In this document: positions 1 through 64,000 of the stretch, one piece after another
How positions within the stretch are numbered: the first letter of the stretch is position 1
Layout: every line of letters begins with the position of its first letter
Assembly (NCBI GenBank): GCA_018333515.1
Contig: JAGXSZ010000030.1
Span: forward strand, 126,501 to 190,500
Direction of reading: 5' to 3'
Length of the DNA stretch: 64,000 nucleotides
From: Actinomycetota bacterium
GTDB taxonomy: Bacteria; Actinomycetota; Aquicultoria; Aquicultorales; Aquicultoraceae
The notes under the pieces: model-generated
Seen by the model: only the letters and a program-made list of their open reading frames with translations
What the model was told of the DNA's origin: nothing
Databases searched by the model: none
Made by a program: the position numbers and the translations under genes

Positions 1-85
1 TACGAAACTCTATAACTTAGCGGCGAGGGGCGGCACGTGCCCAAGGGGTAGTCATTCTCGAGATTCTAAATTTTAAGGAGTCTGA

Positions 86-2026
86 ATGTCTGATAGTAAA
101 ACAGTGTTGACGACATGCACGAGGGATTGCCCTGATACTTGCGGGGTGAGCGCTCGCGTAGTCGGTGGAAGGCTCGTAGCCCTAAACGGCGTTCGAGGAC
201 ATGAGATAACGCGCGGTTTCTTGTGTCGCAAGGCGGTCGACTATATGCGCCGCGTTTACAGCGGCGAGCGTCTTTTGAAACCCGTTCGCAAAGTCGACGG
301 CCAATGGCGGGAGATGAGCTGGGATGAGGCGTTCACCCTGGTGGCCGCCGTGATTAAGAATACGATTGACAAGTACGGATGTCTAGCTATCCTTCACTAT
401 CAGAGCGCGGGCTCGACAGGCGCTCTGAAAATGCTCAACAAACGGTTTTTCAACCTCCTCGGTGGGGTGACCGAAGCCGCGGGGAGCTTATGTGGAGGCG
501 CGGCAATCGCCGGTCAGACATTAGATTTTGGTAAGCGGGAGAGTCATGACCCTAACGACCTTCTAAATTCAAGGTTGATCTTATTGTGGGGGAGGAACCC
601 CGCTGATACCAATCCTCATCTTATTCCGATTCTAAAGTCGGCAAAGTCGCAGGGGGCAAAGGTCATCCTAATCGACCCCTTAGTAACCGACACGAAGCGC
701 TTTTGCGATATGCAAGTGCGCCCGCGCCCCGGTATGGATGGTTATCTGGCGCTTGCGATTGCGAAAGCTATCATTCAATCCGGCAATGCCGACGAGGGTT
801 TTCTGCAAGAGCACACCGACAACACCGAGGCGTTTCTGGAGATGCTCAAGAGCCGGGATATGGCCGAGTTATCCGCGATGTCGGGGGTGCCGGTCGATGA
901 AATCGAGCAGCTGGCGCGGTTGTATGCCGGTCATAAGCCGGCGGCAATTGTTTGCGGCTGGGGATTACAGCGTTATCAGTGGGGCGCCGAGACTTTTCGT
1001 TTGATCGATGCGCTCGGAGCGGTCACCGGCAACTTAGGCGTCGCCGGCGGCGGGGTAAGCCATGGCCGTGATAACGACGGTCTCTTCAACCAAGCGGTAA
1101 AAGGCAAGAGGTTCGCCCGGCACTCGCGAACCATCCCCAAGCCGCTTTTGGCCGCGGCGCTGCGCGAGGCGCAGGACCCGCCGATAAAGATGGCGTTTAT
1201 CAACGGGGCAAACCCGCTCAACCAGTCGCCGGACGCGCCGGCGGTTGCCGGGGCGTTCAAGGATTTGGACTATGTCGTCGTGGTGGAGCAGTTTATGACC
1301 GACACGGCGGAAGCCGCCGACATCGTGTTGCCCGCGACGACCTTTCTCGAAGAGACCGACGTGGTCGCGAGCTTCTGGCACGGCTTTATCGGGTCGGTCA
1401 ACCCGGCTATCGCGCCGGTCGGTGAGGCGAAGTCGGATTTTGAGATATTTCAGGAACTGGCGAATCGTTTGGGTGTCGGGCGCGAGATGGCGGGGAGCGC
1501 CGACGAGTGGCTGGAGCGGATTCTCGAGCCGCTCAAAAGGGAAGGCATCACGCCGGCGTCGCTCCGCGAAGGCCCCCAAAGAATTCCGAACCTGCCGGCG
1601 GTACCTTATGAGGGGGGCGTCTTCCCGACGGAATCGGGGCGTCTTAACCTTATTACGAGTTTCTCGCGACCGCGACTGGGCTCCGACGAGTACCCGCTTA
1701 TCCTGTTGACGCCCCATTCGCGGCGCTGGGTGCACTCACAGGTGTTGCCCCAAGACCATGACGCGCCGCTGGAAGCGAAGGTCAACCCTGAGACCGCCGG
1801 CGCAAACGGCGTCGAAGACGGGGGAGCGGCGACAGTCGTATCCGAAGCGGGAAGCCTCGCGGTAGTCGTGCGGCACGACGAGGGCGTACCTGTCGGGGTC
1901 GTCAGTATCGAGCAAGGCCGCTGGATGAAATACCACCAATCCGTAAACCGGCTTACCTCACCGATCATGAGTTTCGAGGGCGAGAATGCCTGCTACTACC
2001 AGACTACTGTGAAGCTTGTGAGGTAG
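86..2026 (+). CDS. Molybdopterin-dependent oxidoreductase (MopB family)
   Basis: A 646-residue large catalytic subunit of the molybdopterin oxidoreductase superfamily, binding bis-MGD and one [4Fe-4S] cluster. The N-terminal cluster ligands are visible as CTRDCPDTC at residues 11-19 with a fourth Cys in GFLCRK near residue 47. The molybdopterin core follows (LLWGRNP, INGANPLNQSP, DIVLPATTFLEETD), then a C-terminal dinucleotide-binding domain (LTPHSRRWVHS). A Cys in the segment GSLCGGAA near residue 134 lies where the metal ligand is expected, but this was not aligned. No Tat signal is present, so it should be cytoplasmic. AAGGAG precedes the ATG. No partner subunit is adjacent; the ferredoxin at 2663 could serve as one (inference). 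The substrate cannot be read from sequence. Confidence 0.85.
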   Translation: MSDSKTVLTTCTRDCPDTCGVSARVVGGRLVALNGVRGHEITRGFLCRKAVDYMRRVYSGERLLKPVRKVDGQWREMSWDEAFTLVAAVIKNTIDKYGCLAILHYQSAGSTGALKMLNKRFFNLLGGVTEAAGSLCGGAAIAGQTLDFGKRESHDPNDLLNSRLILLWGRNPADTNPHLIPILKSAKSQGAKVILIDPLVTDTKRFCDMQVRPRPGMDGYLALAIAKAIIQSGNADEGFLQEHTDNTEAFLEMLKSRDMAELSAMSGVPVDEIEQLARLYAGHKPAAIVCGWGLQRYQWGAETFRLIDALGAVTGNLGVAGGGVSHGRDNDGLFNQAVKGKRFARHSRTIPKPLLAAALREAQDPPIKMAFINGANPLNQSPDAPAVAGAFKDLDYVVVVEQFMTDTAEAADIVLPATTFLEETDVVASFWHGFIGSVNPAIAPVGEAKSDFEIFQELANRLGVGREMAGSADEWLERILEPLKREGITPASLREGPQRIPNLPAVPYEGGVFPTESGRLNLITSFSRPRLGSDEYPLILLTPHSRRWVHSQVLPQDHDAPLEAKVNPETAGANGVEDGGAATVVSEAGSLAVVVRHDEGVPVGVVSIEQGRWMKYHQSVNRLTSPIMSFEGENACYYQTTVKLVR

Positions 2027-2205
2027 CAGGCTTGTGAAGTAGCAGTGAGGGAGAGGGATGTTTATCGATCCGGCGGTAATAGGTAACATTCGTAAGTTTG
2101 CAGGCGTATCCGGATTATTATAGAAAACGTTGTATATAAAAGGATGTTACACAAAGTATCATCTAATGGATAGAATGTTTACGGGTTAATTATTTAGAGG
2201 TTGCA

Positions 2206-2520
2206 ATGGAACTGCCGAAATGGCTTGAGTTTACATTGTTTATAAGCGCTTGGTTGATTGCTCTCATCCGCCTCCGCTACGCCGTCAAGGCTTACCTTTC
2301 GCGGGGGAGCATTTTTGGTGTCGGCAGAAGGTATTCGCGGGTGGGTTTTATCGCCAATACCGGCTATGCGATAACGGCGGCCCTGTTGGGCGTGTATTTC
2401 CTGCTCGCTTATGTCGACCACAATGCGGCGACTCTGTTTTTCGGGCTTGGGGCGGGGCTTCTCGTCATCGTTGCGATACTCGAATTGACCTTCAGGAGCC
2501 GTGACCTGAAGAGCGGTTAG
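2206..2520 (+). CDS. Small membrane protein, unknown function
   Basis: A 104-residue protein with three predicted hydrophobic segments (about residues 8-25, 46-68 and 75-95) and positively charged loops. It lies 180 bp downstream of the molybdopterin oxidoreductase on the same strand, with a weak GAGG-like ribosome site just before the ATG. I recognise no family. It could be a membrane anchor for a neighbouring redox protein, but nothing in the sequence shows this. Confidence 0.55.
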   Translation: MELPKWLEFTLFISAWLIALIRLRYAVKAYLSRGSIFGVGRRYSRVGFIANTGYAITAALLGVYFLLAYVDHNAATLFFGLGAGLLVIVAILELTFRSRDLKSG

Positions 2521-2617
2521 TCTGTTGCCCACACCGGGTACCCCATCACTCCAATCGCATAAGTATATAATATCACGCTAATATTGAGGGAATACTTGAC
2601 AATAACACCTTAATTCG

Positions 2618-2633
2618 ATACCCTAGGGGGTAT
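2618..2633. promoter_or_regulatory. CsoR/CstR-type operator in front of ferredoxin gene
   Basis: An inverted repeat, ATACCC-TAGG-GGGTAT, sits 30 bp upstream of the ferredoxin start. This G/C-tract palindrome flanked by AT is the form bound by CsoR/CstR/RcnR-family repressors. A TTGACA box lies just upstream at 2596-2601. A closely similar site precedes the thioredoxin gene at 51668, and a CsoR-family gene is at 53014. Binding is inferred. Confidence 0.55.
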
Positions 2634-2662
2634 AAAATAAACAATTGTTCTTGGGGGTATAT

Positions 2663-2902
2663 ATGGCGAAGAAGAAATCAGTCAAGGCGGAAATCGACCA
2701 ATCCAGGTGTGACCGCTCGCCGGGCTGTCCGGCGCGGAGGGCGTGTCCGACAAATGCGATAGTCAGCGACACCCAGAGTGAAACAGTATTTTCGTATTTT
2801 GGATTTGGAACGAAGCCCAACTACTCTATCGAAGAGGATTTATGCGCGGGCTGTGGAGTTTGTACGGCACGGTGCCCGATGGGCGCCATAACGATGCGAT
2901 AG
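2663..2902 (+). CDS. 4Fe-4S dicluster ferredoxin-like protein
   Basis: A 79-residue electron carrier. The C-terminal motif CAGCGVCTARCP is a classical [4Fe-4S] binding set. An N-terminal set, CDRSPGCPARRACP, has the altered spacing seen in ferredoxin-like domains with a second cluster. The start at 2663 (MAKKKS) is preferred over an upstream in-frame ATG at 2645 because GGGGG lies just before it and the basic start fits the family. It heads a tight three-gene cluster with the 95-aa protein at 2914 and the selenoprotein at 3211. A CsoR-like palindrome overlaps the promoter region, so thiol or metal stress control is likely (inference). Confidence 0.75.
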   Translation: MAKKKSVKAEIDQSRCDRSPGCPARRACPTNAIVSDTQSETVFSYFGFGTKPNYSIEEDLCAGCGVCTARCPMGAITMR

Positions 2903-2913
2903 GAGGAGCCGCC

Positions 2914-3201
2914 ATGAGCGCAACCGAAAAAACCGATGCGATGATGGATGACCAGTATGCGACGAAGGTGAAGCAGTATAGGGAAAAAATCAAAGCTATG
3001 GGCAAAGAGGAACTCCAAGATGAACTCGAGATTCTCAACGAGAACCTCGAAGACATAGAGACTGAAAAACGCCTTATTCTCGGCCAGACCGGTGTTCATA
3101 TCAACGCCGTGGCCATTGACGAGTATCGAAATTCGTTCAACCGGGAGATCAAGGCGACTCAAGAGATGATAAATATAGCCAAAGAAGCCCTAGGGGCTTA
3201 G
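2914..3201 (+). CDS. Uncharacterised coiled-coil protein with GQTGVH motif (paralogue 1)
   Basis: A 95-residue, highly charged, mostly helical protein, 11 bp after the ferredoxin with a perfect AGGAGG site. The centre carries GQTGVHINAV followed by a charged helix (RNSFNREIKA). A second copy of the same family is encoded at 8150-8449 on the minus strand (GQTGVHVYAV, REEFEREKA). The N-terminal half is a predicted amphipathic coiled coil with alternating E/K. I know no function. Its place between a ferredoxin and a selenoprotein suggests a redox-linked job, which is inference only. Confidence 0.7.
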   Translation: MSATEKTDAMMDDQYATKVKQYREKIKAMGKEELQDELEILNENLEDIETEKRLILGQTGVHINAVAIDEYRNSFNREIKATQEMINIAKEALGA

Positions 3202-3210
3202 GAGGACAGT

Positions 3211-3534
3211 ATGGAAACGGCAACAAAGCCTATAAGAATAGATATATTTAACGACGGCAACTCATGCGGTTTTGGCTGAGGCTCGCACGGCCTATCTCAG
3301 GCTGAGATAAACTGGATGATAGTCGACCCGCTCAAGGCCAATTACGGGGACGCGGTTGCGATTAACTATTTCGACATAAACGAAGAGAGTTTGCCTCCCG
3401 ACATCAAGAGGCTTATAGAAGAGCATAATCTGCCCGTTCCGTTGACCTTTATCAACGGCGAGAGCGTAAGCGCGGGGTATATCTCATATTATGATTTGAC
3501 CCGAAGGATAGATAGTCTGTTCAAAACCGAATAG
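3211..3534 (+). CDS. Thioredoxin-fold selenoprotein (in-frame UGA, Sec23)
   Basis: Read with UGA at 3277-3279 as selenocysteine, this is a 107-residue protein starting at an ATG with a GGAGGA ribosome site 9 bp after the preceding gene. The N-terminus IDIFNDGNSC is a typical thioredoxin-fold first strand leading into the redox motif CGFGUGSHG. The remainder (VDPLKANYGDAVAINYFDI, LPVPLTFINGESVSAGYIS) keeps the same frame and includes the cis-Pro strand of the fold. It resembles the ArsD/thioredoxin-like group by pattern only. A perfect 7-bp hairpin (TATCTCA-GGC-TGAGATA) starts 14 nt after the UGA, where a bacterial SECIS lies. Standard gene calling would truncate it to 3316-3534. Confidence 0.75.
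3280..3312 (+). promoter_or_regulatory. Putative bacterial SECIS hairpin
   Basis: The hairpin TATCTCA-GGC-TGAGATA at 3293-3309 is a perfect 7-bp stem with a G-containing 3-nt loop. It begins 14 nt downstream of the in-frame UGA, within the coding sequence, where SelB-binding SECIS elements of bacteria are found. Recognition by SelB is inferred. Confidence 0.55.
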
Positions 3535-3615
3535 CGCCGCAACCGAATAGCGTGAAAATCAAATAGCGCCGCAACCGGGTAGCGTTACAACTGAATATGG
3601 TCGAATACAAAGAGG

Positions 3616-3655
3616 ACAAGCTCCGGGTGACAAGCGCCCGGAGCTTGTTTGATTT
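3616..3655. terminator. Bidirectional intrinsic terminator
   Basis: A perfect 12-bp stem (ACAAGCTCCGGG paired with CCCGGAGCTTGT, 9-nt loop) at 3616-3648 is followed by a T-rich run on the plus strand. It lies between the convergent selenoprotein and DUF1015 genes and can serve both. Confidence 0.8.
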
Positions 3656-4951
3656 TTACCACTCGAGCCTATTGAAGACCAGTCCGGATAAGAGCTTCGG
3701 GTAGAAGTAAGTCGACTTCTGCGGCATTATCTCGCCCACGCCGGCTATCCCGCGCACATCGTCGACCTTGGTCGGGTTGAGGAAGAAAGCCATTTGGTAG
3801 GTGCCGCCTTTTACCAGTTCGACGGCTTCGGTTTCATCGGTCGTAAACTTTATGCTGTTCTCGATGTTCGTTCCGCCGAACCCCAGGACGCGGTTGATTA
3901 TCACGTGGTGGAGCATGGTGACGTCGAGAAGTTTCCAAGCTTTGGATTCGGGGCCGTCCAGCAATTGCAGGATACCCGCTTCGTTTTTCAAAGTAAGCAG
4001 GTAGAATGTGTTGTTACCCAGGTATACGCCGATTGAATGCTTGTCCGCGTTGGCCGCAAGTCCGGCCATAACCATATCGACCGCCTCCATTTTCTCGACA
4101 TCAAAGACATACTCCAAGTTCGCGCGGAATTTGTCGTTATTGATCTTAGGCAGGTTTTTTAACATCCGGTGCGTCGGTAATATGGTCAGGCCTTCGCTTT
4201 CCATGTTGACGAACATCATCATCGTAAAGTCGAATGCGCCCTCGCCCGAATTATCGCCGGTGGCCTTGCGCATCTCGTCGCGATAATTGATGGCGGTCTC
4301 GTAACGATGGTGACCGTCGGCTATATATAATGATTTATCGCGCACGAGTTCTTGTATATCGGCTATCACGGCCGGGTCGCTGATTGTCCAGAGGCGGTGG
4401 ATAACGCCGTCGACCTCGATATCGATGCGCGGCTTCTCTTTAGTATGCTCGTAAAGGAGCGCATCGACTTTTTTATCAGGGTCGGAGAAGAGGCTGAAAA
4501 TCTGGCTGAAATTCGTGCCGCAGGCGCGCATCAGACGCAGCCGATCGGCTTTGGGCCCTTTGAGCGTGCGCTCATGGGCTTTGATTTTTCCGGTCGAGAA
4601 GTCCTCGACCCTGGTGAGCGCGATGAACCCGATTCGGTTTATCGTAACACCCCTGACCTCGTATTCTTGTTCATACGCATAGAGGGACGGCTCTAAGTCG
4701 CGCACCAGGACGCCCTTTTCGAGCCAGTCGCTATATGTGGCCCATGCTCTCGCGTATTTATTGTTCTTGGAGCCGTCGGCCGACGAACCTTGAGGAAGTT
4801 CCAGGCGCACTACATTATATTTGCTGTTCTTTAAGAGTGTTTTATGGGCTTCTTCGTCTATAACATCGTATGGAGGAGCGACTACCGTAGATAGGTCTTC
4901 TATGATGCTTTTGTTATACAACACGCCCTTAAAAGGTCTAATTTCTGCCAA
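3656..4951 (-). CDS. DUF1015 family protein
   Basis: A 431-residue protein that matches DUF1015 along its whole length: an N-terminal IRPFKGVLYN segment, APPYDVI near residue 25, and the conserved IADGHHRYETA motif in the middle. DUF1015 proteins are widespread in anaerobes, often beside amino-acid genes, and have been linked to the ParB/free-serine-kinase superfamily; an enzymatic role is not established for this one. It is a single gene, convergent with the selenoprotein cluster and sharing its terminator. Confidence 0.85.
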   Translation of the reverse strand: MAEIRPFKGVLYNKSIIEDLSTVVAPPYDVIDEEAHKTLLKNSKYNVVRLELPQGSSADGSKNNKYARAWATYSDWLEKGVLVRDLEPSLYAYEQEYEVRGVTINRIGFIALTRVEDFSTGKIKAHERTLKGPKADRLRLMRACGTNFSQIFSLFSDPDKKVDALLYEHTKEKPRIDIEVDGVIHRLWTISDPAVIADIQELVRDKSLYIADGHHRYETAINYRDEMRKATGDNSGEGAFDFTMMMFVNMESEGLTILPTHRMLKNLPKINNDKFRANLEYVFDVEKMEAVDMVMAGLAANADKHSIGVYLGNNTFYLLTLKNEAGILQLLDGPESKAWKLLDVTMLHHVIINRVLGFGGTNIENSIKFTTDETEAVELVKGGTYQMAFFLNPTKVDDVRGIAGVGEIMPQKSTYFYPKLLSGLVFNRLEW

Positions 4952-5158
4952 TCTTAACAGTCTCCATTCGTGTAGTCTCGCAACGGCTTGGTCTATTGTT
5001 ATGCCTTAATGGTGCTATCTTAAATATACTAAGGAAACAGCCTGTTTAATGCAAGAACAACGGCGGATTTTGTGAAACGGCGGAGGTCGTTTGAACTCGT
5101 TCTTTAGCGAAACCGTCGAGCCGTTCAAAGCTTTGCGGCAGCGTAGTGCGCCGCGCCG

Positions 5159-5779
5159 CTAGCCTGCTCTCCGGGGACGGCCAAGCTCTTCTCTTCGCGG
5201 GTCTTCAGGGGTCGTAACGGGGATTGATTTTGCGGCCGGCGCGCTCTCCGGTATTGTTGTTTTGCGGGATTGGCGCGAGTTTTGCGCGCGCGCGGTGAGG
5301 GTGAGTGCCGTGTCGAGCCGGACGATATAGCCTTCGCCGAACCTTCCGCCGAACACGCTTCCGGCTAGCGCAAAGACGCCCGCAATCATCAACAGCGGCC
5401 TATACGCCCCGGTTACCGCTTCAATCGAGCCCATGACATCGATACTCAGCGCGTTACCGACGATAACCGTGAACGTACCCGCGAAAAATAGCGTTAAAGC
5501 GCTGGTTACTACGACTAAAACGCCGTTTATCGAACCGCCGACGGCGGCCATGCGACCCGAGACGTAACCGCCGGCAAAGAACGCTGTGAACGCTGATATG
5601 AAAAGGGCAAAGTTTAAATAAAAGCCGCCGATGACTTGCTCGCCATTAATTAGCTGGGCGATGTCGAAGCCCGCGTATAGCGCGAGGCTTACCGTTCCGA
5701 CCAGCATTACCAGAAGCATAAAACAACTGATAACCCAACCAACGAAAACCGCGCCCAGCTTAACCCGTGACCTTGCCAT
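5159..5779 (-). CDS. Four-helix integral membrane protein, unknown
   Basis: A 206-residue protein with four or five hydrophobic helices: about residues 8-35, 52-80 (including FFAGGYVSGRMA), 82-110 and 128-150. A Pro/Ser/Arg-rich cytoplasmic tail makes up the last 50 residues. The glycine-rich GGYVSGR segment recalls small TIGR04086-like membrane proteins, but I cannot assign it firmly. It is monocistronic with a GGAGG ribosome site upstream (minus strand). Confidence 0.6.
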   Translation of the reverse strand: MARSRVKLGAVFVGWVISCFMLLVMLVGTVSLALYAGFDIAQLINGEQVIGGFYLNFALFISAFTAFFAGGYVSGRMAAVGGSINGVLVVVTSALTLFFAGTFTVIVGNALSIDVMGSIEAVTGAYRPLLMIAGVFALAGSVFGGRFGEGYIVRLDTALTLTARAQNSRQSRKTTIPESAPAAKSIPVTTPEDPRREELGRPRRAG

Positions 5780-6379
5780 TGCCGCCTCCAGACTTTTTTA
5801 ACTTCGATGTTCATTGTTGCTTTTCAGTGGTCGAAACGCATATGTTCGCGAAATCCCCGCCGACGCGGGTTCTAACGCCACGCGTGATAGCAAGTGGCGG
5901 CCTTAGCCGTTCTTATTAATTTTGCCCGGATAATAGCGGATTAAACGCTTTTTGGCGCTTTTTATAGGAAACTGTCTTTTGGTGGAGTAAGCTCTTATTG
6001 ATCCATGGTTTTAAGGACAAGCGTTAATCGGACTGAAGCAAGAAATCAGGTCTTGAACGATAAAAAAGAAAAATTATAACTGGTAAAAAGCGGGAAGACC
6101 GCGGGCATCCGTAGAATTCTATTTCATATGAGCAGGTTAAGCGCGTATCGGGACGGGTGGGGTGAGTCGCTAATCATAGCCGCCATGTTTATGAAGTAGC
6201 GCTTGTTGTTGCAATTACATGATGCAATTGTACATCCTATACATTATCGAGAGACGAGTGGCCAGGTTGATACCCGCCCGAGCCTGGCCCGTATGGGGGT
6301 GACGCCGAGTCGTTTAAATGCGAAATTAGCCCGTAAACTGTCGTGTAGGTGTTTGTCGGATTATGAGCGGGGGATAGTA
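5780..6379. other. Long intergenic stretch, no gene recognised
   Basis: About 600 bp between divergent genes. It contains a small hairpin (CGCCAC pairing with GTGGCG, about 5877-5904) and AT-rich DNA near 6040-6130 where promoters may lie. An open frame runs from 6203 into the SprT-like gene, but its first 59 codons have no ribosome site and a composition unlike the rest, so I treat them as untranslated. No tRNA or riboswitch was recognised. Confidence 0.4.
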
Positions 6380-6796
6380 ATGCGTGACAACCGGTGGCTT
6401 CAGGGCAAGCTTGATCGGATTTGGTCGGAATATTACTCCGACGTTCCCAAGACAGAGAACGTAATGATTCATTTTAGTAAGAGATGTAGAAGTAGGTTGG
6501 GCTCTATTCGCCTGGTTGATGAGCGGGTCAGTGAGATTAGGATAAACGGCCTTCTAAGGGAGAAGGATATACCCGATATCGTTTGCGAAGCCGTCATAGC
6601 GCATGAGCTGACCCATTATGTGCACGGTTTTGGCTCAAGGAGGCCCCAGCTTTATAAGTACCCGCATCGCGGCGGCGTCGTAGCTCGCGAGATGATAAAA
6701 AGAGGACTTGGCGAGTCGCATTATGCCGCGAAGGATTGGATAAATACTAATTGGCTCGAGTTTTACGGTGAGAAGATGAAAAAGCCGAAGATTTAA
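6380..6796 (+). CDS. SprT-like zinc metallopeptidase
   Basis: A 138-residue protein with a zinc-protease motif HELTHYVHGF (about residues 77-86). It is preceded by a beta-strand region (SIRLVDERVSEIRIN) and followed by a conserved His/Arg tail (YKYPHRGG), the pattern of SprT/M48-like minimal metalloproteases. The ATG at 6380 is chosen because a GGGGGA site lies 5-8 bp before it; the frame stays open upstream to 6203. Substrate unknown. It lies 70 bp before the SAM synthetase gene on the same strand and may be co-transcribed. Confidence 0.6.
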   Translation: MRDNRWLQGKLDRIWSEYYSDVPKTENVMIHFSKRCRSRLGSIRLVDERVSEIRINGLLREKDIPDIVCEAVIAHELTHYVHGFGSRRPQLYKYPHRGGVVAREMIKRGLGESHYAAKDWINTNWLEFYGEKMKKPKI

Positions 6797-6865
6797 CGTT
6801 AAAGAACGACACGCTAGGGAGCCGATTTTGGTAGATAAGCCTTACGCGCGCGGGAGGTTTGTGCG

Positions 6866-8089
6866 ATGAAGAAGAAGCGGAATATTCTCGTCGAGAGGCT
6901 CGGCGCCAACCCGGTCTTCGAGAACGAGGTCGAGATTGTCGAGCGCAAAGGGGTGGGCCACCCCGACTCCATCTGCGACGCGGTGATGGAAGAGATTTCA
7001 ATCGCGCTCAGCCGCGAGTATTTGAGTTGCTGCGGAAGGGTGCTCCACCACAATATAGACAAGGGATTACTCATCGCCGGTGGGGTCGAGCGCAAGTTCG
7101 GCGGCGGTCGGGTCGTCGAGCCGATGCGACTTATCATCGGCGATAGGGCGACTTTCGAGTTTAATGGGAAGCGGGTTCCGGTCGAGAAAATAGCGGTCAG
7201 TGCGGCTAAAAAATGGATACAGGGCAATTTGCGCTTCGTCGACCCGGATAATGACTTCGAGTTCGACGTTGAACTCAAACCCGGCTCACCCGAACTCTCC
7301 GATATCTTTAACCGCGAGGGGGAGTTGCTGGGGGCAAACGATACGTCCGCCGCGGTCGGCTACGCGCCGCTCAGTGCGACCGAGAAGATGGTTCTCGGCG
7401 TCGAGCACCACCTCAACTCGTCCGCCTTTAAAGAGCGGTTCCCAGTGGCCGGTGAGGATATCAAAGTCATGGCGTATCGTGCCGGCCGTGAACTCCACCT
7501 TACCGTCGCCATGCCCCTTATAGACCGTTATATCGAAAGCGTCGACGAGTATTTCCAGAGAAAGCGAGAGCTGCTCGACTACACGACCGCTTTTGCCAAC
7601 GACAAGACGGAGCGCGACTTTAAGAACGTCTTTGTCTACCTGAATATGCTGGACGCCCCCGGCCGCGGCCTCGACGGTATCTATCTGAGTGTCACAGGCA
7701 CCTCGGCTGAGGACGCGGATTCGGGTCAGGTGGGTCGCGGAAATCGCGTCAACGGTGTCATCGCGCTCAATCGGCCGATGGGCACCGAGGCCGCCGCCGG
7801 CAAGAACCCGGTCAGCCACGTGGGTAAGATATACACTATTCTCGCTCACCGCGTCGCCAACGAGATCTATAACTCCGTCGAGGGTGTCCGCGAGGTCTAC
7901 GTTTGGCTCTGCAGCCAAATCGGCCAACCCATCGACGAGCCGCGCGTCGCGTCAGCGCAGTTGATTTTAGAGCACGGCGCAGCCATCGACAAGATTGAGC
8001 CGCTCGTAAAAGGGGTCATCGACCTCGAACTCGCCAATATCGGCGCGTTCACGACCGAACTCGCCGAGGGCAGGTATAAGGTGTGGTAG
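6866..8089 (+). CDS. mat: S-adenosylmethionine synthetase, archaeal type
   Basis: A 407-residue methionine adenosyltransferase (ATP + methionine to SAM) of the archaeal family (PF01941), not the bacterial MetK family. Recognisable blocks are VERKGVGHPDSICDAVMEE near the N-terminus, GANDTSAAVGYAPLS in the centre, MAYRAGRELHLTVAMPL and the GRGNRVNGVIALNRPMG segment. Length fits the archaeal enzyme (about 400 aa). A GGAGG-like site precedes the ATG. It supplies SAM for the radical SAM enzymes MqnE and MqnC in this window. The gene is unusual in bacteria and may be an ancient transfer (inference). Confidence 0.9.
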   Translation: MKKKRNILVERLGANPVFENEVEIVERKGVGHPDSICDAVMEEISIALSREYLSCCGRVLHHNIDKGLLIAGGVERKFGGGRVVEPMRLIIGDRATFEFNGKRVPVEKIAVSAAKKWIQGNLRFVDPDNDFEFDVELKPGSPELSDIFNREGELLGANDTSAAVGYAPLSATEKMVLGVEHHLNSSAFKERFPVAGEDIKVMAYRAGRELHLTVAMPLIDRYIESVDEYFQRKRELLDYTTAFANDKTERDFKNVFVYLNMLDAPGRGLDGIYLSVTGTSAEDADSGQVGRGNRVNGVIALNRPMGTEAAAGKNPVSHVGKIYTILAHRVANEIYNSVEGVREVYVWLCSQIGQPIDEPRVASAQLILEHGAAIDKIEPLVKGVIDLELANIGAFTTELAEGRYKVW

Positions 8090-8149
8090 GGCAACGCGCT
8101 CGCGGCTCGTTCGGCATCGGTTTCGTCCAGGCTCGATGAAAAGCCGGCC

Positions 8150-8449
8150 TTAGCCCGACAGCGCCTCTGCGGCAAGCCGTTTCTTCTCGTTGATGCGGGC
8201 TTTCTCGCGCTCGAACTCTTCGCGCGAAGCTTCTATCTGGACCGCATAGACATGTACGCCGGTCTGCCCTATCATCTGCTTCATCTCATCTTCAGCGTCT
8301 TCAAGCGCAGCGTCTAGCCGCGCAAGCTCCGCTTCGATCTCGCCCTTATCCATCGTCTTCACTTTTTCGGCGTAGTCCTTGATCTCTTGCGAGTTCGCGA
8401 GTTCAAGCTTGATCTCTTCTTCGAGTGCGTTGTTTTTGTCGACCGCCAT
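8150..8449 (-). CDS. Uncharacterised coiled-coil protein with GQTGVH motif (paralogue 2)
   Basis: A 99-residue charged helical protein homologous to the product of 2914-3201. Both share the helix preceding the motif, GQTGVH plus a hydrophobic AV pair, and a REEFEREKA-like helix. The ATG at 8449 follows a strong AGGAGG site. It is a single gene convergent with mat. Function unknown; being maintained as two copies suggests a conserved lineage-specific role. Confidence 0.65.
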   Translation of the reverse strand: MAVDKNNALEEEIKLELANSQEIKDYAEKVKTMDKGEIEAELARLDAALEDAEDEMKQMIGQTGVHVYAVQIEASREEFEREKARINEKKRLAAEALSG

Positions 8450-8607
8450 CTTGGTCCTCCTGTTATCTTAGCGGCGCGTGGACGCCGAGCGTCATCCGCG
8501 CCGAATTGCGGCAATACCCCTAACGGTTATCTCTTTAAGTTGGTCGCGGGATGTCCGGTTTCATATTAAGATTGTTGCCTTTCGGGGAGACTCTTAAACT
8601 TTGAGCC

Positions 8608-8634
8608 GCCGGCAAGCCGCAAAGCGGTTGCCGG
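8608..8634. terminator. GC-rich hairpin downstream of diguanylate cyclase
   Basis: CCGGCAA-g-CCGC pairs with GCGG-TTGCCGG around an AAA loop. It lies 92 bp past the GGDEF gene stop (minus strand) and has no clear U-tract. It could be a weak or Rho-assisted terminator, or part of an unrecognised leader of the 8449 gene. Confidence 0.35.
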
Positions 8635-8725
8635 GTTCGGTCGCAAGGTTCTCGATACAAGGGGTTTGTTAGATGGCGTAAGCCAGGCAACAGATGCGCC
8701 GTTGGGGGCTCATGGGCTTGTAGCC

Positions 8726-9739
8726 CTAAGCTTTAGCGGAGACGGTGTCGCGGCACCCCATATCGCCCGAATAGATAATTAAATCACGTCCGGCCTGCTT
8801 GGCCTCGTAAAGGGCACTATCGGCGGTCGCGATAAGCTCATCCTTATTCCGGGCGCAAGCCGGATAGTCGGACACGCCGACGCTTACCGTGCATTTTAAA
8901 TCGGCGGCGACATCCGCTAATTCCTCAGCTATGAATGCCGGGAGCCGTTTGTTGATGCGCTTGGCTACCCGAATAGCGTGTTTGACATGAGTTGAAGGTA
9001 GGATGACGAGGAACTCCTCGCCTCCATAGCGAACCGCCAGGTCGTCCCCGCGAATGGCGTTCTTTAGAAACTTCGCGAAGGCCTTGAGAACCTCATCACC
9101 GACCTGGTGACCATAGGTATCGTTTACTTTTTTGAAATGGTCGAGGTCGGCCATGAGCACCGATAGCGGCTTGCCGCTCATTTGGGCGTCCGCCATCGCC
9201 CTTTCGAGCTTTACGACCATGCTTTTGCGGTTAAAGAGCCCGGTCAGAGGGTCGGTCTCGGCGTCTTCTTTGGCAAGGTTAAGATTATGCTCGATCTCCA
9301 GCCAAAGCATTGCGTTTTGCTCCTCGCGCTCGGCTATCATTTTGTCTTGTACCTTAAGTTTCCGCTCCTTCTCCTCTATTCTTGCCGCAAACGAGTTAAC
9401 CTCATCGGCCAGTGTCGACACGCAAGCTATCTCATCGACCTCAAGGCGTCCGTCGAAGCGCCCGGAGACCTTGAGTTCTTTAAGATGGTCGGAGATGAGT
9501 TCGATCGAACCGAGGACGCGAATAATCGTGGAGGCAACCCAAATCGCAAAGCCCATACTCGCGAGCGATAGTATCGCCGCCAACGGTCGAGCGTAAGACG
9601 CCGTCGCAACAGCGCTCTCACTTAAGATAAACACAAGCGCAAGTAGCCCGATCAATGGTGAAATCGCGGCAAATATGAAGACCGCACGAGCAATCGGCTT
9701 CCTATTCAGTTTCCGCAAATTCGACAATACGAGCTTCAA
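8726..9739 (-). CDS. Membrane-bound diguanylate cyclase (GGDEF)
   Basis: A 337-residue c-di-GMP synthase. Two N-terminal membrane helices (about 17-40 and 48-68) are followed by a HAMP-like/coiled-coil linker (about 70-160) and a C-terminal GGDEF domain. The domain carries DPLTGLFNRK, DLDHFKKVNDTYGH and the active motif GGEEF. An RGDD sits five residues before GGEEF, the position of the product-inhibition I-site (RxxD). No EAL domain. The lack of an extracellular sensory loop suggests sensing through the membrane or coiled coil (inference). Confidence 0.9.
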   Translation of the reverse strand: MKLVLSNLRKLNRKPIARAVFIFAAISPLIGLLALVFILSESAVATASYARPLAAILSLASMGFAIWVASTIIRVLGSIELISDHLKELKVSGRFDGRLEVDEIACVSTLADEVNSFAARIEEKERKLKVQDKMIAEREEQNAMLWLEIEHNLNLAKEDAETDPLTGLFNRKSMVVKLERAMADAQMSGKPLSVLMADLDHFKKVNDTYGHQVGDEVLKAFAKFLKNAIRGDDLAVRYGGEEFLVILPSTHVKHAIRVAKRINKRLPAFIAEELADVAADLKCTVSVGVSDYPACARNKDELIATADSALYEAKQAGRDLIIYSGDMGCRDTVSAKA

Positions 9740-10029
9740 AGAAGTTACGTCCTTTTCGACCTATGATTGCCGGTAAAAGCATAAGGCACGGTTGAGTAAT
9801 AATAAAATAATTATCGGTAAGAAATCGACGGGGTTTAATAAAACCCGAAAACCCGGGGACGTCCGCTTATTAGATCCCGAAAGGGAGGTTGTCGGCTCCC
9901 GAGCGGTTTATCGGGGAAATGAAAGGTTTTGGCAGCCGGGCTTTGCTGAAATGAAGGTAAATGATTTTCCGCCGCGGAATATATAATTACCTAATAGGCA
10001 TATAGAGAAGCGACGAAAGGGTGTTAAAT

Positions 10030-10557
10030 ATGGCCATGAACGAGCGTGAATCGACACTCAACGCGAACCATGCGGCAAAAAAACCCGCAAAAGGAAAGAG
10101 GATATTAACCATCGTTATCGTCGTGGTTGTGCTGGCGGCGGCTCTGTTTGGCGGCGGCTGGCGGCAAGGGCGCGCGCAGGTCGCCGCACAAAAGGCCGAC
10201 TATGAAAGCCGGCTCCAAGCGGTCGAGGATGAGTTGGCACAAACACAAGAGCGACTTGCCGCTCAAATGAATCGGGCTCTTTTGATGGAGGCTCGCGCCG
10301 CGCTATATCGCAGTGCGATTGACTTGGACCGGCGAAACTTTGGCATAGCCACCACCCACCTGCGGGAAGCCGCAACCGCGTTGGGGAAAATCGATGACGT
10401 GAACGGGGGCTTGGATCAAACGCGGCTGAATGCTTTGCAATCGGCGATTGCGGAGACCGACATCAATGTCGCCGTGAACCTGGAGGAACAGCGCGCGAAG
10501 ATTTTAGGGTTTACCGAAGAACTCGATGCTTTGGTGTCTGAGTCGACAGATCGATAG
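10030..10557 (+). CDS. Membrane-anchored coiled-coil protein
   Basis: About 175 residues: a basic N-terminal cytoplasmic tail (KKPAKGKR), one membrane helix (about residues 27-45) and an extracytoplasmic coiled coil (SRLQAVEDELAQTQERLAAQ), then a helical domain with a tetratricopeptide-like feel (YRSAIDLDRRNFGIATTHLREAATAL). The ATG at 10030 fits the GAAAGG site; a GTG at 10021 is possible. Single gene upstream of the hydrogenase promoter region. I recognise no family. Confidence 0.6.
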   Translation: MAMNERESTLNANHAAKKPAKGKRILTIVIVVVVLAAALFGGGWRQGRAQVAAQKADYESRLQAVEDELAQTQERLAAQMNRALLMEARAALYRSAIDLDRRNFGIATTHLREAATALGKIDDVNGGLDQTRLNALQSAIAETDINVAVNLEEQRAKILGFTEELDALVSESTDR

Positions 10558-10566
10558 AATCATAGT

Positions 10567-10650
10567 GGGACGTCGGATTGTCTAAGCGATCTGATACGTA
10601 TATAGTATATGCCTTAAGTCCACAGTTGTCTTTACCGATTCCGACGTCCC
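10567..10650. repeat. Inverted repeat with GGGACGTCGGA arms
   Basis: Perfect 11-bp arms (GGGACGTCGGA at 10567-10577; its complement at 10640-10650) enclose about 60 bp in the gap before hydB. The GGGACGT core resembles the ends of the repeat family seen at 16172, 18493 and 63803. It may be a small non-autonomous element or a stem in the hydB leader. Confidence 0.45.
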
Positions 10651-10821
10651 CTATACTAAGTCTCACAACGGCACCACGTGCATTTGTTCACAATATTTTT
10701 TTAAAAGAAGGGATGAAAAATAAGTAGTTGAATTAAGAATTAAGAAACTATCAATGATGTTAATCGAGAGCGACTATTTAGAATCCGGAATCGAGATTAA
10801 AATTGTTAGCCGGGAGTTGAA

Positions 10822-11976
10822 ATGAGAAACAGTCTACCATTAATGATTGGCGATAAAGCTATAGTCGGTCGTAAGCATTTACAGCACCTACTTGATGCCC
10901 TGGCACATCGAAATTACGAGCTGGTAGGCCCGACCATGCGTGACCGAGCTATTACATATGAGAGTATCACAAGTGTTGAGGATCTACCTATCGGCTGGAC
11001 CGAATCCCAAAGCCCTGGTGCTTATCGCCTAGAAAAACGCGGCGACGAAGCGTTTTTTGGCTATGTCGTCGGCGCGGACTCGTGGAAGAAGTTCTTGCAT
11101 CCACCCGTGTCCAAGTTATGGAAAGCAGAGCGTAACGGCAGCGGTTTTAAGATTCAAAAAGAAAACGATGTAGCGCCAAAGTTTGCTTTTATCGGTGTGC
11201 GCTCGTGTGACCTTCATGCCATATCCGTTCAAGATAAAGTTTTCATGGAGGGCGATTATATTGACCCTACCTATAAATCCAGGCGCGATAGAGCTTTTAT
11301 TGTGGCAGTCGATTGTGCTCAATCTAGTAAAACATGTTTTTGCCCGTCTTTGTCTACCGGGCCAAAGGCAACATCCGGGTTCGATCTTTCCTTAACGGAA
11401 ATCATAGGGCCGGATAGCGAAGGGTTCAATCGTCATTACTTTGAGGTGGAAGTCGGCACGGAAATGGGCGCCGATATTTTGCGCGATGTGCCGCTGGGAG
11501 AACTTCGCGAAGGAGAGGCGAGTGCGGAGCAGATTACAGAAAGCACCTTAAGCACCATATTGAAGAACGGCACGGGGGTAAATATTGACGGTATTAAAGA
11601 CAAGCTTTATCGAAATTACGAGCATCCGCGTTGGGACGTGATTGCATCACGCTGTCTAACCTGCGGCAATTGTACAATGGTCTGCCCGACGTGCTTTTGT
11701 GTTTCGGTTGAAGATTTTACCGATCTAGATGGTAAGCACGCTGAAAGACGGCGAAAATGGGATTCTTGTTTTACATTGGACTTTTCTTACATTCACGGAG
11801 GGGTTGTGCGAACCACACCAAAAGCTCGCTATCGCCATTGGTTAATACACAAATTTGCCGCATGGGTCGATCAGTTCGATGCTTTAGGTTGTGTCGGCTG
11901 CGGACGCTGCATAACGTGGTGTCCCGTGGGGATAAATATTGCCGAAGAAGTCGGAATTATTTGTGAAGATCGATAG
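10822..11976 (+). CDS. hydB: Group 3b [NiFe] hydrogenase beta subunit (Fe-S)
   Basis: A 384-residue iron-sulfur subunit of the cytoplasmic sulfhydrogenase-type (group 3b) hydrogenase. The N-terminal two thirds match the HydB/AsrA fold (FAFIGVRSCDLHAISVQD). The C-terminus carries two [4Fe-4S] motif sets, CLTCGNCTMVCPTC and CVGCGRCITWCP. It passes electrons between the small hydrogenase subunit and the flavin subunit HydG. First gene of a six-gene operon; the ATG follows GGGAG. The 264-bp gap upstream holds AT-rich promoter-like DNA and an inverted repeat. Confidence 0.9.
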   Translation: MRNSLPLMIGDKAIVGRKHLQHLLDALAHRNYELVGPTMRDRAITYESITSVEDLPIGWTESQSPGAYRLEKRGDEAFFGYVVGADSWKKFLHPPVSKLWKAERNGSGFKIQKENDVAPKFAFIGVRSCDLHAISVQDKVFMEGDYIDPTYKSRRDRAFIVAVDCAQSSKTCFCPSLSTGPKATSGFDLSLTEIIGPDSEGFNRHYFEVEVGTEMGADILRDVPLGELREGEASAEQITESTLSTILKNGTGVNIDGIKDKLYRNYEHPRWDVIASRCLTCGNCTMVCPTCFCVSVEDFTDLDGKHAERRRKWDSCFTLDFSYIHGGVVRTTPKARYRHWLIHKFAAWVDQFDALGCVGCGRCITWCPVGINIAEEVGIICEDR

Positions 11977-12000
11977 GTCCCAATACAAGGAGGCTTCGCT

Positions 12001-12480
12001 GTGGATACGGTTGAAAGAATCTTAAGAGAACACCCTTTCTTTCGAGGCTTTGAAGAATCTCATATGGAAACCATTCTGTCGTGTGGTGCTAGCGTACGCT
12101 TTGATGCCGGCCAGTTTCTATATCGTGAAGGTGAAAAAGCGAATACTTTTTATCTTATTCGTTCCGGCCGCGTAGCACTGGAGACGCACATCCCCGAGCA
12201 AGGAACCATTGTCTTCCAAACAATCGGGGAAGACGAGATAGTCGGTTGGGCCTGGCTTTTTCCACCATTTTTATGGCACACGGATGCCCGCGCAATTGAA
12301 ACCGTAAGAGCTATTGCCATGAATGGGATATGCTTGCGCGCGAAGTGCGAGGAAGACCACGAATTAGGCTATGAGATGATGAAGCGGTTTGCTCAGATTA
12401 TCATACAAAGACTGAGGGCATCGAGACTCCAGCTTCTCGATATATACGGAACCCACATGGGAACAGGGGGGCGAACATAG
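12001..12480 (+). CDS. Cyclic-nucleotide-binding domain protein in hydrogenase operon
   Basis: A 159-residue stand-alone cNMP-binding (CRP N-terminal type) domain: FFRGFEESHMETILSCG, FDAGQFLYREGEKANTFYLI, IRSGRVALE, and a WAWLFPPFLWHTDARA segment where CRP has its phosphate cassette. It ends in a helix with no HTH, so it is not a DNA-binding regulator by itself. GTG start with AAGGAGG. It overlaps the next gene's start. Its place inside the operon suggests allosteric or assembly control of the hydrogenase (inference). Confidence 0.8.
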   Translation: MDTVERILREHPFFRGFEESHMETILSCGASVRFDAGQFLYREGEKANTFYLIRSGRVALETHIPEQGTIVFQTIGEDEIVGWAWLFPPFLWHTDARAIETVRAIAMNGICLRAKCEEDHELGYEMMKRFAQIIIQRLRASRLQLLDIYGTHMGTGGRT

Positions 12481-13391
12481 TGGCTTCGATAACGGATTTG
12501 GATAGAGCCCATGTAGGCGAAACGAAATCGCGAGTCGTTTTAGATTCAATGGCTCCAATCCCCGCCAAGGTGCGGCAGATACGTCGTGAGACTAACGATG
12601 TTTTCACATTGACGCTGGAGCCTCCCGCCGGAATTATCGAAGCATTCAATGGCGGATCCGCTAACGGTTTTACATTTGCGCCTGGGCAATTTAACATGCT
12701 CTATCTCTTTGGCGTTGGGGAGGTGCCTATTTCAATCAGCGGCAACCCTTTAAACTCAAAGCAAATCGTCCACACCATAAGGGCGACCGGTACGGTGACC
12801 GATAGAATGAAAAAGATCAAGCGCGGCGATATGCTTGGTGTAAGAGGGCCTTTTGGCAGTCATTGGCCCGTAGAGGCATCAAAAGGACATGATGTGGTAA
12901 TTGTTGCCGGAGGAATTGGGCTCGCACCACTTAGGCCCGCTATTTATCACATTCTTAGCCAACGGGAGCTTTATGGAAGAGTTATCTTGTTGTATGGGAC
13001 CCGTGCCCCGGCTGATATCCTCTACGCGCGCGAGCTGGAGCGATGGCGAGGCGGATTCGATGTGGAAATCCAGGTGACCGTGGACACAGCCGGCTCAAAC
13101 TGGCGTGGCAACGTGGGGGTCGTAACAACCTTGATTCCAAAGATTAGTTTTGACCCGTACGAGACGATAGCGATGATTTGCGGCCCCGAAATCATGATGC
13201 GGTTTACCATAAAAGAACTCGTAAAATATGGTCTGACCTACGAGAAGATTTATATTTCGATGGAGCGAAATATGAAGTGCGCGGTGGGACTTTGCGGGCA
13301 TTGTCAATTCGGGCCTAAATTCGTCTGCAAAGACGGCGCGGTATTTCGTTACGACCAAATAAAGCCTTTCTTTGAAGGGCGTGAGATATAA
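12480..13391 (+). CDS. hydG: Group 3b hydrogenase gamma subunit (FAD/NAD(P)-binding)
   Basis: A 303-residue diaphorase subunit of the ferredoxin-NADP reductase type. An FAD-binding N-terminal beta barrel ([20 protein letters not shown]) is followed by an NAD(P) domain ([29 protein letters not shown]). The C-terminal Cys set ([11 protein letters not shown] with a later C) binds [2Fe-2S]. It connects the hydrogenase to NAD(P)H. GTG start overlapping the stop of the upstream gene; the stop overlaps the hydD start, so translation is probably coupled. Confidence 0.9.
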
Positions 13392-14197
13392 TGAGCAATC
13401 GACTGAGCAAGCCCAAGCTCGCGGTCTGGAAATTTGCTTCCTGTGATGGTTGCCAGTTGAGTTTACTCGATTGTGAAGACGAATTGCTTGCGGTCGCCGG
13501 CAAGGTGGATATCGCCTATTTTTTGGAGGCATCACGACTTACCGTAAAGGGCCCGTATGATATCTCCTTGGTGGAAGGGAGCATAACAACTCCTCATGAT
13601 GCGGAGCGCATACAGAAGGTGCGTCGTAATTCTAAATATCTTATAACGATAGGTGCTTGCGCTACGGCAGGTGGGATACAGGCGCTCCGTAATTTCAAAA
13701 ACGTGGGAGAGTTTGCGTCTGTTGTTTATCCGGCGCCCGAGCATATTAGCGCGCTAGATCACTCTACTCCCATTGCCGACCACGTGAAAGTCGATATGAG
13801 CCTACGAGGTTGTCCCATCAGTAAGTTTCAACTCATCGAAGTCGTAAACGCATTACTTAACAATAGAAAACCAAATGTTTCAGCACATAGCGTATGTGTC
13901 GAGTGCAAAAGGAAGGGTAACATATGTGTGATGGTCGCGCATAATAATCCGTGTCTCGGGCCGGTTGTGCATGCTGGCTGTGACGCGCTGTGTCCTTCTT
14001 ATCATCGTGGCTGTTATGGTTGTTTTGGCCCCATGGAATCTCCTAATACGATTTCTCTTAGCGAAAGATGGCAGGTATTAGATAAGTCGCCCGCCGAGAT
14101 CGAGCGTGCCTTTCGCCTCTTCAATGCCTGGGCAGAGCCATTTCGAGAGCCGTTTCAGAAGCAATTCCGCGGAGCGGAAGGAGTGGTGACAAAATGA
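13391..14197 (+). CDS. hydD: Group 3b hydrogenase delta (small) subunit
   Basis: A 268-residue small subunit carrying Fe-S clusters next to the NiFe site. The proximal cluster motif [12 protein letters not shown] is at residues 16-27; GACATAGG and [10 protein letters not shown] follow, and the C-terminal Cys-rich part ([22 protein letters not shown]) supplies the other clusters. No Tat signal, in line with a cytoplasmic enzyme. Coupled at both ends by overlaps with hydG and hydA. Confidence 0.92.
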
Positions 14198-15528
14198 GAA
14201 AGAACGGGGACGCGGATAGAGAAAGAGTAAAAAACACAAAAACCAAGAGCATAAAGGTAGAGAACCTTGCCCGAATCGAGGGTGAGGGAGCTTTGGATAT
14301 AAAAATTAAAGGGGGACGGGTAGCGGATTTAAAGCTTAGAGTCTATGAGCCGCCGCGATTTTTTGAGGCGTTTCTGCGTGGTCGCGAATATAAGGAGGTA
14401 CCCGATATAACCGCGCGTATCTGTGGTATCTGCCCGGTGGCCTATCAGATGAGCAGCGCTCATGCAATCGAGGATGCTTTCGGCATAAAAGTAGACGGCG
14501 CCTTACGTGACTTAAGGCGGCTTATTTATTGCGGCGAGTGGATTGAGAGCCATGCTCTACACATATACATGCTGCATGCCCCTGATTTTTTGGGATATGA
14601 CGATGTGCTAAAAATAGCGCAGGATTACCCGGACATAGTCAACCAAGGATTGCGACTTAAGAAAATCGGTAATCAAATTGTTACTCTGGTCGGAGGGCGA
14701 GAAATTCATCCCGTAAATGTTTGTGTCGGCGGTTTTTACCGGACTCCCGACAAAAAAGCACTTTTGACACTTATGGACGACCTTAAGTGGGCGATCGACG
14801 CTTCTTGTAAAACCTCAAAATGGGCGGCAAGCCTGGATTTTCCCGACTTTGAAAGAGATTTTGAATTTGTCGCTTTAAGGCATCCAGACGAGTATCCCCT
14901 CAATGAGGGACGCATAGTCTCCAATAAAGGGTTGGATATTTCCGTTAACGAATATGAAGGTCATTTCATCGAAGAACAAGTCGATTACTCCAATGCACTT
15001 CATTCGGTAATTAATGGAAGCGGCGATTACTCAGTCGGGCCACTCGCGCGTTTCAATTTAAATTTTGATAAACTTACGCCTTTAGCTCAAGAGGCGGCCA
15101 AGGAAAGCGGCATTCCTATTCCTTGCCGTAATCCGTTTATGAGCATAATCGCTCGCAGTATCGAACTCTTGTACGCCTGCGAAGAGGCGTTGCGTATTAT
15201 TGAAAACTACGAGCCCCCCGAAAAACCAAGGGTCGACGTTTGCGTGAAAGCGGGAAAAGGGTACGGTTGTTCTGAGGCGCCCCGTGGGATTCTTTATCAC
15301 AGCTATCAGATCGGCGTCGATGGCTTGGTCGAGAGCGCTAAAATAGTGCCGCCCACAGCTCAGAACCAAAAATGTATCGAACGGGATCTTTTAAACTTTG
15401 TTCCATCGTTGCTTGATTTGTCTACCGAGGAGGCAACTTACAAGTGCGAGCAGGCAATACGTAACTATGATCCCTGTATCTCTTGCGCGACGCACTTTCT
15501 TAAGCTCAACATCGAATATGGAAGTTAG
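14194..15528 (+). CDS. hydA: Group 3b hydrogenase alpha (large, NiFe) subunit
   Basis: A 444-residue catalytic subunit. Nickel-binding motif L1 is [13 protein letters not shown] (about residues 71-83) and L2 is DPCISCATH near the C-terminus. The short tail after the His ([10 protein letters not shown]) is the peptide removed on maturation, in line with the protease gene directly downstream. Group 3b (bidirectional NADP-linked, sometimes sulfur-reducing) is assigned from the HydBGDA gene set. It reacts with H2 in the cytoplasm. Confidence 0.93.
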
Positions 15529-15548
15529 CATGGGAGAAGAGGGTTGGC

Positions 15549-16106
15549 GTGGAGAAGAGCGCGAGCGGCAATATTAGTAAATCAGTCATCCGGGTCATAG
15601 GCGTCGGTCAACCCTTTGCCGGTGATGACGGGGTTGGCTTCGAGATTGCGGGGCGATTAAGGCAGCAAATAAAGCAGTTGGATGTATCTAACATCGAAGA
15701 GGATGCGTCCTCTATCGAGGTGTTGCGGACAACAGATAGTACAACCTTGATATATGCATTTAAAGGTGCTTCTAAAGTGATTATCGTAGACGCGGTAAAG
15801 GGCGGTGGTAGTCCGGGAGATGTCTTGCGTTTAACCCCGGAAACTCTATGCCAAACTCAAGCAGTACCTGTTTCAACGCACGGCTTAAGTGTAATCGATG
15901 CCATAGAGCTTTCAAAAATTTTCATGGCCGAGCAGGCGGAACTGAGTCGGGAAAAAACGGAGATTGTTATTATCGGTGTCGTTGTTGAAGACGTAAAGCT
16001 CTTCGACCGTGTTTTAAGCGAGTCGGTAGCACGGGCTATCCCAAAAGCTCTCGAGATGTGCTGGGCTGCGTTGCCAAGCCGGCGTCCTCAGAAAAGTTAC
16101 AGATAG
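15549..16106 (+). CDS. Hydrogenase maturation protease
   Basis: A 185-residue HyaD/HycI-family endopeptidase that trims the C-terminus of HydA after nickel insertion. The N-terminal VIGVGQPFAGDDGVGFEIAG block holds the conserved nickel-sensing acidic residue (DDGVG); a second Asp is in IIVDAVKGGGSPGD and a His in VSTHGLSVIDAI. Starts with GTG 20 bp after hydA. Last gene of the operon. Confidence 0.88.
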   Translation: MEKSASGNISKSVIRVIGVGQPFAGDDGVGFEIAGRLRQQIKQLDVSNIEEDASSIEVLRTTDSTTLIYAFKGASKVIIVDAVKGGGSPGDVLRLTPETLCQTQAVPVSTHGLSVIDAIELSKIFMAEQAELSREKTEIVIIGVVVEDVKLFDRVLSESVARAIPKALEMCWAALPSRRPQKSYR

Positions 16107-16171
16107 TTATGTGCTTATGCGCTAATCGGTAGACTGAGCGTGGGCTCGGGCTTGTACCGGCACCCGGCACC

Positions 16172-16200
16172 GCTTAGGATGCATAGGAAACAACGTCCCC
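16172..16200 (-). repeat. Dispersed 29-bp repeat ending in GGGGACGTTG, copy A
   Basis: The 29-bp segment matches 18493-18521 at 27 of 29 positions. Read on the minus strand it starts with GGGGACGTTG. It lies between the hydrogenase operon and the arsR-type gene. The other copy flanks a Y1 transposase remnant, so it may be the end sequence of a REP-type element. Confidence 0.6.
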
Positions 16201-16215
16201 GACTGTTTGACATCA

Positions 16216-16245
16216 ACATATAAATATGTAATAATGTAAGCATAT
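16216..16245. promoter_or_regulatory. Palindromic ArsR-type operator
   Basis: ACATAT-AA-ATATGT (16216-16229) and a second ATATG/CATAT pair (16224-16245) lie 40-70 bp before the arsR-family start. AT-rich imperfect 12-2-12 palindromes of this kind are the usual sites of ArsR/SmtB repressors, so autoregulation is likely (inference). Confidence 0.55.
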
Positions 16246-16284
16246 ATCACGATGGTTTTGTGCTCCGACCGGAAAGGTCTATCC

Positions 16285-16626
16285 ATGAAAGCGACCGGAA
16301 ACAGGATTGAACTCTTAAAGATCCTTGCCCATCCGATAAGAATAGAGATACTGGAACAACTTCAAGAGGGGGTAAAGTGCGTTAGCGACTTCGAAGAATC
16401 TATTGAGGCAAGCCAGCCCAACATATCGCAGCACCTAGCACTTCTTAGAAGGTATGGTCTCATCGATTACTACAACGATGGAAGATTGCGCTGCTATTTT
16501 TTGGTCGATCCGATAGTGCCGGATATTTTAAAGGTGCTAAATAAGAAGTATCAAGGCAGCCTACCGGCTCCCGCCTGCTGTCCTTATACAAAAAAAGGTA
16601 CCTACCCGGGAGCAAGGAGGCGTTAA
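16285..16626 (+). CDS. ArsR/SmtB-family transcriptional repressor
   Basis: A 113-residue winged-helix repressor. The ILAHPIRIEILEQL helix, the recognition helix SQPNISQHLALLRRYGL and the wing (DGRLRCYFLVDP) are clear. Cys residues sit in VKCVSD before the recognition helix, in LRCYF in the wing and as a CC pair in the tail, giving thiol or metal sensing potential. ATG 16285 is chosen over an upstream ATG at 16252 because of the GGAAAGG site. Its stop overlaps the start of the DsrE gene, so it probably controls the sulfur module. Confidence 0.85.
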   Translation: MKATGNRIELLKILAHPIRIEILEQLQEGVKCVSDFEESIEASQPNISQHLALLRRYGLIDYYNDGRLRCYFLVDPIVPDILKVLNKKYQGSLPAPACCPYTKKGTYPGARRR

Positions 16627-16946
16627 TGAAAATAGGAATTATTATCAGCTCAAACGACCCGGAGACCGTATGGAACGCATTTCGCTATGGGGAGCACGCC
16701 ATGCGAGCGGGAGACGAGGTAAAGGTTTTTTTAACCGGCCCCGGTGTTGAAGCGGAGCGTATCGGTACCGAGCGGTTTCCCATTACCGAGATGATGAAAA
16801 ACTTAGAAGCCCTCGGTGGCAAGACCCTCTCCTGCGGCACGTGCGCAAAGAAGATACGGGGGCTTGAGCCCCAAGCTTGTCCTATCGGTGGGCTAAAAGA
16901 TATGCATGAGATGGTTAAGGAAAGCGACAGAGTCGTAACTTTCTAG
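16626..16946 (+). CDS. DsrE-family sulfur-transfer protein
   Basis: A 106-residue DsrE/F-like protein: a Rossmann-like start (MKIGIIISSNDPETVWNAFR), a central FLTGPGVEAERI strand-loop and a CGTC motif (about residues 70-73) followed by another Cys (QACPIGG). The family carries persulfide sulfur between proteins in the cytoplasm. Translationally coupled to the arsR-type gene and followed by a TauE-type exporter; the set looks like a sulfur-handling operon. Confidence 0.8.
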   Translation: MKIGIIISSNDPETVWNAFRYGEHAMRAGDEVKVFLTGPGVEAERIGTERFPITEMMKNLEALGGKTLSCGTCAKKIRGLEPQACPIGGLKDMHEMVKESDRVVTF

Positions 16947-16995
16947 TCGAAAAACAGATTGCGGCTAGAGTTGTGTTTTGCGGAAAGGCGGAGTC

Positions 16996-17796
16996 ATGGC
17001 CGAGACGAGTCTGCTCATAATACTGTTTCTGATAGGGCTTGTCGGCGCATTTTTCTCGGGCCTGCTAGGCTTAGGAGGCGCCATTATCCTTGTGCCGCTC
17101 CTTCTATACCTGCCCCCATTGATTGATGTTGGTTCGCTTTCCATGAAGGAGGTATCCGGCATTACTATCATCGTTGTCTTTGCTTCGGCCCTTACGGGTG
17201 TTCTTACACATAGCAAAAATCGCCTTGTTTCAAGAAGCCTAGTCCTTATTATGGGAGTCACCGCTGCTTCCACGGCACTTTTAGGTTCGATTTACTCGAA
17301 GCAGACCTCAAGCGAGACGCTCTTAGTTATCTTTGCGTTCATGGCCGCCTTTGCCGCTATCATCATGTGGCTGCCCAAGAAAGAGGTGGGTGAAGGTGTT
17401 CCACCTGAGGATATAGCATTTAACAAGATCGGAGCGTTTCTTATCTCTGTTGCCATAGGCTTTATCGGCGGTATGGTCGGGGCGCCCGGCGCCTATATCT
17501 TTACGCCCCTTATGATTTACTTTCTTGGCATTCCAACCAAAATCGCCATTGGAAGCACTTTGGGAATAGCCTTTGCCGCGTCGATTTTCGGGGCCATTGG
17601 AAAGCTTTCGACAGGGCAAGTCCCGTATCTGCTAACGCTAGCCGTACTGATAGGAGCCGTGCCGGGCGCCAGAATAGGCGCAAAGTATACGAAGAGAGTC
17701 CCGGCCGCCTCGCTAAAAAAGGCTCTCGGCGTGGTTATAGCCTTTGCCGCAATCCGCATGTGGCTGGACGTCTTGTATAAGCTCAATTACCTTTAG
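16996..17796 (+). CDS. TauE/SafE-family sulfite/sulfur anion exporter
   Basis: A 266-residue membrane protein with about eight helices and the duplicated glycine-rich TauE/SafE signature (GAFFSGLLGLGGAIILVPLL in the first half, GFIGGMVGAPGAYIFTPLM in the second). The family moves sulfite or other organosulfur/sulfur anions across the cytoplasmic membrane. ATG 16996 has a GGAAAGGCGGAG site. Third gene of the ArsR-DsrE-TauE cluster. Confidence 0.85.
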   Translation: MAETSLLIILFLIGLVGAFFSGLLGLGGAIILVPLLLYLPPLIDVGSLSMKEVSGITIIVVFASALTGVLTHSKNRLVSRSLVLIMGVTAASTALLGSIYSKQTSSETLLVIFAFMAAFAAIIMWLPKKEVGEGVPPEDIAFNKIGAFLISVAIGFIGGMVGAPGAYIFTPLMIYFLGIPTKIAIGSTLGIAFAASIFGAIGKLSTGQVPYLLTLAVLIGAVPGARIGAKYTKRVPAASLKKALGVVIAFAAIRMWLDVLYKLNYL

Positions 17797-17932
17797 GAAG
17801 GTTTACGGACCCCGGCGAGGCGCCAAGGAAGCACGAATGGGAGGAGGTCGAGGTCTTCAAAAGGGTAAAAGTTCGGTAAAAGTTCGAAGCGTTGTCCGCC
17901 GTTCGATCCGTGCTCAATCCTGATGGTAGTTC

Positions 17933-18124
17933 TTATGGGCTGCTAATATCAAATATCGCGCTAAAGAGAATTGTTGTTATAAACAATGACATAAAGGCGC
18001 TAAAGCTCAGTCTTAGCTTCCATGATGTGCCCCGGACCTCTCCCTTGCTGAGGCTATAAGCGGCCATGATGCAAGCGGTAAAGACAATCCAAGCAACAAG
18101 AAGCATGATTTTATTAGATGTCAT
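17933..18124 (-). CDS. Small two-helix membrane protein
   Basis: A 63-residue protein with two hydrophobic helices (about residues 4-22 and 37-58). The ATG at 18124 is preferred because GAGGAG lies 8 bp before it on the minus strand; a longer frame from 18166 lacks a site. No family recognised. It ends in AIFDISSP. Confidence 0.45.
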   Translation of the reverse strand: MTSNKIMLLVAWIVFTACIMAAYSLSKGEVRGTSWKLRLSFSAFMSLFITTILFSAIFDISSP

Positions 18125-18197
18125 CTTGACAACTCCTCGCCAAGCGCTTTTTACCGCATGTTTCATTCAATCTCCAAAAATTATTATAACTATAAGC

Positions 18198-18470
18198 AAG
18201 CATGATATCAAGGTCAACAAGCGACACAGGCGGGTAGGACATCTGTTTCAAAATCGCTATAAGGCCATCATCCGCCAAGAGGACACATACTTTCTCGAAC
18301 TCATCAGATACATTCATCTTAATCCGATTTGGGCGGGGCTTGTCGAAGATATGGCGGCCTTGAGACGCTATCCTTACTCCGGACACGCGTATCTTCTTGG
18401 CGGAAGAGCGGCGGACTTAAAGTTGTTCCCCAACCACAACCAACTTGCGAAAGATGAACCCGGGAGATGA
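18198..18470 (+). pseudogene. Y1 (REP-associated, IS200-like) transposase fragment
   Basis: About 90 codons match the C-terminal half of TnpA_REP/Y1_Tnp transposases: RHRRVGHLFQNRYKAI, TYFLELIRYIHLNPIWAGLV, then a YPYSGHAYLLG segment. The N-terminal part with the metal-binding HUH motif is missing; the sequence before it is unrelated, and the frame ends early. It is a decayed remnant. The dispersed repeat at 18493-18521 starts 22 bp past its end. Confidence 0.8.
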
Positions 18471-18492
18471 ACCGAGCGTGTGTTTTACAATA

Positions 18493-18521
18493 GCTTAGGA
18501 CTCATAGGAAACAACGTCCCC
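18493..18521 (-). repeat. Dispersed 29-bp repeat, copy B, overlapping clpC 3' end
   Basis: Same 29-bp sequence as 16172-16200 (27/29). It contains the clpC stop codon and the last eight codons (GDVVSYES). It adjoins the Y1 transposase remnant and probably marks the boundary of an inserted element. Confidence 0.6.
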
Positions 18522-21152
18522 TTGTTCCTTGTTAAAGACAATCTTCCCGTCCTCGACACTCGCGACTACCACATCGCCCTCGGCGAACTCGCCTCTGAGC
18601 AACTTCGATGCCAGCGGGTTTTCAATACGCCGCTGAATCGTCCGCCTCAGCGGCCGCGCCCCTAACAACGGGTCGAAGCCTTCTTTGGCGAGGATGTCCT
18701 TGGCGTCTTCGGTCAGCTCCAGCGCTATCCGTTGCGCTTTGAGTTCGCGGCTGACGCGCTTCATCAGGATATCGACGATTAAGCGTATCTGCTCGCTCGT
18801 GAGCGGGTGGAAGACGATTATCTCATCGACGCGGTTCAAGAACTCGGGCCGGAAGTTCTTCTCAAGCTCGCGCAGTACCTGGTCTTTTATCCTTTCGAAC
18901 TTCTTCTCCTCTTCGGGAACCGGCTTGAAGCCGATTGCCGGCACTTTTTTTATCAGGTGCCCGCCGATGTTCGACGTCATGATGACGATGGTGTTCTTAA
19001 AGTTCACCGTGCGCCCCTTGGCGTCGGTGATGCGCCCGTCGTCCATTATCTGCAGCAGGACGTTGAGCACATCGGGGTGCGCCTTCTCTATCTCATCGAA
19101 GAGCACGACCGAATACGGCCTGCGCCGGATTGGCTCGGTCAACTGTCCGGCCTCTTCATAGCCGACGTAGCCCGGAGGCGCGCCGATCAGGCGCGACACG
19201 GTGTGCTTCTCCATATACTCGCTCATGTCGATTCGTATCATCGACTCCGCCTCGCCGAAGAGGTGCTCGGCGAGCGCGCGCGCCAACTCGGTCTTGCCGA
19301 CACCGGTCGGCCCGAGGAATATAAACGAGCCGACGGGGCGGTTCGGGTCTTTGAGGCCCGCGCGCGCCCGGCGAATCGCTTCGGAGATGGCCTCGATGGC
19401 CTCATCTTGCCCGACGACCCGCTCGTGGAGCGTCTCCTCCATCCTGAGTAGCTTCGCTTTTTCTTCCTCGACGAGCTTCTTGGCCGGAACCCCGGTCCAG
19501 CTCGATATTATCTCGGCGATGTCCTCGGTCGTGACCCCCAAATCGGCCATGCCTTTGGTCCGCTCCCAATCGCGCTCGGCCTTCTCAAGCTCTTCTTTGA
19601 GCGCCTGTTCCTTCTCGCGGAGCTTCATCGCCTTCTCGTAGTTCTCGGTCTTGACCGCGGCATCTTTCTCGCGCTGTAGAGCCTCGAGTTTTTCCTCCAT
19701 GCCTTTGACGTCCACCGGCGGGACCGTCGACTGCAAGCGCACTTTGGCGCCCGCCTCGTCGATAAGGTCGATAGCCTTGTCCGGCAAGAACCTGTCCGAG
19801 ATGTACTTATCGGATAGCTCGACCGCCGCGACGATAGCCTCGTCGCTGATGGAGACGCGGTGATGCGCCTCGTAGCGGTCGCGCAGCCCTTTAAGGATTT
19901 CGATAGCGTCCTCGACTGTCGGCTCGCTCACGATAATCGGCTGGAACCGTCTCTCCAGCGCCGGGTCTTTCTCGATGTGCTTGCGGTATTCGTCGAGCGT
20001 TGTCGCGCCGATGACCTGCAACTCGCCCCGCGAGAGGGCGGGCTTTATCATGTTCGACGCGTCGATTGCGCCCTCGGCCGCACCGGCGCCGGCAATCGTG
20101 TGCAACTCATCTATAAAGAGGATGATTTCGCCGCTCCGCCGCCGTATCTCATCCATCACTCTCTTCAAACGCTCCTCGAACTCGCCGCGATAGCGGGTGC
20201 CTGCGACCATGCCGGCCAAGTCGAGCGCGATGACCCGCTTACCCCGGAGCATCTCCGGGACCTGCTCGGCCTCGATTTTTTGCGCGAGCCCTTCGGCGAT
20301 GGCCGTCTTGCCGACGCCCGCCTCACCGATAAGCGCCGGGTTGTTCTTGGTCCGGCGGCTCAAAATCCTTATAATGCGCTCTATCTCTTTACCACGGCCG
20401 ATAACCGGGTCTAATTTACCTTCGCGGGCGAGACTGTTTAAATCGCGGCTGTACTGGTCGAGCGCGGGTGTCGTGCTTTTACCCGGCGCCTCCGCCGCCG
20501 CTTGCGGGGCCTCCGCCGATCCTGCCATATTCATTACCTCCTGTTTAGCGCGGGCGTAATCTATGCCGCGCCGTTTTATCACTTGCGCGCCGATACCTTC
20601 ATCTTCCCTGATAAGTCCGAGTAGAAGGTGTTCGGCTCCGATGAATCGTTCACCGGATGAGCGTGCCTCTTCGTGGGCTAGCTCAAACGCCCGTTTGCTC
20701 CGCGGGCTAAGCGGAATCGCTTTTTCGGGCGCACCCTTACCGCGCCCGATCATGTCTTCGACTTCTTTCCGCAAGTCATCGAGATTGACCCCGAGATTCA
20801 TCAAGAGCTTCGAACCCACCGGTTCCCGGCTCAAGCCCAGGACGAGGTGCTCGGTGCCGATATGGTTGAATTCAAGCCTTACCGCTTCATTGGCGGCGAG
20901 GTTGAGCGCCTCGTTCGCGCTCTCCGACAGCAACTCTAAGATGTTACCCGTAGGCTGCTTGAATATCTCCGGAAACATCCTTGAAAAATTCGGCATGCCG
21001 AACAGGCCGCCCATATCCTCAAGGGGTGAACCCGGGAATATACCGACTTCGCGTGCGCACTCCTCACAGATGTGCGCAATTTCTTTTTTGTCGCCCTTTA
21101 TCTGCGTATAAGTCACAGTTGCCGGGCGCCGGCTGCATCGTTCACACAACAT
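18495..21152 (-). CDS. clpC: ClpC AAA+ unfoldase with N-terminal McsA-like zinc finger
   Basis: An 885-residue Hsp100 unfoldase that feeds ClpP. Residues 1-45 form an McsA-like zinc finger (MLCERC and HICEEC, two CxxC pairs), fused to the double Clp-N domain (about 70-215). AAA-1 ([13 protein letters not shown]), a UVR/M-domain coiled coil ([19 protein letters not shown]) and AAA-2 ([14 protein letters not shown]) follow. In Bacillus the zinc finger belongs to the separate adaptor McsA. The last eight residues and the stop come from a dispersed repeat, so the native C-terminus may have been replaced. The upstream gap before nif3 is short and divergent. Confidence 0.95.
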
Positions 21153-21378
21153 GGATTCAACCTCCTTTTTCTCCTAAGATGATTCTTCCCGTTCTTTTAA
21201 TAAAAAATGAACGGGAACTCGTTAAATCCTATGCAATTAATTACTCGTCTCTTATCCCATTATAACAAACGGTGCAATAATATACCGTGGGCTTGGTTGT
21301 CTGTTAAACAAGCTAACCAGCTACTCAACCCGCCCCCATTGTGCTACCATGATTCTACTACTAGTGGGGGTGGTAAAT

Positions 21379-22491
21379 TTGGCGATTGTCTCGCAAGTAA
21401 CCGGCATAATCAACAGTATCGCGCCGGCGTATCTCAAGTCCGACCAGGATAGGGTCGGCTTACAAGTCGGCAGTTCGCGATCGTCGGTCAACAGGGTACT
21501 GGTCACACTCGAAGTCACCGAAGAAGTCGTCAAGGAAGCGAAAGCGAAGGGCACGCAACTCATAATCTCGCACCACCCGCTGATATTTCAAAACCTCGAG
21601 CGCGTTATCGCCGACGACCATATCGGCGGAATCATCACCGAGCTTTTGCAAGCCGGCATATCGGTATTTGCGGCGCATACCAATCTCGACCGGACCCGCG
21701 ACGGTGTTAGCGATGTCTTGGCGCGCGTGCTCGGTCTCCAGGACATAGGGGTGCTCCTGCAGGCGCGCGATATCCAGATGTACAAAATCGCGGTCTTCGT
21801 CCCGCGCGAGAACGTGGACGATTTGATATCGGCGATGGGAGACGCGGGCAGCGGCGTCATAGGGGAATACAGTCACTGTACGTTTCGAACCGAGGGGACG
21901 GGCACCTTCTACCCGATGCTCGGAGCGCACCCGTACCTTGGAGAGGTCAGCGAATTGAACGAGGTCGACGAGTACCGGCTGGAGATGCTGGTAAGCCCCG
22001 ACCGCGTAGACCGAGTCATAGCCGCTATGCTCGAGGTGCACCCGTATGAGGAGGTCGCCTACGACCTCTACGAGGTAAAAACGCCGCCGCCGGGGGTGGG
22101 TTTCGGGCGCATCGGTAATATGCTAAAGGAGCGCTCGCTCCGCGATTGCACCGAGCACTGGAGCGACCAGCTCGATTGCGAACTGCGGGTCTCGGGCGAT
22201 TTGGATATAATGGTGAGAAGGGTAGCGGTCTGCGGAGGCAGCGGCGGCGAGCTTATCGGCGTCGCGAAAGCCGCAGGCGCCGACGTCTTTATCACCGGGG
22301 ATATTAAGCACCATGCGGCGCATGCCGCTAAAGCGATGGGGTTGGCTCTCGTAGATGCCGGCCATGCCGAAACCGAGCGGCTTATCGTCCCCGAGCTGGC
22401 AAAAGAGTTGCAAAGGCGTTTATATGAGTCGGGCATGAACGTGGAGGTAGTGGTCTCCGAGATAGACACCAGCCCATGGAACAAGGACTGA
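21379..22491 (+). CDS. Nif3-like dinuclear metal-centre protein
   Basis: A 370-residue Nif3/YqfO-type protein. Metal-ligand segments are visible: ISHHPLIF near residue 60, AAHTNLD near 105 and GHAETE near 330. A central inserted domain (VDDLISAMGDAGSG, MLEVHPYEEVAYD) is of the PII-like CutA/YqfO kind. TTG at 21379 follows a GGGGGTGG site; an ATG at 21349 is in frame but leaves an atypical extension. Function: conserved hydrolase-like or GTP cyclohydrolase I type 2-like protein, role not settled. First gene of a three-gene run with the zinc-ribbon and RNase H genes. Confidence 0.88.
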   Translation: MAIVSQVTGIINSIAPAYLKSDQDRVGLQVGSSRSSVNRVLVTLEVTEEVVKEAKAKGTQLIISHHPLIFQNLERVIADDHIGGIITELLQAGISVFAAHTNLDRTRDGVSDVLARVLGLQDIGVLLQARDIQMYKIAVFVPRENVDDLISAMGDAGSGVIGEYSHCTFRTEGTGTFYPMLGAHPYLGEVSELNEVDEYRLEMLVSPDRVDRVIAAMLEVHPYEEVAYDLYEVKTPPPGVGFGRIGNMLKERSLRDCTEHWSDQLDCELRVSGDLDIMVRRVAVCGGSGGELIGVAKAAGADVFITGDIKHHAAHAAKAMGLALVDAGHAETERLIVPELAKELQRRLYESGMNVEVVVSEIDTSPWNKD

Positions 22492-22493
22492 TT

Positions 22494-23207
22494 ATGGACG
22501 ATTACAAGACCCTGGCCGAACTACAGGAAATCGACTCACACATCGACGCGCTCGATTACCGCGAGGCCAACCTGGCCGAGCGCGATACTTATCTCGCGTT
22601 AAGAGACGAGGTCGCAAAGGTAGAGGCGCTCTACGCCAATGTCGCGAAGAAGTTGCGCGAGGAGGCCGCGCTTCTCAAGAAGCACGAGGATGTCCTGGAA
22701 GGCCTTAACGCAAAAATCGCCAAGGAGGAGAAGCGCCTTTATAGCGGAACAGTGACCATCCCCAAGGAGCTTGCAAGCATCCAGCGGGAGCTGGCGCATC
22801 TCAAAGTCCAAGCCGACAACACCGAGCTGGAGCTTCTTGAGCAGAGCGAGGTCGTGGACGGTTCCAAATCCGATGACAAGGCGATTAGCGAGCGGTTGCA
22901 AAAGCGCACTGCTGAGCGAGATGCCGCGCGGCGGCGAATGGAGGATGAGCTGGCGCGGATAGCGGGTGAGCGCGACGGCTGGAGGGCGAAGCGCGAGCCG
23001 GTCTACACCGCGCTCAGTGAGGACGCGCGCCGTCTATATGATAAGGTCAGACTGAAACACCGGGTTGCCGTGACCGTCCTCGCGGGCGAGATTTGCCAGG
23101 GGTGCCGGGTCGATTTGCCGAGCACCGAAGCCGACCACATACACGAATCGACGGCGCTCGAGCGCTGCTCCAACTGCGGCAGAATTTTTGTGAAACCTAC
23201 GGAATGA
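22494..23207 (+). CDS. C4 zinc-ribbon coiled-coil protein (DUF164/CT398-like)
   Basis: A 237-residue protein made of a long antiparallel coiled coil (residues about 1-180) and a C-terminal zinc ribbon with CQGCRV and CSNCGR pairs. The layout is that of the CT398/HP0958 family, which has been linked to flagellar and RpoN-related functions in some bacteria; no such genes are here. Start ATG lies 2 bp after the nif3 stop. Its stop overlaps the RNase H start. Confidence 0.85.
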   Translation: MDDYKTLAELQEIDSHIDALDYREANLAERDTYLALRDEVAKVEALYANVAKKLREEAALLKKHEDVLEGLNAKIAKEEKRLYSGTVTIPKELASIQRELAHLKVQADNTELELLEQSEVVDGSKSDDKAISERLQKRTAERDAARRRMEDELARIAGERDGWRAKREPVYTALSEDARRLYDKVRLKHRVAVTVLAGEICQGCRVDLPSTEADHIHESTALERCSNCGRIFVKPTE

Positions 23208-23725
23208 TAGATATGGTGAGCGCAAACACAGCGAAACTCGTACTCCATACCGACGGCGCGGCCAGGGGTAACCCCGGGCCGGCGGGCGCGGGTGGCGAGA
23301 TTCGAAACGCCGACGGCAAACTTCTCGCCGAGGTATCCGAATATCTGGGTGAGGCGACCAACAATGTCGCCGAGTATAAAGCCCTTATCCTGACGCTCGA
23401 GCGCGCCCTGCTCTTCAACCCGAAGGAGATCGAGGTTCGCGCCGATAGCGAGCTTCTCGTCAAACAGCTTCGCGGTGAATACAAAGTCAAAAACGAGGGG
23501 CTAAAACCGCTCCATAAACGCATAAAAATACTCGCCGCCGATGTTAAAAAGTTCGAGGTCAGACACGTCTACCGCAGCGAGAACGCGCACGCGGACGAAC
23601 TCGCGAACATGGCCATCGACGCGTATCAAAGCGGCGACCCGACATTCGGAAGGGGACAGGGGCGTGACTCGAATACGCAACGCGCGGCAAACCTAGACGA
23701 ATTCGAGCAGGAGAGCCTCTTCTAG
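23204..23725 (+). CDS. Ribonuclease HI family protein
   Basis: A 173-residue RNase H fold. The catalytic acids are visible: Asp in LHTDGAARGNPGP, Glu in NNVAEYKALI, Asp in EVRADSELLVKQL and Asp in ENAHADELAN. It cleaves RNA in RNA-DNA hybrids. The ATG overlaps the upstream stop (ATGA), so translation is coupled to the zinc-ribbon gene; a second ATG at 23213 is possible. A disordered tail follows the domain. Confidence 0.9.
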   Translation: MIDMVSANTAKLVLHTDGAARGNPGPAGAGGEIRNADGKLLAEVSEYLGEATNNVAEYKALILTLERALLFNPKEIEVRADSELLVKQLRGEYKVKNEGLKPLHKRIKILAADVKKFEVRHVYRSENAHADELANMAIDAYQSGDPTFGRGQGRDSNTQRAANLDEFEQESLF

Positions 23726-23766
23726 CAAAAGAGCCTCTTCTAGCAGACCTCGTCCCATAGCTACCT

Positions 23767-24636
23767 CTAGTCCTTGTACGGCTCGACATGGACGAGAACA
23801 TCGGTTATCTCCGGATAACACCTTCGAATCTCCGCTTCGACCACATCTGAGATATCGTGCGCTTTGTCTATGCTAAGCTTCGGGTCGACCAGCACATGGA
23901 GGTCGAGGTATATCTCGCTTCTTCTGCCGCGGGTACGGATAGCGTGACTGTCCCGTACCCCCGCGATGTGCAAGACCACGCCGCGTATCTCATCGTACTC
24001 GATGGCCGATGCGTCACACAGCACGTTCGAGGTCTCTTTCAGTATCGAGACGGCCATAAAACCGATGACCCCCGCGATAATGAGCGCCACGATGACATCG
24101 ACAATCGGAAAGCCCAGTCGCACCGCTATCAGGCTGCCGATAACCGAGATCGATACGAAGATATCGCTTCTCGTGTGGAGTGCGTCGGAGACCAACAACT
24201 CGCTAGAGAGCGCCTTGCCCTTGCGGTGCTCGTAGGTGGTGACGACGATGTTGACGGCTATGGTCACAGCCATGATGATAAAGCTTAATGTGGTGATGTC
24301 GGGCTCGGCGCCGGTAAAGAGCCGTCGATAGGATGCGATAAGTATTTGCACCGCGGTGATGGAGAGCAGGACGCCGATGCCGAGCGAGGCAATCGTCTCG
24401 AATTTCGTGTGGCCGTAAGGATGGTCGGGGTCGGCCGGTTTCGATGCGATATATATGCCGATTAACCCGATGATATTGGAGGTCCCATCGAAGAGCGAGT
24501 GAAAGCCGTCGGCGAGCATGCTGACCGAGTGGGTGTAATAGCCGTAGAACCCTTTGGCCGCCGCTACCAGCAAGTTTAGAATCAAAACAAATATCAGGGT
24601 GTTTCTTATGTTTGCGTACCGCGAGTCGTATTGCAA
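23767..24636 (-). CDS. Cation diffusion facilitator (CDF) metal efflux protein
   Basis: A 289-residue CDF transporter with six membrane helices and a cytoplasmic C-terminal domain. The transport-site motifs are LADGFHSLFDGTSN (helix 2) and SDALHTRSDIF (helix 5), giving the HxxxD pairs; the loop DHPYGHTKFE is also typical. It exports Zn, Mn, Fe or Co in exchange for protons; specificity cannot be told. It lies downstream of the structured RNA on the minus strand, about 280 nt away. Confidence 0.9.
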   Translation of the reverse strand: MQYDSRYANIRNTLIFVLILNLLVAAAKGFYGYYTHSVSMLADGFHSLFDGTSNIIGLIGIYIASKPADPDHPYGHTKFETIASLGIGVLLSITAVQILIASYRRLFTGAEPDITTLSFIIMAVTIAVNIVVTTYEHRKGKALSSELLVSDALHTRSDIFVSISVIGSLIAVRLGFPIVDVIVALIIAGVIGFMAVSILKETSNVLCDASAIEYDEIRGVVLHIAGVRDSHAIRTRGRRSEIYLDLHVLVDPKLSIDKAHDISDVVEAEIRRCYPEITDVLVHVEPYKD

Positions 24637-24826
24637 GACAGCCTATCCTCCATCAAGGTTCGAACGCCCCTCTCGATGCCGACCTGGACGTTTCGCTGTT
24701 GGTAAGCCGACCATCAGCGGGGCAATCATATTTTATGCCATTGCCGGTTCTTCTTCAAGCAAGCCCCAAGTCATCCCTTTTTAATCGCGCAACAACCGAT
24801 TTCGTCACGCGGTTCGCGCCGGGCGA

Positions 24827-24860
24827 GCTTAGTGGAGGCATGGGCTTAGTGGAGGCATGG
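24827..24860. repeat. 17-bp perfect tandem duplication
   Basis: GCTTAGTGGAGGCATGG occurs twice head to tail in the gap between the CDF gene and the structured RNA. There is no coding meaning; it may be a replication slip. Confidence 0.8.
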
Positions 24861-24919
24861 GTGGGCCGTCGATATTGCGCGAGCCGATGGAGATATCGCT
24901 GCCGGGGAAGTGGAAGGTC

Positions 24920-25113
24920 AAAAAAAAGACAAAATAAAGAACCCCAAGAAACCTCGCTTGAGATTATTCCTTACTTGTGAAGTTCCCGTTTCGTACTTCT
25001 CGGCAGACAATTACTCGTTCTGGTCTCACGACCATAATCTTTCGTCTCTTGCCTTAAAGCCGCTCCTGGTACGTTCACTTTCTTGAACGCCTCTCGTTCA
25101 GCCCCTTGGGGTC
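24920..25113 (-). ncRNA. Candidate structured RNA with closing stem and U-tract
   Basis: Read on the minus strand from 25113 to 24920, the 5' arm GACCCCAAG pairs with the 3' arm CTTGGGGTTC (24939-24948), directly followed by a long U-rich run (24920-24938). Inside lie a 6-bp hairpin (CGTTCA/TGAACG), a perfect GTGA tetraloop hairpin (TGGTC/GACCA) and further complementary pieces. No open frame spans it. The closed, about 190-nt shape is 6S-like in outline, but I find no diagnostic match to 6S, tmRNA, RNase P, T-box or NiCo consensus. It may be a free RNA or a leader for the CDF gene. Confidence 0.45.
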
Positions 25114-25265
25114 TATTACCAGAATATCAAATGGTTTCGAAGTTGTCAACGATATTTTAGAAGATTTTTAATGTTTGGCGTTCGGTGGTAACTGTAATAA
25201 ATTGCAACAAGCCATAAGCAAAAGGTATAATCATTTACTAATAAATGAGAGGTGGACACAGGATT

Positions 25266-26711
25266 ATGGTATATAAAGACCTGAGAGATTTCATAAAGTA
25301 TCTTGAGAGTAAGGGGCAGCTCAAGCGGGTCAAGGCCGAAGTAGACCCCGACCTCGAAATCACCGAGATAACCGACCGCATCAGCAAGGCATATGGACCG
25401 GCCCTCCTCTTTGAAAATCCCAAAGGCTTCAGCATGCCTGTTTTGATGAACGCATTCGGTTCTTACGAGCGCATGAGCTGGGCTCTTGGCGTAAATAAGC
25501 TCGACGAGGTCCCGCGGAAACTCGCCGAGCTTCTGCCCGACGGCGAGCCGGGCAACTTCTGGCAAAAATTATCGATGCTCTTCAAGCTCAAAAATATCGC
25601 CGACTACAAACCGAAGGAGGTCAAGAACGCCCCTTGTCAGGAAGTGGTCTTAACCGAGAATTTCTCGCTCAACGATATGCCGGTACTCAAGTGTTGGCCC
25701 CAGGACGGCGGCAAATTTATCACGCTACCGCTGGTTATCACCAAAGACCCCGATAGCGGCAGGCAAAACCTAGGTATGTATCGGATGCAGGTATTCGACG
25801 ACACGACCACGGGGATGCATTGGCACGAGCACCACGACGGCGCCCAATATTATCGCAAGTGTCAGCGACAGGGCCGGCCGATCGAGGTAGCGGTCGCGCT
25901 CGGGGGCGACCCGGCGACGATATATTCGGCGACCGCGCCGCTCCCGCCCCAGCTGGAGGAGTTATTCTTCGCCGGGATAATCCGCCGTCAAGCCGTCGAA
26001 GTCGTAAAAGCGAAGACCGTTGACTTGATGGTCCCGGCGCGCGCCGAGATTATCCTCGAAGGCTACGTCGACCACGAGGAGACGCGCTGGGAAGGTCCCT
26101 TCGGCGACCACACCGGCTACTACTCGCTCGCCGATTACTACCCGGTCTTCCACGTAAAGTGCATCACCATGCGCGAGGACCCCATCTACCCGGCGACCAT
26201 CGTCGGCAAGCCGCCGATGGAGGACTGCTATATGGGCAAGGCTACCGAGCGCATATTCTTGCCGATGCTCAAGACGGCGCTGCCCGAGATAGTCGACCTC
26301 AACCTGCCGCTCGAAGGTGTTTTCCATAATTGCGCCATCATCTCTATAAAGAAGAGCTATCCGGCGCACGCGTTCAAAGCTATGAGCGCGATATGGGGGC
26401 TCGGGCAGATGATGTTCACCAAGATGATAATCGTCGTCGACGAGCGCGTCGACGCGCAGAATATGTCGGAAGTCTTGTGGAAGGTATTTAACAATGTCGA
26501 CCCGGCTCGTGATATTATGATTGTGAAGGGCCCCCTCGACGCGCTCGACCACTCATCGAACACACCGAGGTTCGGGTCGAAGATGGGTATCGACGCGACC
26601 AAGAAGTGGCCGGAAGAGGGGCATACCCGCGAGTGGCCGGATGACATCGTGATGGACGAAGCCACCCGCAAGATGGTAGATGAAAAATGGAAGGAATACG
26701 GTCTTGGGTAA
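25266..26711 (+). CDS. mqnL: UbiD-family decarboxylase, menaquinone pathway
   Basis: A 481-residue prenyl-FMN-dependent decarboxylase. The conserved MYRMQVFDDTTTGMHWHEHH block, ALGGDPATIYSATAPLP and the EGPFGDHTGYYS motif with catalytic Glu residues are present. ATG 25266 is chosen over 25245 because of an AGGTGG site and a normal MVYKDLRDFI start. It heads a run of menaquinone genes (UbiA, UbiX, MqnE, MqnA, MqnC), so the substrate is probably the prenylated 1,4-dihydroxy-6-naphthoate (MqnL role, inferred from context). Confidence 0.88.
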   Translation: MVYKDLRDFIKYLESKGQLKRVKAEVDPDLEITEITDRISKAYGPALLFENPKGFSMPVLMNAFGSYERMSWALGVNKLDEVPRKLAELLPDGEPGNFWQKLSMLFKLKNIADYKPKEVKNAPCQEVVLTENFSLNDMPVLKCWPQDGGKFITLPLVITKDPDSGRQNLGMYRMQVFDDTTTGMHWHEHHDGAQYYRKCQRQGRPIEVAVALGGDPATIYSATAPLPPQLEELFFAGIIRRQAVEVVKAKTVDLMVPARAEIILEGYVDHEETRWEGPFGDHTGYYSLADYYPVFHVKCITMREDPIYPATIVGKPPMEDCYMGKATERIFLPMLKTALPEIVDLNLPLEGVFHNCAIISIKKSYPAHAFKAMSAIWGLGQMMFTKMIIVVDERVDAQNMSEVLWKVFNNVDPARDIMIVKGPLDALDHSSNTPRFGSKMGIDATKKWPEEGHTREWPDDIVMDEATRKMVDEKWKEYGLG

Positions 26712-27576
26712 GCTTAAGGTCGTCCTTGAGATGATCAAGTTCGAACATACTATCTTCGCCCTGCCCTTCGCCTACATGGGCATGGTGCTTGCGGCGAACG
26801 GGCTCCCGAGCATCGCGGAGATATTTTGGATTACCGTTGCGATGGTCGGAGCGCGTAGTTTCGCCATGGCGATAAACCGCTATATCGATAGAGAGATAGA
26901 TGCGCGCAACCCGCGTACCGAGGATCGCGCGATACCCGCCGGCAAGCTCAACAACAACTATGTGCTGGTGTTTAGCGCCGTTAGCCTGATCGTCTTTTTT
27001 GTCGCTACCTACCAGCTCGCCCCGCTGGCCCGTCTCGTCTGGCCGGCTATCGTCTTTCCCTTCTTGATTTATTCTTACACGAAGCGGTTTACCTGGCTGA
27101 GTCATGTAGTCCTGGGCGTAAGCCTCGGTCTTGCGCCCATCGCCGCCTGGATAGCTATAACCAACGGCCTTAGCTGGCCCGTCGTAGTCTTAGGCGCGGC
27201 GGTGACCTTGTGGGTGGCCGGTTTCGACATCATCTATGCGTGCCAGGATATCGATTTCGACCGCAAAGATAAGCTCTTCTCGATTCCGGCGGTCTTTGGA
27301 GTTAAAAAAGCGCTCCTTGTGACCAGGACTTTTCATGTGCTGACGGTGTGCCTGCTCTTTACCGTTGGTGTCGCGTTCGACTTGGGCGTGGTCTACTATA
27401 TCGGGGTGGCGATAACGGCGCTGCTCTTGGCGTACGAAAACCGGATGGTCAAAGAGGATGATCTATCCAAGGTTAATGTGGCTTTTTTCACGATAAACGG
27501 CTTCATAAGCCTGCAGATTTTCGCCTTTACCGGCCTCGACTTCGCCGCGCGATATTTGATTAAGGGGATGGCGTAG
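26704..27576 (+). CDS. mqnP: UbiA-family prenyltransferase, menaquinone pathway
   Basis: A 290-residue membrane prenyltransferase with about eight helices. Both Asp-rich motifs are present: NRYIDREIDARNPRTEDR and DIDFDRKDKLFSIP. It attaches the polyprenyl tail to the naphthoate ring. The TTG at 26704 gives the family-like start MGKLKVVLEMIKFEHT and has GGAAGGA before it; an ATG at 26680 is an alternative. The start overlaps the ubiD-type gene, so expression is coupled. Confidence 0.88.
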   Translation: MGKLKVVLEMIKFEHTIFALPFAYMGMVLAANGLPSIAEIFWITVAMVGARSFAMAINRYIDREIDARNPRTEDRAIPAGKLNNNYVLVFSAVSLIVFFVATYQLAPLARLVWPAIVFPFLIYSYTKRFTWLSHVVLGVSLGLAPIAAWIAITNGLSWPVVVLGAAVTLWVAGFDIIYACQDIDFDRKDKLFSIPAVFGVKKALLVTRTFHVLTVCLLFTVGVAFDLGVVYYIGVAITALLLAYENRMVKEDDLSKVNVAFFTINGFISLQIFAFTGLDFAARYLIKGMA

Positions 27577-27577
27577 T

Positions 27578-28171
27578 TTGGAACACGTCGTCGCCGTAAC
27601 CGGAGCCAGCGGTAGTATCTACGGGGTGCGCCTCGTCGAGACGCTCATCGAGCGCGGCCACCAGGTATCACTTATAATCTCCGAGCCCGGAAAGTTGGTC
27701 CTCGCCCACGAGTGCGATTACTATTTCGACGATGAACAGGTGGTCTCCGTCTTTGCCGGGAAGCTCGGCATTCCCGAGGCCGAGAGCCTCCTTAAATACT
27801 ATAGCAACGACGATTTTATGGCGCCGGTCTGCAGCGGCTCGCACCGCACCGCCGGCATGGTCATAATACCGTGCAGCATGGCGACGCTCGGCGCGGTCGC
27901 AAACGGGCTCTCATCCAACCTTATCGAGCGCACCGCCGATGTCATGCTCAAGGAGTCGCGGCGCTTGATTCTGGTGCCGAGGGAGACCCCGTTAAGCAGG
28001 ATACACTTGAAGAATCTTTTGGCCGCCGAAGAGGCGGGAGCCAAGATAGTCCCGCCCATGCCGGCGTTCTACCATAAACCCGCGACCGTCAGCGACATGG
28101 TCGATTTTGTCGTCGGCAAAGTTCTCGACCAGCTCGAGGTAGAGCACGAGCTTTTTAAGAGGTGGGAGTAG
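27578..28171 (+). CDS. mqnM: UbiX-family flavin prenyltransferase
   Basis: A 197-residue flavoprotein that makes prenylated FMN for the UbiD partner. N-terminal VAVTGASGSIYGVRL binds FMN; PCSMATLGAVANG and LVPRETPLSRIHLKN are the family blocks. TTG start 2 bp after the ubiA-type stop. It completes the UbiD-UbiA-UbiX set for the last steps of the menaquinone ring. Confidence 0.92.
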   Translation: MEHVVAVTGASGSIYGVRLVETLIERGHQVSLIISEPGKLVLAHECDYYFDDEQVVSVFAGKLGIPEAESLLKYYSNDDFMAPVCSGSHRTAGMVIIPCSMATLGAVANGLSSNLIERTADVMLKESRRLILVPRETPLSRIHLKNLLAAEEAGAKIVPPMPAFYHKPATVSDMVDFVVGKVLDQLEVEHELFKRWE

Positions 28172-28225
28172 GGTCGTCGAGCAGGTAGAATTGATTCCAA
28201 AACTTGAACCAACTCGGAGGTAAAC

Positions 28226-29326
28226 ATGTCGATAGTGAGCGCGGACATCAACATAAAGGAGATCGAAGAAAAGGTATTCTCCGGCGAGCGGCTTTCGCGC
28301 GAAGACGGTATCGCACTATATAACTGCAATGATATCCTCACCCTGGGGCGGCTCGCGCGCTATGTCAAAGAGCAGAAAACCGGCAATTACGCCTACTTCA
28401 ACGTCAATCGCCACATCAACCTGACGAACGTGTGCGTTTCACGCTGCAAGTTCTGTGCGTTCAGCGCCGACAAGGGTGATGCGCACGCGTATACGATGAC
28501 GCTAGATGAGGCGCTCGGGCGCGCGCTCGAAGCACCGGCTCTTGGCGCCACCGAGCTTCACATCGTCAGCGGGCTCCACCCGGACCTTCCCTTCGACTAC
28601 TATCTCGAAGTAATCAGCGAGTGCGGGAAAGCCTTGCCCGATATACATATCCAGGCGTTTACGGCGGTCGAGATAGACTACTTCGCCCAGATAACGGGCC
28701 TTAGCATCCGCGAGGTGCTCCAGAAGCTAAAAGACGCGGGCCTGGGCTCGATGCCCGGCGGGGGAGCCGAGATATTCAGCGGACGAGTGCGCGGCCTTAC
28801 CTGCGAGAAGAAAGCGAGCGGCGAGGAGTGGCTCGAGGTCATGAGAACCGCCCACGGGCTCGGTCTCAAATCCAACGCGACGATGCTCTACGGGCATGTC
28901 GAGACGATAGAGGAGCGCGTCGACCACCTGATAACACTCCGTGAGCTCCAGGATGAGACGGGCGGTTTCCAGAGCTTCATCCCGCTCCCATTTCACCCGG
29001 ACAACACCGCGCTTACCGGTATCAGCAGGACGACCGCGTTCGATGAGATCAAGACCTTCGCGGTCGCGCGGCTCATGCTCGACAATTTCGACCACGTCAA
29101 AGCGTTCTGGATAATGGTCGGCTTGAAGCTGGCGCAGCTCTCGCTTGACTTCGGCGTCGACGACCTCGACGGCACGGTCGTTGAGGAGAAGATAACCAAA
29201 TCCGCCGGCGCTCAAACGGGCGAGTCGATTGAAAAAGACGAGCTTATCGACCTTATTAAAGACGCCGGGCGTACGCCGGTCGAACGCGACACGCTCTACA
29301 ACGTTTTAAAGGTCTACGAGGATTAG
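28226..29326 (+). CDS. mqnE: Aminodeoxyfutalosine synthase (radical SAM)
   Basis: A 366-residue radical SAM enzyme that adds the adenosyl group of SAM to 3-enolpyruvylbenzoate, giving aminodeoxyfutalosine. The cluster motif is CVSRCKFCAF (CxxxCxxC) after YFNVNRHINLTN, the typical MqnE context. GGLHPDLPF-like and SMPGGGAEIF segments are conserved with MqnC. The SAM may come from the archaeal-type MAT at 6866. ATG with GGAGG. Confidence 0.92.
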   Translation: MSIVSADINIKEIEEKVFSGERLSREDGIALYNCNDILTLGRLARYVKEQKTGNYAYFNVNRHINLTNVCVSRCKFCAFSADKGDAHAYTMTLDEALGRALEAPALGATELHIVSGLHPDLPFDYYLEVISECGKALPDIHIQAFTAVEIDYFAQITGLSIREVLQKLKDAGLGSMPGGGAEIFSGRVRGLTCEKKASGEEWLEVMRTAHGLGLKSNATMLYGHVETIEERVDHLITLRELQDETGGFQSFIPLPFHPDNTALTGISRTTAFDEIKTFAVARLMLDNFDHVKAFWIMVGLKLAQLSLDFGVDDLDGTVVEEKITKSAGAQTGESIEKDELIDLIKDAGRTPVERDTLYNVLKVYED

Positions 29327-29395
29327 CGCGACCGGCATTACCGTTAGCGGCATTACCGCTGTAAAAAGCGCCAAACATACCTGGAGGAATCGTAA

Positions 29396-30226
29396 TTGCT
29401 TAGACCACGAGTCGGCCATATCCAGTTTATAAACTGCCTGCCGCTCTACTATGGCCTCGTCCAAAATAACGTTTTGCTCGATGTAGAGCTTGTCAAGGGC
29501 ACGCCGACCGAACTCAATAAATGGTTGCTCGAAGGCAAGCTCGATATCAGCCCGATATCCTCTATCGAGTACTGCCGCAACTACAAAGACCTGATGCTCA
29601 TGCCGAACCTGGCGGTCGCCGCCGACGGCGAGGTAAAGAGCATCCTTTTCATAAGCAAGGTCCCCATCGAGGAGATGGACGGCCGCCTGGTGGCGCTGAC
29701 CAACACCTCGGCTACCTCGCAGACGCTTACGCGCATCATCCTTCGCGACAAATATGGCCTGTCACCGAAGTATTTCTCGTGCCCGCCCGATTTGTCCGAG
29801 ATGTTGATGGAGGCCGACGGCGCGTTGCTCATAGGCGACCACGCTTTGCGCGTGCTCCACGAGCCGCCCCAAGACCTCTACCTATACGATCTCGGCAAAG
29901 AATGGAAAGAGTTGACGGGCAGGCGGATGGTCTTCGCGGTATGGGCGGCGCGGCGCATCTTCGCCGCCGAAAACCCCGACCTGGTAAAAGAGATTTACGA
30001 GGGGTTTATGAAATCGATGGCATACAGTATCGAGAAGGTCGACGAGATAGCGGTTGCGGTGTCGCGCTGGGAAAATTTCGAAGCGGACTTCTTGAGGGAC
30101 TACTTCGCAAGCCTAAGGTTCGACCTCGACGCCCCATACCGGGAAGACCTGCTCGCTTACGCCACTCGCGCGTATGAACTCGGCTTCATCCAGGAGATAC
30201 CGAAGCTCGAGTTCGTGGAGGTATAA
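29396..30226 (+). CDS. mqnA: Chorismate dehydratase
   Basis: A 276-residue periplasmic-binding-protein-like enzyme that converts chorismate to 3-enolpyruvylbenzoate, the first step of the futalosine route. VGHIQFINCLPLYYGL at the start, ISPISSIEYCRN and LLIGDHALR are family blocks. TTG start with GGAGG 7 bp before it. Its stop overlaps the mqnC start codon. Confidence 0.92.
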   Translation: MLRPRVGHIQFINCLPLYYGLVQNNVLLDVELVKGTPTELNKWLLEGKLDISPISSIEYCRNYKDLMLMPNLAVAADGEVKSILFISKVPIEEMDGRLVALTNTSATSQTLTRIILRDKYGLSPKYFSCPPDLSEMLMEADGALLIGDHALRVLHEPPQDLYLYDLGKEWKELTGRRMVFAVWAARRIFAAENPDLVKEIYEGFMKSMAYSIEKVDEIAVAVSRWENFEADFLRDYFASLRFDLDAPYREDLLAYATRAYELGFIQEIPKLEFVEV

Positions 30227-31290
30227 TGGACCGGCAATCGATACTCGACGAGGTGCTCGCCGGCAGGCGCTTGACCGAAGAAGAAGCGCTATACCTGCTA
30301 AACGAGGGAGACTTGCTCGCGGTCGGCGCGGCCGCCGACAGCGTGCGGGAGCGGCTCTTCGGAGAGACCGTCACCTTTATCATCGACCGCAACATCAACT
30401 ACTCGAACATCTGCACCAGCAAGTGCAAGTTCTGCGCGTTCTACCGAGACAAAGACGACGCGGGCGCCTACCTCTTGAGCAAGGATGCGATATTCAAGAA
30501 AATCGAAGAGACGATAGCGCTGGAGGGTACGCAGATTATGATGCAGGGCGGGCTCCACCCCGACCTTACCATCGACTACTTCGAAGACCTTTTTCGCGGC
30601 ATAAAAGAGCGTTTCGACATAGTTGTCCACTCGCTCGGCGCGCCCGAGGTCGCCTATATCGCCGACATATCCGGCATCAGCGTCGACGAAGCACTGCGGC
30701 GCTTGAGAGACGCCGGCCTCGATTCGCTCCCCGGCGCGGGCGCCGAGATTCTCGTCGACCACTACCGCAACGCGGTCAGCCCGAACAAGGTCTCAGCCGA
30801 ACGCTGGCTCGATGTCATGCGCAGGGCGCACGAAAACGGTATCGAGAGCACGGCGACGATGATGATGGGCGGCCCCGAAGCCGTAGAGGATCGCATCGAG
30901 CATATGAGCAAGGTCCGGCGTCTCCAAGATGAGACCGGCGGCTTCCGCGCGTTTATCTCGTGGACCTACCAGCCGGGGATGACCGAGCTGGGCGGCAGCG
31001 TAGTCTCATCGCGCCATTACCTGAAAACACTGGCGGTCGCGCGCCTCTTCTTAGATAATATTAAGCATATCCAGGGTTCATGGGTGACCCAAGGCGCGGA
31101 CATCGGGCAGCTCAGCCTCTCGTTCGGCGCCGACGACCTGGGGAGCATCATGATAGAGGAGAACGTGGTACGCGCGACCGGCCTAGCCTATAAGATGACG
31201 AAAGAAGAGATGGTGCGTCTCATCAAAGCGACCGGCAAGCAGGCGGCACGCCGCAACACCGTATACGAAATTGTCGAGAGGTTTGATTGA
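30226..31290 (+). CDS. mqnC: Cyclic dehypoxanthinyl futalosine synthase (radical SAM)
   Basis: A 354-residue radical SAM enzyme that cyclises dehypoxanthinyl futalosine. The motif CTSKCKFCAFYR after FIIDRNINYSN is the MqnC form, and GGLHPDLTIDYFEDL and SLPGAGAEIL follow. It overlaps mqnA by one base, so the two are coupled. It is a paralogue of MqnE in the same cluster. Confidence 0.92.
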   Translation: MDRQSILDEVLAGRRLTEEEALYLLNEGDLLAVGAAADSVRERLFGETVTFIIDRNINYSNICTSKCKFCAFYRDKDDAGAYLLSKDAIFKKIEETIALEGTQIMMQGGLHPDLTIDYFEDLFRGIKERFDIVVHSLGAPEVAYIADISGISVDEALRRLRDAGLDSLPGAGAEILVDHYRNAVSPNKVSAERWLDVMRRAHENGIESTATMMMGGPEAVEDRIEHMSKVRRLQDETGGFRAFISWTYQPGMTELGGSVVSSRHYLKTLAVARLFLDNIKHIQGSWVTQGADIGQLSLSFGADDLGSIMIEENVVRATGLAYKMTKEEMVRLIKATGKQAARRNTVYEIVERFD

Positions 31291-31322
31291 AGCCCCTTCT
31301 TAAGGAAGAGGACTAGAAAAGG

Positions 31323-32162
31323 ATGGACAATACGCTTATGTCGACACAGATTCCAACGGCGGGGTTCGCCATCATCGGCGGCTCCAGCACATTTTCGATA
31401 AAGTTCCCCGGGGCGCTCGGTGAGCCGGATATCGAGGTCTTAGAAGAAGGTCTCGTCTTTGAGACGCCTTTTGGGGAGAGCCCACCGTTTACGCTCTTCA
31501 AACTCAACGATAAAGCCGTGCTCACCTGCAAGATGCACGGTTGGCGGCGGGGTGTGACGCGAGCGGCTTCGTCACGGCAGATATTTTGGGTCTTCCGCGA
31601 GGCCGGTGTTGGGCGCATTCTGGTCGAAGGCGGCGTCGGCGCCGTCAACCACCTGCTCAACCCGCGCGATATCGTTTTGCCCACCGATTATATCGATAAC
31701 TCGATGAGAAAGGCCGTTAACATCGGTTCCGATTACCTCCTGGTCATGCGAAAAGCCATCTGCCCCGAACTTCACGCGAACTTAGCCGAAGCCGCCGCAA
31801 AACATGCGCCGGCGAGGCTTTTCGAGCGCGGCATCTACGCCAACACCGACGGGCGTCACTTCGAGAGCCCGGCGGAGGTCGCCGTGTTGAAACAGTGGGG
31901 AGCCGACGTCGTCGGGCAGAGCATCTGCCCCGAGGTATACTTGGCGCGCGAGATAGGCGCCTGTTACGCGGGTATGTACTTGGTGGTAAACTACGCCGAA
32001 GGGGTCGTCCGGGATTGGACGCACGAAGAGCTGGCGGACATCTTTTACGGTGAGTCGGAGATGGTAGGCAAGACTTTGCTCGATGCCCTTCGCGACACAG
32101 ACGCGACGGCGGCTTGTGAGTGCGTGAGCTTGCGGAAACACACCCTCCTAAAGGAAGATTAG
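31323..32162 (+). CDS. MTAP/PNP-family nucleoside phosphorylase (possible futalosine phosphorylase)
   Basis: A 279-residue enzyme of the 5'-methylthioadenosine phosphorylase/purine nucleoside phosphorylase family. The phosphate-binding loop is IIGGSSTF, and the VEGGVGAVNHLL and GMYLVVNYAEGV segments match the MtnP type. Within a futalosine cluster that lacks a typical mqnB, it probably removes the base from futalosine or aminodeoxyfutalosine (inference); an MTA-salvage role is the alternative. Confidence 0.75.
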   Translation: MDNTLMSTQIPTAGFAIIGGSSTFSIKFPGALGEPDIEVLEEGLVFETPFGESPPFTLFKLNDKAVLTCKMHGWRRGVTRAASSRQIFWVFREAGVGRILVEGGVGAVNHLLNPRDIVLPTDYIDNSMRKAVNIGSDYLLVMRKAICPELHANLAEAAAKHAPARLFERGIYANTDGRHFESPAEVAVLKQWGADVVGQSICPEVYLAREIGACYAGMYLVVNYAEGVVRDWTHEELADIFYGESEMVGKTLLDALRDTDATAACECVSLRKHTLLKED

Positions 32163-32231
32163 CCGAAGAATTATTTCCTAGGGACGCGCGAAATTCTAGC
32201 GCGGCGGGCGCAAGTGGGCTATGCTTAAGAT

Positions 32232-33503
32232 ATGATTTACACAGCTGATTTGGTTCTCCCTATCACCGGCTCGCCCGTCGAGCATGGGGCGGTTCTGGTC
32301 AAAGACGGACGCGTTGTCACCGTCGGCGAACGCGCAAGCGTACTTAGAGAAAACCCCCGCGAAGAATTCCATGATTTTGGAGACGCTCTTCTCATGCCCG
32401 GCTTGGTCAACCTCCACGGTCATTTCGAGTGCGCTGACTTTGATTTTCTAGCCTCCGAGCCCGCGTCGTTCGCGCAGTGGCTCGGCGGAATAATCCAGGC
32501 GGGGCGCGGTATGGAACGAGACGACTGGTTGAGGGCGGCTCGAAAAGGGGTAGCCGACAGCCTGGCGGCGGGGATTACCTGCTCGGCCGAGATAACACGC
32601 TCGGGCGCGGGCCTGCAAGCCGCTTACGAGGCCGGTATGCCGGCGCTCATCTATCTCGAGGTCGTAGCGGTCGACGCCTCCAACCTAATGGAAAACGTCG
32701 TTGGCTTGCTTGAGCGTCTCAAAAGCTCGGAGCCGGTCGCCCAAGCCGGAGTGCAAAGGCTCGGCCTCTCGCCCCACTCCGCATATACCCTGACCGATGC
32801 GGCGCTCAAAGCGTGCGCCGACATCGCGCGGGAGTACGCCCTGCCGCTCAGCGTCCACCTGGCGGAAACCGCCGACGAGGTCGAACTCGTGCGAAGCGGC
32901 TCGGGCGCGCTTGCGCGGACGATTAGCGACCGGCTGGCGCTCGACGTGATAGCCGCGGGCGGTTCCGGCGGCACACCGGCCGAATTTCTGGATGGGCTGG
33001 GACTGGTCAACGATTCGCTCATCGCCGCGCATGGGGTGTGGTTAAACGATGACGATATAGCCCTGATGCGGCAGAAAGGCGCAACCGTCGCCGTCTGTCC
33101 GACCTCCAACGCGTTGCTAAATGTGGGTGAGGCGCCTATCGGAAGCTTTGTGGAGCACGGATTGAGCTTCGGCATCGGAACCGACAGCATCGCGAGCAAC
33201 CCCTCCTTCGACCTCTTTGTCGAAGCCCGAAAGGTTGGCGCGATCTTTAAGAAACAGCACGGGGTGAGAAGTAGGCTCAGTTCGCGGAGACTCGTCGAGA
33301 AGCTGACTATCGAGGCGGCGCGCATTCTCGGGTTCGACGACGACCTCGGGAGCATCGAAGCGGGCAAGCGCGCCGACTTTATTGCCGTCGATGCGCCTGT
33401 GAGGCGTCACACAAACCCGTACGACCATCTTCTGGAGAGCGTAACCAAGTCCGATATTACCCACACTATTTTGGGCGGAGAAATCGTATATGAGAATCGG
33501 TAA
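32232..33503 (+). CDS. Amidohydrolase, probable aminodeoxyfutalosine deaminase
   Basis: A 423-residue TIM-barrel deaminase of the TrzN/MtaD group. Metal and catalytic residues are visible in GLVNLHGHFE, LSVHLAETADEVE, IAAHGVWLNDDD and GIGTDSIASN. The place next to mqnC and the MTAP-like gene suggests that it deaminates aminodeoxyfutalosine (MqnF role), but MTA/SAH deaminase activity cannot be ruled out by sequence. It ends inside the next gene (14-bp overlap). Confidence 0.8.
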   Translation: MIYTADLVLPITGSPVEHGAVLVKDGRVVTVGERASVLRENPREEFHDFGDALLMPGLVNLHGHFECADFDFLASEPASFAQWLGGIIQAGRGMERDDWLRAARKGVADSLAAGITCSAEITRSGAGLQAAYEAGMPALIYLEVVAVDASNLMENVVGLLERLKSSEPVAQAGVQRLGLSPHSAYTLTDAALKACADIAREYALPLSVHLAETADEVELVRSGSGALARTISDRLALDVIAAGGSGGTPAEFLDGLGLVNDSLIAAHGVWLNDDDIALMRQKGATVAVCPTSNALLNVGEAPIGSFVEHGLSFGIGTDSIASNPSFDLFVEARKVGAIFKKQHGVRSRLSSRRLVEKLTIEAARILGFDDDLGSIEAGKRADFIAVDAPVRRHTNPYDHLLESVTKSDITHTILGGEIVYENR

Positions 33504-35007
33504 AATCAAGATGGCGGCCAAAGCGGCGATACTCCTTATCGCGCTGTTGATATGGGCTGCGGCGGCGGGCTGCGTCAACCTGCCGGGCGGGGTCGGCTCC
33601 AAATTAAGCGATGATATAAAGGACGTCATCATGGCGGGCAACGGTGAGAGAGCCGCCTTGGAGACGAAGCCAAAGTCATATGCCGGCAGGGGAGAGCCTC
33701 AACCGGTCGACCCGGCAAGCTTGACCGTCCAGGCACCGGACTCCCACCAATTCGACCCGGCAACGGCCGGTGACAACGACCTGGTCACCGTTGATATGAT
33801 TTACAACGTCAAAGTCTCTGGGGGCAATTCGGGCTCGCTCAAGCGGATGCTCGGAGCGGGCGGCCCCGGTGCGGTCGTCACAACGCTCATTCCAAAGACG
33901 ATAGAGCATAAGCAGCTCGTTTTGGGGATGGATTTCTCCCGTGACCCCACCAGAATATATGACGTCGGGGACAATCGTTACGCCGAATTCACAGTCGAAG
34001 ACCCACAAGAGGACTTCGATATTAGGATTCTAGTCACCCTTAAGCTCTTCAGGTATGACCTATCGACCGCGCGAGACTCCGGTCTGGCCGCGCCGTTAAG
34101 CGAAGCCGAGCGCGCCGCATACACCAAAGAAGAGCGGTTTATCGAGAAAGACCATCCTTCAATACGCGAGGCCGCCGAGCGAATCAACGGGATCGATGAT
34201 GTCGATACCGTCAAGAAAATCCACGACTTCGTGGCTGAAAACCTCTCGTATGACAAGTCGAAAGCGGAAAAAGCGATGGCCAAAACGTATGGCGCCGCCC
34301 GCGCCCTTGAGATTAAAAGCGGTGTTTGCGTCGAGTATGCCGACCTCTTTATCGCGTTGTGCCGGGCCAAAGGGATTCCGGCCAAGTATGTTGGCGGTAT
34401 TCCCACCGAAGGGGAGAGCCTCGGCAAAGGGCATGCTTGGGCCGAGGTATACCTGGCGAATCACGGCTGGGTTCCGTCTGACCCCACCTGGGGAGATACC
34501 GGCGCCGTTACCTTTGAAAAACTGCGCCCCTCCTATATCTATTTGACCGATGTCCGCCATGATGAGGTAATAAACCAATCCGACATCTTCACCTGCCGGT
34601 ATGTCGGGCTCGAGGTCGATGTGGAGCATTCGCTCGCTATCGATTCGGCCCGGACGAAGTACATCGCCCAAGTGCGCGAGGAGGTCGACCGGGGTAAGGG
34701 CGAACTCGACCAGCTGAGCAAAGGTATCGATTCCTCGGCGGCGGCGGTCGTCGCGTCCCAGGCCGACCTGGACCGCCTTAACCGGCAGATAACGGACGCG
34801 CGCCGCAATCTCGACATACGCACCTTTTCGAGCCGGGCCGATTATGAACGCTCCGTCCAGGCGCACAACTCCTTGGTGGTTCTCTACAATGAGAAGATAG
34901 TCGCCCATAACGCAAAGGTCGCTTCGCACCAGGCTGAGGTGAACCGCTACGAAGCGAAGCGCGCCGAAGTCAACGCGTCGGTCAGCAATTACAACGATAT
35001 CAAGTGA
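33490..35007 (+). CDS. Transglutaminase-like lipoprotein
   Basis: A 505-residue envelope protein. The N-terminal signal ends in a lipobox (AAAAGC, Cys about 28). A beta-rich region is followed by a transglutaminase-core domain with Cys in KSGVCVEYADLF, His in GKGHAWAEVYL and Asp in VPSDPTWGD. The last 120 residues are a coiled coil (LDRLNRQITDARRNLD). Probable cysteine protease or cross-linking enzyme on the outer face of the membrane; substrate unknown. Confidence 0.8.
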   Translation: MRIGKIKMAAKAAILLIALLIWAAAAGCVNLPGGVGSKLSDDIKDVIMAGNGERAALETKPKSYAGRGEPQPVDPASLTVQAPDSHQFDPATAGDNDLVTVDMIYNVKVSGGNSGSLKRMLGAGGPGAVVTTLIPKTIEHKQLVLGMDFSRDPTRIYDVGDNRYAEFTVEDPQEDFDIRILVTLKLFRYDLSTARDSGLAAPLSEAERAAYTKEERFIEKDHPSIREAAERINGIDDVDTVKKIHDFVAENLSYDKSKAEKAMAKTYGAARALEIKSGVCVEYADLFIALCRAKGIPAKYVGGIPTEGESLGKGHAWAEVYLANHGWVPSDPTWGDTGAVTFEKLRPSYIYLTDVRHDEVINQSDIFTCRYVGLEVDVEHSLAIDSARTKYIAQVREEVDRGKGELDQLSKGIDSSAAAVVASQADLDRLNRQITDARRNLDIRTFSSRADYERSVQAHNSLVVLYNEKIVAHNAKVASHQAEVNRYEAKRAEVNASVSNYNDIK

Positions 35008-35165
35008 AAGCGCTCCTGTATGGAAGACGACACACTTCACAGACCGGCTATTCCCGTTGGAAACTATCTTTGCTCAGCACCGGTTCGATGTTTTCGGCGC
35101 GTCGAACACGGGTAGAATCACTCTACAACCAGGCAATATTAGTGGAGTGGGAGGTATCTCTCGAT

Positions 35166-35837
35166 ATGGCAAATATAGATCCTGTAATCGACGTGGAGCG
35201 CGCTTTGGCTTCGGATACGCGGATTGACCATACCAAAGTAGACGTAAACGCCGGCATCGAAGGCATTATCGTCATCGCCGGTCAGGTCGACACCTACAAC
35301 GAGAAGGCGGTTGCCGAGGAAATCGCCGGCAGGGTGCGGGGCGTAAAAGATGTTATCAACAACATTACGGTCGTTCCGGCGATTACCAAGAGCGACGCGG
35401 ATATCGCCGAAGACGTTAGAAGGAATCTCGAACTCGATACGTGGGTCGAAGACAAACACATCAGCGCCGAGACCATCGACGGTGTCGTATTTTTGCGCGG
35501 CACGATACGTTCGACGGTCGAGAAATTCGAGGCCGAAAACGACGCGCGATGGGTGGCGGGCGTCGTCGATGTCGTCAACCATCTTGTGGTCAAACCCGAG
35601 ATGGGCGTTGCCGACGCCGAGATAGCCCGGGAGGTAAGAGGGGCGCTCATTAAAAACACACGCCTCGATTTGACCGAGATGGAAGTGGACGTCAACGAAG
35701 GAGTAGTGACGCTAACCGGAGAGGTTGCGAACTTCACGCAAAAGAAGATAGCGGAATACGTCGCATTCTCGGTGCGGGGCGTCGTCGATTTGCTCAACGA
35801 ACTGCACGTGCGCGGCCTGCGCCGACCGGCGGCGTGA
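35166..35837 (+). CDS. Triple BON-domain protein
   Basis: A 223-residue protein built of three BON domains of about 70 residues each. Each has the VEGIIVIAGQVDTYNEK-like strand and a GVKDVINNITV-like end. BON domains bind phospholipid or other ligands and are usually periplasmic, but no signal peptide is seen here. ATG 35166 has GGGAGG before it; the longer frame from 35004 is rejected. Confidence 0.85.
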   Translation: MANIDPVIDVERALASDTRIDHTKVDVNAGIEGIIVIAGQVDTYNEKAVAEEIAGRVRGVKDVINNITVVPAITKSDADIAEDVRRNLELDTWVEDKHISAETIDGVVFLRGTIRSTVEKFEAENDARWVAGVVDVVNHLVVKPEMGVADAEIAREVRGALIKNTRLDLTEMEVDVNEGVVTLTGEVANFTQKKIAEYVAFSVRGVVDLLNELHVRGLRRPAA

Positions 35838-35935
35838 GGCTTTTCAAAGCCGATGCGCTTAGAGGTAGTCGAGAGTCGATGCGCTTAGCAATGGAAGCGG
35901 TCGATATTGGATCAATATTGGACATGGAGGTTTGA

Positions 35936-36175
35936 ATGCCGGCGAATATCAAAGTGTACTCTACCCCGACCTGAGCGTATTGTTCGTTGCTCAAGAAGTT
36001 TCTCGAGGAAAAGAAGGTCGAATTCGAGGAAATCGACCTGGCGGCTGAACCTGACAGAGTAGGCGAGCTGGTGGAGGTTTCGGGCCAACTTGGGGTGCCG
36101 GTCACCGTAATCGACGGGCAGGCCATCGTCGGCTACGACCGGGCCAGGCTCGAAGCGGCTATCGCCGGGCTGTAA
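35936..36175 (+). CDS. Selenocysteine glutaredoxin-like protein (UxxC, Sec13)
   Basis: Reading the UGA at 35972-35974 as Sec gives a 79-residue glutaredoxin/NrdH-like protein. The redox motif PTUAYC replaces the CPYC of ordinary members, with Sec in the nucleophile position. The rest (KKFLEEKKVEFEEIDLAAEP, GVPVTVIDGQAIVGYD) keeps the fold and the cis-Pro (VPVT). A GGAGG site precedes the ATG. It lies 16 bp before a thioredoxin-reductase-like gene, so the two probably form a redox pair. Standard calling gives only 35987-36175. Confidence 0.85.
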
Positions 36176-36191
36176 GGCTGGGGGGTTTGTT

Positions 36192-37106
36192 TTGAGAGAT
36201 GTTGTGATAATCGGTGCGGGGCCGGCGGGGATGACCTCCGCTGTCTATGCCGCGCGCAAAAAAATGGATTGCGTCGTATACACGAATATCGTGGGAGGGC
36301 TTGCGATAAAGAGCGTCGGAATCGAAAACTATATGGGGTATCATCTGATCTCCGGCGTGGAACTCATGGCAAAATTCGAGGAACAGGTAGCGGAGTTTAA
36401 TATCCCGATTGAGCATAAGACCGCCGAGAAAGTGACGAAAGAAGGAGAAAACTTCACCGTCCATCTCGACGGTGGCGAGGAAGTCCTGACAAAGACGGTC
36501 ATTGTGGCGACCGGCAGGTCCCCCAGGAATCTTAAGATTCCTGGCGAGAAGGAGTTCGTCGGCAAAGGTGTAACATATTGTGCCACATGCGACGCCCCGC
36601 TCTTCGCCAAGATGGACGTCGCTGTAATCGGCGGCGGTAACGCCGCGCTCAGCTCGGTAGTGCAGCTTCTCGATATCGCGGGCAAGGTCTACGCGATATC
36701 CCAATACGGATGGAGCGCCGACCCGGTCCTCCAGGAGCGGGTGACGGACGCGAGCAACATCGAGATACTCAAGGGTTACGATATCATCGCAATCGAAGGG
36801 CGGAACTCGGTGGAGCGCCTAAAAATTAAGTCTCGAAAGATCGATGAGTTGCGCGAGCTCCCGGTGCGCGGCGTCTTTATCGAAATAGGGTCCGAACCGA
36901 ACTCGGGTTTTGTCTCCGGTCTGGTCGAACTCAACGAGAAGCGGGAAATCGTCGTCGATTGCGGCAGCCGCACCAATGTCGCCGGCTTGTTTGCCGCCGG
37001 GGATGTCACGAATGTGCCGCAAAAGCAGATAATCGTCGCGGCGGGAGAGGGCGCCAAAGCCGCCCTCGCCGCCTTTGAATATCTTATCAGGCTAGAAGAT
37101 AAATAG
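36192..37106 (+). CDS. Thioredoxin-reductase-like FAD/NAD(P) oxidoreductase
   Basis: A 304-residue TrxB-family flavoprotein. FAD site VVIIGAGPAGMTSAVYAA, redox pair CATC in VTYCATCDAPLF, NAD(P) site VAVIGGGNAALSSV and the C-terminal FAD block GLFAAGDVTNVPQKQII are all present. TTG start with a GGGGGG-like site. It lies directly downstream of the selenoglutaredoxin gene and may reduce it (inference). Confidence 0.92.
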   Translation: MRDVVIIGAGPAGMTSAVYAARKKMDCVVYTNIVGGLAIKSVGIENYMGYHLISGVELMAKFEEQVAEFNIPIEHKTAEKVTKEGENFTVHLDGGEEVLTKTVIVATGRSPRNLKIPGEKEFVGKGVTYCATCDAPLFAKMDVAVIGGGNAALSSVVQLLDIAGKVYAISQYGWSADPVLQERVTDASNIEILKGYDIIAIEGRNSVERLKIKSRKIDELRELPVRGVFIEIGSEPNSGFVSGLVELNEKREIVVDCGSRTNVAGLFAAGDVTNVPQKQIIVAAGEGAKAALAAFEYLIRLEDK

Positions 37107-37115
37107 GTTCGTTCG

Positions 37116-37241
37116 TTATCTCGTGTAGACGAGCACGAAGATATAGAAGATGAGCGTCAGTGCCGATGCTATAAGCAGGCTCTTCCAAACAATGGGGTCT
37201 TCTTTTTTTATAAAGCTTCTGAGACCTTCGACTATGCGCAT
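37116..37241 (-). CDS. 41-residue single-helix membrane protein
   Basis: Too short for routine calling. ATG at 37241 (minus) with GGGTGG 5-6 bp before it. The sequence starts MRIVEGLRSFIKKEDP and continues as one membrane helix of about 20 residues, ending in TR. Convergent with the reductase gene. Positive residues before the helix predict an N-in orientation. No family recognised. Confidence 0.5.
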   Translation of the reverse strand: MRIVEGLRSFIKKEDPIVWKSLLIASALTLIFYIFVLVYTR

Positions 37242-37405
37242 TTTATCCACCCTGTGTCGCTAATGTTTAAAGCCGCGCTCGGTTTGCCGCGTCCGGTTCT
37301 CTTCATTATACAGGATTGTTTTATTTTTGGTATAGTGTACTGGTCGGGATGGTGAAAAAGCTCTAGCCGTCGCTAGCGGCGTCGCACAAGCAAGGTAGGG
37401 ATAAA

Positions 37406-37684
37406 TTGCCGGATTATTATAGGATGTTAGAGGTAGACCCCGCGGCTTCTAAAGAGGTAATCGACAAAGCCTTTAAGGCTTTGTCGCAAAAGAAGCACCC
37501 GGACAAAGTTCCTCCCGAGGAGAAGCAAGACGCGGCGCGCGGGTGGTTGGAGATTCGCGACGCTTACGAGGTTCTCAAAGATGACGATAAGCGCGCCGCC
37601 TACGATGCCGCGAGAAAACGCGAGATACTCGACCTTTTTTTAAACGAGGGCGTAATCGGGCTGGCTAAGAAGTATTTACGATGA
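37406..37684 (+). CDS. Stand-alone J-domain protein
   Basis: A 92-residue DnaJ-type protein. The J domain (DYYRMLEVDP start, HPD in KKHPDK, and DAYEVLKDDDKRAAYD) makes up most of the chain, with a short helical tail. No G/F or zinc domain, so it would be a DnaK co-chaperone of class C. TTG start after GTAGGG. Confidence 0.85.
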   Translation: MPDYYRMLEVDPAASKEVIDKAFKALSQKKHPDKVPPEEKQDAARGWLEIRDAYEVLKDDDKRAAYDAARKREILDLFLNEGVIGLAKKYLR

Positions 37685-37763
37685 GGCCGACCGAGATGAG
37701 GCCGACCGGCAGGTTTGCGATGTGCGCCGTGTTTAGCATGCGCACTCAGAAAGGACAACCATT

Positions 37764-38558
37764 TTGGCTTACAAACTAGTGGCGCTGGACTTGGACGGCA
37801 CTATGCTCGACGATGATAAAATCTTAAATCGCAATACGGTGGAGATGATTCGCGAAGTCAGCGAACGTGGCGTGAGGTTTACGATTGCCACCGGCAGGAT
37901 GTCTCGCGGCGCTTTGCGTTACGCGGATGAGCTGGGCGTGGACACCCCGGTTATCACCTACAACGGCGCGATTATGCGGAGCATGTATTCAGATGAGGTA
38001 TATCGCGAGTTAAAAGTCCCGGCTGAACAGGCGAGAGAAGCTTTGCGCCTATTGAGGGACGAACCCGTTTTGCGCTATGCGTTCCTCGGCGACGACGTCT
38101 TTACCGACACCGCCCATGATTGGACCGATAGGTATGCCGATTTACTCGGGGTCGATATACACCACGTCGCCGACGTACGGGAGTTGCTCGGTGAAGACCC
38201 GACGATGCTGGTGTTCATGGTTCCCTTGGGCAGGGCGCAAATACTGACGCAAACACTCAAGAGCGAACTAGACTCGCAGGTGAGGATAACCAATTCGGCG
38301 GACTGGTTCTTGGACGTGCTCCATCCTCAAGCTACGAAGGGGTTGGCGCTGGCGCAATTAGCCGAGCGCCTCGGCATCGAGAGGGAAGAGGTAATCGCCA
38401 TCGGCGACAATATTAACGACCTCGAGATGGTCGAGTACGCCGGTCTCGGGGTGGCTGTGGCCAATGCCGCCGACGAGTTGAAGGCGATTGCCGATTACGT
38501 AACCGAAGCTCCCGTCAGCGAAGGCGTCGAGGAGGTCATCCGGCGCTTCATCATCTAG
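37764..38558 (+). CDS. Cof-type HAD hydrolase
   Basis: A 264-residue HAD phosphatase of the Cof (IIB) class. Motif I is LDLDGTMLDDD, motif II TYNGA after DTPVI, motif III the K of ATKGLALAQLA, motif IV AIGDNINDLEMVEYAGLGVAV. Probably acts on sugar or flavin phosphates in the cytoplasm; substrate unknown. TTG start. Confidence 0.92.
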   Translation: MAYKLVALDLDGTMLDDDKILNRNTVEMIREVSERGVRFTIATGRMSRGALRYADELGVDTPVITYNGAIMRSMYSDEVYRELKVPAEQAREALRLLRDEPVLRYAFLGDDVFTDTAHDWTDRYADLLGVDIHHVADVRELLGEDPTMLVFMVPLGRAQILTQTLKSELDSQVRITNSADWFLDVLHPQATKGLALAQLAERLGIEREEVIAIGDNINDLEMVEYAGLGVAVANAADELKAIADYVTEAPVSEGVEEVIRRFII

Positions 38559-38588
38559 TAGATCATCGCACGTGTAATGAGTAGAGCC

Positions 38589-38699
38589 TGTCATTCTGAG
38601 GGAGGCTTTGGCCGACCGAAGAATCTCAGACTATGGCATAAGGCAACAGTTGAGATTCTTCGCTTCGCTCAGAATGACAAAGAAAAGCTCAGAATGACA
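38589..38699. repeat. Inverted-repeat element with TGTCATTCTGAG ends
   Basis: TGTCATTCTGAG at 38589 and its complement CTCAGAATGACA at 38668 and again at 38688 enclose a second perfect inverted pair (CGAAGAATCTCA at 38617; TGAGATTCTTCG at 38651). The whole folds as a long hairpin. Such elements are common intergenic palindromes in several bacterial phyla. The second right end shows a 20-bp duplication. Confidence 0.75.
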
Positions 38700-38787
38700 A
38701 CTCATAAAACGTGTGATGGAGTACTAGGCAGCCTCGATAATTCGCGATAATGAGCGACAAGGAGACCGGCATCCCGCTTGCGCCTGG

Positions 38788-39057
38788 TTGGTTTTGAGCG
38801 TAGAGTATGACTATGGCAGTTTCCACCGAATAGCGCAAGCGGGAGTTCTTAGAGCTGATAAGGCGAGTGTATCCGAGTCGGCCGCCGAGGCGGCAAAAGT
38901 AGGAGGGCTTTCTACGATTTATTCAAACTCGGACCCGCGGGAACTCGCCTCGGAGATGGTAAACATCGCAAAGGATTTCACCGGGAGCCGGCTCGAGGAC
39001 GACATAGCGATTGTTGTCTTGAAGCTTGCAATCGACGGTGCGGGAGAGATTGGCTGA
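38788..39057 (+). pseudogene. Remnant of SpoIIE/PP2C-type phosphatase
   Basis: Only the last 35-40 codons look like a protein family: DPRELASEMVNIAKDF and GSRLEDDIAIVVLKL are the end of a PP2C/SpoIIE phosphatase domain. The earlier part of the frame lacks the metal-binding motifs and reads as unrelated sequence. An 11-bp inverted repeat (CCCGCTTGCGC at about 38774 and its complement at about 38833) crosses the start. Most likely a truncated gene left after deletion or insertion. Confidence 0.6.
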
Positions 39058-39058
39058 A

Positions 39059-39529
39059 CTAGGTTTGGCGTGACATCGCTACTTCAAGCAGCGTGGCGGC
39101 GCGCCCCGCAAACGCCTCTATTGTTTCGACATCGGCTTGCGAAAAGTTTCGCGCTTTATCGATGCTCAGAGCGGTCATTGCGCCTACCAGATTACCGTTT
39201 ACCAGTACCGGCGCGCTGGCAACAGACCTGGCCCCTACCTGAATCCATGCGGATATCGCTTTAGGGAACGACGTGTAGTCGTCGATAATCGTGGTTTTTT
39301 GCGTGGCGAGTACCATCCCCAGAACGTCAATACCCCTAGACACAGAGAGTTTTCCCATGTGGTCGGCTATATTGTAGAGCGCGCAGTAACCAATTGACTC
39401 ATCACCGTTGACGACAGCAAAACCCGCCGCGTCGGTGCCAAGGCTCTGCGCCATGTTTTCGAGCAGTTCAGCGATTTGCGGCTCGATTTCCTTACACAAC
39501 TTCATGAGCGCTTTACCATAACATGCCAA
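39059..39529 (-). CDS. GAF-domain protein
   Basis: A 156-residue single GAF domain (AAGFAVVNGDESIGYCALY, VASAPVLVNGNLVGAMTALS, FSQADVETIEAFAGRAATLL). It binds a small ligand or senses redox state; no output domain is present. The start may be at 39505 (MKLCKEIEPQ). It is convergent with the PP2C remnant, and the two might once have belonged to one signalling module (inference). Confidence 0.75.
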   Translation of the reverse strand: MACYGKALMKLCKEIEPQIAELLENMAQSLGTDAAGFAVVNGDESIGYCALYNIADHMGKLSVSRGIDVLGMVLATQKTTIIDDYTSFPKAISAWIQVGARSVASAPVLVNGNLVGAMTALSIDKARNFSQADVETIEAFAGRAATLLEVAMSRQT

Positions 39530-39879
39530 ATATTAACAATATTAATCTACTTTCGATTCTACTCTATGGGCAAATGAAATACAAACTAGTTCGGCCGTAA
39601 TTCTAATTATTTGGAACCTTTAAATGCGGGTCTATCTGATTGATAATATACGCTCTGCGCCGAACAATCGAGTATGGTATGCTGACAACTAAAGGCATCT
39701 AAACCCGGCCAATCGCTATATACGTTTGATGCGAATTAAAACACCAGGTCACTCTAGCTGGGCATTTTCGAGAGAGGAAACGTGCGCTTTGAAGATGCCC
39801 ACAACTTTGCCCACTATATTCGAAAACTAATTCGCATCAGACGCTATATGCTGGAATCTATACCGGGAAAGAGGGCACG
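39530..39879. other. 350-bp gap holding an inverted-repeat element
   Basis: AT-rich gap before the nuclease gene. CGTTTGATGCGAATTA (39723-39738) and the complement of CGTCTGATGCGAATTA (39828-39843) match at 15/16, and an inner pair TGGGCAT (39759)/ATGCCCA (39795) is nested inside. The 121-bp unit could fold as one long hairpin and looks like a MITE-type element. Nothing else was recognised. Confidence 0.5.
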
Positions 39880-40677
39880 GTGAATAATCGAAAGAGTGTT
39901 TTTCGGCACGGCGCCATACATATTCTCATAATGTTGTTTGTCGTTGCGGCGGCTGGTTGTTTACCGGGCGGCAGCGATTTGAGCACCAAATCAAAGACGA
40001 GCGAAAATACGGCAGCCGGCGCCGAAGAAGTTGCGGATGACGCTCCGGGCGCGACGCAATCGACGGCACCCGCTTCTAAATCGGCATTGCGGATAGAAGA
40101 GCGCGGCGAGGTCATCCGGGTCATCGATGGTGATACGATTGAGGTTAGGTTAAGCGGCGGGCAGGTTAGAAGAGTCCGCTATATCGGGATAGACACGCCG
40201 GAGCGGTTCGAGGACCTCTACGCCGAGGCGACACGAGCGAACGCCGGGCTGGCCGACGGCAAAGCAGTAAGTCTTGTCAAGGATGTCAGTGAGACCGACA
40301 GGTATGGGAGGCTCCTACGTTACGTCTATGTCGGCGAGACTTTTATCAATGCGGAGCTGGTGCGGCAAGGCTACGCGGCGGCCGCGACCTATCCGCCGGA
40401 TGTCGAATACGCGGACTATTTTGTGAAGTTGGCGGCTGAAGCGCGAGAAAAAGGCGTTGGCCTGTGGTCGGGCGAGACCGGTCGCGCTCCGCCCGAAACC
40501 AGCTTTAAACGGCCGCAAGTTAAATCACCCGGCGCCTACATCGGCAACAGGAATAGCAAAAAGTTTCACCTCCCGTCGTGCCGGGTGCTTCCCGCGCCAC
40601 ACAACCAGGTGCCGTTTAAGAGCAGGGGCGAGGCGGTGCGGGCGGGTTATGTTCCTTGCGGCAACTGCAACCCTTAA
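39880..40677 (+). CDS. Thermonuclease-type lipoprotein with Ada-like zinc domain
   Basis: A 265-residue secreted nuclease. N-terminal signal with lipobox VAAAGC (Cys about 27), a low-complexity linker, then a Staphylococcal-nuclease (SNc) domain with VIDGDTIEVRL, YIGIDTPE and DRYGRLLRYVYV, and a C-terminal domain with FHLPSCRVL and VPCGNC resembling the Ada metal-binding fold. It probably degrades DNA/RNA outside the membrane. GTG start with AAGAGGG. A strong terminator follows. Confidence 0.9.
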   Translation: MNNRKSVFRHGAIHILIMLFVVAAAGCLPGGSDLSTKSKTSENTAAGAEEVADDAPGATQSTAPASKSALRIEERGEVIRVIDGDTIEVRLSGGQVRRVRYIGIDTPERFEDLYAEATRANAGLADGKAVSLVKDVSETDRYGRLLRYVYVGETFINAELVRQGYAAAATYPPDVEYADYFVKLAAEAREKGVGLWSGETGRAPPETSFKRPQVKSPGAYIGNRNSKKFHLPSCRVLPAPHNQVPFKSRGEAVRAGYVPCGNCNP

Positions 40678-40737
40678 TAGAGAGTTCGACTCCGGGGTTT
40701 ACCACGAGTGCTTTACTAACATGCGGGCCGATGTCTA

Positions 40738-40772
40738 CAAAAAAACCCGCGAGATATCTCGCGGGTTTTTCG
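40738..40772. terminator. Bidirectional intrinsic terminator
   Basis: A perfect palindrome, with A-run, CCCGCGAGATATCTCGCGGG and T-run, lies between the nuclease gene and the minus-strand tRNA-Leu. It can stop transcription from both sides. Confidence 0.88.
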
Positions 40773-40773
40773 G

Positions 40774-40857
40774 TGTCCGAGACTGGACTTGAACCAGCAC
40801 GGTATTGCTACCACTAGGCCCTCAACCTAGCGCGTCTACCAATTCCGCCACTCGGAC
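40774..40857 (-). tRNA. tRNA-Leu (GAG)
   Basis: On the minus strand, acceptor GTCCGAG pairs with CTCGGAC, discriminator A, anticodon loop TTGAGGG (GAG), a long variable arm (GTGGTAGCAATACCGT region) and TTCAAGT in the T loop. Length 84, class II. No encoded CCA. Confidence 0.92.
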
Positions 40858-41159
40858 TAATCGCACCAAACATAAGGCTTGGCAGCCACGTTTATGCAGA
40901 AGTAATTATATCATTTCACGGTTGCCTGTCAATCGCACCGCGCGGCGCGCCCTTACTTGCCTACTAAGAATTTACAGTACCCGAGGCGCGCTCAAGGAGG
41001 CATCATATACGCTCGCCCTATAGGCAAGATTACGGTTGCGCTTGCATGTCATCGACCCCCGTTCTAATATCGAATTAAAGAAAGTCCTGATAAAGACTGG
41101 AGAAAAAGCCCGGTTCGTGCCGATAATAGCATTATTATCAGCCTCAAGGCTGGAAGGAT
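40858..41159. other. Intergenic region with 7-bp hairpin, no gene
   Basis: A 300-bp gap. The only structure noticed is GATAATA-gcat-TATTATC at 41122-41139, 20 bp before the amidase ribosome site; it may be an operator. No riboswitch consensus was recognised. Confidence 0.4.
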
Positions 41160-42236
41160 TTGGCAGTAATGGTTGGGTCGGTATTCTTTAAAAACAATAG
41201 GTTCAGATTGTTTGCGATAGTCGGCATAGCTGTCCTCGTTCTTATCGCGGCGTCATTAACCGCCTATGGTTATCTCAAATCAAAAAACGCACCCGAGACC
41301 TCGACTACCCGGGATACACCCGCGCTGGTCGGGCGTGGATTCATAAAAGCACAGAATACGGCGGAGGAGCAGGGTTTAAAGATTAAAATCGACCGATGGG
41401 TAGAGAGTAAAGTCTATCCCAAAAACTATATAGTGACTCAAAAACCGCTTCCCGGGCATCCTATCGAGAAGGGCGCCAAGATCACGGTCAAAGTAAGCGG
41501 CGGCGCGAGTTATGCTGAAAACGGTAAGGCCAACAAGGGAGCTGCCGTTGCCGAAGACGTCAAACCGCTTCCGACACCGCCGATTCAGCCCGCAAACAAA
41601 ATGGAAGGAAAAGTAGTAGTCATCGACCCCGGCCATCAGCGCAAAGCCAATCTGGAGCGCGAACCTATCGGTCCTGGAGCGACGGCAACCAAAGCTAAAG
41701 TCCAGAGTGGGACTTCAGGTATAGACTCAAAAACTCCGGAATACAAGATTACCCTTGCCGTAGCCGAGAAGTTAAAGTCACGCCTCGAATCGTACGGCGT
41801 CAAGGTCGTCATGACGAGAGAGACTCACGATGTCGACATAAGTAACAGCCGGCGCGCCGACGTCGCAAACCGCAACGAGGCGGACCTCTTCGTCAGAATC
41901 CATGCGGACGGCGCGACCGACCCCGAAATGCATGGGATATCGACACTCTACCCGGCGCAAACCGGCTGGACCGCTTCGATCAGCGAGGAGAGCCTGAAAG
42001 CGGCGCGGTTCGTACAGCATAGTGTCGTCAAAACGACTTGGGGCAAAGACAACGGCACCGTGGCCCGCGAGGATCTCAGCGGGTTTAACTGGTCGAAAGT
42101 TCCGGTTATCCTGGTCGAGACCGGTTTCATGAGCAACCCTAAAGAAGACGCGCTCTTAAACGACCCCGGCTACCAAGGCAAGCTTGCCGACGGAATAGCA
42201 AAAGGCATCGCCGATTACCTCAGAGCGGCCGGTTAG
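41160..42236 (+). CDS. N-acetylmuramoyl-L-alanine amidase with PASTA domain
   Basis: A 358-residue cell-wall hydrolase. One N-terminal membrane helix (about residues 15-38), a PASTA repeat (LVGRGFIKAQNTAEEQGLKI), then an Amidase_3 domain with zinc ligands in VVVIDPGHQ, the ADLFVRIHADG block and catalytic Glu in VILVETGFMSNP. It cleaves the amide between MurNAc and the stem peptide; the PASTA part binds peptidoglycan. TTG start with GGAAGG; ATG 41169 is an alternative. Confidence 0.9.
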   Translation: MAVMVGSVFFKNNRFRLFAIVGIAVLVLIAASLTAYGYLKSKNAPETSTTRDTPALVGRGFIKAQNTAEEQGLKIKIDRWVESKVYPKNYIVTQKPLPGHPIEKGAKITVKVSGGASYAENGKANKGAAVAEDVKPLPTPPIQPANKMEGKVVVIDPGHQRKANLEREPIGPGATATKAKVQSGTSGIDSKTPEYKITLAVAEKLKSRLESYGVKVVMTRETHDVDISNSRRADVANRNEADLFVRIHADGATDPEMHGISTLYPAQTGWTASISEESLKAARFVQHSVVKTTWGKDNGTVAREDLSGFNWSKVPVILVETGFMSNPKEDALLNDPGYQGKLADGIAKGIADYLRAAG

Positions 42237-42377
42237 AATTACCGTGTCCCGCTTTCCAGTCATGCGAACTTAAGCAAGCTAAACCCGGCATTGCGTTGCT
42301 CGTAATATTCTCTGGCTAACCGCGTTTGGGTACATATTGGATGAAGAATTCGATCGATTATCAACGCCGCGGTAGCC

Positions 42378-45185
42378 ATGGAAATCCAGCGACTGAGCAG
42401 CACCGAAGTCTATACGCAGCTCGCTTCCGAGCCGCGCGGTCTCAGTGACCGTGAGGCACGCTTGCGCCTGGAACGTTATGGCCCAAACGAGATCCGAGAA
42501 ATAAAAGGCCCACCGCTAATCAATAAGTTTTTGGCAAATTTCTATCATCTTTTTGCTATTTTACTTTGGGTCGGCGCCGGTCTCTCGTTTGCCGCCGGTC
42601 TACCGGAGCTTGGCTGGGCCATCATCGCTGTCATCATCATCAACGCGCTCTTTAGTTTTTGGCAGGAATACAAGGCTGAGAAGGCGACCGAAGCACTTAA
42701 GAGACTGCTGCCCAGCTATTCCAAGGTGATGAGGGAGGGTGAGGTCAAGGAGCTTCCGGCGACGGACTTGGTCCCGGGCGACGTTTTGGTGCTTGAGGAG
42801 GGAGACAACGTATCCGCTGACGCGCGGCTGGTTCAGGCCTTTGAGATGCGCACGATAAACGCGACGCTGACCGGGGAATCGGCCCCGGTCAGGAGGACGA
42901 GCGCACCAATCCCCAGGCCGGATATCGCACTTGTCCAATCGTCGAATATCGTCTTCGCAGGGACTAACGTCGCGACCGGCTCCGGACGAGCAGTAGTATA
43001 TGCGACCGGCGACGCTACCGAATTCGGCAAAATCGCGGGCTTGACCCAGCGGATAGCGGAGGAACTCAGCCCGCTCCAAAAGGAGATGGTCTTCGTCACC
43101 AGGGTCGTAGCCGTACTCGCCGTAGGGCTCGGCACCCTCTTTTTCGTGCTCGGCAGCGAGTTTGCCGGGCTTTCGATGCCTGTGGCATTGTTGTTCGCAA
43201 TCGGCATCATCGTTGCCAACGTCCCGGAGGGGTTGCTGCCGACGGTGACGTTATCGCTCGCGTTCGGGGTGGAACGGATGGCAAAGAAGAACGCTCTCAT
43301 CAAGAAACTCTCTTCCGTCGAGACGCTCGGCTCCACGACGGTCATCTGCACCGACAAAACGGGCACCCTGACCCAGAACGAGATGACGGTTCGGGAGTTC
43401 TGGGTCGATGGCCAGGTGATAACGGTCGGGGGTGCGGGATATGAGCCGGTCGGTGAGTTCAGCGCCGATGGCAGGGTCTTAACGGGGGTCCAGTTGGACA
43501 GTTGGGCCGAGTTCTTCCGTTCGGCGCTCCTTTGCACGACGTCCCGGCTCGTCGCACCCACGCCCGATGAGCGCGCTTGGAGGGCGATAGGCGACCCGAC
43601 CGAGGCCGCGCTCCTGGTCGTCGCGGAGAAAGCCGGCCTTGATATCGATGTGGAGTTCAGCGCGTCCCCGCGCATCTACCTACTGCCCTTCGAGTCGGCG
43701 CGCAAGCGGATGTCGAGTATCCACGGATATGATTCCAGACGCATCGCCCACGTCAAAGGCTCACCCAAAGAGATACTTCAGCTTTCGGCCAAAGTCATGC
43801 TAAGCGGAGAGGCCGTTAATATTACTAGCGAGCTTAGAGAGCAGTTGGAAGAGCGTATCGACGACTTCGCCCGCCGGGGATTGCGTGTGCTCGCTATCGC
43901 CCGGCGCGATTTAGCACCCGACATAAGCTCGTATAGCGCCGACGCCGTCGAACACGACCTCGTCTTTCTCGGGCTGATGGCGATGCTCGACCCGCCGCGA
44001 CCCGAAGTCGAAAACGCGGTCAAGCTGGCTCACCGGGCCGGGATAAAGATCATCATGATAACAGGCGATTATGGACTGACCGCGGAATCGATAGCGCGCA
44101 AAATCGGAATCATCGAAGGGCCGGCGACGGTTGTCAGTGGTCCCGATTTAGATGGGATGCCGGACGACCGGCTTCAGGATGTCGTCGCGCTGGAGAACGT
44201 GATATTCGCGCGCGTTGCTTCGGAGCACAAAATGCGCATTGTCGAAGCCCTCCGGTCGCGCGGCGAAATCGTCGCCGTGACCGGGGACGGCGTCAACGAC
44301 GCCCCGGCTTTAAAGAGGGCGGATATCGGAATCGCCATGGGTGTCAGCGGCACGGATGTAGCGCGAGAGGCGGCGGATATGGTGCTCACCGATGACAATT
44401 TCGCAAGTATCGTCAGCGCGATAGAAGAAGGCAGGGTGGTGTATGATAATATTCGACGCTTCATTACTTATATCTTCGCCAGTAACATACCCGAGATCGT
44501 CCCTTTTATCCTTTTTGTGATGCTCGGTATTCCTTTGCCCCTGACCATCCTGCAAATACTCGCAATCGATCTGGGAACCGACATCGCCCCGGCGCTGGCG
44601 CTCGGCTCGGAGCCGCCCGAACCGGACGTGATGGACCGCCCGCCCCGCCCGAGAAACAAACGGCTTTTGGATATACCGCTTATAACCAGGGCATACTTAT
44701 TTCTCGGCCCGATCGAGGCGGCCGCCGGCATGGCTGGATATTACTTCATCTATTACCAGAATGGCTGGCGTCCGGGCGAGACTCTCGCCGCCTCGGGCGA
44801 GGTCTATATCCTCGCGACGACGATGGTCCTGGCGTCCATAGTCACCATGCAAATCGGTAACGGGTTTGCGGTCAGAAGCGAACGGGCCTCTATTATAAAA
44901 AAAGGATTTCTCACAAACAAGTTCTATTTGTGGGGTATCGTAAGCGAGCTGGTTTTCATATCACTCATCGTTTACGTGCCCTTTCTTCAACGAATTTTCC
45001 ACACGGCTGCGCTCCGTTCTACCGACTGGCTCTTTCTGTTCTTGCTTACTCCGACCATATTGCTCGCGGATGAGATAAGGAAATGGATTGTGCGGCGCAG
45101 GCGCGTGTTCGGTCGGGGAGGCGGGCATGGAACGACTGGACCAGCGATGCGGGCGCGCGGCGGCCCTAAGCGACGCGCGGCTTAA
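42378..45185 (+). CDS. P2-type cation-transporting ATPase
   Basis: A 935-residue P-type ATPase with ten helices. An N-terminal cation-ATPase domain, TLTGESAPV, PEGLLPTVTLS in helix 4, the phosphorylation site CTDKTGTLTQ, MITGDYGLTAESIARKIG and TGDGVNDAPAL are all present. The helix-4 PEGLL and the helix-5 SNIPEIVPF block recall Na+/K+-type pumps more than SERCA. Ion unknown (Na+, K+ or Ca2+). Followed by two TrkA-type genes, which fits monovalent cation handling. Confidence 0.9.
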   Translation: MEIQRLSSTEVYTQLASEPRGLSDREARLRLERYGPNEIREIKGPPLINKFLANFYHLFAILLWVGAGLSFAAGLPELGWAIIAVIIINALFSFWQEYKAEKATEALKRLLPSYSKVMREGEVKELPATDLVPGDVLVLEEGDNVSADARLVQAFEMRTINATLTGESAPVRRTSAPIPRPDIALVQSSNIVFAGTNVATGSGRAVVYATGDATEFGKIAGLTQRIAEELSPLQKEMVFVTRVVAVLAVGLGTLFFVLGSEFAGLSMPVALLFAIGIIVANVPEGLLPTVTLSLAFGVERMAKKNALIKKLSSVETLGSTTVICTDKTGTLTQNEMTVREFWVDGQVITVGGAGYEPVGEFSADGRVLTGVQLDSWAEFFRSALLCTTSRLVAPTPDERAWRAIGDPTEAALLVVAEKAGLDIDVEFSASPRIYLLPFESARKRMSSIHGYDSRRIAHVKGSPKEILQLSAKVMLSGEAVNITSELREQLEERIDDFARRGLRVLAIARRDLAPDISSYSADAVEHDLVFLGLMAMLDPPRPEVENAVKLAHRAGIKIIMITGDYGLTAESIARKIGIIEGPATVVSGPDLDGMPDDRLQDVVALENVIFARVASEHKMRIVEALRSRGEIVAVTGDGVNDAPALKRADIGIAMGVSGTDVAREAADMVLTDDNFASIVSAIEEGRVVYDNIRRFITYIFASNIPEIVPFILFVMLGIPLPLTILQILAIDLGTDIAPALALGSEPPEPDVMDRPPRPRNKRLLDIPLITRAYLFLGPIEAAAGMAGYYFIYYQNGWRPGETLAASGEVYILATTMVLASIVTMQIGNGFAVRSERASIIKKGFLTNKFYLWGIVSELVFISLIVYVPFLQRIFHTAALRSTDWLFLFLLTPTILLADEIRKWIVRRRRVFGRGGGHGTTGPAMRARGGPKRRAA

Positions 45186-45232
45186 TAACTTTAAAGCATA
45201 AAGGGGAATAAAAAATATAAGAGGTGTTTGAC

Positions 45233-45886
45233 ATGCACATCATCATTACAGGTTGCGGGCGTCTCGGGTCCGAGTCGGCAAATTCGCTCGCTATGAATGG
45301 CCATGAAATAGTTGTTATAGACCGGGATGCCAAAGCTTTCGAGCGCCTGGCGAAATCGTTTTCAGGTGAGCGAATACTTGGCCATGCCATCGACCAGCGC
45401 ACACTAGAAAAAGCGGCCATCGATACGGCGGACGCATTCATAGCCGTGACGGGCGACGATAATCTCAACATCGTCTCCGCCCGGATTGCGCGGGAGACAT
45501 ACTCTGTGCCTCGCGTTGTCTCGCGGATTCTCGATCCCGTGCGCGCTAACATATTCGCGCACCTTGGCGTTTCGACCATCTCAACAACGGCATGGGCGGC
45601 GAACAGGATCAAAGAGCTGATAACGCATCGTGCCCTCGACGTGCAGTTGTCTTTCGGAAGCGGGGAGGTCGAGCTGGTTAGGGTAGCGGTTCCGGTCGGC
45701 CTCTTCGGCAAGACGATAGAGAGCATCACCATACCCGGTGAGCTAAGCGTCGCGGTTATCACCCGCCATGGCCGCTCGTTTATTCCGGCACCGGGTGCGA
45801 GCTTTGAGCAAGGAGATATAGCCGAGGTGCTTGTCAGCGCGTTTGCGATTGGCAAGCTTGAGGAATTTATTAGCGCCGTAGTGTAG
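45233..45886 (+). CDS. TrkA-type K+ channel/transporter regulatory subunit (1)
   Basis: A 217-residue RCK protein with an N-terminal NAD(H)-binding fold (IIITGCGRLGSESANSLA) and a C-terminal TrkA-C domain. It gates a Trk/Ktr-type potassium channel from the cytoplasm by nucleotide binding. ATG 45233 has AGAGG before it. Ten bp separate its stop from the next TrkA-type start, so they form a pair; the membrane channel subunit is not in the window. Confidence 0.88.
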   Translation: MHIIITGCGRLGSESANSLAMNGHEIVVIDRDAKAFERLAKSFSGERILGHAIDQRTLEKAAIDTADAFIAVTGDDNLNIVSARIARETYSVPRVVSRILDPVRANIFAHLGVSTISTTAWAANRIKELITHRALDVQLSFGSGEVELVRVAVPVGLFGKTIESITIPGELSVAVITRHGRSFIPAPGASFEQGDIAEVLVSAFAIGKLEEFISAVV

Positions 45887-45896
45887 GAGGCAAGCG

Positions 45897-46553
45897 ATGT
45901 ATATCCTGATTGCGGGAGCCGGACAAGTCGGGCGATTTCTCGCGCTTAACCTCAAAGATACTTATAGAATCGGCCTCATCGACCTGGACGAGGCTAATTT
46001 CGAAACTGTTAAGAACATGCCAAATATCGCAATCTACGCGGGAGACGCGACGTCGCCCGCGGACCTCGAAACCGCGGGCATACTCAGGGCCGACATAGTC
46101 GTCGCCGTCACCGGAGACGACGAGGACAACCTGGTCATATCACAACTTGCCAAAGAGGTCTATAAAATCCCGCGCGTAATCGGCAGGATAAACGACCCCC
46201 GAAACCAGTGGCTTTTTACGAGAAGATGGGGAGTTGACGTAGCGGTAAGCAGCCCCCAAATAATCCTCCAATTGATATCGGAAGAGCTATCCCTAAGCGA
46301 TGTGCTTACGCTGTTAAAATTGAAGGTCGGCGAACTATCGCTCGTAGAAGTGACGGTCGGTCCGGACTCACCGGCACACGATAAAAAGATCAAGAGCATA
46401 GGCTTTCCGAGAAACGCGGTCGCGGTCGCTATCTTGCGCGACACAACCGTGATAGTGCCGCATGGAGAGACGACCATAAGGGCTGGAGACAGCGTTTTGC
46501 TCGTTACCCGCCCCGAACTAGAGCAAGATATTCGAAGAATCTTCGTCGGCTAA
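45897..46553 (+). CDS. TrkA-type K+ channel/transporter regulatory subunit (2)
   Basis: A 218-residue RCK protein similar to its neighbour (ILIAGAGQVGRFLALNL, AGDATSPADLETAG, VAVTGDDEDNLV, C-terminal TrkA-C). GTAGGAGG site before the ATG. The two paralogues probably assemble as a hetero-oligomeric gating ring (inference). Confidence 0.88.
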   Translation: MYILIAGAGQVGRFLALNLKDTYRIGLIDLDEANFETVKNMPNIAIYAGDATSPADLETAGILRADIVVAVTGDDEDNLVISQLAKEVYKIPRVIGRINDPRNQWLFTRRWGVDVAVSSPQIILQLISEELSLSDVLTLLKLKVGELSLVEVTVGPDSPAHDKKIKSIGFPRNAVAVAILRDTTVIVPHGETTIRAGDSVLLVTRPELEQDIRRIFVG

Positions 46554-46583
46554 AACCCTCTTTCGATTAATAAATAAACAAAC

Positions 46584-46644
46584 GGTTGCAAAGCAACCTA
46601 CCTCCTGTTATAGTTGTGACGTCAAAAATGCACAATAAGTGCAT
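46584..46644. promoter_or_regulatory. Two palindromes upstream of XRE regulator
   Basis: GGTTGC-AAA-GCAACC (46584-46598) and ATGCAC-AATAA-GTGCAT (46628-46644) are both perfect 6-bp-arm palindromes in the 200 bp before the XRE-family gene. They are good candidates for its operators. Confidence 0.5.
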
Positions 46645-46751
46645 GAGTAAAAACGCGGCAAATATTCTAAACATGCTGGTAGAATTTGCCGATAACATCG
46701 TTACGAAAGCATGGCGGTGAACATACCGCACTCGTTGTAAAGGACTCTGAA

Positions 46752-47102
46752 ATGTATGAGCAAGATGTAGGCTGGCGACTCAGACACGTTAGGGAGAGCC
46801 GAGATTTGAGCCGCAAAGATATCGAGATCTCAACGAAGGGTGAGTTCAAGGAATCGATACTCGCCATGTATGAGAACGGGAGGCGTAGAATTCCCATGCC
46901 GCGCCTGAAGCAGCTTGCCGATTTTTATGGCATCTCTGTCGCTTGGCTTATGGGCGAGGCAACCGCACAGAGCAACGATGAGAAGGTCAACATCGAAGCG
47001 TTGCTCATGGCGGACCCGAGTTTCTCCGCCGACGAGCGGCGGCTCATGCTCGACGTGCTCGAGATTATAAAAGCGAAACGTAGGGCCGAAGGTAAAGAGT
47101 AA
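46752..47102 (+). CDS. XRE-family HTH regulator (ImmR-like)
   Basis: A 116-residue protein with an N-terminal XRE helix-turn-helix (WRLRHVRESRDLSRKDIE, SILAMYENGRRRIPMPRLKQLADFY) and a helical C-terminal part. ATG 46752 follows AAAGGA; a longer frame from 46686 is not favoured. It lies 11 bp before an ImmA/IrrE peptidase gene. In ImmR/ImmA pairs the peptidase cleaves the repressor. Confidence 0.88.
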   Translation: MYEQDVGWRLRHVRESRDLSRKDIEISTKGEFKESILAMYENGRRRIPMPRLKQLADFYGISVAWLMGEATAQSNDEKVNIEALLMADPSFSADERRLMLDVLEIIKAKRRAEGKE

Positions 47103-47113
47103 GGCGGTGCCCC

Positions 47114-47626
47114 ATGCCCATCTACACACACAACCACATCAAAGAACAGGCCAACAACCTGATAAAAGAGTGCAACATCACACAACTCCCGGTCGACGTG
47201 CGCGGGATAGCGCAACGGCTGGGCATCGAGGTTGTCGAGATGTCGAACGATAGCTGGTTTTACGGTATGCTTACGCGATACCACGACGATTTCTATATTA
47301 TAATAAACAAGATGATGCCCGAGAGCCGCAAGCGATTTACTATCGCCCATGAGCTTGGGCACTACAGACTCCACATCGATGATCTTGCCTACCAGAGAAG
47401 TGCGGACAAAGACCACTATCACAGGGAGGCCGATGTCTTCGCGCTGGAGCTTTGTATCCCCACATCGTTATTGAAACAAGAAGCCCGCAGTTGGTTTAAC
47501 GACCACAAGTTCTTGGCCGACCTCTTTAATGTCAGCGAAGTCTTGATGGTCAAGAAGATGGAAGACCTCGAACTTATACCGAAAGGCAAGTACAACTGGG
47601 ATTACGTCCAGTGGAAGGCCGTCTAA
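47114..47626 (+). CDS. ImmA/IrrE-family metallopeptidase
   Basis: A 170-residue zinc protease with FTIAHELGHYRLH (HExxH) and a downstream READVFALELCIP (third ligand Glu and helix). It probably cleaves the partner XRE regulator in response to stress. No phage or integrative-element genes surround it, so the pair may be a chromosomal stress switch. Confidence 0.9.
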   Translation: MPIYTHNHIKEQANNLIKECNITQLPVDVRGIAQRLGIEVVEMSNDSWFYGMLTRYHDDFYIIINKMMPESRKRFTIAHELGHYRLHIDDLAYQRSADKDHYHREADVFALELCIPTSLLKQEARSWFNDHKFLADLFNVSEVLMVKKMEDLELIPKGKYNWDYVQWKAV

Positions 47627-47764
47627 GAGCGACGCTCTCTCTCTTTGCTTAAACATACGATGGTGTGCCGAAGCCAACAGTACCCGCTAGCCCTGCCAAC
47701 TGGGGCGCGATATTATTTGCGCATGCCGATGCGCTATGGTAAACTGTCGCCAAATCATATACGT

Positions 47765-47990
47765 CCCAGGTGACGTGCGACCGACATAAAGAATGGTCAG
47801 CGTAGAATAGGGAAGCTGGTGAAAGTCCAGCGCGAGCCCGTCACTGTAATCGGGGAGCGAACCATAGAGTGCCACCGGCAAGAGCGGGGTGAAATCCGCA
47901 AAGGCCGGGAAGGCGTGGCAAGCGAAGATCCGGAAGCCAGGAGACCTGCCTGGGACATGCAAGGGAGACCACTTCCGAGGCCGGAGTGGG
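47765..47990 (+). promoter_or_regulatory. Cobalamin (B12) riboswitch
   Basis: The conserved pieces are in order: an early stem near 47768, GGGAAGCTGGTGAAAGTCC, CACTGTAATCGGGGAGC, GCCACCGGC, a GCGGGGTGAA stretch, and the B12 box GCCAGGAGACCTGCC near 47937-47951. It precedes cbiM and the cobalt uptake genes, the expected target. Confidence 0.92.
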
Positions 47991-47994
47991 CTGG

Positions 47995-48027
47995 TAAGCC
48001 TTGGTCGATAATGGCCGGGCTTTTTTT
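47995..48027 (+). terminator. Riboswitch-controlled intrinsic terminator
   Basis: AAGCC and GGTC pair with GGCC and GGCTT around a short loop, directly followed by seven T residues (48021-48027). Its position just after the B12 riboswitch and before cbiM fits transcriptional off-control when B12 is bound. Confidence 0.75.
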
Positions 48028-48083
48028 GTGTGGTTGGTGAGTCCTCGTTTTCAGCAGCCGCTCATATATCAAAGGGGGTCAAA

Positions 48084-48860
48084 GTGAAACGTTTAGCAGC
48101 GGTTCTTACGTTGTCGGTCGCGATGCTCGGCATGGGCGCCGCTCCCGCGTACGCCATGCATATCGCGGAAGGCATACTCCCGCTTTCGTGGGCCGGAGTA
48201 TGGTATTTGGTCGCTCTCCCGTTCGTCGTCTACGGGGTTCGGGAGATGCGTCGAAAGAGCCGGAGCATGCCGGCGTACCTGCCTCTTATGGGGATGATGT
48301 CGGCGGCGGTCTTTATCATATCGGCGATGCCGATACCGGTGCCCTCGGCCGGCACTTGCTCACACCCCGCCGGCACGGGTTTGGCCGCCATCATCATCGG
48401 GCCTTTTGCTACCGTTATCGCGACCTCGGTCGCGCTCCTGATACAGGCTCTGTTTCTCGCGCACGGCGGCATCACCACCTGGGGAGCGGATATTCTGTCG
48501 ATGGGCGTCGCCGGGTCGTTCTCGGGGTTTCTTGTCTTTAAGTTATTGGTGCGTCTTAAGGCGCCGCTGACCGTCGCCGCTTTTTCCGCGGGGGTCATCG
48601 CTGATTGGGCGACGTATACGACGACCGCGCTCGAGTTGGCGCTGGGCTTGGGCAGCTTACAGGGTTTTGCCGGCATGTTCAAGGCCATTCTTATCGCCTT
48701 TATTCCAACGCAACTGCCCATAGGAATCTTGGAAGGCTTCGCGGCGGCCGGTTTCTTCGCCTTCATGTTGAGCAGGAGACCGGATATTTTGGTCAAGCTC
48801 GGCATTATCGACCAAGCGCCGCAAACGGGAAGGGGGATTCCTCATGAGCGGGCAGTTTAG
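48084..48860 (+). CDS. cbiM: Cobalt ECF transporter S component CbiM
   Basis: A 258-residue membrane protein. A signal peptide ending in AYA is followed by MHIAEGILPLSW, whose new N-terminal Met-His binds the metal in CbiM/NikM. GTG 48084 is chosen for the AAAGGGGG site; an in-frame start at 48030 would overlap the terminator U-tract region. Under B12 riboswitch control, so cobalt rather than nickel. Confidence 0.92.
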   Translation: MKRLAAVLTLSVAMLGMGAAPAYAMHIAEGILPLSWAGVWYLVALPFVVYGVREMRRKSRSMPAYLPLMGMMSAAVFIISAMPIPVPSAGTCSHPAGTGLAAIIIGPFATVIATSVALLIQALFLAHGGITTWGADILSMGVAGSFSGFLVFKLLVRLKAPLTVAAFSAGVIADWATYTTTALELALGLGSLQGFAGMFKAILIAFIPTQLPIGILEGFAAAGFFAFMLSRRPDILVKLGIIDQAPQTGRGIPHERAV

Positions 48861-49167
48861 TCGTTTTACGGGTTGGGTTTGGCGCGCGCTCTGCTTCGCG
48901 GCGTTTGCGCTTGCCGCAGGCCCGTTCACCGGGCAGGCGTTCGCCGGCGAATGGTCGGGTGTAGATGAGACCGTCGTCGAGCACTACGCGGAACAGGCCG
49001 GACGGTCCGCGCGGACGCCTTTTATCAACACCGACCAGGGAGACCTGCTACTATTTGTGTTTTTGCTCGCAGGCACCATAGGGGGGTTTATCATGGGCTA
49101 CTATTGGCGGGTTGTCTTTAAGGGTGCCGCTAAAGACCCGGAGGCGGATGGGAACAAGTCTGATTAG
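48844..49167 (+). CDS. cbiN: CbiN-like cobalt transport component
   Basis: A 107-residue protein with an N-terminal signal/membrane helix, a short extracytoplasmic loop (VDETVVEHYAEQAGRSA) and a second helix (LLLFVFLLAGTIGGFIMGYY). The two-helix layout and its place between cbiM and cbiQ identify it as CbiN-like, although similarity to enteric CbiN is limited. Overlaps the end of cbiM by 17 bp. Confidence 0.7.
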   Translation: MSGQFSRFTGWVWRALCFAAFALAAGPFTGQAFAGEWSGVDETVVEHYAEQAGRSARTPFINTDQGDLLLFVFLLAGTIGGFIMGYYWRVVFKGAAKDPEADGNKSD

Positions 49168-49210
49168 AGGCTAGGGCTCGGCATGGTCAAATGCGAGCCG
49201 GAGAATATAT

Positions 49211-49996
49211 ATGCGAAGGCACAATGTCGAGATTTTCTCGGATTATTTTGCGCAAAGAAGCAATGTTTTGACGGCGATAGACGCGAGGGTGAAGTTGCTT
49301 TTCGTCCTTGCCGTTCTCGCGCTTGTCCTGGTCAGCAAGGACTTGCCGATATTTATGGCCGTTATCTTCGCGTCTTGGGGCGCCCTCGTTATGATAGGGA
49401 TTCCGCCCAAGATGGTGTTGGCGCGCCTTGCCGCTCCGTTTTTTATGGCCGGCGTGATACTTCTCCTGCAGGGGTTGTTCTTTGGTGAGACGCCGCTCTA
49501 CACTTTGGAGGCCGTGGGTTTTTCGGTTCCCTTCTACCGGGAGGGTATCGAAAAAGGGACATTGATCGCGGGCCGGGTGCTCGCCGGGACATCGTCGATT
49601 ATTTTTATAAGTATGACCACACCGCTCCACAAAATATTGGCCGCGCTCAAGTTTTTAAGGGTTTCCGAGGAATGGCTGGCCGTTCTCGCGTTCGCTTACC
49701 GTTATATTTTCGTCTTTATCGAGGAAGCGCAGAGCATTATGGACTCGCAGCGCCTTCGCCTCGGCTACCGGGGTCTCTCGACCGGATTGAGGTCTTGGGG
49801 CACGCTGGTAGGGTCGCTCTTTGCCCGCGTCTTCGACCAAGCCCAAGCGACGCACGACGCAATGGTTCTTCGGGGCTACAACGGGGCTATTTACATCGAA
49901 AGGCCGCAAAGACTACGAAGAAGCGATTTGAGTGCGGGCGCTTTGTTCTTATCGTTCTTTCTTTTATTGTCGGCGCTCGATTTTTACTGGGGGTAA
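49211..49996 (+). CDS. cbiQ: Cobalt ECF transporter T component CbiQ
   Basis: A 261-residue membrane protein with about five helices and the coupling-helix region (SQRLRLGYRGLSTGLRSWG, QATHDAMVLRGYNG) that contacts the ATPase. FAQRSNVLTAIDARVKLL at the start is typical. Ends 3 bp before cbiO. Confidence 0.92.
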   Translation: MRRHNVEIFSDYFAQRSNVLTAIDARVKLLFVLAVLALVLVSKDLPIFMAVIFASWGALVMIGIPPKMVLARLAAPFFMAGVILLLQGLFFGETPLYTLEAVGFSVPFYREGIEKGTLIAGRVLAGTSSIIFISMTTPLHKILAALKFLRVSEEWLAVLAFAYRYIFVFIEEAQSIMDSQRLRLGYRGLSTGLRSWGTLVGSLFARVFDQAQATHDAMVLRGYNGAIYIERPQRLRRSDLSAGALFLSFFLLLSALDFYWG

Positions 49997-49999
49997 CGG

Positions 50000-50854
50000 T
50001 TGTCATATCTGGAAATCAGGGACCTGGTATATATATACGATGATGGGACTCGCGCGCTTAACGGCATAAATCTCTCCATAGACGAGCGGGAGTTCATCGG
50101 CCTGCTGGCGTCTAACGGCGGCGGCAAGACGACGCTGCTCAAAGCGGTCGTCGGCCTGTTTGCGGCGCGCCCGGGGTCGATTCTCATCGACAACAAGCCG
50201 CTCTCGAAGCTCAAACGCATAGACCTGGCGCGCGCGATAGGGTTGGTCTTTCAGAACCCGAACGACCAGCTCTTTGCTACGACCGTCGAAGAGGATGTCT
50301 CCTTCGGCCCCCGAAACCTAGGGCTGACCGATGCCGAAGTCGAGAAAAGGGTCGAGACCGCCCTTGAGATGGTCGACATGCTCGCCCACCGGCGAAAACC
50401 AATCCACCATTTAAGCTTCGGCCAGCAGAAACGAGTCTGTATCGCCGGGGTGCTGGCGATGCGGCCTAGAATCTTGTTGCTGGATGAGCCCACCGCCGGC
50501 CTCGACCCCAAGAGCGAGGCGAATCTCCTTCATATACTGGGGCGACTCAACAAAGAAGCCGGTGTGACTATCGTGATGGCCACCCACATGGTCGACCTTA
50601 TCCCGCTCTTTGTCGACCGCATCTTTGTCTTGAAGGAAGGCCGGATTACCATCGAAGGCACGCCGGAGACCGTTTTTTCGAGCACGCAGGTGATGGAAGA
50701 GGTCGACCTGCGCCTCCCCTACATCACCCATCTTATAGAAGAACTCAAACACAAAGACCAACTGCCGTTCGATAAGTTGCCCCTGACGTTGAAGGACGCG
50801 CGAAGCAAGCTGGTCTCGCTGATGCCGGATAATCTCTTAAGCGGCGGCGAATGA
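50000..50854 (+). CDS. cbiO: Cobalt ECF transporter ATPase CbiO
   Basis: A 284-residue ABC ATPase. Walker A is ASNGGGKTTL (the first Gly is replaced by Ala-Ser, but GGGKTT is kept), Q-loop FQNPNDQLFATTVEEDV, signature LSFGQQKRV, Walker B ILLLDEPTAGLD and switch His in MATHMVDL. TTG start 3 bp after cbiQ. The long C-terminal tail is usual for CbiO. Confidence 0.92.
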   Translation: MSYLEIRDLVYIYDDGTRALNGINLSIDEREFIGLLASNGGGKTTLLKAVVGLFAARPGSILIDNKPLSKLKRIDLARAIGLVFQNPNDQLFATTVEEDVSFGPRNLGLTDAEVEKRVETALEMVDMLAHRRKPIHHLSFGQQKRVCIAGVLAMRPRILLLDEPTAGLDPKSEANLLHILGRLNKEAGVTIVMATHMVDLIPLFVDRIFVLKEGRITIEGTPETVFSSTQVMEEVDLRLPYITHLIEELKHKDQLPFDKLPLTLKDARSKLVSLMPDNLLSGGE

Positions 50855-50999
50855 GCTTAGTAAGACCGTTTCGCGCGCGCCTTAACCGCCCGACTGCAAG
50901 TAAAACAATTGATAAATTATCATCGAATACTGGAAACGGCGGCCACAATGCGGTAATTTATATAGAAAGACATGGTAATCCGGGATGGGAGGGAATCTT

Positions 51000-51416
51000 T
51001 TGAGGCTAGACAAGGTGAAGTTTCAAAAATCGACAGGTACTTTAGTTTTCCTACTATTGATTGCACTGGCCGCTTTTATGCTCGCGGGATGTTCGGACGG
51101 GGGCGGCGCCGAGAAAAAAGAGGGCGCGGTTACGGAAAGCGAGGGGGAAGCACAGACTGAAGGCGAAGCGGTGGAGTTGGAGCCCGAAGAGGTCAAGGAC
51201 CCGGAACTGTTGTATGTAAACAACTGCGGCGCTTGCCATGGGCATGATGGAAACGGTGTGGTCGGGCCGGCTATTCGTGGAACGTCAAAATCCGGCGAAG
51301 AAGTAGAGAAAATCATCAACGACGGTAAAGGCTCGATGCCTAAGTTTAAGGACGGCGAGTTGACCGAAGAGCAAATCAAGATAATCGCGAACCATGTCAA
51401 AACCGAATTCAAATAG
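51000..51416 (+). CDS. Monohaem cytochrome c lipoprotein
   Basis: About 138 residues. A signal with lipobox MLAGC (Cys about 30) is followed by an acidic linker (EKKEGAVTESEGEAQ) and a small cytochrome c domain with CGACH and the Met ligand in GSMPKF. It is an electron carrier on the outer face of the membrane. The TTG at 51000 has GGGAGGGA 6 bp before it; the ATG at 50985 would overlap that site. Terminated by a perfect 11-bp hairpin. Confidence 0.88.
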   Translation: MRLDKVKFQKSTGTLVFLLLIALAAFMLAGCSDGGGAEKKEGAVTESEGEAQTEGEAVELEPEEVKDPELLYVNNCGACHGHDGNGVVGPAIRGTSKSGEEVEKIINDGKGSMPKFKDGELTEEQIKIIANHVKTEFK

Positions 51417-51465
51417 ACGGTAAATCTGCTTTGAAGTCGTGCGGAACGACATAGATTAGACATAG

Positions 51466-51494
51466 GGAAAGGCCGGATATTGACCGGCCTTTCC
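51466..51494. terminator. Perfect 11-bp hairpin after cytochrome gene
   Basis: GGAAAGGCCGG pairs with CCGGCCTTTCC around ATATTGA. There is no T-run, so it may need other factors, but the stem is strong and sits 50 bp after the stop codon. Confidence 0.65.
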
Positions 51495-51615
51495 GCGTGT
51501 GCGCCCGCAATGAGATAGATCGAGATGTGACGGTCGCGAAAAGTCGTTAGCCATACCGGCCGGGGGATTGCTTACGCCCGCAGGCCGCGTTTTTTGAGAT
51601 TATTAGAATTTGGTA

Positions 51616-51645
51616 TTGACATTTATACCCCCCTAGGGTATAAAT
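51616..51645 (+). promoter_or_regulatory. Thioredoxin promoter with overlapping CsoR/CstR-type operator
   Basis: TTGACA (51616) and TATAAA (51639) are spaced by 17 bp, a near-perfect sigma-70-type promoter. Between and over the -10 lies a perfect inverted repeat, ATTTATACCC-CCCTA-GGGTATAAAT (51621-51645). The GGG/CCC palindrome is the CsoR/CstR type, and repressor binding there would block the polymerase. Confidence 0.75.
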
Positions 51646-51667
51646 GATAGGAAAGGAGTGGTGTGTA

Positions 51668-51979
51668 ATGCCTAGCAATATAACCGATGCGCAGTTTGAC
51701 GCGGAAGTGTTGAAATCAGATGTTCCTGTGATAGTCGATTTTTGGGCTCCTTGGTGCGGTCCGTGCAAGATTATCGCTCCGAGGTTGGAAGAGCTTGCGA
51801 AAGAGTACGACGGCAAGGTTAAGGTTCTTAAGCTTAACGTCGATGAAGAGCGTGAATGGGCCGGCAAGTTCGGCGTTATGAGCATCCCGACGCTGATGCT
51901 CTTTAAAGAGGGTCAGGCCGCCGGTCAAATCGTCGGGGCTGTGTCGAAGGAAGAAATCGTGCGCCGGTTTGGGCTATAG
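51668..51979 (+). CDS. Thioredoxin
   Basis: A 103-residue thioredoxin with the active site FWAPWCGPC and the cis-Pro in SIPTLMLFK. It reduces protein disulfides in the cytoplasm. ATG 51668 has AAAGGAG before it; an upstream in-frame ATG at 51644 lies inside the promoter -10 region and is rejected. Transcription starts from the operator-overlapped promoter just upstream, so it is probably induced by persulfide, metal or related stress. Confidence 0.93.
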
Positions 51980-52079
51980 GCACTATTTGCACTACTTGCA
52001 ATACTTGTCCAACGATACGGTCTTTGTCTGGTATTTATGAAGACTTCTCCGGTTAAGCGCCGGTTGAAATGGAGGGACT

Positions 52080-52298
52080 ATGCCAACTTATCAATTTGTC
52101 TGCAACGATTGCGCCGGCGACTATGAGATATTCTTAATGAGAATGCTGCGTGACGCGGATAGAGTCTGTCCGAGCTGCGGCAGCACAAACGTACGCCAAG
52201 CGTACCGGGATTTTTTCGGCTATACCGCGTCGAGAAGTAGCGGCGGCGGCGCGGCGGGACACTCCGGCGGCGGTTGCGGAACCGGCGGTTTTCGCTGA
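52080..52298 (+). CDS. FmdB-family zinc-ribbon protein
   Basis: A 72-residue protein with the FmdB start MPTYQFVCNDCAGDYEIF and a second pair CPSCGS, giving a four-Cys zinc ribbon, then a Gly/Ser/His-rich tail (GGGAAGHSGGGCGTGG). Family members are putative regulators; the exact role is not known. Single gene between thioredoxin genes. Confidence 0.85.
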   Translation: MPTYQFVCNDCAGDYEIFLMRMLRDADRVCPSCGSTNVRQAYRDFFGYTASRSSGGGAAGHSGGGCGTGGFR

Positions 52299-52395
52299 GG
52301 ATAATCTAGCGAGCCGGCGGCTCGACTGGTAACTTAAAAATTTAAAACAGCGATTGGCACGTGAAAGATTTAACCATATCGCTTTTGAAGGCAAT

Positions 52396-52425
52396 ATTTA
52401 AGCCCTCGCTTGCGGGGGCTTAAAT
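52396..52425. terminator. Intrinsic terminator after fmdB-like gene
   Basis: Perfect 10-bp stem ATTTAAGCCC/GGGCTTAAAT with a 10-nt loop and T-rich trailing bases. Downstream of the zinc-ribbon gene. Confidence 0.7.
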
Positions 52426-52564
52426 TGTTGATGCGAATAGCGCATATAAACTAATACGCGCTTCTAGAATTATATTTATCGCGGTGTCGTGGTATACTAT
52501 GGGGGTCTATGCCACCACTCGATACAAATAACAAACTTTCCGTCGCGGTTGGGAGGAGAACACG

Positions 52565-52996
52565 TTGTTTGATAGAAATAGCACAATTAAAGTTTTGGTA
52601 ATCGCTATTCTCGTAGGAGTTTTAGCGCTATCCGTAATCGGGTGCGAGCGAAGTCAAACCCAGGGAACAAGCGGCACGACGAACCAGGGCCAAAGCGCTC
52701 AGCCGGTAGCAAGCGGTACGCCAAAGGTCATGTTCTTCTCGGCGGACTACTGACCCGCCTGCAGGGAGATAAAGCCGCTCGTGGAGCAGGTTAAGAAGGA
52801 ATATGCGGGTAAGATAAGATTCGAGACCTATGATTTGGATAATCCGGATCATATAGCGGTCGCCAACCAGTTCGGAGTTCGGTCGATACCGACACTGATA
52901 TTCATAAACAAAGACGGAGCCACCGTCAGTACGTTAATCGGGGCGCAGCCGAAAGAACTCATAGTGGAGAACGTCGAGAGAACTCTTAAGAAGTAG
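52565..52996 (+). CDS. Thioredoxin-like lipoprotein with selenocysteine (UPAC, Sec63)
   Basis: Reading the UGA at 52751-52753 as Sec joins two halves of a 143-residue protein. The N-terminal signal has a lipobox (SVIGC, Cys about 28), then a linker. MFFSADYUPACREIKPLVEQ is a thioredoxin active site with Sec in place of the first Cys of CPAC, and FGVRSIPTLIFINKDG supplies the cis-Pro. TTG start with GGGAGGAG. A GCTC-GTG-GAGC hairpin lies 21-37 nt after the UGA. It would work as a membrane-tethered extracytoplasmic thiol/selenol reductase. Adjacent to the CstR-like repressor. Confidence 0.85.
52775..52790 (+). promoter_or_regulatory. Putative bacterial SECIS hairpin
   Basis: CC-GCTC-GTG-GAGC-a-GG, starting 21 nt after the in-frame UGA. 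The stem is short (4 bp plus 2 bp across a bulge) with G in the apical loop. Position fits a bacterial SECIS; recognition is inferred. Confidence 0.45.
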
Positions 52997-53013
52997 GGAC
53001 ACGGGGGGATTGT

Positions 53014-53298
53014 ATGTACGATCGCGAGGAAGAGGCCAAACGGATAGTCACGAGGCTCAAGAGGCTTGAGGGTCAACTAAGAGGCCTCCAGCGGTTGGTT
53101 GAGATGGGCGAGGACTGCGAGAGCGTCCTGACCCAGTTCGCTGCCGCAAAAGGCGCTTTCCAGCGCGTAGGCGAGATTATTTTGGCGAGCGTCATTCGTG
53201 ATTGTATCGCAAAAGAAAGCTCCGCTGATAAAGGACCCGAGGAGAGTGTCGAATCGGCGCTCGCTTTGTTTGAGCAGTACGTAAGACATCTTCAGTAA
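53014..53298 (+). CDS. CsoR/CstR-family (DUF156) repressor, CstR-like
   Basis: A 94-residue all-helical repressor (RLKRLEGQLRGLQRLVEMGEDC start). The copper site of CsoR is Cys-His-Cys; here Cys35 and Cys64 are present, but the residue four before Cys64, where CsoR has His, is Val60. Loss of that His is the mark of persulfide-sensing CstR rather than copper-sensing CsoR. It is 17 bp after the selenothioredoxin gene, so both are probably one operon. Likely regulator of the palindromes at 2618 and 51621 (inference). Confidence 0.82.
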   Translation: MYDREEEAKRIVTRLKRLEGQLRGLQRLVEMGEDCESVLTQFAAAKGAFQRVGEIILASVIRDCIAKESSADKGPEESVESALALFEQYVRHLQ

Positions 53299-53470
53299 TA
53301 TAGCTTTTAGTCACGGTCTTGCTAGGCGATAGTAAGACCTTTGCAGTGCGCGCGCAGAGGAACAAGCGCAAGCTTTCCCGCCAGGCACGACGACCACCCT
53401 TACTAGTGACACAACATGCTGAAACATATTTGCAGAATTATTTAAGACGTGGTAAAATTCTTTTCGCGGT

Positions 53471-53543
<73 letters not shown>

Positions 53544-53550
53544 CAACAGG

Positions 53551-53582
53551 TGGGAGAGAACGACCGATGGTGTTCTCTCCCA
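53551..53582 (+). terminator. Hairpin between tRNA-Gly and tRNA-Cys
   Basis: TGGGAGAGAAC pairs perfectly with GTTCTCTCCCA over 11 bp. It may be an attenuating or processing element in the tRNA operon. Confidence 0.55.
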
Positions 53583-53593
53583 TAACTTGTAAT

Positions 53594-53665
53594 GGCGACG
53601 TGGCCGAGTGGCTTAGGCAATGGTCTGCAAAACCATCCACACCGGTTCGACTCCGGTCGTCGCCT
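53594..53665 (+). tRNA. tRNA-Cys (GCA)
   Basis: Acceptor GGCGACG pairs with CGTCGCC; anticodon stem-loop TGGTCTGCAAAACCA has GCA; T loop TTCGACT. Discriminator T; no CCA encoded. Confidence 0.93.
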
Positions 53666-53683
53666 CCAAGAAGACCCATATCG

Positions 53684-53758
<75 letters not shown>

Positions 53759-53852
53759 CACTACAGCAGGTGAGAGGTATATAGGCCTCTCACTTTTGTA
53801 TTTGAATGGGCTCCATGGTCACAGGAATCCATGAATAATTATTTTGCGTCGA

Positions 53853-54299
53853 TTATGGCATGTCTTCGGCAGGTTTTTCGCCGATTATGTGTAGCAGATC
53901 AGCCGTTCGCATTATGCTTATTCTCTGGTATTCCTTTAATTCAAGTAGGTGCCGGTCGCCGGAGATTATAAGGTCCGCATTCGCTACAAGAGCGCATTCC
54001 AAAATTCTGTTATCAGATTCGTGGGAGATTGCTGTTATTCTGGTCGTCCCCTTCACATATTCCCTGATAGCCGCTCGCATTATCTTCACAGCATCGTTTA
54101 CGTTTTCTTCTGACCAATCAAACTTGTCGCGCATAATTCTTGCGACTTCATTAATTATTTCGGGAGAGCAAATAAGGTGGATTTTACGAAGCCTTGCCAA
54201 CTCAAAACAGCTTCTTGCTGCACCAAGCCCCTTTTTCTTGCGTCCAAGGAAAGCGGCGATAAAAACGTTGGCATCAAAGACAACTCGCAGCCTATTCAT
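53853..54299 (-). CDS. PIN-domain toxin (COG1569-type)
   Basis: A 148-residue PIN RNase. Asp in VVFDANVFIAAFLG, Glu in SPEIINEVARIM and acidic residues in SDNRILECALVANADLIISGDRHLL form the metal site. It cuts RNA when not bound by its antitoxin. The start overlaps the end of the antitoxin gene, so the two are co-translated. Part of the tRNA-Val island. Confidence 0.85.
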   Translation of the reverse strand: MNRLRVVFDANVFIAAFLGRKKKGLGAARSCFELARLRKIHLICSPEIINEVARIMRDKFDWSEENVNDAVKIMRAAIREYVKGTTRITAISHESDNRILECALVANADLIISGDRHLLELKEYQRISIMRTADLLHIIGEKPAEDMP

Positions 54300-54531
54300 G
54301 TATTATCCTGTCGATGTCATCCTCGCTAATAATATTAAAGTTTTTAGCTGTTCTTTCGCCCAGTCGCTGGATTGTTTGCCATCTCACCTCGTTCAAATAA
54401 TCCTCATACACTTTAACCATCTCTCGAAACAGCTCACTCTTAGTCTTCCGTCGATCGCGGGCAAGGTCTTCATATTCCTCATAGGTTTCAGGTGGTACAG
54501 AAAATGTAAGTGTTTTACTTATACGGCCCAT
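54292..54531 (-). CDS. RHH antitoxin of the PIN pair
   Basis: A 79-residue ribbon-helix-helix protein (MGRISKTLTFSVPPETYEE, KTKSELFREMVKVYEDYL). ATG 54531 has GGAGG before it; a longer frame to 54600 is rejected. It should bind its own promoter and neutralise the PIN toxin. Confidence 0.85.
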   Translation of the reverse strand: MGRISKTLTFSVPPETYEEYEDLARDRRKTKSELFREMVKVYEDYLNEVRWQTIQRLGERTAKNFNIISEDDIDRIIHE

Positions 54532-54721
54532 AATAATGCCTCCTCTGTAAGACAGATCATTATCCATAATAATATACTTTATTGCCCAACGCTTCAACAC
54601 GGGTTTTACCTAATTTGCATGGCATTTAAGATTCTCGATTCGGGGATCGCTATCATAAATTAAGCAGCAGAGCCTGTTCAGCGACAATTAAAATTACCCA
54701 TAGGAAGAAATAATTGATGCC

Positions 54722-55017
54722 GGACAGTTTCGCGTGAGGCAAAGGAGAAGAAAAGCCGCATTCCGAAATTTAAGAACGTAGAGGAAGAACATGAGTTTTG
54801 GGCGACCCACAGTGGCGCGGACTACATCGACGAATTGGAGGATATCACCGAGTTTGTAGTCATCACGCCTCCAAAAAGGAAAACTACTATTCGTTTGGAT
54901 GACGCGGCAATAGAACGCATCAAAGCCATAGCTGAACGCAGAGGCATGGCTTGGCAAACCTTAATGAGGTCGTGGGTGTATGAGCGCCTCGAAGAGGAGG
55001 AAAAACGCGCCGGATAG
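54722..55017 (+). pseudogene. CopG/BrnA-like antitoxin without a proper start
   Basis: The frame reads KSRIPKFKNVEEEHEFWATH, then ELEDITEFVVITPPKRKT and a C-terminal RHH (DDAAIERIKAIAERRGMAWQTLMRSWVYERLEEEEK), the CopG_antitoxin pattern. In this frame there is no ATG/GTG/TTG between the upstream stop at about 54716 and TTG 54835, and no toxin gene adjoins. Probably a decayed orphan, unless an unusual start is used. Confidence 0.6.
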
Positions 55018-55131
55018 AACCACACCCAGCTTTCTTGTATTTATTGTAAGCGCTCGGTAGAATCTTAAGAAAAGCATGTAGTTAATAACAATATGTCGTG
55101 CTACTAAATACCTACAAGGATTTGAGAGTTT

Positions 55132-56613
55132 TTGACAACATACAACCAAAATCCCGAACAGAAAGCCCGAGACAATATCGATGAGCTGTTAGGGCAGGCA
55201 GGGTGGGCGGTTCAGCGCAACACGAAGATCGACCTCAATGTCGGCTTGGGTCAGGCCGTGCGCGAATATCAAACCGATGTCGGCCCGGCGGACTATGTGC
55301 TATTCGTGGATAAAAAAGCGGTTGGTGTGATCGAGGCCAAGCGTGAAGAAGAGGGGCAGCGACTTACCGTCCATGAAACACAAACGGAAGGCTATGCCGG
55401 CGCCAAGCTGAAGTGGGTTAACAACAAAGAGCCGTTGCCGTTCCTCTACGAGAGCACCGGCATTCTTACTCGCTTCACCGATGCCCGCGATCCCAAACCG
55501 CGTTCGCGCGAGGTTTTCAGCTTTCACCGCCCCGAAACACTTAAGGAATGGCTCGCGCAAGGCGACAGCCTGCGCGAACGCTTGCAGCATGTACCAATAC
55601 TCAACCCGAACTACCTACCCGCAAAGGAATTGCGCCTGCGCGATTGTCAGGAAGTCGCCATCAACAATCTCGAAACCTCTTTCAAGGCAGACCGCCCGCG
55701 CGCCCTAATACAAATGGCGACCGGAGCCGGCAAAACTTACACCGCGATCACTTCAATTTATCGCCTGCTCAAGCATGCTCAAGCCAAGCGCGTTCAAATC
55801 GAACGCGCGCAACACTACCAACAACAACTCACCGACTGGGAAGCCTCCGGCAAACAAGGCCGCAAACCCAAAACCCCAAAAACCCTACCACCTCTGACCG
55901 CTGAAGAATTAGCCGAATTGCCCAACCTGCCGGAAGGGTGGGGGTGGTTCTTGATGGGTGACGTTTGTCTAGAATCGATTCTTGGAAAAATGCTGGATAG
56001 GGAGAAAAACAAAGGCGAACTAAAGCCATATCTGAGAAACATTAATGTACGTTGGGGGGAATTCGACCTTGATGACTTGCTTGAAATGCGATTTGAAGAG
56101 TCTGAGTATGTTCGATACGGTTTGCAAGACGGTGACTTGGTTATCTGTGAAGGCGGGGAACCCGGTCGTTGTGCGGTGTGGCGGAAAGCGCTTGGTCAGG
56201 ATATGCAATTTCAAAAAGCATTGCACCGTGTACGTTTTACTAATGCCATAAATTCATTTTTCGTGCAACTGTATTTTGAGCGTTGCGCATCAAATCGCAG
56301 GCTTGAGAAAATGTTTACTGGAACCACCATCAAGCATTTGACAGGCGAGAAGCTGGCAAGAATGTCCATTCCCATGTGCTCAATTGATGAACAGGCTGAG
56401 ATTGTGCTAGCACTTGAATCAAAGTTTTCTGAGCTCGACCAGCTCGACCAAACCATCACTACATCCCTACAACAAGCCGAAGCTCTGCGCCAATCTATCC
56501 TGAAAAAAGCCTTCTCCGGCCAACTGGTGCCGCAGGACTCGCGCGACGAACCCGCCTCGGCTTTGCTGGCACGCATCAAGGCGGAAAAAAGTGGCGCCGT
56601 TGAAGCACGGTAA
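55132..56613 (+). CDS. Chimeric type I restriction protein: HsdR N-terminus fused to HsdS C-terminus
   Basis: A 493-residue open frame. Residues 1 to about 222 are an HsdR start: endonuclease core (GPADYVLFVDKKAVGVIEAKRE) and Walker A (ALIQMATGAGKTYTA). It then switches, within AKRVQIERAQHYQQQL, to an HsdS sequence: linker, one target-recognition domain (PEGWGWFLMGDVC to HLTGEKLARMSIP) and the C-terminal coiled coil (QQAEALRQSILKKAFSGQLV). The helicase motor and the first TRD are missing. A GCGCGTTC/GAACGCGC palindrome (55788-55808) marks the join. TTG start. Restriction activity is unlikely; the S half might still guide HsdM (inference). Confidence 0.85.
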   Translation: MTTYNQNPEQKARDNIDELLGQAGWAVQRNTKIDLNVGLGQAVREYQTDVGPADYVLFVDKKAVGVIEAKREEEGQRLTVHETQTEGYAGAKLKWVNNKEPLPFLYESTGILTRFTDARDPKPRSREVFSFHRPETLKEWLAQGDSLRERLQHVPILNPNYLPAKELRLRDCQEVAINNLETSFKADRPRALIQMATGAGKTYTAITSIYRLLKHAQAKRVQIERAQHYQQQLTDWEASGKQGRKPKTPKTLPPLTAEELAELPNLPEGWGWFLMGDVCLESILGKMLDREKNKGELKPYLRNINVRWGEFDLDDLLEMRFEESEYVRYGLQDGDLVICEGGEPGRCAVWRKALGQDMQFQKALHRVRFTNAINSFFVQLYFERCASNRRLEKMFTGTTIKHLTGEKLARMSIPMCSIDEQAEIVLALESKFSELDQLDQTITTSLQQAEALRQSILKKAFSGQLVPQDSRDEPASALLARIKAEKSGAVEAR

Positions 56614-56745
56614 AATCGGACGAGCAGTGTCGTGGAAGCGGGTGTAAATTCGGCTTTATCGGTAGCTCAAAAGATATGTGGGTGCTAATATGGGCATAAT
56701 AGCTAAAACACCAATACCATAAAAAGCAGATTACGTAGAAGGAAG

Positions 56746-57663
56746 ATGCGAGTGGAAAAAGTATCGGTTTGTGCGCCTGCGTCCGATATTGGTCCCGTGT
56801 ATGCCCGGTTTTTTTCCTCTGGGGTGCTCAGGGAGCTGGCACATAAAGGCCATTCGACTATAGCGGCCCGGTTGGCGAGGCAATGTCATCTCTTTGACCA
56901 GTTTGGATCAGAAATGGCAGTGGGGGATTTCTATGACGCCATTTTCAAACGGTTGACCCGCGATTACCGTCACGAATATATCTATAAAAATGCTATTGCT
57001 GAAAAAATCCTGCTAGGCAAGCACAATCTAAACACTGCTTTCATGTTAATGGAGTTTCGTGCCGACGATTGCATAGCCGATGCGGTTGTACTGAATGGAA
57101 CTTCCCATGTTTATGAAATCAAATCGGAGATGGACAGCTTTGACCGGCTCGACCGCCAGCTTGCCGCGTATCAAAAGATGTTTGATTTCATAACAATCAT
57201 CACTACTGAACGGCTCTACAAAGTGGTCAATGAGCGGATTCCGAAGGAAGTGGGTATCATGGTGCTTGCCGATGGCAGGTATCAATTCAGGCGGAACACA
57301 TGTCGCCGAGAGGCAATCAGCAATAAATACAATGTCGACCCGATTGTTATTTTCAACTCATTGCAAAGGCGGGAATACCTAAGGATTATCAAAAAAGAGT
57401 TGGGGGCATCGTTGACACATTATCCCAATACCCAGATTTACGGTGAGGCAAAGAAATATTTCGAGCAACTAACGCCTGAGTTAGCCCATGATGCTATGGT
57501 TGAGACACTTAAGAACCGCAGTGATACATTGCGGGTGGCTGACTTTGTTGACGTTGTTCCCAGCAGTCTAAAAGCAGCCGCGTTATCAATGCGACTGACA
57601 AGAGAAGAGCGCAACAGATTCATAGGTCTACTGCACAAAGGCATTGCATCGGTATTTGCATAG
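56746..57663 (+). CDS. sce7726-family PD-(D/E)XK nuclease-like protein
   Basis: A 305-residue protein. The central region shows a PD-(D/E)XK core: Glu103, Asp112 in IADAVVLNG, Glu124-x-Lys126 in HVYEIKSEMDS, then a helix with Gln138 and Tyr142 (RQLAAYQKMFDFITIIT). The N-terminal 80 and C-terminal 120 residues are helical. The layout matches sce7726-type proteins, named for their usual partner sce7725. First of three tightly packed genes between the chimeric hsdRS and hsdM. Confidence 0.7.
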   Translation: MRVEKVSVCAPASDIGPVYARFFSSGVLRELAHKGHSTIAARLARQCHLFDQFGSEMAVGDFYDAIFKRLTRDYRHEYIYKNAIAEKILLGKHNLNTAFMLMEFRADDCIADAVVLNGTSHVYEIKSEMDSFDRLDRQLAAYQKMFDFITIITTERLYKVVNERIPKEVGIMVLADGRYQFRRNTCRREAISNKYNVDPIVIFNSLQRREYLRIIKKELGASLTHYPNTQIYGEAKKYFEQLTPELAHDAMVETLKNRSDTLRVADFVDVVPSSLKAAALSMRLTREERNRFIGLLHKGIASVFA

Positions 57664-57686
57664 CCCCACCAGGAACAGGAGAGCGC

Positions 57687-58637
57687 ATGTACTATCCATT
57701 TATTCGTGGTAAACAATTTGAGCTTGTTATGCTTCGTGAAATGGCGCCCAGGATTGCGGAATGGGGCTTTGTGCCGATTATTGAACCGGTAAAGGGAAAT
57801 TTCCCCGCACTGAAGAAAGCGCTTGACCAGCTTATTGAACAGAATTGCCGTTTTATTATTATTACGAATCCGAGTGTTGGAGAATTGACCGCAGATAGTT
57901 CTGCGTTACGTACCGAAATCTTTGATGAACATCTTTGTGATTACAATAACTTTTCAATCGGCTTTAATCTGTCCGCAACAGATACAAACGACACAGCGAA
58001 AAGACTCTTTGAGATGCATGATAGAAACATCGCTATTATCCATAACGGTTTTTCTGATGGTAAAGCGCTATCCGAACTGATCGAAGAAAAAAATCCAACA
58101 ATAACTGAGCATGTGTTTGTCGAACAACAGAGTTCAACAATGCTCTACCGCAAGCACTTTAAGGGTATGAAAAGAATTATCGTAAAAGACGGATTCGAAA
58201 GTCGCATCAATCGAGAATATCCGCCCTCAGAACCGTTTTCTGAGCTTTATCTAACCTTTGAAGACATGGGATGCGATGGTTTTGGTGACTTCTTAATAGT
58301 CGGAAGTGATTTCAGAGAGGGTGGTGGTCCAGCCTACGCCATCGCGATTCATCTAACTTATGCAGATTCGGATGCAGACGATGCTATAGCAATCAAGCAT
58401 TATATATCCGATCAAACTGATACCCCTAAAGATCCGGCTGGAAAATTTCTCGAAGCGCTCAGAAAACTTGTTGATGATGTGCGGGGCGTTAATTCGCCAG
58501 TTTTCAGATCAACAGCCATAGAGGCGTATATGCAGCTTTACAGTGATCAGCATTTTCCAGGTTTAGGATATGTGAAAAAGCTCTCTATGCAGCACCATAT
58601 CGAATTGATGGCGCATCTCTTATTTTCGGAGGCATAA
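57687..58637 (+). CDS. sce7725/Beta-family protein
   Basis: A 316-residue protein resembling the Beta-protein family (PF14350) from phage T4 relatives and the sce7725 group. The start YYPFIRGKQFELVMLREMAP is characteristic, followed by VPIIEPVKGNFPALKKALDQL and a TIM-barrel-like pattern of strands (FIIITNPSVGEL, NIAIIHNGFSD, FVEQQSS). AGGA site before the ATG and 23 bp from the nuclease gene; 2 bp from the RES gene. Biochemical role unknown. Confidence 0.65.
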   Translation: MYYPFIRGKQFELVMLREMAPRIAEWGFVPIIEPVKGNFPALKKALDQLIEQNCRFIIITNPSVGELTADSSALRTEIFDEHLCDYNNFSIGFNLSATDTNDTAKRLFEMHDRNIAIIHNGFSDGKALSELIEEKNPTITEHVFVEQQSSTMLYRKHFKGMKRIIVKDGFESRINREYPPSEPFSELYLTFEDMGCDGFGDFLIVGSDFREGGGPAYAIAIHLTYADSDADDAIAIKHYISDQTDTPKDPAGKFLEALRKLVDDVRGVNSPVFRSTAIEAYMQLYSDQHFPGLGYVKKLSMQHHIELMAHLLFSEA

Positions 58638-58639
58638 AC

Positions 58640-59671
58640 ATGTATTGCTGCGCCACTTGTTTCGGGGACTCATTCCTTGATAAACGCATTCCTGAAATCT
58701 CAAAACAGATCGGAAAGTGCGGCTTTTGCTATGCTATCAATGTAGTATTGATTGAGCCAACAGCGCTACTCGACTACTTCCAGTCGGTAAGTTCGATTTA
58801 TGCCGAATGCTTTGAATCTGATGCGAAACCTCTGATTGAATGGTTTAAGGACGATTGGCAAATATTCTCTTCACTTGATCAGATCAACGCGAAAGCTTTA
58901 TTGGGCGAAATACTTGATGACGGCGAGATCGTGCGCAAGGAATTTGTTGTTCGGGATGTTCCGGTATTGGGTGCTGTTGAGAAATGGGCGACTTTTCGCG
59001 ATGAGATTATGAGGAAAAATCGGTTTTTCTTTCAGCACGACCTAGATCTTGATAGTTTAAAAGAGTTGTTTGACACATATCTGGAGACAGATGCTTCTGA
59101 ATTCGGCGGCTTGCTTTATAGGGCCAGAATTCAACTAGATAATTCAGGCATACCGCTAGATGAGATGGGCTGTCCCTCTGCGGAACATGCCAAGAACGGT
59201 AGAGCCAATCCGGTGGGAATTCCATATCTATATGTTGCAACGACACCAGAAACTGCAATTGCTGAAACACGTCCCCATCCGGGCGACCAGTTGTCAGTTG
59301 CGCAATTCGAAGTGACGACTGCCCTTCGTCTTCTGAACCTGATGAATCCGCGAAAAACAATCTCTCCTTTTTCTGTAGTTAGCGAGGACGAGTTGCGAGC
59401 ACTAAGATATGATCTAGAGTTTTTATGTCACCTCGAAAACGAGCTTTCAAAACCCGTTCTCCCTCGCGTCGCCGATTTAGAGTATCTTCCGACTCAATAT
59501 TTATGCGAATTTATAAAGAACTGCGGTTATGATGGCGTTGTTTATAAAAGTTCAATCAGTAACGGTGCTAACGTCGCACTTTTCGATGATTCAAAGGTAC
59601 AGGCTGAGGAATTGACCCAGTATGAAGTAACGAAATTAATATATGAGCAGGAACAGAGGCAAGCATTATGA
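58640..59671 (+). CDS. Zinc-finger RES-domain protein (NAD-targeting toxin-like)
   Basis: A 343-residue protein. Residues 1-30 contain Cys4-x2-Cys7 and Cys27-x2-Cys30, a likely zinc finger. A helical HEPN/RES-type N-terminal region (about 35-150) is followed by a RES domain: Arg163 in GLLYRARIQ, Tyr198 in PYLYVATTPE, Glu209 in TAIAETRP and Ser residues in VVYKSSISNGANVALFD. RES toxins such as MbcT break down NAD+. No Xre-type antitoxin is adjacent, unlike usual RES pairs; instead it follows sce7726 and sce7725. Confidence 0.75.
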   Translation: MYCCATCFGDSFLDKRIPEISKQIGKCGFCYAINVVLIEPTALLDYFQSVSSIYAECFESDAKPLIEWFKDDWQIFSSLDQINAKALLGEILDDGEIVRKEFVVRDVPVLGAVEKWATFRDEIMRKNRFFFQHDLDLDSLKELFDTYLETDASEFGGLLYRARIQLDNSGIPLDEMGCPSAEHAKNGRANPVGIPYLYVATTPETAIAETRPHPGDQLSVAQFEVTTALRLLNLMNPRKTISPFSVVSEDELRALRYDLEFLCHLENELSKPVLPRVADLEYLPTQYLCEFIKNCGYDGVVYKSSISNGANVALFDDSKVQAEELTQYEVTKLIYEQEQRQAL

Positions 59672-59895
59672 GTAATAATACAGCATCTATAGTTTCCAAG
59701 ATGGGGAGTTTCTGCACCACGTTGCGCGACAACGGCGGGGAGAAAAGCATGATGCTGATTGAGTATGTGCAAAATTTGCACATTGCTAATGTGTTCGCCG
59801 AGGGTCGGCTCAGCCAGTTTGGTGCAAAATGCACATTACGAATCAATCCAACTACTAAGGATTTCTTAGTGGTTCAGCAAGAAGGTAAAGCATGA
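59668..59895 (+). pseudogene. Partial duplicate of the hsdM 5' end
   Basis: A 75-codon frame. Its first 23 codons (TASIVSK, FCTTLRDN) copy the start of the hsdM gene directly downstream. From codon 24 (GGEKSMMLIEYVQNLHIA) it diverges into unrelated sequence and stops in the hsdM ribosome region. Probably a recombination scar; expression as a small protein cannot be excluded because the frame is open and overlaps the RES gene stop. Confidence 0.65.
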
Positions 59896-61373
59896 ACGCA
59901 ACCGCATCTATCGTTTCAAAAGTCTGGAGTTTCTGCACCACGTTGCGCGACGACGGCGTGAGCTATGGCGATTATCTGGAGCAACTAACATACCTCATCT
60001 TTCTGAAAATGGCGGACGAATATAGCCAACCGCCTTATAACCGCAAAGTGGATATACCCGCTGAATACAATTGGCAAAGTCTTAAGCCTAAGCGTGGCGC
60101 GGAGCTGGAGGTGCACTACGTGACGCTCTTGCGCGAACTGGGCAACAAGCCGGGGATGCTGGGGCAGATTTTCACCAAGGCGCAAAACAAGATTCAAGAC
60201 CCGGCCAAGCTGTATCGCTTGATTGATATGGTCAACGAAACTCAGTGGGTGACGATGGGCGCCGATATCAAGGGCGACATCTACGAAGGCTTGCTCGAAA
60301 GAAATGCGGAAGACACCAAGTCCGGTGCCGGTCAATACTTCACCCCACGCGCGCTGATTAAGGCGATGGTGGAGTGCGTGCGTCCGGAGCCGAACAAGAC
60401 CATTGCCGATCCGGCCTGCGGCACGGGCGGATTCTTTTTGGCAGCTTACGATTTTCTGGTGGCGCCGCAGCAGCTGGACAAGGACCAGAAAGCGTTTCTT
60501 AAGCACGAAACCTTTAACGGCAATGAAATCGTCGCGGGAACGCGCCGACTGTGCTTGATGAATATGTTTTTGCACAACATCGGCGAGATTGACGGCGAGA
60601 GCATGGTATCGCCCAACGACGCACTGGTGGCCGACAGCGGCAAGCGCTTCGACTATGTGTTGGCGAATCCGCCTTTCGGCAAGAAAAGCGCGATGAGCTT
60701 TACCAACGAGGAAGGCGAACAGGAAAAAGACGACCTGACTTACAACCGACAGGATTTCTGGGCTACCACGTCTAATAAACAACTCAACTTCGTGCAGCAC
60801 ATCCGCACCATGCTAAAAACCACCGGCCGCGCTGCCGTAGTCGTGCCTGATAATGTTCTGTTCGAAGGCGGCGCAGGAGAGACGGTGCGTAAGAAGCTGC
60901 TCGAAACCACCGAGCTGCACACCATACTGCGCCTGCCCACCGGCGTCTTTTACGCCAATGGTGTCAAGGCCAACGTGCTGTTCTTCGATAACCGCGCGGC
61001 CGGCAAGGAGTCGTGGACAAAAGAAGTCTGGTACTACGACTACCGCACCAACGTTCACCACACCCTAAAAAAGAAACCGCTGCGCTATGAAGATTTGCAG
61101 GAATTCATCGCCTGCTACAACCCCCTCAATCGCCATGAGCGCAACCCACTGTGGAACGAGAAAGACAACCCGGAAGGGCGCTGGCGCAAATTCACCTACG
61201 AACAAATCATCGCCCGCGACAAAACCAGCCTAGATATCTTCTGGCTCAAAGACAAGAGTCTAGCCGACCTAGACAACCTACCCGAACCCGACGAACTCGC
61301 GTTAGAAATAATCGAAAACCTCGAGGCCGGACTAAACAGCTTCAGGGAAATTATTGGCGCAATTGAATCGTAG
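59892..61373 (+). CDS. hsdM: Type I DNA methyltransferase HsdM
   Basis: A 493-residue N6-adenine methyltransferase. N-terminal HsdM helical domain (DYLEQLTYLIFLKMADEY), SAM site ADPACGTGGFFLAAYDF, catalytic motif NPPFGKK and the C-terminal FAEGRW-like KDNPEGRWRKF region are all present. Full length, no damage seen. It could pair with the single-TRD HsdS part of the upstream chimera. Last gene before the right att copy. Confidence 0.93.
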   Translation: MNATASIVSKVWSFCTTLRDDGVSYGDYLEQLTYLIFLKMADEYSQPPYNRKVDIPAEYNWQSLKPKRGAELEVHYVTLLRELGNKPGMLGQIFTKAQNKIQDPAKLYRLIDMVNETQWVTMGADIKGDIYEGLLERNAEDTKSGAGQYFTPRALIKAMVECVRPEPNKTIADPACGTGGFFLAAYDFLVAPQQLDKDQKAFLKHETFNGNEIVAGTRRLCLMNMFLHNIGEIDGESMVSPNDALVADSGKRFDYVLANPPFGKKSAMSFTNEEGEQEKDDLTYNRQDFWATTSNKQLNFVQHIRTMLKTTGRAAVVVPDNVLFEGGAGETVRKKLLETTELHTILRLPTGVFYANGVKANVLFFDNRAAGKESWTKEVWYYDYRTNVHHTLKKKPLRYEDLQEFIACYNPLNRHERNPLWNEKDNPEGRWRKFTYEQIIARDKTSLDIFWLKDKSLADLDNLPEPDELALEIIENLEAGLNSFREIIGAIES

Positions 61374-61478
61374 TATTTGGTGGACCTTAATAATTCATTG
61401 CAACGGACACGTTGAAAAGGGCCGCTCGACTCGATTGTTCTATGCAAGACAGTGAGCAAACAATATGAGGCAACTGGT

Positions 61479-61516
61479 TTGACACGGCAGGGGTCGGAGG
61501 TTCAAATCCTCTAGCG
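61479..61516 (+). repeat. Island attachment repeat, right copy (tRNA-Val remnant)
   Basis: A 38-bp copy of the tRNA-Val 3' part (one mismatch). The sequence beyond (TTCACAG) departs from the tRNA acceptor end and CCA. It marks the far boundary of a 7.8-kb island starting at tRNA-Val. Confidence 0.85.
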
Positions 61517-61937
61517 TTCACAGCTCAGAGGACTAGAATCACCAAGTTAGTGGTTCTAGACTTTTATTTTGGGTATATGTTAGGTGCGGCATGGTGATTT
61601 TCGTGGCCAAGACTTGCGTCATTTATTCCCGTCAAAGCGATTACGATATTCGAACGTGGACCGGCTGGGGTTCGCAGCCCCGTCGATATGTTGTAAGTTT
61701 AAATAAGGCAGCTCTAGGCAATATTATATACCGATCCGTATAAGACGCCATAGTAAAACAGCGTTTAGTCAAAACAGGTAAATTTAGCACTGATTATAGC
61801 GACAAGCGATGTATTTATAGAGGCGTCTTATATGGGCACAAGCAGCAATTTTGAAGTATTATGCGGATCAGTATAAACATAGTTAGCCAGAAGCATGAGG
61901 TAGGGAATCGACTGTAGATGAGTGTCGGGGTCCGAGA
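61517..61937. other. Gap with a 147-bp inverted-repeat element
   Basis: Non-coding DNA between the island and the cassettes. ATACCGATCCGTATAA (61728-61743) and the complement of ATACTGATCCGCATAA (61859-61874) form 16-bp ends (14/16), and a nested perfect 11-bp pair (TATAAGACGCC at 61739; complement at 61822) overlaps the left end. A GTTAGCC at 61882 resembles a degraded cassette core site. No integrase or gene was found. Confidence 0.5.
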
Positions 61938-61949
61938 GTGGGGGACGTC

Positions 61950-62348
61950 ATGCGAGAGCCCAAGTCGTTGCTTCCTGGTCTGTTTGCCGCCGGCGATGCA
62001 GGAGAGCTGGAGTCCTTCGACCAGTTCCTGCACGAAGACGTCATCGTGCACGCCCCAGCAGGACTCTCTACTGTCGGCCTGCAGAACGAGAGGAACTCCT
62101 GGCGCAAAGCCAGAGACGCCATGCCGGACATCCATCACGAGTTCCTTGAGGTGGTGGCCGATGGCCCGGTGGTGGCAGCTCGTTGCGTCGTTACCGGTAC
62201 CTTGCGCGGTGCGTACGGCACGTTCTCGGCGCAAGGCCGATCCTTCAGGGTGGACCAGGCACTATTCGCACACGTTCGAGACGGCAAGATTGACGAGTTG
62301 TGGGAGATCGTTGATACCGACAATCTCCGCGAGCAGCTCGCAGAGTAG
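61950..62348 (+). CDS. SnoaL/NTF2-like protein in integron cassette 1
   Basis: A 132-residue NTF2-fold protein (ESFDQFLHEDVIVHAP, PDIHHEFLEVVADGPVVAARCVVTGTLRGAY, DQALFAHVRDGKIDELWEIVD). The family covers polyketide cyclases, isomerases and many unknowns; no catalytic call is possible. Its GC-richer codon use differs from the hsd island. ATG 61950 or GTG 61938. An attC-like site follows 21 bp after the stop, as in a gene cassette. Confidence 0.75.
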   Translation: MREPKSLLPGLFAAGDAGELESFDQFLHEDVIVHAPAGLSTVGLQNERNSWRKARDAMPDIHHEFLEVVADGPVVAARCVVTGTLRGAYGTFSAQGRSFRVDQALFAHVRDGKIDELWEIVDTDNLREQLAE

Positions 62349-62369
62349 CCGCACTAGCACGTTGGCTCT

Positions 62370-62456
62370 GGCTAACAAGCGCATCAACCCGACGCGCAGA
62401 AGCGCTGGGATAGACTGGAATCGCTCGTCGCGCGGGTTATGCGCAACACGTTAGGC
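62370..62456 (+). repeat. attC-like site 1 (87 bp)
   Basis: Starts with the inverse core GGCTAAC and ends with the core GTTAGGC. The arms pair with bulges, left GCGCATcaACCCGaCGCG against right ATGCGC/GGGTT/CGCG, around a loop near 62405-62430. This is the architecture of an integron attC (59-base element). Confidence 0.85.
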
Positions 62457-62473
62457 TTACAAAGGGGAATTTT

Positions 62474-62689
62474 ATGGCTGGCATGCTTCAAATAATCACG
62501 TACTTACTTGCTTTTTACCTTGTAGTAAAAGGCCTAGAAATTTTACAAATTGCCTTGGCATCTAATCGAGAAAAACGTGGTGGCATTATTACGTTTGGAG
62601 CGCTAGTTCTAATAGCCTGCATAATAGCTGCTGGAGGTTTCGTCAGTATGCAAGACCAGCAGGCGCAGTCATTAAGTAGTGATAGGTAG
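62474..62689 (+). CDS. 71-residue membrane protein in integron cassette 2
   Basis: Two hydrophobic helices (about residues 3-22 and 34-56) separated by a basic loop (ASNREKRGG). The ATG has AAGGGG before it and starts 24 bp after the attC1 core, the usual geometry of a cassette gene. No family recognised. Confidence 0.7.
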   Translation: MAGMLQIITYLLAFYLVVKGLEILQIALASNREKRGGIITFGALVLIACIIAAGGFVSMQDQQAQSLSSDR

Positions 62690-62694
62690 AAACT

Positions 62695-62754
62695 GCCTAA
62701 CCCATCCATCAAGCGGGACGCGCTAAAGCGCGCCCCTTATGTCAAACGTTATGC
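62695..62754 (+). repeat. attC-like site 2 (60 bp)
   Basis: GCCTAAC at the left end, GTTATGC at the right end, with GGGACGCGC-taaa-GCGCGCCCC as the inner stem. Short attC with near-perfect folding; begins six bases after the cassette-2 stop codon. Confidence 0.85.
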
Positions 62755-62775
62755 ACATTCTTTGGGGGAGTGGAA

Positions 62776-63654
62776 ATGGTAGATCGAGAAGACCTGATCA
62801 TCCCTGTGTATCTGAACCAGCGAGTGGTGTTCGACCTCGTTGCCATGCTTCAGGGCGGGATAGCAGCCGTGACGCAGGTGTCCCAGACGCAGTCCGACTC
62901 GAGTAGCGTGACCGGTGAGGTTTCCTCCACATTCGGGCTGAGTCAGGCGTTGTCTTCGCTGCTGCGCATTGACTTCTCGGGGAAAGCGGGAGGTGGGCTG
63001 GCGAACGAAACAGGCGAGACTCGCAGCGAACAGCGAATCCACACACCTGCTTCGCTGTTCATCGCTCTTCGTGCTCTGCTTCGGGAGAAGCACTTCATCA
63101 TCGAAGACGCAAGCGACGCGGCGTTCGCGCCGGGCGATATTGTTGAGTTCTCGGCTGTGCTGCAGCGGAACCCGCTGCTCGAGACCATCGATTCGTTTGT
63201 TGAGCTGGTCGACATGATGCAGGCATTCTCGCAGGGCGAGCCAAAGCAGAAGGGTGGCCAGTCCTCTGACCTGAACAAGATGAAGCGCCAGATGGAATCC
63301 TTCGTGAAGACGCTGAAGGGCAGCGACACGGTGGACCTCACAACAAGTCCCCTTCGGTCCTCTCACCGCGCCGTGATCACCCTGGAGCAGCAGTACCTGA
63401 ATGACCCATCGATGGCCGATCTTGTTGACGGCACGTTCCGTGTTGTCGGCAAGCTCACCAGAGTCGTTGCCGACACGGATGAGCCCATCAGCCTCAATCG
63501 GAAGTCGGCGATGGGTAAGCTTCCACCGTCGGCGCTTGCCGACATGAAGAAGGCCTTCGATAGTCCTGAACTTGGCGGCTTCTCTTTCCCGCCGCTAGAG
63601 TGGGAGATACCCGGCCCGGCAATACACGTAATGCCAATCGCAATCTTCGCTTAG
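62776..63654 (+). CDS. DUF6414-like protein in integron cassette 3
   Basis: A 292-residue protein beginning MVDREDLIIPVYLNQRVVFD, with LQGGIAAVTQVSQTQ, a Ser/Gly-rich stretch (SGKAGGGLANETGETRSEQR), RIHTPASLFIALRALL and a C-terminal beta region. The pattern resembles DUF6414 proteins by memory only; function unknown. GGGGGAG lies before ATG 62776 (GTG 62770 is an alternative). GC content is higher than in the island. An attC-like site follows at once. Confidence 0.7.
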   Translation: MVDREDLIIPVYLNQRVVFDLVAMLQGGIAAVTQVSQTQSDSSSVTGEVSSTFGLSQALSSLLRIDFSGKAGGGLANETGETRSEQRIHTPASLFIALRALLREKHFIIEDASDAAFAPGDIVEFSAVLQRNPLLETIDSFVELVDMMQAFSQGEPKQKGGQSSDLNKMKRQMESFVKTLKGSDTVDLTTSPLRSSHRAVITLEQQYLNDPSMADLVDGTFRVVGKLTRVVADTDEPISLNRKSAMGKLPPSALADMKKAFDSPELGGFSFPPLEWEIPGPAIHVMPIAIFA

Positions 63655-63658
63655 TCGG

Positions 63659-63744
63659 GCATAACCCGCGGATCAACCCGGCACGCGCGTGGTTTTCGTA
63701 CTCTGTCAGCGTTGGCATGCGGGTTATCCGCAAGAACGTTATGT
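63659..63744 (+). repeat. attC-like site 3 (86 bp)
   Basis: Inverse core GCATAAC, core GTTATGT. Left CCCGCGGATCAACCCG pairs with right CGGGTTATCCGC with a bulge, the same plan as site 1 (including the shared GATCAACCCG/ATCAACCCG string). Confidence 0.82.
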
Positions 63745-64000
63745 AGGGATAATTAAACCTGAAAAATAATCGATTATGAGGGTTTGGGGACGTTGAGGGT
63801 TTGGGGACGTTGTTACGGGAGTTACGGATGTTTTCTTGTTTTAGGAGAACCTTTGCTATTGTACGATATTTTCAACTCGCAACCGTAGCAACCGTAGCAA
63901 CGTCCCCTACAACTGGAGCCGCACGGCGCGCAGGTTGTCCATCAGACGTTATGCGGAAATAGATTTTATAGTTTGCCTAGTTGTGCTAATATGCACACAT
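63745..64000. other. Cassette 4: ORF-less, with GGGGACGTTG inverted repeat and partial attC
   Basis: No gene is visible. GAGGGTTTGGGGACGTT is repeated in tandem at about 63778-63811. Arms of 25 bp (63803-63827 against 63883-63907, 22/25) start with GGGGACGTTG and form a MITE-like unit. A GTTATGC core at 63948-63954 with GCACGGCGCGC just before it suggests a fourth, degenerate attC. The rest is AT-rich. Confidence 0.55.

Follow-up and report, generated by a model that had tools for sequence, protein, structure and literature searches.

We analysed a window of 64,000 nucleotides (the whole stretch of DNA considered here) from a bacterium of the Aquicultoraceae, in the Actinomycetota. On its forward strand, positions 3211–3534 translate as a single gene of 107 codons whose frame stays open across a UGA at 3277–3279. 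The features of this locus are listed below. Family-level groups of genomes are labelled f1 (that of the window), f71, f52, f29, f35 and f14.

86..2026, forward strand: molybdopterin oxidoreductase (Pfam Molybdopterin, E 1.7e-56), upstream neighbour
2206..2520, forward strand: small protein, probably of the membrane, whose upstream position is conserved in f1; no family match over the cut-off
2663..2902, forward strand: ferredoxin with cysteine clusters CDRSPGCPARRACP and CAGCGVCTARCP (Pfam Fer4)
2914..3201, forward strand: GQTGVH protein, 95 aa, probably coiled-coil, without cysteine
3201..3206, forward strand: Shine-Dalgarno sequence GGAGGA, overlapping the stop codon of the preceding gene
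3211..3534, forward strand: predicted selenoprotein gene, 107 codons, thioredoxin fold, Cys19-Gly-Phe-Gly-Sec23 (from translation through the UGA, homologues, the fold model and the match to 1xg8)
3277..3279, forward strand: predicted selenocysteine (Sec) UGA, codon 23; UGA in the same alignment column in 24 genes of 23 genomes
3293..3309, forward strand: putative SECIS apical hairpin with a GGC loop on a 7-bp stem, the loop lying 20 nt past the UGA (from covariation and synonymous freezing of codons 29, 30, 32 and 33)
3656..4951, reverse strand: DUF1015 protein (Pfam), convergent neighbour bounding the operon, position conserved

An earlier note on this DNA had described a GGAGGA-preceded start joined to an in-frame UGA at 3277, and both were borne out, with the ATG at 3211 and the UGA as codon 23. 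The frame that it gave as 70 codons after the UGA is present and somewhat longer, with 84 sense codons before the TAG at 3532–3534.

We searched for homologues with a single sequence and with profiles. Across 296 genomes of the phylum, the selenoprotein query found matches in 13, and in 11 of these the matched region contained a UGA. The nearest named relatives are Candidatus Aquicultor metagenome-assembled genomes (MAGs), whose protein is 92–93% identical; genome G159 belongs to the same genus as that of the window. Profile A1 matched 12 of 36 genomes of the class (E ≤0.01) and 28 of 396 of the phylum (E ≤0.001). The profile searches covered the phylum, and the wider genome scan used the single query P0001, which reaches close relatives only. 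That scan gave one 31-residue match in a Patescibacteria contig (L029), which we dropped as chance. Viral contigs searched with P0001 held no relative, plasmids searched with P0001 and the f29 protein of L058 gave no match, and Rfam found nothing at or above the gathering score in positions 1–9000 of the window.

The UGA falls in one alignment column in five family-level groups: ten genes (nine genomes) in f1, one in f71, three in f52, seven in f29 and three in f35. The surrounding motif is CGFGU in f1, which also has CGSGU, CSFGU and CGGFGU; it is CSGGGU in f71, CFSGGU in f52, CSGGU or CSSGU in f29, and CRGGGU or CHAGGU in f35. Three or four residues therefore separate Cys and Sec across the family. 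The CxxxU spacing, described before as unusual, is real in the window, but it is not a fixed signature, since relatives carry either CxxxU or CxxxxU and the YuzD relative has CxxC at this place. Some members (L023, L049, L059, L060 and L061) were trimmed a few codons past their likely start, and L021, L022, L046, L054 and L062 are in alignment A3 and absent from A4.

Cysteine homologues at codon 23 were found as well. Those of f14 are L021 (CGGYGC) and L054 (CGGCGC); the Cys of L021 was matched by eye, from CGGYGC against the CGGFGU of L014, whereas MAFFT aligns the cysteines of L021 differently. In the YuzD relative, this region reads CASC. All these homologues run through codon 23, and none ends or starts there.

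Four distant paralogues from Aquicultor relatives (L044, L047, L048 and L049), which lie outside A3 and A4, contain an in-frame UGA in SGUSSSGAAGGCG or SGUGPRFTAGSCF. Their UGA lies upstream of a Cys that falls close to the usual Sec column. They are possibly a second uncatalogued selenoprotein family. The genome of the window encodes an L049-type paralogue on contig C35 (L093), which reads SGLGPRFTAGSCF, with Leu where its relative has the UGA; this is a possible loss of Sec.

Both halves of the gene evolve as protein. The ratio pN/pS was 0–0.38 before the UGA (up to 19 codons) in all 14 gene pairs computed, and 0.10–0.58 after it (60 codons, 14 pairs), which indicates purifying selection on protein-coding sequence on either side. 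These values bear on the simplest alternative, an ordinary stop that ends a 22-residue peptide and is followed by a separate 72-residue ORF from the ATG at 3316, with no selenocysteine. The 72-codon ORF is mechanically present. Yet it lacks strand 1 and the active site, whereas strand 1 and Cys19 belong to the 22-residue piece, which is conserved as protein; moreover, the UGA is kept in 24 genes and the Cys homologues read through. The protein-level conservation upstream of the UGA led us to reject the two-ORF reading, which we regard as highly improbable.

The UGA might also encode another residue through a change of the genetic code, or reflect a frameshift or pseudogene artefact. We found no support for any of these, and we consider them exceedingly improbable. 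UGA is the ordinary stop of eight of the 48 non-overlapping ORFs of at least 150 codons in the window, so that we rejected it as a generic sense codon, and the homologous residue is Cys. An artefact is further contradicted by the identical UGA in separate assemblies and by the purifying selection on both sides.

The perfect 7-bp hairpin with a GGC loop that the earlier note had reported downstream of the UGA was confirmed at 3293–3309. Its arms are UAUCUCA (3293–3299) and UGAGAUA (3303–3309), around GGC at 3300–3302; the stem begins 14 nt past the UGA. The two strands of the window contain 1,720 TGA trinucleotides, of which six (this one counted) precede a comparable stem, i.e., at least 7 Watson-Crick pairs closing a 3-nt loop with G first, 16–37 nt from the TGA. 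Hence, the hairpin by itself is no more than suggestive. The folding energy (-11.4 kcal/mol) is ordinary, with a z of -0.86 and an equally good energy in 41 of 200 shuffles. We therefore rejected energy as the sole evidence for the hairpin and used covariation and synonymous freezing instead.

We aligned 24 hairpins (20 distinct) on the loop. Pairing is kept in 97.9% of the 140 cells, and both sides have changed in 20 cells. The covariation score was 0.447 against 0.163 in shuffled alignments (none of 500 reached 0.447) and at most 0.141 for slid partners; relatedness of the sequences inflates such scores, an inflation that the slid controls share. At column pair 5–21, ten of the 20 sequences have U-A and eight have G-C, and pair 11–15 takes six standard pair types. 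Three of the seven pairs are invariant and thus uninformative for covariation, and one pair is broken in each of two f52 hairpins and one f1 hairpin. Synonymous changes are scarce in the same place. In comparisons of eight f1 genes, restricted to pairs that keep the residue, the codon differed in 0/28 cases for TCT29, 0/21 for CAG30, 0/28 for GAG32 and 0/28 for ATA33. Differences amounted to 45/177 over codons 28–34 versus 627/1154 over codons 35–102, and the six-codon stretch from codon 29 had the least synonymous change of 73 such stretches. The frozen codons coincide with the hairpin, and the compensatory changes together with this freezing are as would be expected for a bacterial SECIS.

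The genome of the window encodes the machinery required to insert selenocysteine, for which a search had been proposed. All four genes sit in one cluster on contig C23: tRNA-Sec (selC, 76.4 bits), selB (381.7 bits against a cut-off of 242, TIGR00475), selA (622 bits) and selD. The latter has its own in-frame UGA at codon 16, followed by GGTCC-GGG-GGACC, a hairpin built alike, whose triloop also starts with G and lies 17 nt past the UGA (spacing by eye). Across 48 genomes, selA was over the cut-off in 21 of the 23 with UGA in the codon-23 column, and was not found in the two others, G296 (77% complete) and G083 (97%). Nor was it found in the three genomes with Cys forms only (G071, G093 and G115); these all belong to one family-level group, f14, which makes the contrast only suggestive. 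Since selA was also present in 16 of 19 comparison genomes without the selenoprotein gene, its co-occurrence is weak evidence and we rejected it as proof. The remaining three genomes (G020, G105 and G233) were all selA-positive.

Taken with the conservation, the covariation and the frozen synonymous sites, these Sec genes strongly support the selenoprotein claim. From this comparative evidence, we conclude that the UGA at 3277–3279 is almost certainly read as selenocysteine under the direction of the hairpin at 3293–3309; a ribosome with SelB and tRNA-Sec would make the insertion.

The protein was also expected to have a thioredoxin-like fold, and modelling agreed. AlphaFold2, run with 29 sequences, predicted a thioredoxin fold (mean pLDDT 82.6, pTM 0.74) in which Sec23 would lie in the loop before helix 1, with the conserved Cys19 N-terminal to it and the conserved Pro77 before the third strand. 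Confidence is lowest for residues 21–25, around the Sec, where pLDDT falls below 50. The top match in both structure searches was 1xg8, i.e., SA0798 of Staphylococcus aureus, a member of YuzD/DUF1462 (Foldseek E 1.6e-5; VIA Z 10.0, 3.0 Å over 101 residues), and a profile sequence search reached the same entry at E 1.2e-8. The two proteins have the thioredoxin-like fold in common over their whole length, and the CASC cysteines of the YuzD relative align with Cys19 and Sec23. They differ in the active site, which is Cys in CxxC in YuzD/DUF1462 and Sec in CxxxU in the window. The Pfam family DUF1462 (PF07315) matches 15 of the 29 members at E 0.1. The window protein is below the gathering cut-off (19.7 versus 25 bits), and the three UGA members of f52 pass it (30.4–34.1 bits); in the f52 genomes the Pfam match starts only past the UGA.

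The second structural neighbour by Foldseek was ArsD (3mwh, 9.8e-4), which is of similar size and of the same fold class (3mwh, 3kgk). ArsD has a metalloid site made of cysteines. It lacks Sec, and the window gene does not lie among ars genes: the scanned neighbours were not ars genes, and the window protein had no ArsD Pfam match at E 1. A weak Pfam ArsD match was found in three of the 29 members. Other small thioredoxin-fold selenoproteins also have a Cys-Sec pair, and SelW structures were among the fold matches. These are nevertheless other families with other spacings, CxU or UxC in Sec.1 and Sec.2 (PF13192) and CxxU in the SELENOW-like proteins, according to Table 1 of PMC13188914.

The gene order around the selenoprotein gene is partly conserved. 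The gene of the GQTGVH protein, which has no Pfam or NCBIfam match over the cut-off, is directly upstream at all 11 f1 and f71 loci (the window, L025 and L066–L074) and was not found at the 11 other loci examined (L075–L085). Of the 14 loci in f1, f71 and f52, 10 have a complete ferredoxin gene next to the selenoprotein gene, upstream at the window, L025, L066–L069 and L075–L077 and downstream at L074. It is missing at L071, L072 and L073. At L070, beside the selenoprotein gene of Aquicultor secundus, the ferredoxin (L028:2443-2568) is in pieces in two frames, which reflects either an assembly frameshift or a decaying gene. The f1 and f52 ferredoxins have the motif CDRSP(A/G)CPA(R/S)R in common. 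The molybdopterin oxidoreductase is also upstream at L025, L066, L068, L069, L071 and L073.

The proposal that these genes form a new redox trio stood only in part. The link with ferredoxin holds to some extent, as ferredoxin genes also adjoin the selenoprotein gene in two more family-level groups, and the GQTGVH gene is always adjacent in the lineage. However, the ferredoxin is absent from three loci of the lineage, and the GQTGVH protein has neither Cys nor Sec. We therefore rejected it as a redox partner; it might instead be a scaffold or docking partner. Two further relatives of this protein were observed. The window encodes a second GQTGVH protein at 8150–8449 on the reverse strand, about 43% identical, with no known selenoprotein gene adjoining it. 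In f35 (L090:3-1583; L092), a long membrane-type protein, which by eye reads like DedA plus PAP2 phosphatase domains, ends at its C-terminus in a GQTGVH-like segment (GGTGVH).

More distant branches have other neighbours. All four f29 loci examined (of seven) have a ThiI-like PP-loop gene immediately before the selenoprotein gene, and three of the four also have a thiouracil desulfurase (TudS, PF04463). In f35, a thioredoxin gene precedes the selenoprotein gene at both loci examined (of three). Genome G191 carries the selenoprotein gene twice, and the second copy is preceded by OsmC, a type III sulfide:quinone reductase and a GQTGVH-like gene. This reductase (L072:674-1918) itself has an in-frame UGA (HATU) followed by a hairpin, and Table 1 of PMC13188914 gives HxxU as the motif of the selenoprotein subtype (NF049943). 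It is a flavoprotein neighbour, not a homologue of the selenoprotein described here.

Considering all this evidence, the best explanation as a whole is probably a Sec-decoded selenol redoxin of thioredoxin fold, and the redox role itself is likely. Sec23 would attack an oxidised substrate, and Cys19 would resolve the adduct as a Cys-Sec bond. The reductant of the cell would then resupply the electrons; in the window this is probably the ferredoxin of the adjoining gene, and in f35 the adjoining thioredoxin. The most likely substrate, which we put forward tentatively, may be a persulfide or other sulfane sulfur, since two branches sit with sulfur-handling genes. This sulfur role rests on the neighbours of distant branches; the Aquicultor locus has no recognised adjoining sulfur gene.

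It is also quite possible that the protein is a general thiol:disulfide or antioxidant selenoprotein that draws on ferredoxin or thioredoxin and is not specifically tied to sulfane sulfur. The thioredoxin fold is consistent with this, as are the ferredoxin at 10 of the 14 loci in three family-level groups and the thioredoxin at both f35 loci. Against it are the sulfur-acting neighbours in two branches, TudS with the ThiI-like gene in one and the type III sulfide:quinone reductase in the other.

A third role, as a metallochaperone like ArsD that is neither reductase nor sulfur carrier, would fit the structural match to 3mwh, the weak ArsD matches in three members and the genes around two distant forms. 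One is a YuzD/ArsD-like member (L022:1378-1737, locus L078) that has its UGA elsewhere in the N-terminal region, in GGUGPVCEPADCGP. It sits behind an ArsD-like and two ArsA-like genes (by eye), with an FmdB-like gene on the other side, and is possibly an arsenic-related selenoprotein. The other is the Cys form L021 (locus L084), followed by an ArsM-like gene (label by eye). In contrast, the genes beside the Aquicultor, f52, f29 and f35 members are redox or sulfur genes and not Ars genes, and we find the metalloid role unlikely. The redox, sulfur, general disulfide and metalloid roles may overlap.

One broader reading of the redoxin would join several of these observations, and we consider it rather doubtful. 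The Actinomycetota would harbour a large, uncatalogued YuzD/ArsD-like branch in which Sec makes the protein a reductively recharged carrier of sulfane sulfur, with arsenic handled in side branches. In the Aquicultor and f52 versions, a dedicated ferredoxin would pass electrons directly to the selenol, bypassing thioredoxin reductase, and the two proteins would be docked by the GQTGVH protein.

The family is an uncatalogued one of thioredoxin-fold selenoproteins. The NCBIfam selenoprotein models (June 2026) matched none of the 29 A3 members at E 0.1. A catalogue of May 2026 (PMC13188914) comprises 119 selenoprotein families and subfamilies, and its Table 1 contains neither PF07315/DUF1462 nor the C-x3-U and C-x4-U motifs. 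A literature search that left most subscription papers outside its reach returned nothing on a selenoprotein YuzD, DUF1462 or CxxxU; combined with ArsD, the term selenoprotein gave only unrelated matches in the accessible part of the literature.

With at least 24 genes that contain the UGA, this family enlarges the prokaryotic selenoproteome; gene finders that treat every UGA as a stop can be expected to truncate such genes. Sec is now placed in the fold family of YuzD/DUF1462, whose function is unknown according to Pfam. The genes beside the Sec forms (ferredoxin, thioredoxin, thiouracil desulfurase, sulfide:quinone reductase and arsenic-like genes) are informative, and hence the function of DUF1462 becomes testable.

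Follow-up and report, generated by a model that had tools for sequence, protein, structure and literature searches.

The 64,000-nucleotide stretch of DNA analysed here (the window) carries a gene for a thioredoxin in which the first residue of the active-site UxxC motif is specified by an in-frame TGA and predicted to be selenocysteine (Sec). The product is almost certainly a genuine selenoprotein, as judged from the computed gene, UGA conservation, selection, hairpin, Sec machinery, and gene linkage. Features of its sequence suggest that this Sec-thioredoxin is tethered to the outside of the cell membrane of an uncultured actinobacterium. In the reading that we favour, with a probability of roughly 0.6, the tethered Sec-thioredoxin acts as a CcdA-fed reductase and is linked to a CstR-like repressor that probably responds to sulfur stress, an unusual genetic context for such a protein. 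An ordinary annotation would end the gene at the TGA.

The Sec-thioredoxin begins with a short basic segment, followed by a hydrophobic stretch that extends to VIGC, a linker rich in Ser, Gln, and Gly, and the thioredoxin domain (Table 1). The N-terminal part reads MFDRNSTIKVLVIAILVGVLALSVIGC, and the n-region, the h-region, and the lipobox Cys (Cys27 of VIGC) could all be recognized by eye. The active site has the context FFSADY-UPAC and is complemented by the cis-proline of SIPTL. Direct reading of the letters places the TAG stop codon at 52994–52996. The Pfam family PF00085 matches the product on both sides of the TGA with an E-value of 1.7e-15 and 57.3 bits, relative to a cut-off of 23.5 bits, which bears out the proposal of the initial annotation that UGA (52751) replaces the first active-site Cys of a thioredoxin fold. 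The cut-off of the TrxA equivalog model TIGR01068 was missed (63.6 of 96.8 bits). An AlphaFold model based on eight family sequences contains 91 residues with a pLDDT of at least 90 over the thioredoxin domain, and the anchor, modelled as a helix of residues 4–22, and the linker have low confidence. The top PDB matches are thioredoxins (2ynx, E-value 3.7e-10).

Table 1. Positions of the Sec-thioredoxin gene, its elements, and its neighbours in the window.
Feature	Position	Strand	Remarks
Lipobox-bearing c-type cytochrome, conserved neighbour	50985..51416	+	One CxxCH
Cytosolic thioredoxin, conserved neighbour	51644..51979	+	CGPC; possible electron source
FmdB-family zinc ribbon, conserved upstream neighbour	52080..52298	+	
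Inverted repeat GTGGTATA-N11-TATGCCAC over TATACT -10-like box	52489..52515	+	Genus only; candidate operator or promoter; weak
Shine-Dalgarno-like GGGAGGAGA ahead of TTG 52565	52551..52559	+	Consensus only
Sec-thioredoxin gene	52565..52996	+	TTG start, TGA=Sec 52751, TAG stop, 143 residues
N-terminal hydrophobic anchor and lipobox VIGC (Cys27)	52565..52645	+	Read by eye
Thioredoxin domain	52715..52993	+	UPAC active site, cis-Pro of SIPTL
In-frame TGA read as Sec	52751..52753	+	First residue of UxxC
Bacterial SECIS-like stem-loop	52773..52792	+	Stem 52773-52780 / 52784-52792, bulged A 52788, apical GUG 52781-52783
CsoR-family (PF02583) CstR-like repressor	53014..53298	+	94 aa; two Cys, no His at CsoR ligand position

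An open frame alone is weak evidence for Sec, because 18 of the 146 TGA-ended ORFs of at least 60 codons in the window also run on for at least 80 further open codons. Such a background would also suit the alternative that no selenoprotein is made, with the TGA acting as a real stop signal or having arisen in a Cys gene through codon decay or missequencing. Homologues were sought in 99 genomes, including the organism's own, and the matches listed are not exhaustive. Within this set, a gene with one in-frame TGA is present in two of the three other members of the genus and in all seven other members of the family; the genus member without the gene (G001) is 77% complete and is also without SelA. 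Loci with named records belong to Candidatus Aquicultor and to other metagenome-assembled genomes of Actinomycetota. Thirty TGA-bearing homologues were read, and in 28 of them the TGA encodes the first residue of UxxC; the other two, L050 and L088, have it elsewhere and were set aside before counting together with L077, for which the local search gave no match. The counts leave out the TGA match G028:C38:8-265, and loci L063–L066 were compared by tblastn only. Cys homologues exist beside the Sec forms, and 28 Sec and 12 Cys rows were compared. Over the 79 codons past the TGA, dN/dS is 0.122, 0.139, and 0.093 in three within-genus pairs, and the frame beyond the TGA is under purifying selection. 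The reading of the TGA as Sec exceeds chance because of the thioredoxin homology on both sides, the same codon in related genomes, the dN/dS values, and a hairpin that follows the codon.

The stem of this hairpin consists of eight pairs and is located 20–39 nt downstream of the TGA, in agreement with the distance and apical-G rules of bacterial SECIS elements. A hairpin at 52775–52790, put forward in the initial annotation as a SelB target, is present, but it is the inner part of this slightly longer stem-loop. A 27-nt segment of each gene, at a fixed distance from the TGA, was compared with the gene's own synonymous recodings. The mean hairpin z of the first 16 TGA homologues is -2.08, versus -0.18 (sd 1.11) for 547 other segments of the same genes. 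For all 28 Sec genes the mean is -2.28, with z below -1 in 25; the remaining three include L038 and L039, which are at about zero. At the same place in 18 Cys homologues the mean is +0.25, and only one has z below -1 (Mann-Whitney p 4.9e-7 for Sec versus Cys, with no kinship correction). Distant members fold alike with different letters, as in AGCCGCUCGUGGAGCAGGUU here, AGCCCAUCGUCGAUGGGCU in L037, and AGCUCCUGGUCCAGGAGCU in L052. The stem-loop is thus favoured beyond the needs of the protein in the TGA genes and not in the Cys homologues, as expected of a bacterial SECIS. The invariance of the apical GUN is not independent evidence for a SECIS, since it doubles as a conserved Val codon. Because the bulged A is not shared by all sequences, RNAalifold returned no more than three pairs from an ungapped alignment, each of them with double changes.

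The genome (2.33 Mb, 40 contigs, listed as 100% complete) contains the window on contig C30, and the components for Sec incorporation are clustered within about 5 kb of contig C23: selB (380.8 bits), selA (622 bits), selD (357.7 bits, with its own in-frame TGA), and a tRNA-Sec (76.4 bits) with the anticodon tca according to ARAGORN, i.e. UCA. A lack of Sec machinery in the genome is thereby excluded. SelD is itself a predicted selenoprotein (SGUAAK; L023, about 10498, reverse strand). SelA scored above the cut-off in 23 of the 25 genomes that hold a gene with TGA at UxxC, versus 17 of the 27 other genomes examined. It was not found in the TGA-bearing genomes G009 (97% complete) and G066 (91%), for which we can offer only assembly gaps as an explanation. 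The complete machinery, together with the conserved TGA, purifying selection past it, and the SECIS-like hairpin, supports the claim of a selenothioredoxin. Since 28 homologues share the TGA, selection acts on the codons beyond it, the hairpin goes with it, and the Sec machinery is complete, we also regard termination at the TGA, codon decay, and missequencing as extremely improbable.

The proposal that the protein is tethered to the membrane is strengthened by the N-terminal anchor and lipobox, the Cys of which is kept in nine of the ten family members read; G009 has Phe instead (VVGF). In G011, a more distant member of the same order, the lipobox Cys is replaced by Met (VIGM), and the N-termini of G009 and G011 have a hydrophobic anchor only. 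The lipobox Cys is mostly present in the Sec homologues of other families, and the forms adjacent to CcdA have an anchor without the Cys. Thus, the predicted membrane tether is conserved, but lipidation is not a feature of all members.

CcdA is encoded once in the genome, at C31:74379-75026, upstream of multihaem cytochromes and on a different contig from the Sec-thioredoxin gene. The presence of CcdA is uninformative because it is too common, occurring in 35 of 36 relatives. The Sec-thioredoxin gene is directly followed by CcdA in G066 and G052, and eight Cys homologues adjoin CcdA in seven other genomes. The Sec form of G016 precedes a gene that reads as TrxB-like, and G019 and G031 each have a pair of Sec lipoprotein forms on either side of a multihaem c-type cytochrome, as recognized by sequence reading (L078 1428-3445, L079 1056-3192). 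Since CcdA, a thioredoxin reductase, or multihaem cytochromes are encoded next to related tethered forms, we infer that the Sec-thioredoxin is an extracytoplasmic disulfide reductase fed by CcdA. A tree of 40 rows splits the tethered proteins from the cytosolic thioredoxins (100/96); most deeper forks are unresolved, and the distribution of Sec and Cys needs at least three changes. The Cys and Sec thioredoxins adjacent to CcdA, from the same phylum, resemble the protein described here in being membrane-anchored and extracytoplasmic, and presumably have a role of the ResA/CcsX/TlpA type; however, they form a separate branch (85/87), and the gene in the window is not beside CcdA. The Sec-thioredoxin that adjoins CcdA in two genomes of another family has the active site UPTC (L082 353-1401, L083 1011-2059), and a second family copy in G005 has a TPR-like region fused to a Sec-thioredoxin (UPSC; L084 736-1461).

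An extracytoplasmic location and a thioredoxin fold would also suit an oxidase or isomerase in disulfide formation, similar to DsbA or DsbC. We regard such a function of the selenoprotein as very unlikely, because its fold and sequence match reducing thioredoxins, its relatives adjoin CcdA or a thioredoxin-reductase-like gene, and a search of the genome for VKOR, the one such partner looked for, found none. Cytochrome c maturation system II is not supported, since the one ResB match in the genome is below the cut-off (19.5 of 24.6 bits).

The gene order thioredoxin, fmdB, Sec-thioredoxin is found in all ten family genomes, and the Sec-thioredoxin is followed by the CsoR-family gene in all nine in which the contig reaches that far (the contig of G010 ends). 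The distance from the Sec-thioredoxin stop to the repressor ATG is 17–36 nt across the family and 17 nt in the window, as the initial annotation had given it. The CsoR-family neighbour is 84–100% identical across the family, and the Sec-thioredoxin drops to about 40%. All nine neighbours have two Cys, at positions 35 and 64, and Val (eight) or Thr (one) where CsoR, InrS, and FrmR have His; at the sequence level, the designation as a CstR-like repressor holds. The nearest solved chains are 7mq3 and 7mq1, which we take to be CstR of S. pneumoniae. Like CstR, a CsoR-like persulfide sensor, the neighbour has the DUF156/PF02583 domain, two Cys, and no His at the CsoR position; it differs in adjoining a selenothioredoxin and not recognized rhodanese, SQR, or sulfite-exporter genes. 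The FrmR model NF008464 was missed (54.1 of 133 bits). The second CsoR-family protein of the genome (C31:67815-68066) has the His, in HIKGC, and adjoins an ATPase that reads as CopA-like; regulators of the copper type and of the CstR type are thus encoded separately. The CstR-like neighbour may sense persulfides. Upstream of the Sec-thioredoxin, all three genus members have an inverted repeat around GGGGG (two) or CGGG (one). A shared CsoR-type operator, a pseudo-palindrome with a G run, was considered at this place and rejected, as it is absent in the seven other family genomes.

The same selenoprotein could instead serve mainly to reduce per- or polysulfides, or selenium species, at the cell surface; together with the CstR-like repressor, its dedicated sensor, it would then form a sulfur-stress module. 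In nine of nine genomes the Sec-thioredoxin gene is linked to a CsoR-family gene with two Cys and no His, which fits this possibility, as does the finding of the repressor's close orthologue (at least 84% identity) only beside the Sec-thioredoxin, in nine of nine places. The CstR-like TTHA1953 of Thermus thermophilus provides a precedent, as the accessible text of its report describes it as repressing the thioredoxin SoxW and c-type cytochromes (PMC10318464). However, no CsoR-family repressor was found next to Sec-thioredoxins outside the Aquicultor family in the flanks searched, and thus the core function does not need the repressor. Moreover, the recognized neighbours of the repressor are the cytochrome c, thioredoxin, fmdB, Sec-thioredoxin, and tRNAs, and no rhodanese, SQR, persulfide dioxygenase, sulfite exporter, or other sulfur-oxidation gene was recognized beside it. 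We consider this alternative somewhat unlikely. A more elaborate proposal is a selenium–sulfur circuit at the surface, in which a CstR-like persulfide sensor would control an anchored selenothioredoxin that clears external reactive sulfur or selenium, enzyme and sensor being co-inherited throughout the Aquicultor family; we regard it as speculative and unlikely. The repressor shares with TTHA1953 its CstR-like character; the control of a thioredoxin and c-type cytochromes is a property of TTHA1953, which differs in having a regulon far from the regulator gene and in belonging to a Sox system, and Sec is not mentioned in the accessible part of that report.

In the favoured reading of a CcdA-fed reductase, the UGA would be decoded as Sec by SelB with the downstream stem-loop, and Sec would be the residue of UxxC that makes the attack. 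After export, a lipid or the N-terminal anchor would keep the thioredoxin at the outer surface of the cytoplasmic membrane. Cytosolic thioredoxin would most likely supply the electrons, with the membrane protein CcdA passing them on, and the Sec-thioredoxin would use them to reduce external disulfides or sulfur-bound thiols, such as those of apocytochromes c. Cytochrome maturation or the reduction of surface disulfides or persulfides is the task that we favour. The Sec-thioredoxin and the repressor are probably co-transcribed, and modification of the repressor's two cysteines by reactive sulfur probably lifts the repression. We give about even odds to the parts of this reading that go beyond the computed evidence: actual Sec insertion, export, electron donation by CcdA, the substrate, and the target and signal of the repressor.

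The initial annotation had counted three thioredoxin-like selenoproteins in 64 kb and read this as a high density. The Sec-thioredoxin and a selenoglutaredoxin (35936-36164, forward strand; MPANIKVYSTPT-U-AYC, TGA 35972; PF00462, E-value 2.2e-15) have the corresponding domains, but the candidate at 3211-3534 (forward strand; CGFG-U-GSHG, TGA 3277) matches no family in Pfam or NCBIfam. With a thioredoxin-like domain demonstrated for two of the three UGA genes, the earlier interpretation is weakest in its argument from density. The same UGA scan of 60 kb elsewhere in the genome gave only SelD as credible by eye, and no conclusion on density is drawn because that stretch was partly chosen around Sec genes and CcdA. 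A codon-usage scan for UGA genes missed even the Sec-thioredoxin gene. The window also contains a cobalamin riboswitch (47751-47967, forward strand, 107.3 bits) ahead of a CbiM-like cobalt transporter gene set. ORF reading identified an apparent pair of a PIN-domain toxin and a small antitoxin by the tRNA cluster (53853-54600, reverse strand) and Type I restriction-modification-like genes, with specificity-like and methyltransferase-like ORFs and other ORFs between (55132-61373, forward strand).

UxxC thioredoxins (PF00085) and glutaredoxins are listed among the verified prokaryotic selenoprotein families in the accessible text of two reports (PMC13188914, PMC9312934), the first of which gives the bacterial UxxC thioredoxin as experimentally verified; the other, predicted thioredoxin-like selenoproteins named there include a TlpA-family disulfide reductase and a thiol:disulfide interchange protein. 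The protein described here shares PF00085 and Sec as the first residue of UxxC with the verified selenoprotein, and differs from it in the lipobox or anchor at its N-terminus and in the CsoR-family gene that accompanies it. A search that reached few subscription journals returned no literature joining a selenoprotein with CstR or with Aquicultor, and a combination of selenoprotein, CcdA, and thioredoxin returned off-topic matches only. The tie of a tethered Sec-thioredoxin to a CstR-like gene looks new, whereas UxxC thioredoxin selenoproteins are already known.

The gene adds a well-supported outer-face Sec-thioredoxin to a little-studied, uncultured actinobacterial lineage. Because this tethered thioredoxin exists in both Sec and Cys versions, some of them beside CcdA, it offers a natural set for studying the benefit of Sec for thiol chemistry outside the cytoplasm. 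Its constant pairing with a two-Cys CsoR-family gene suggests that expression of the selenoprotein may be tied to the sensing of reactive sulfur.

Follow-up and report, generated by a model that had tools for sequence, protein, structure and literature searches.

The stretch of DNA analysed here, referred to throughout as the window, is 64 kb long and corresponds to bases 126501-190500 of the 309,977-base contig C30, in a 2.33-Mb draft genome of 40 contigs. A tRNA-Val(GAC) gene at 53684-53758 marks the left side of the locus, and an ordinary cobalamin riboswitch (47751-47967, 107 bits) lies further to the left. From within the tRNA gene extends an island (53714-61516) whose left att copy is at 53714-53751 and whose right-hand att, at 61479-61516 on the plus strand, is a copy of the tRNA 3' end (97% identity over 38 bp). 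Within the island, a PIN-like gene is paired with a ribbon-helix-helix-like one, and there are also what may be a piece of hsdR, a gene with a RES domain, and hsdM; an integrase was not identified. A preliminary description of the window had placed an integron-like array just past this att copy, and there we found a remnant of the 3' end of an intI gene, an attI and a series of gene cassettes, all on the plus strand.

Three attC sites, all on the plus strand, were the only matches when both strands of the window were searched even at E<=10 with a covariance model (R1) trained on 14 attC sites at other loci; these sites came from genomes of the same family, including two from the genome analysed here, and every site of the window array was left out. 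Site 1 lies at 62370-62456 (44.9 bits, E 4.9e-9), site 2 at 62695-62754 (35.9 bits, E 8.1e-7) and site 3 at 63659-63744 (25.5 bits, E 2.9e-4). The same three intervals had been picked out as imperfect palindromes in the preliminary description, which had made its reading of them as attC sites depend on a significant covariance score; the coordinates are confirmed and all three scores are significant. Besides being imperfect palindromes, the three sites possess R''/R' core boxes and L boxes, and their bottom strands give fold z values of -3.7, -2.3 and -2.0, respectively; single-stranded, these strands form long arms with extrahelical (bulged) bases, the expected recombining form. An Rfam scan gave no attC match. 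The next 99 kb of the same contig past the array (L011-L015) yielded no R1 match, nor did 14 of 35 relatives at E<=0.1. These 35 genomes, which span the family, order and class, include 21 with attC sites by R1. Scanning 22 loci for palindromes without a model returned 33 matches versus 2 in Markov-1 decoys, a result that validates the attC family rather than the three window sites, which its cut-off missed. Hairpins are common near gene ends, and one might therefore see in these palindromes chance structures, terminators or repetitive palindromes from outside integrons, but the model matches only three places in 64 kb and the cassettes close exactly (see below), so that we regard this explanation as practically dismissed.

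The strongest support for the cassettes is a closure test that is independent of the covariance model. In it, the R'' box of a cassette is compared with the 7-mer at the start of the same cassette, and complementarity is expected as both come from one circular site. Cassettes 1 to 3 close as 7/7 reverse complements (GTTAGCC/GGCTAAC, GTTAGGC/GCCTAAC and GTTATGC/GCATAAC), whereas boxes that face each other inside the window array match only at 6/7 positions; over all arrays examined, exact matches numbered 18/43 for cassette closure versus 4/43 for in-array neighbours. All three cassettes are on the plus strand. Cassette 1 (61883-62450) encodes a SnoaL-like protein (ORF 61938-62348; PF07366, E 7e-25), cassette 2 (62451-62748) a 71-aa protein (ORF 62474-62689) without Pfam match, and cassette 3 (62749-63738) a DUF6414 protein (ORF 62770-63654; PF19952, E 3e-29). 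This is the alternation of genes and attC sites that had been described beforehand, in which the SnoaL-like and DUF6414-like assignments are now backed by Pfam and the supposed 71-aa membrane protein corresponds to an ORF that is indeed present.

A damaged fourth cassette (63739-63948, plus strand) follows, with no long gene, an inverted repeat and then the right half of an attC. This half, at about 63923-63954, ends in GTTATGC at 63948-63954, as the preliminary description had it for a fourth region, and survives as an attC right half; it is not a full attC, since the region has no R1 match and folds no better than shuffles. The next cassette, with a BrnT/CopG-like pair, starts at 63949 on the plus strand and continues past the window end at 64000. 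Locus L010 (C30:186001-206000; window coordinate = L010 coordinate + 59500) covers this continuation, and the array, which had been expected to run off the window, does so for about 6.7 kb, to approximately L010 11250, where a subtilase gene and thrS follow. Extending along the contig disclosed at least three further attC sites by R1 (L010 8259-8318, which the half site of the fourth region resembles, 8895-8961 and 10501-10572), more cassettes and a second attI; no intact intI was found on this contig. The array genes past the window encode the BrnT/CopG-like pair, an HTH (HigA-like) protein, an acetyltransferase, a DUF4062 protein, two DUF4145 proteins and an HNH protein, and several attC sites are half-deleted. 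Two copies of an element of about 100 bp with inverted ends, GGGGACGTTGTTACGG...CCGTAACAACGTCCCC, were also noticed, one in the window (63803-63907, about 105 bp), adjoining the left side of the half-deleted attC, and one at L010 6479-6573; the element looks like a small non-autonomous mobile element.

The intI 3'-end remnant at the array head (61639-61696, plus strand) has an internal deletion and a TAA at the same place as the intI end; it aligns with intI of Ca. A. primus as well as with further copies, the DNA identity being 90% from 61655. The interval from its 3' end to cassette 1 (61697-61882, plus strand, with the crossover after G 61882) is the putative attI, so assigned by homology to the interval between intI and the first cassette of Ca. 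A. primus, to which its approximately 185 bp are 90% identical. It contains the repeats GTCTTATATGG (61825-61835) and GTATTATGCGG (61856-61866), an inverted copy GATCCGTATAAGAC (61733-61746) and an inverted core pair, TATAAAC-ATA-GTTAGCC. The repeats, GTNTTATRYGG, are conserved across copies, and conserved blocks are shared across the full-length attI copies aligned; by analogy with attI1, we take the repeats and the core pair to be putative integrase-binding repeats. The first cassette closes 7/7 against the attI junction, and the same 7/7 closure is found in Ca. A. primus. The direction of intI is toward attI and the cassettes in the remnant, in the nearly complete gene of locus L055 and in the intact gene of a class-level relative (G020). 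The array had at first been called one without integrase, a CALIN, and this holds inasmuch as an intact intI is absent and at least two attC sites are present, but a bare attC cluster it is not, with an intI 3' remnant and an attI at its head. The IntegronFinder definition, attC sites without nearby IntI, would equally fit a strict CALIN in which cassettes inserted off-target into the chromosome and no integron ever existed; with the attI and the intI remnant exactly at the array head, and the first cassette closing against that attI, such an origin appears highly improbable as long as the attI assignment holds.

No match over the IntI cut-off was found in this genome, a draft whose 40 contigs break at integron repeats, so that an intact intI could be absent from the assembly; what resembles IntI there is either a C-terminal fragment, in some cases interrupted by stops, or an ordinary tyrosine recombinase. 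The end of contig C15 (L016) and the start of contig C23 (L018) have the same attC-containing stretch in common, and the assembly therefore broke at cassette repeats, and no single contig shows the full length of the true array. The apparent common left ends of intI fragments near codons CHTFRHS were considered as well; we draw no claim from them, and they may partly reflect a conservation maximum. An intact intI over the family cut-off was found in none of the 11 Aquicultor-family genomes searched, the closest to intact in the family being that of Ca. A. primus, which is nearly complete and frameshifted, with two parts scoring 200 and 173 bits. Judging by draft genomes, complete integrons do exist in the class of Aquicultor, at least in G020 and G017: in G020, an intact IntI (481 bits, with a cut-off of 265), whose closest solved structure is the integron integrase 2A3V (E 9e-88), is followed downstream by five attC sites on its own strand, and G017 has an intact integrase and an array in the ordinary divergent layout. 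The array in the window might still be shuffled in trans, by an integrase encoded at a locus missing from the assembly, on a different replicon or on a mobile element passing through. Such an activity would agree with the good conservation of attI in copies with a dead intI, with the differences in cassettes between sister species at the same locus and with the location of assembly gaps in arrays; the absence of an intact intI from all 11 family genomes and the half-deletion of several attC sites speak against it, and we consider it unlikely.

The relatives offer a view of the history of the locus. In Ca. A. secundus (G008), a decayed intI, attI and cassettes come straight after tRNA-Val, and the region immediately past the tRNA matches window 61479-61594, whereas in this genome the hsdM island stands between tRNA-Val and the 38-bp copy of its end, and the integron comes after. 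The simplest reading of this synteny is that the integron locus is older than the island, which would have inserted later at tRNA-Val. HsdM (59892-61373) has about 98% protein identity to its copies in G002 and G003, and ThrS 94% to that of G003, which suggests that hsdM was recently exchanged or is under strong constraint; the hsdM 3' end is, in addition, duplicated before the second attI (L010 6585-6760). The tRNA-Gly-Cys-Val...thrS locus is conserved and its cassettes vary between species, G002 and G003 having other cassettes there; tRNA-Gly-Cys-Val also lies near thrS in G005 and G007, in both without attC or attI. Because the DUF6414 cassette was found in only 1 of 60 genomes searched and the locus of relatives has other cassettes or none, the cassette genes are not normal neighbours of this locus, the possibility of the same genes at the same spacing in relatives having been raised at the outset as an objection to an integron.

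The attI is repeated to an unusual extent. Counting partial copies, which nearly always retain the crossover end, there are 9 in this genome, 8 in G002 and 4 each in G003 and G010, with copies and fragments interspersed inside arrays. Within the window array, the second attI (about L010 6858-7045) is preceded by the duplicated hsdM end, and a fragment of a third attI lies at L010 5566-5660. G010 has three attI copies in alternation with attC sites, and the first cassettes of two of these copies close 7/7; two copies are identical for 213 nt to the left of the crossover and have different cassettes to the right of it. Recombination between attC and attI, excising the attI module as a cassette, is a possible account of this pair, which homologous recombination would fit too. 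More generally, the extra copies may have arisen by tandem arrival of tRNA-Val islands, as attI-type cassettes or by homologous recombination.

The first of these routes, taken to its full extent, would have each attI delivered by an integrative island targeting tRNA-Val, with the many copies being tandem, repeated arrivals. An attI follows tRNA-Val(GAC) in G008 and G000 and tRNA-Val(TAC) in G000 C31 and G002 C30; in G002, hsdM, attI and two attC sites share a segment bounded by two tRNA-Val 3' ends; and hsdM is joined directly to an intI tail and attI in G002, in G003 and in the second copy of G000. Many attI copies (C15, C23, C1 and G010 C19), though, have no nearby tRNA end, and no island integrase was identified, so that delivery by islands seems to us tenable at best as a minority explanation. 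Short tRNA-like matches near attI in C16, C5 and G010 C100 were not counted, since they could be pieces of other tRNAs. Directly downstream of the second tRNA-Val (TAC), two species have an intI tail and attI (L060 6389-6912 and L113 4599-5118), and therefore both tRNA-Val genes host the module. The DNA pattern of the attI end was matched in Ca. Aquicultor primus contig MELI01000085, Peptococcaceae bacterium SCADC1_2_3, a Phycisphaerae genome and other actinobacterial bins. Among genomes labelled as other groups or phyla, the attI end was seen in L066, L071 (Peptococcaceae SCADC1_2_3), L068 (Phycisphaerae), L069 and L073, with the intI tail also in L066 and L071; transfer or mis-binning are possible explanations for its presence there. 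No match to the pattern was found in viral contigs, so carriage by phages was not seen. A rather speculative extension is that attI and the intI 3' piece form a dispersed unit, moved by tRNA-Val islands or as attI-type cassettes, that seeds new capture points along the chromosome, served by an integrase in trans, and would give a genome of Ca. Aquicultor many small integron platforms in place of a single one.

Our preferred reading is that the array in the window is very probably a sedentary integron on the chromosome of a Candidatus Aquicultor species, and that this integron no longer has its integrase. The ancestral unit would have consisted of intI, an attI just past the intI 3' end and cassettes, all on one strand between tRNA-Val(GAC) and thrS. 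Acting on circular cassettes, IntI would have recombined attC, in the form of its folded bottom strand, into attI, thus building up the array; later, decay would have reduced intI to a fragment, an island that targets tRNA-Val and bears a type I methylase would have inserted upstream, and deletions and small inserts would have broken parts of the array. The attC sites, the cassette boundaries, the attI, the intI remnant, the layout, the synteny and the lack of an intact intI in the assembly can all be read from the sequence; we infer both the past activity of IntI and its present inactivity, as well as the order of the events. In terms of its sequence, then, the locus is a decayed sedentary integron with interspersed attI copies in Candidatus Aquicultor, and its layout, with intI directed toward the cassettes as in Treponema, is unusual. 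Gene-capturing integrons thus appear to have operated in this uncultured genus, and reports of complete integrons from its phylum are scarce. For sedentary arrays, the picture of one attI per integron is challenged by the repeated attI copies, and the Aquicultor arrays constitute a natural series for the study of integron death and attI spread.

No paper naming both integrons and Aquicultor was found in the literature. A review lists the phylum Actinobacteria as integron-carrying (PMC8618304), and IntegronFinder 2.0 reported for Actinobacteria no complete integron, one lone integrase and few CALINs (PMC9024848). The locus resembles a CALIN (PMC9024848) in that it has at least two attC sites and no intact IntI was found in the draft assembly, and differs from one in that its head still carries attI and a 3' remnant of intI. 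In layout it is like the archaeal integrons known from metagenome-assembled genomes, where attI lies directly downstream of intI (PMC9668308), although the host here is bacterial. The Treponema integron, whose intI is transcribed toward attI, in the cassette direction, and which has one attI per integron (PMC3607928), likewise provides a parallel in layout, with standard R and L boxes and a chromosomal array; the host here is instead a member of the Actinomycetota, intI is decayed and there are several attI copies per array. Finally, delta-attI-type gene cassettes of class 1 and 2 integrons have a full or truncated attI inside arrays in place of attC (PMC12901181), and attI copies and fragments also lie inside the Aquicultor arrays, where they may be cassettes of this type; in contrast to the known ones, they number up to 9 per genome, are mostly longer, often come with an intI 3' fragment and reside in sedentary arrays.
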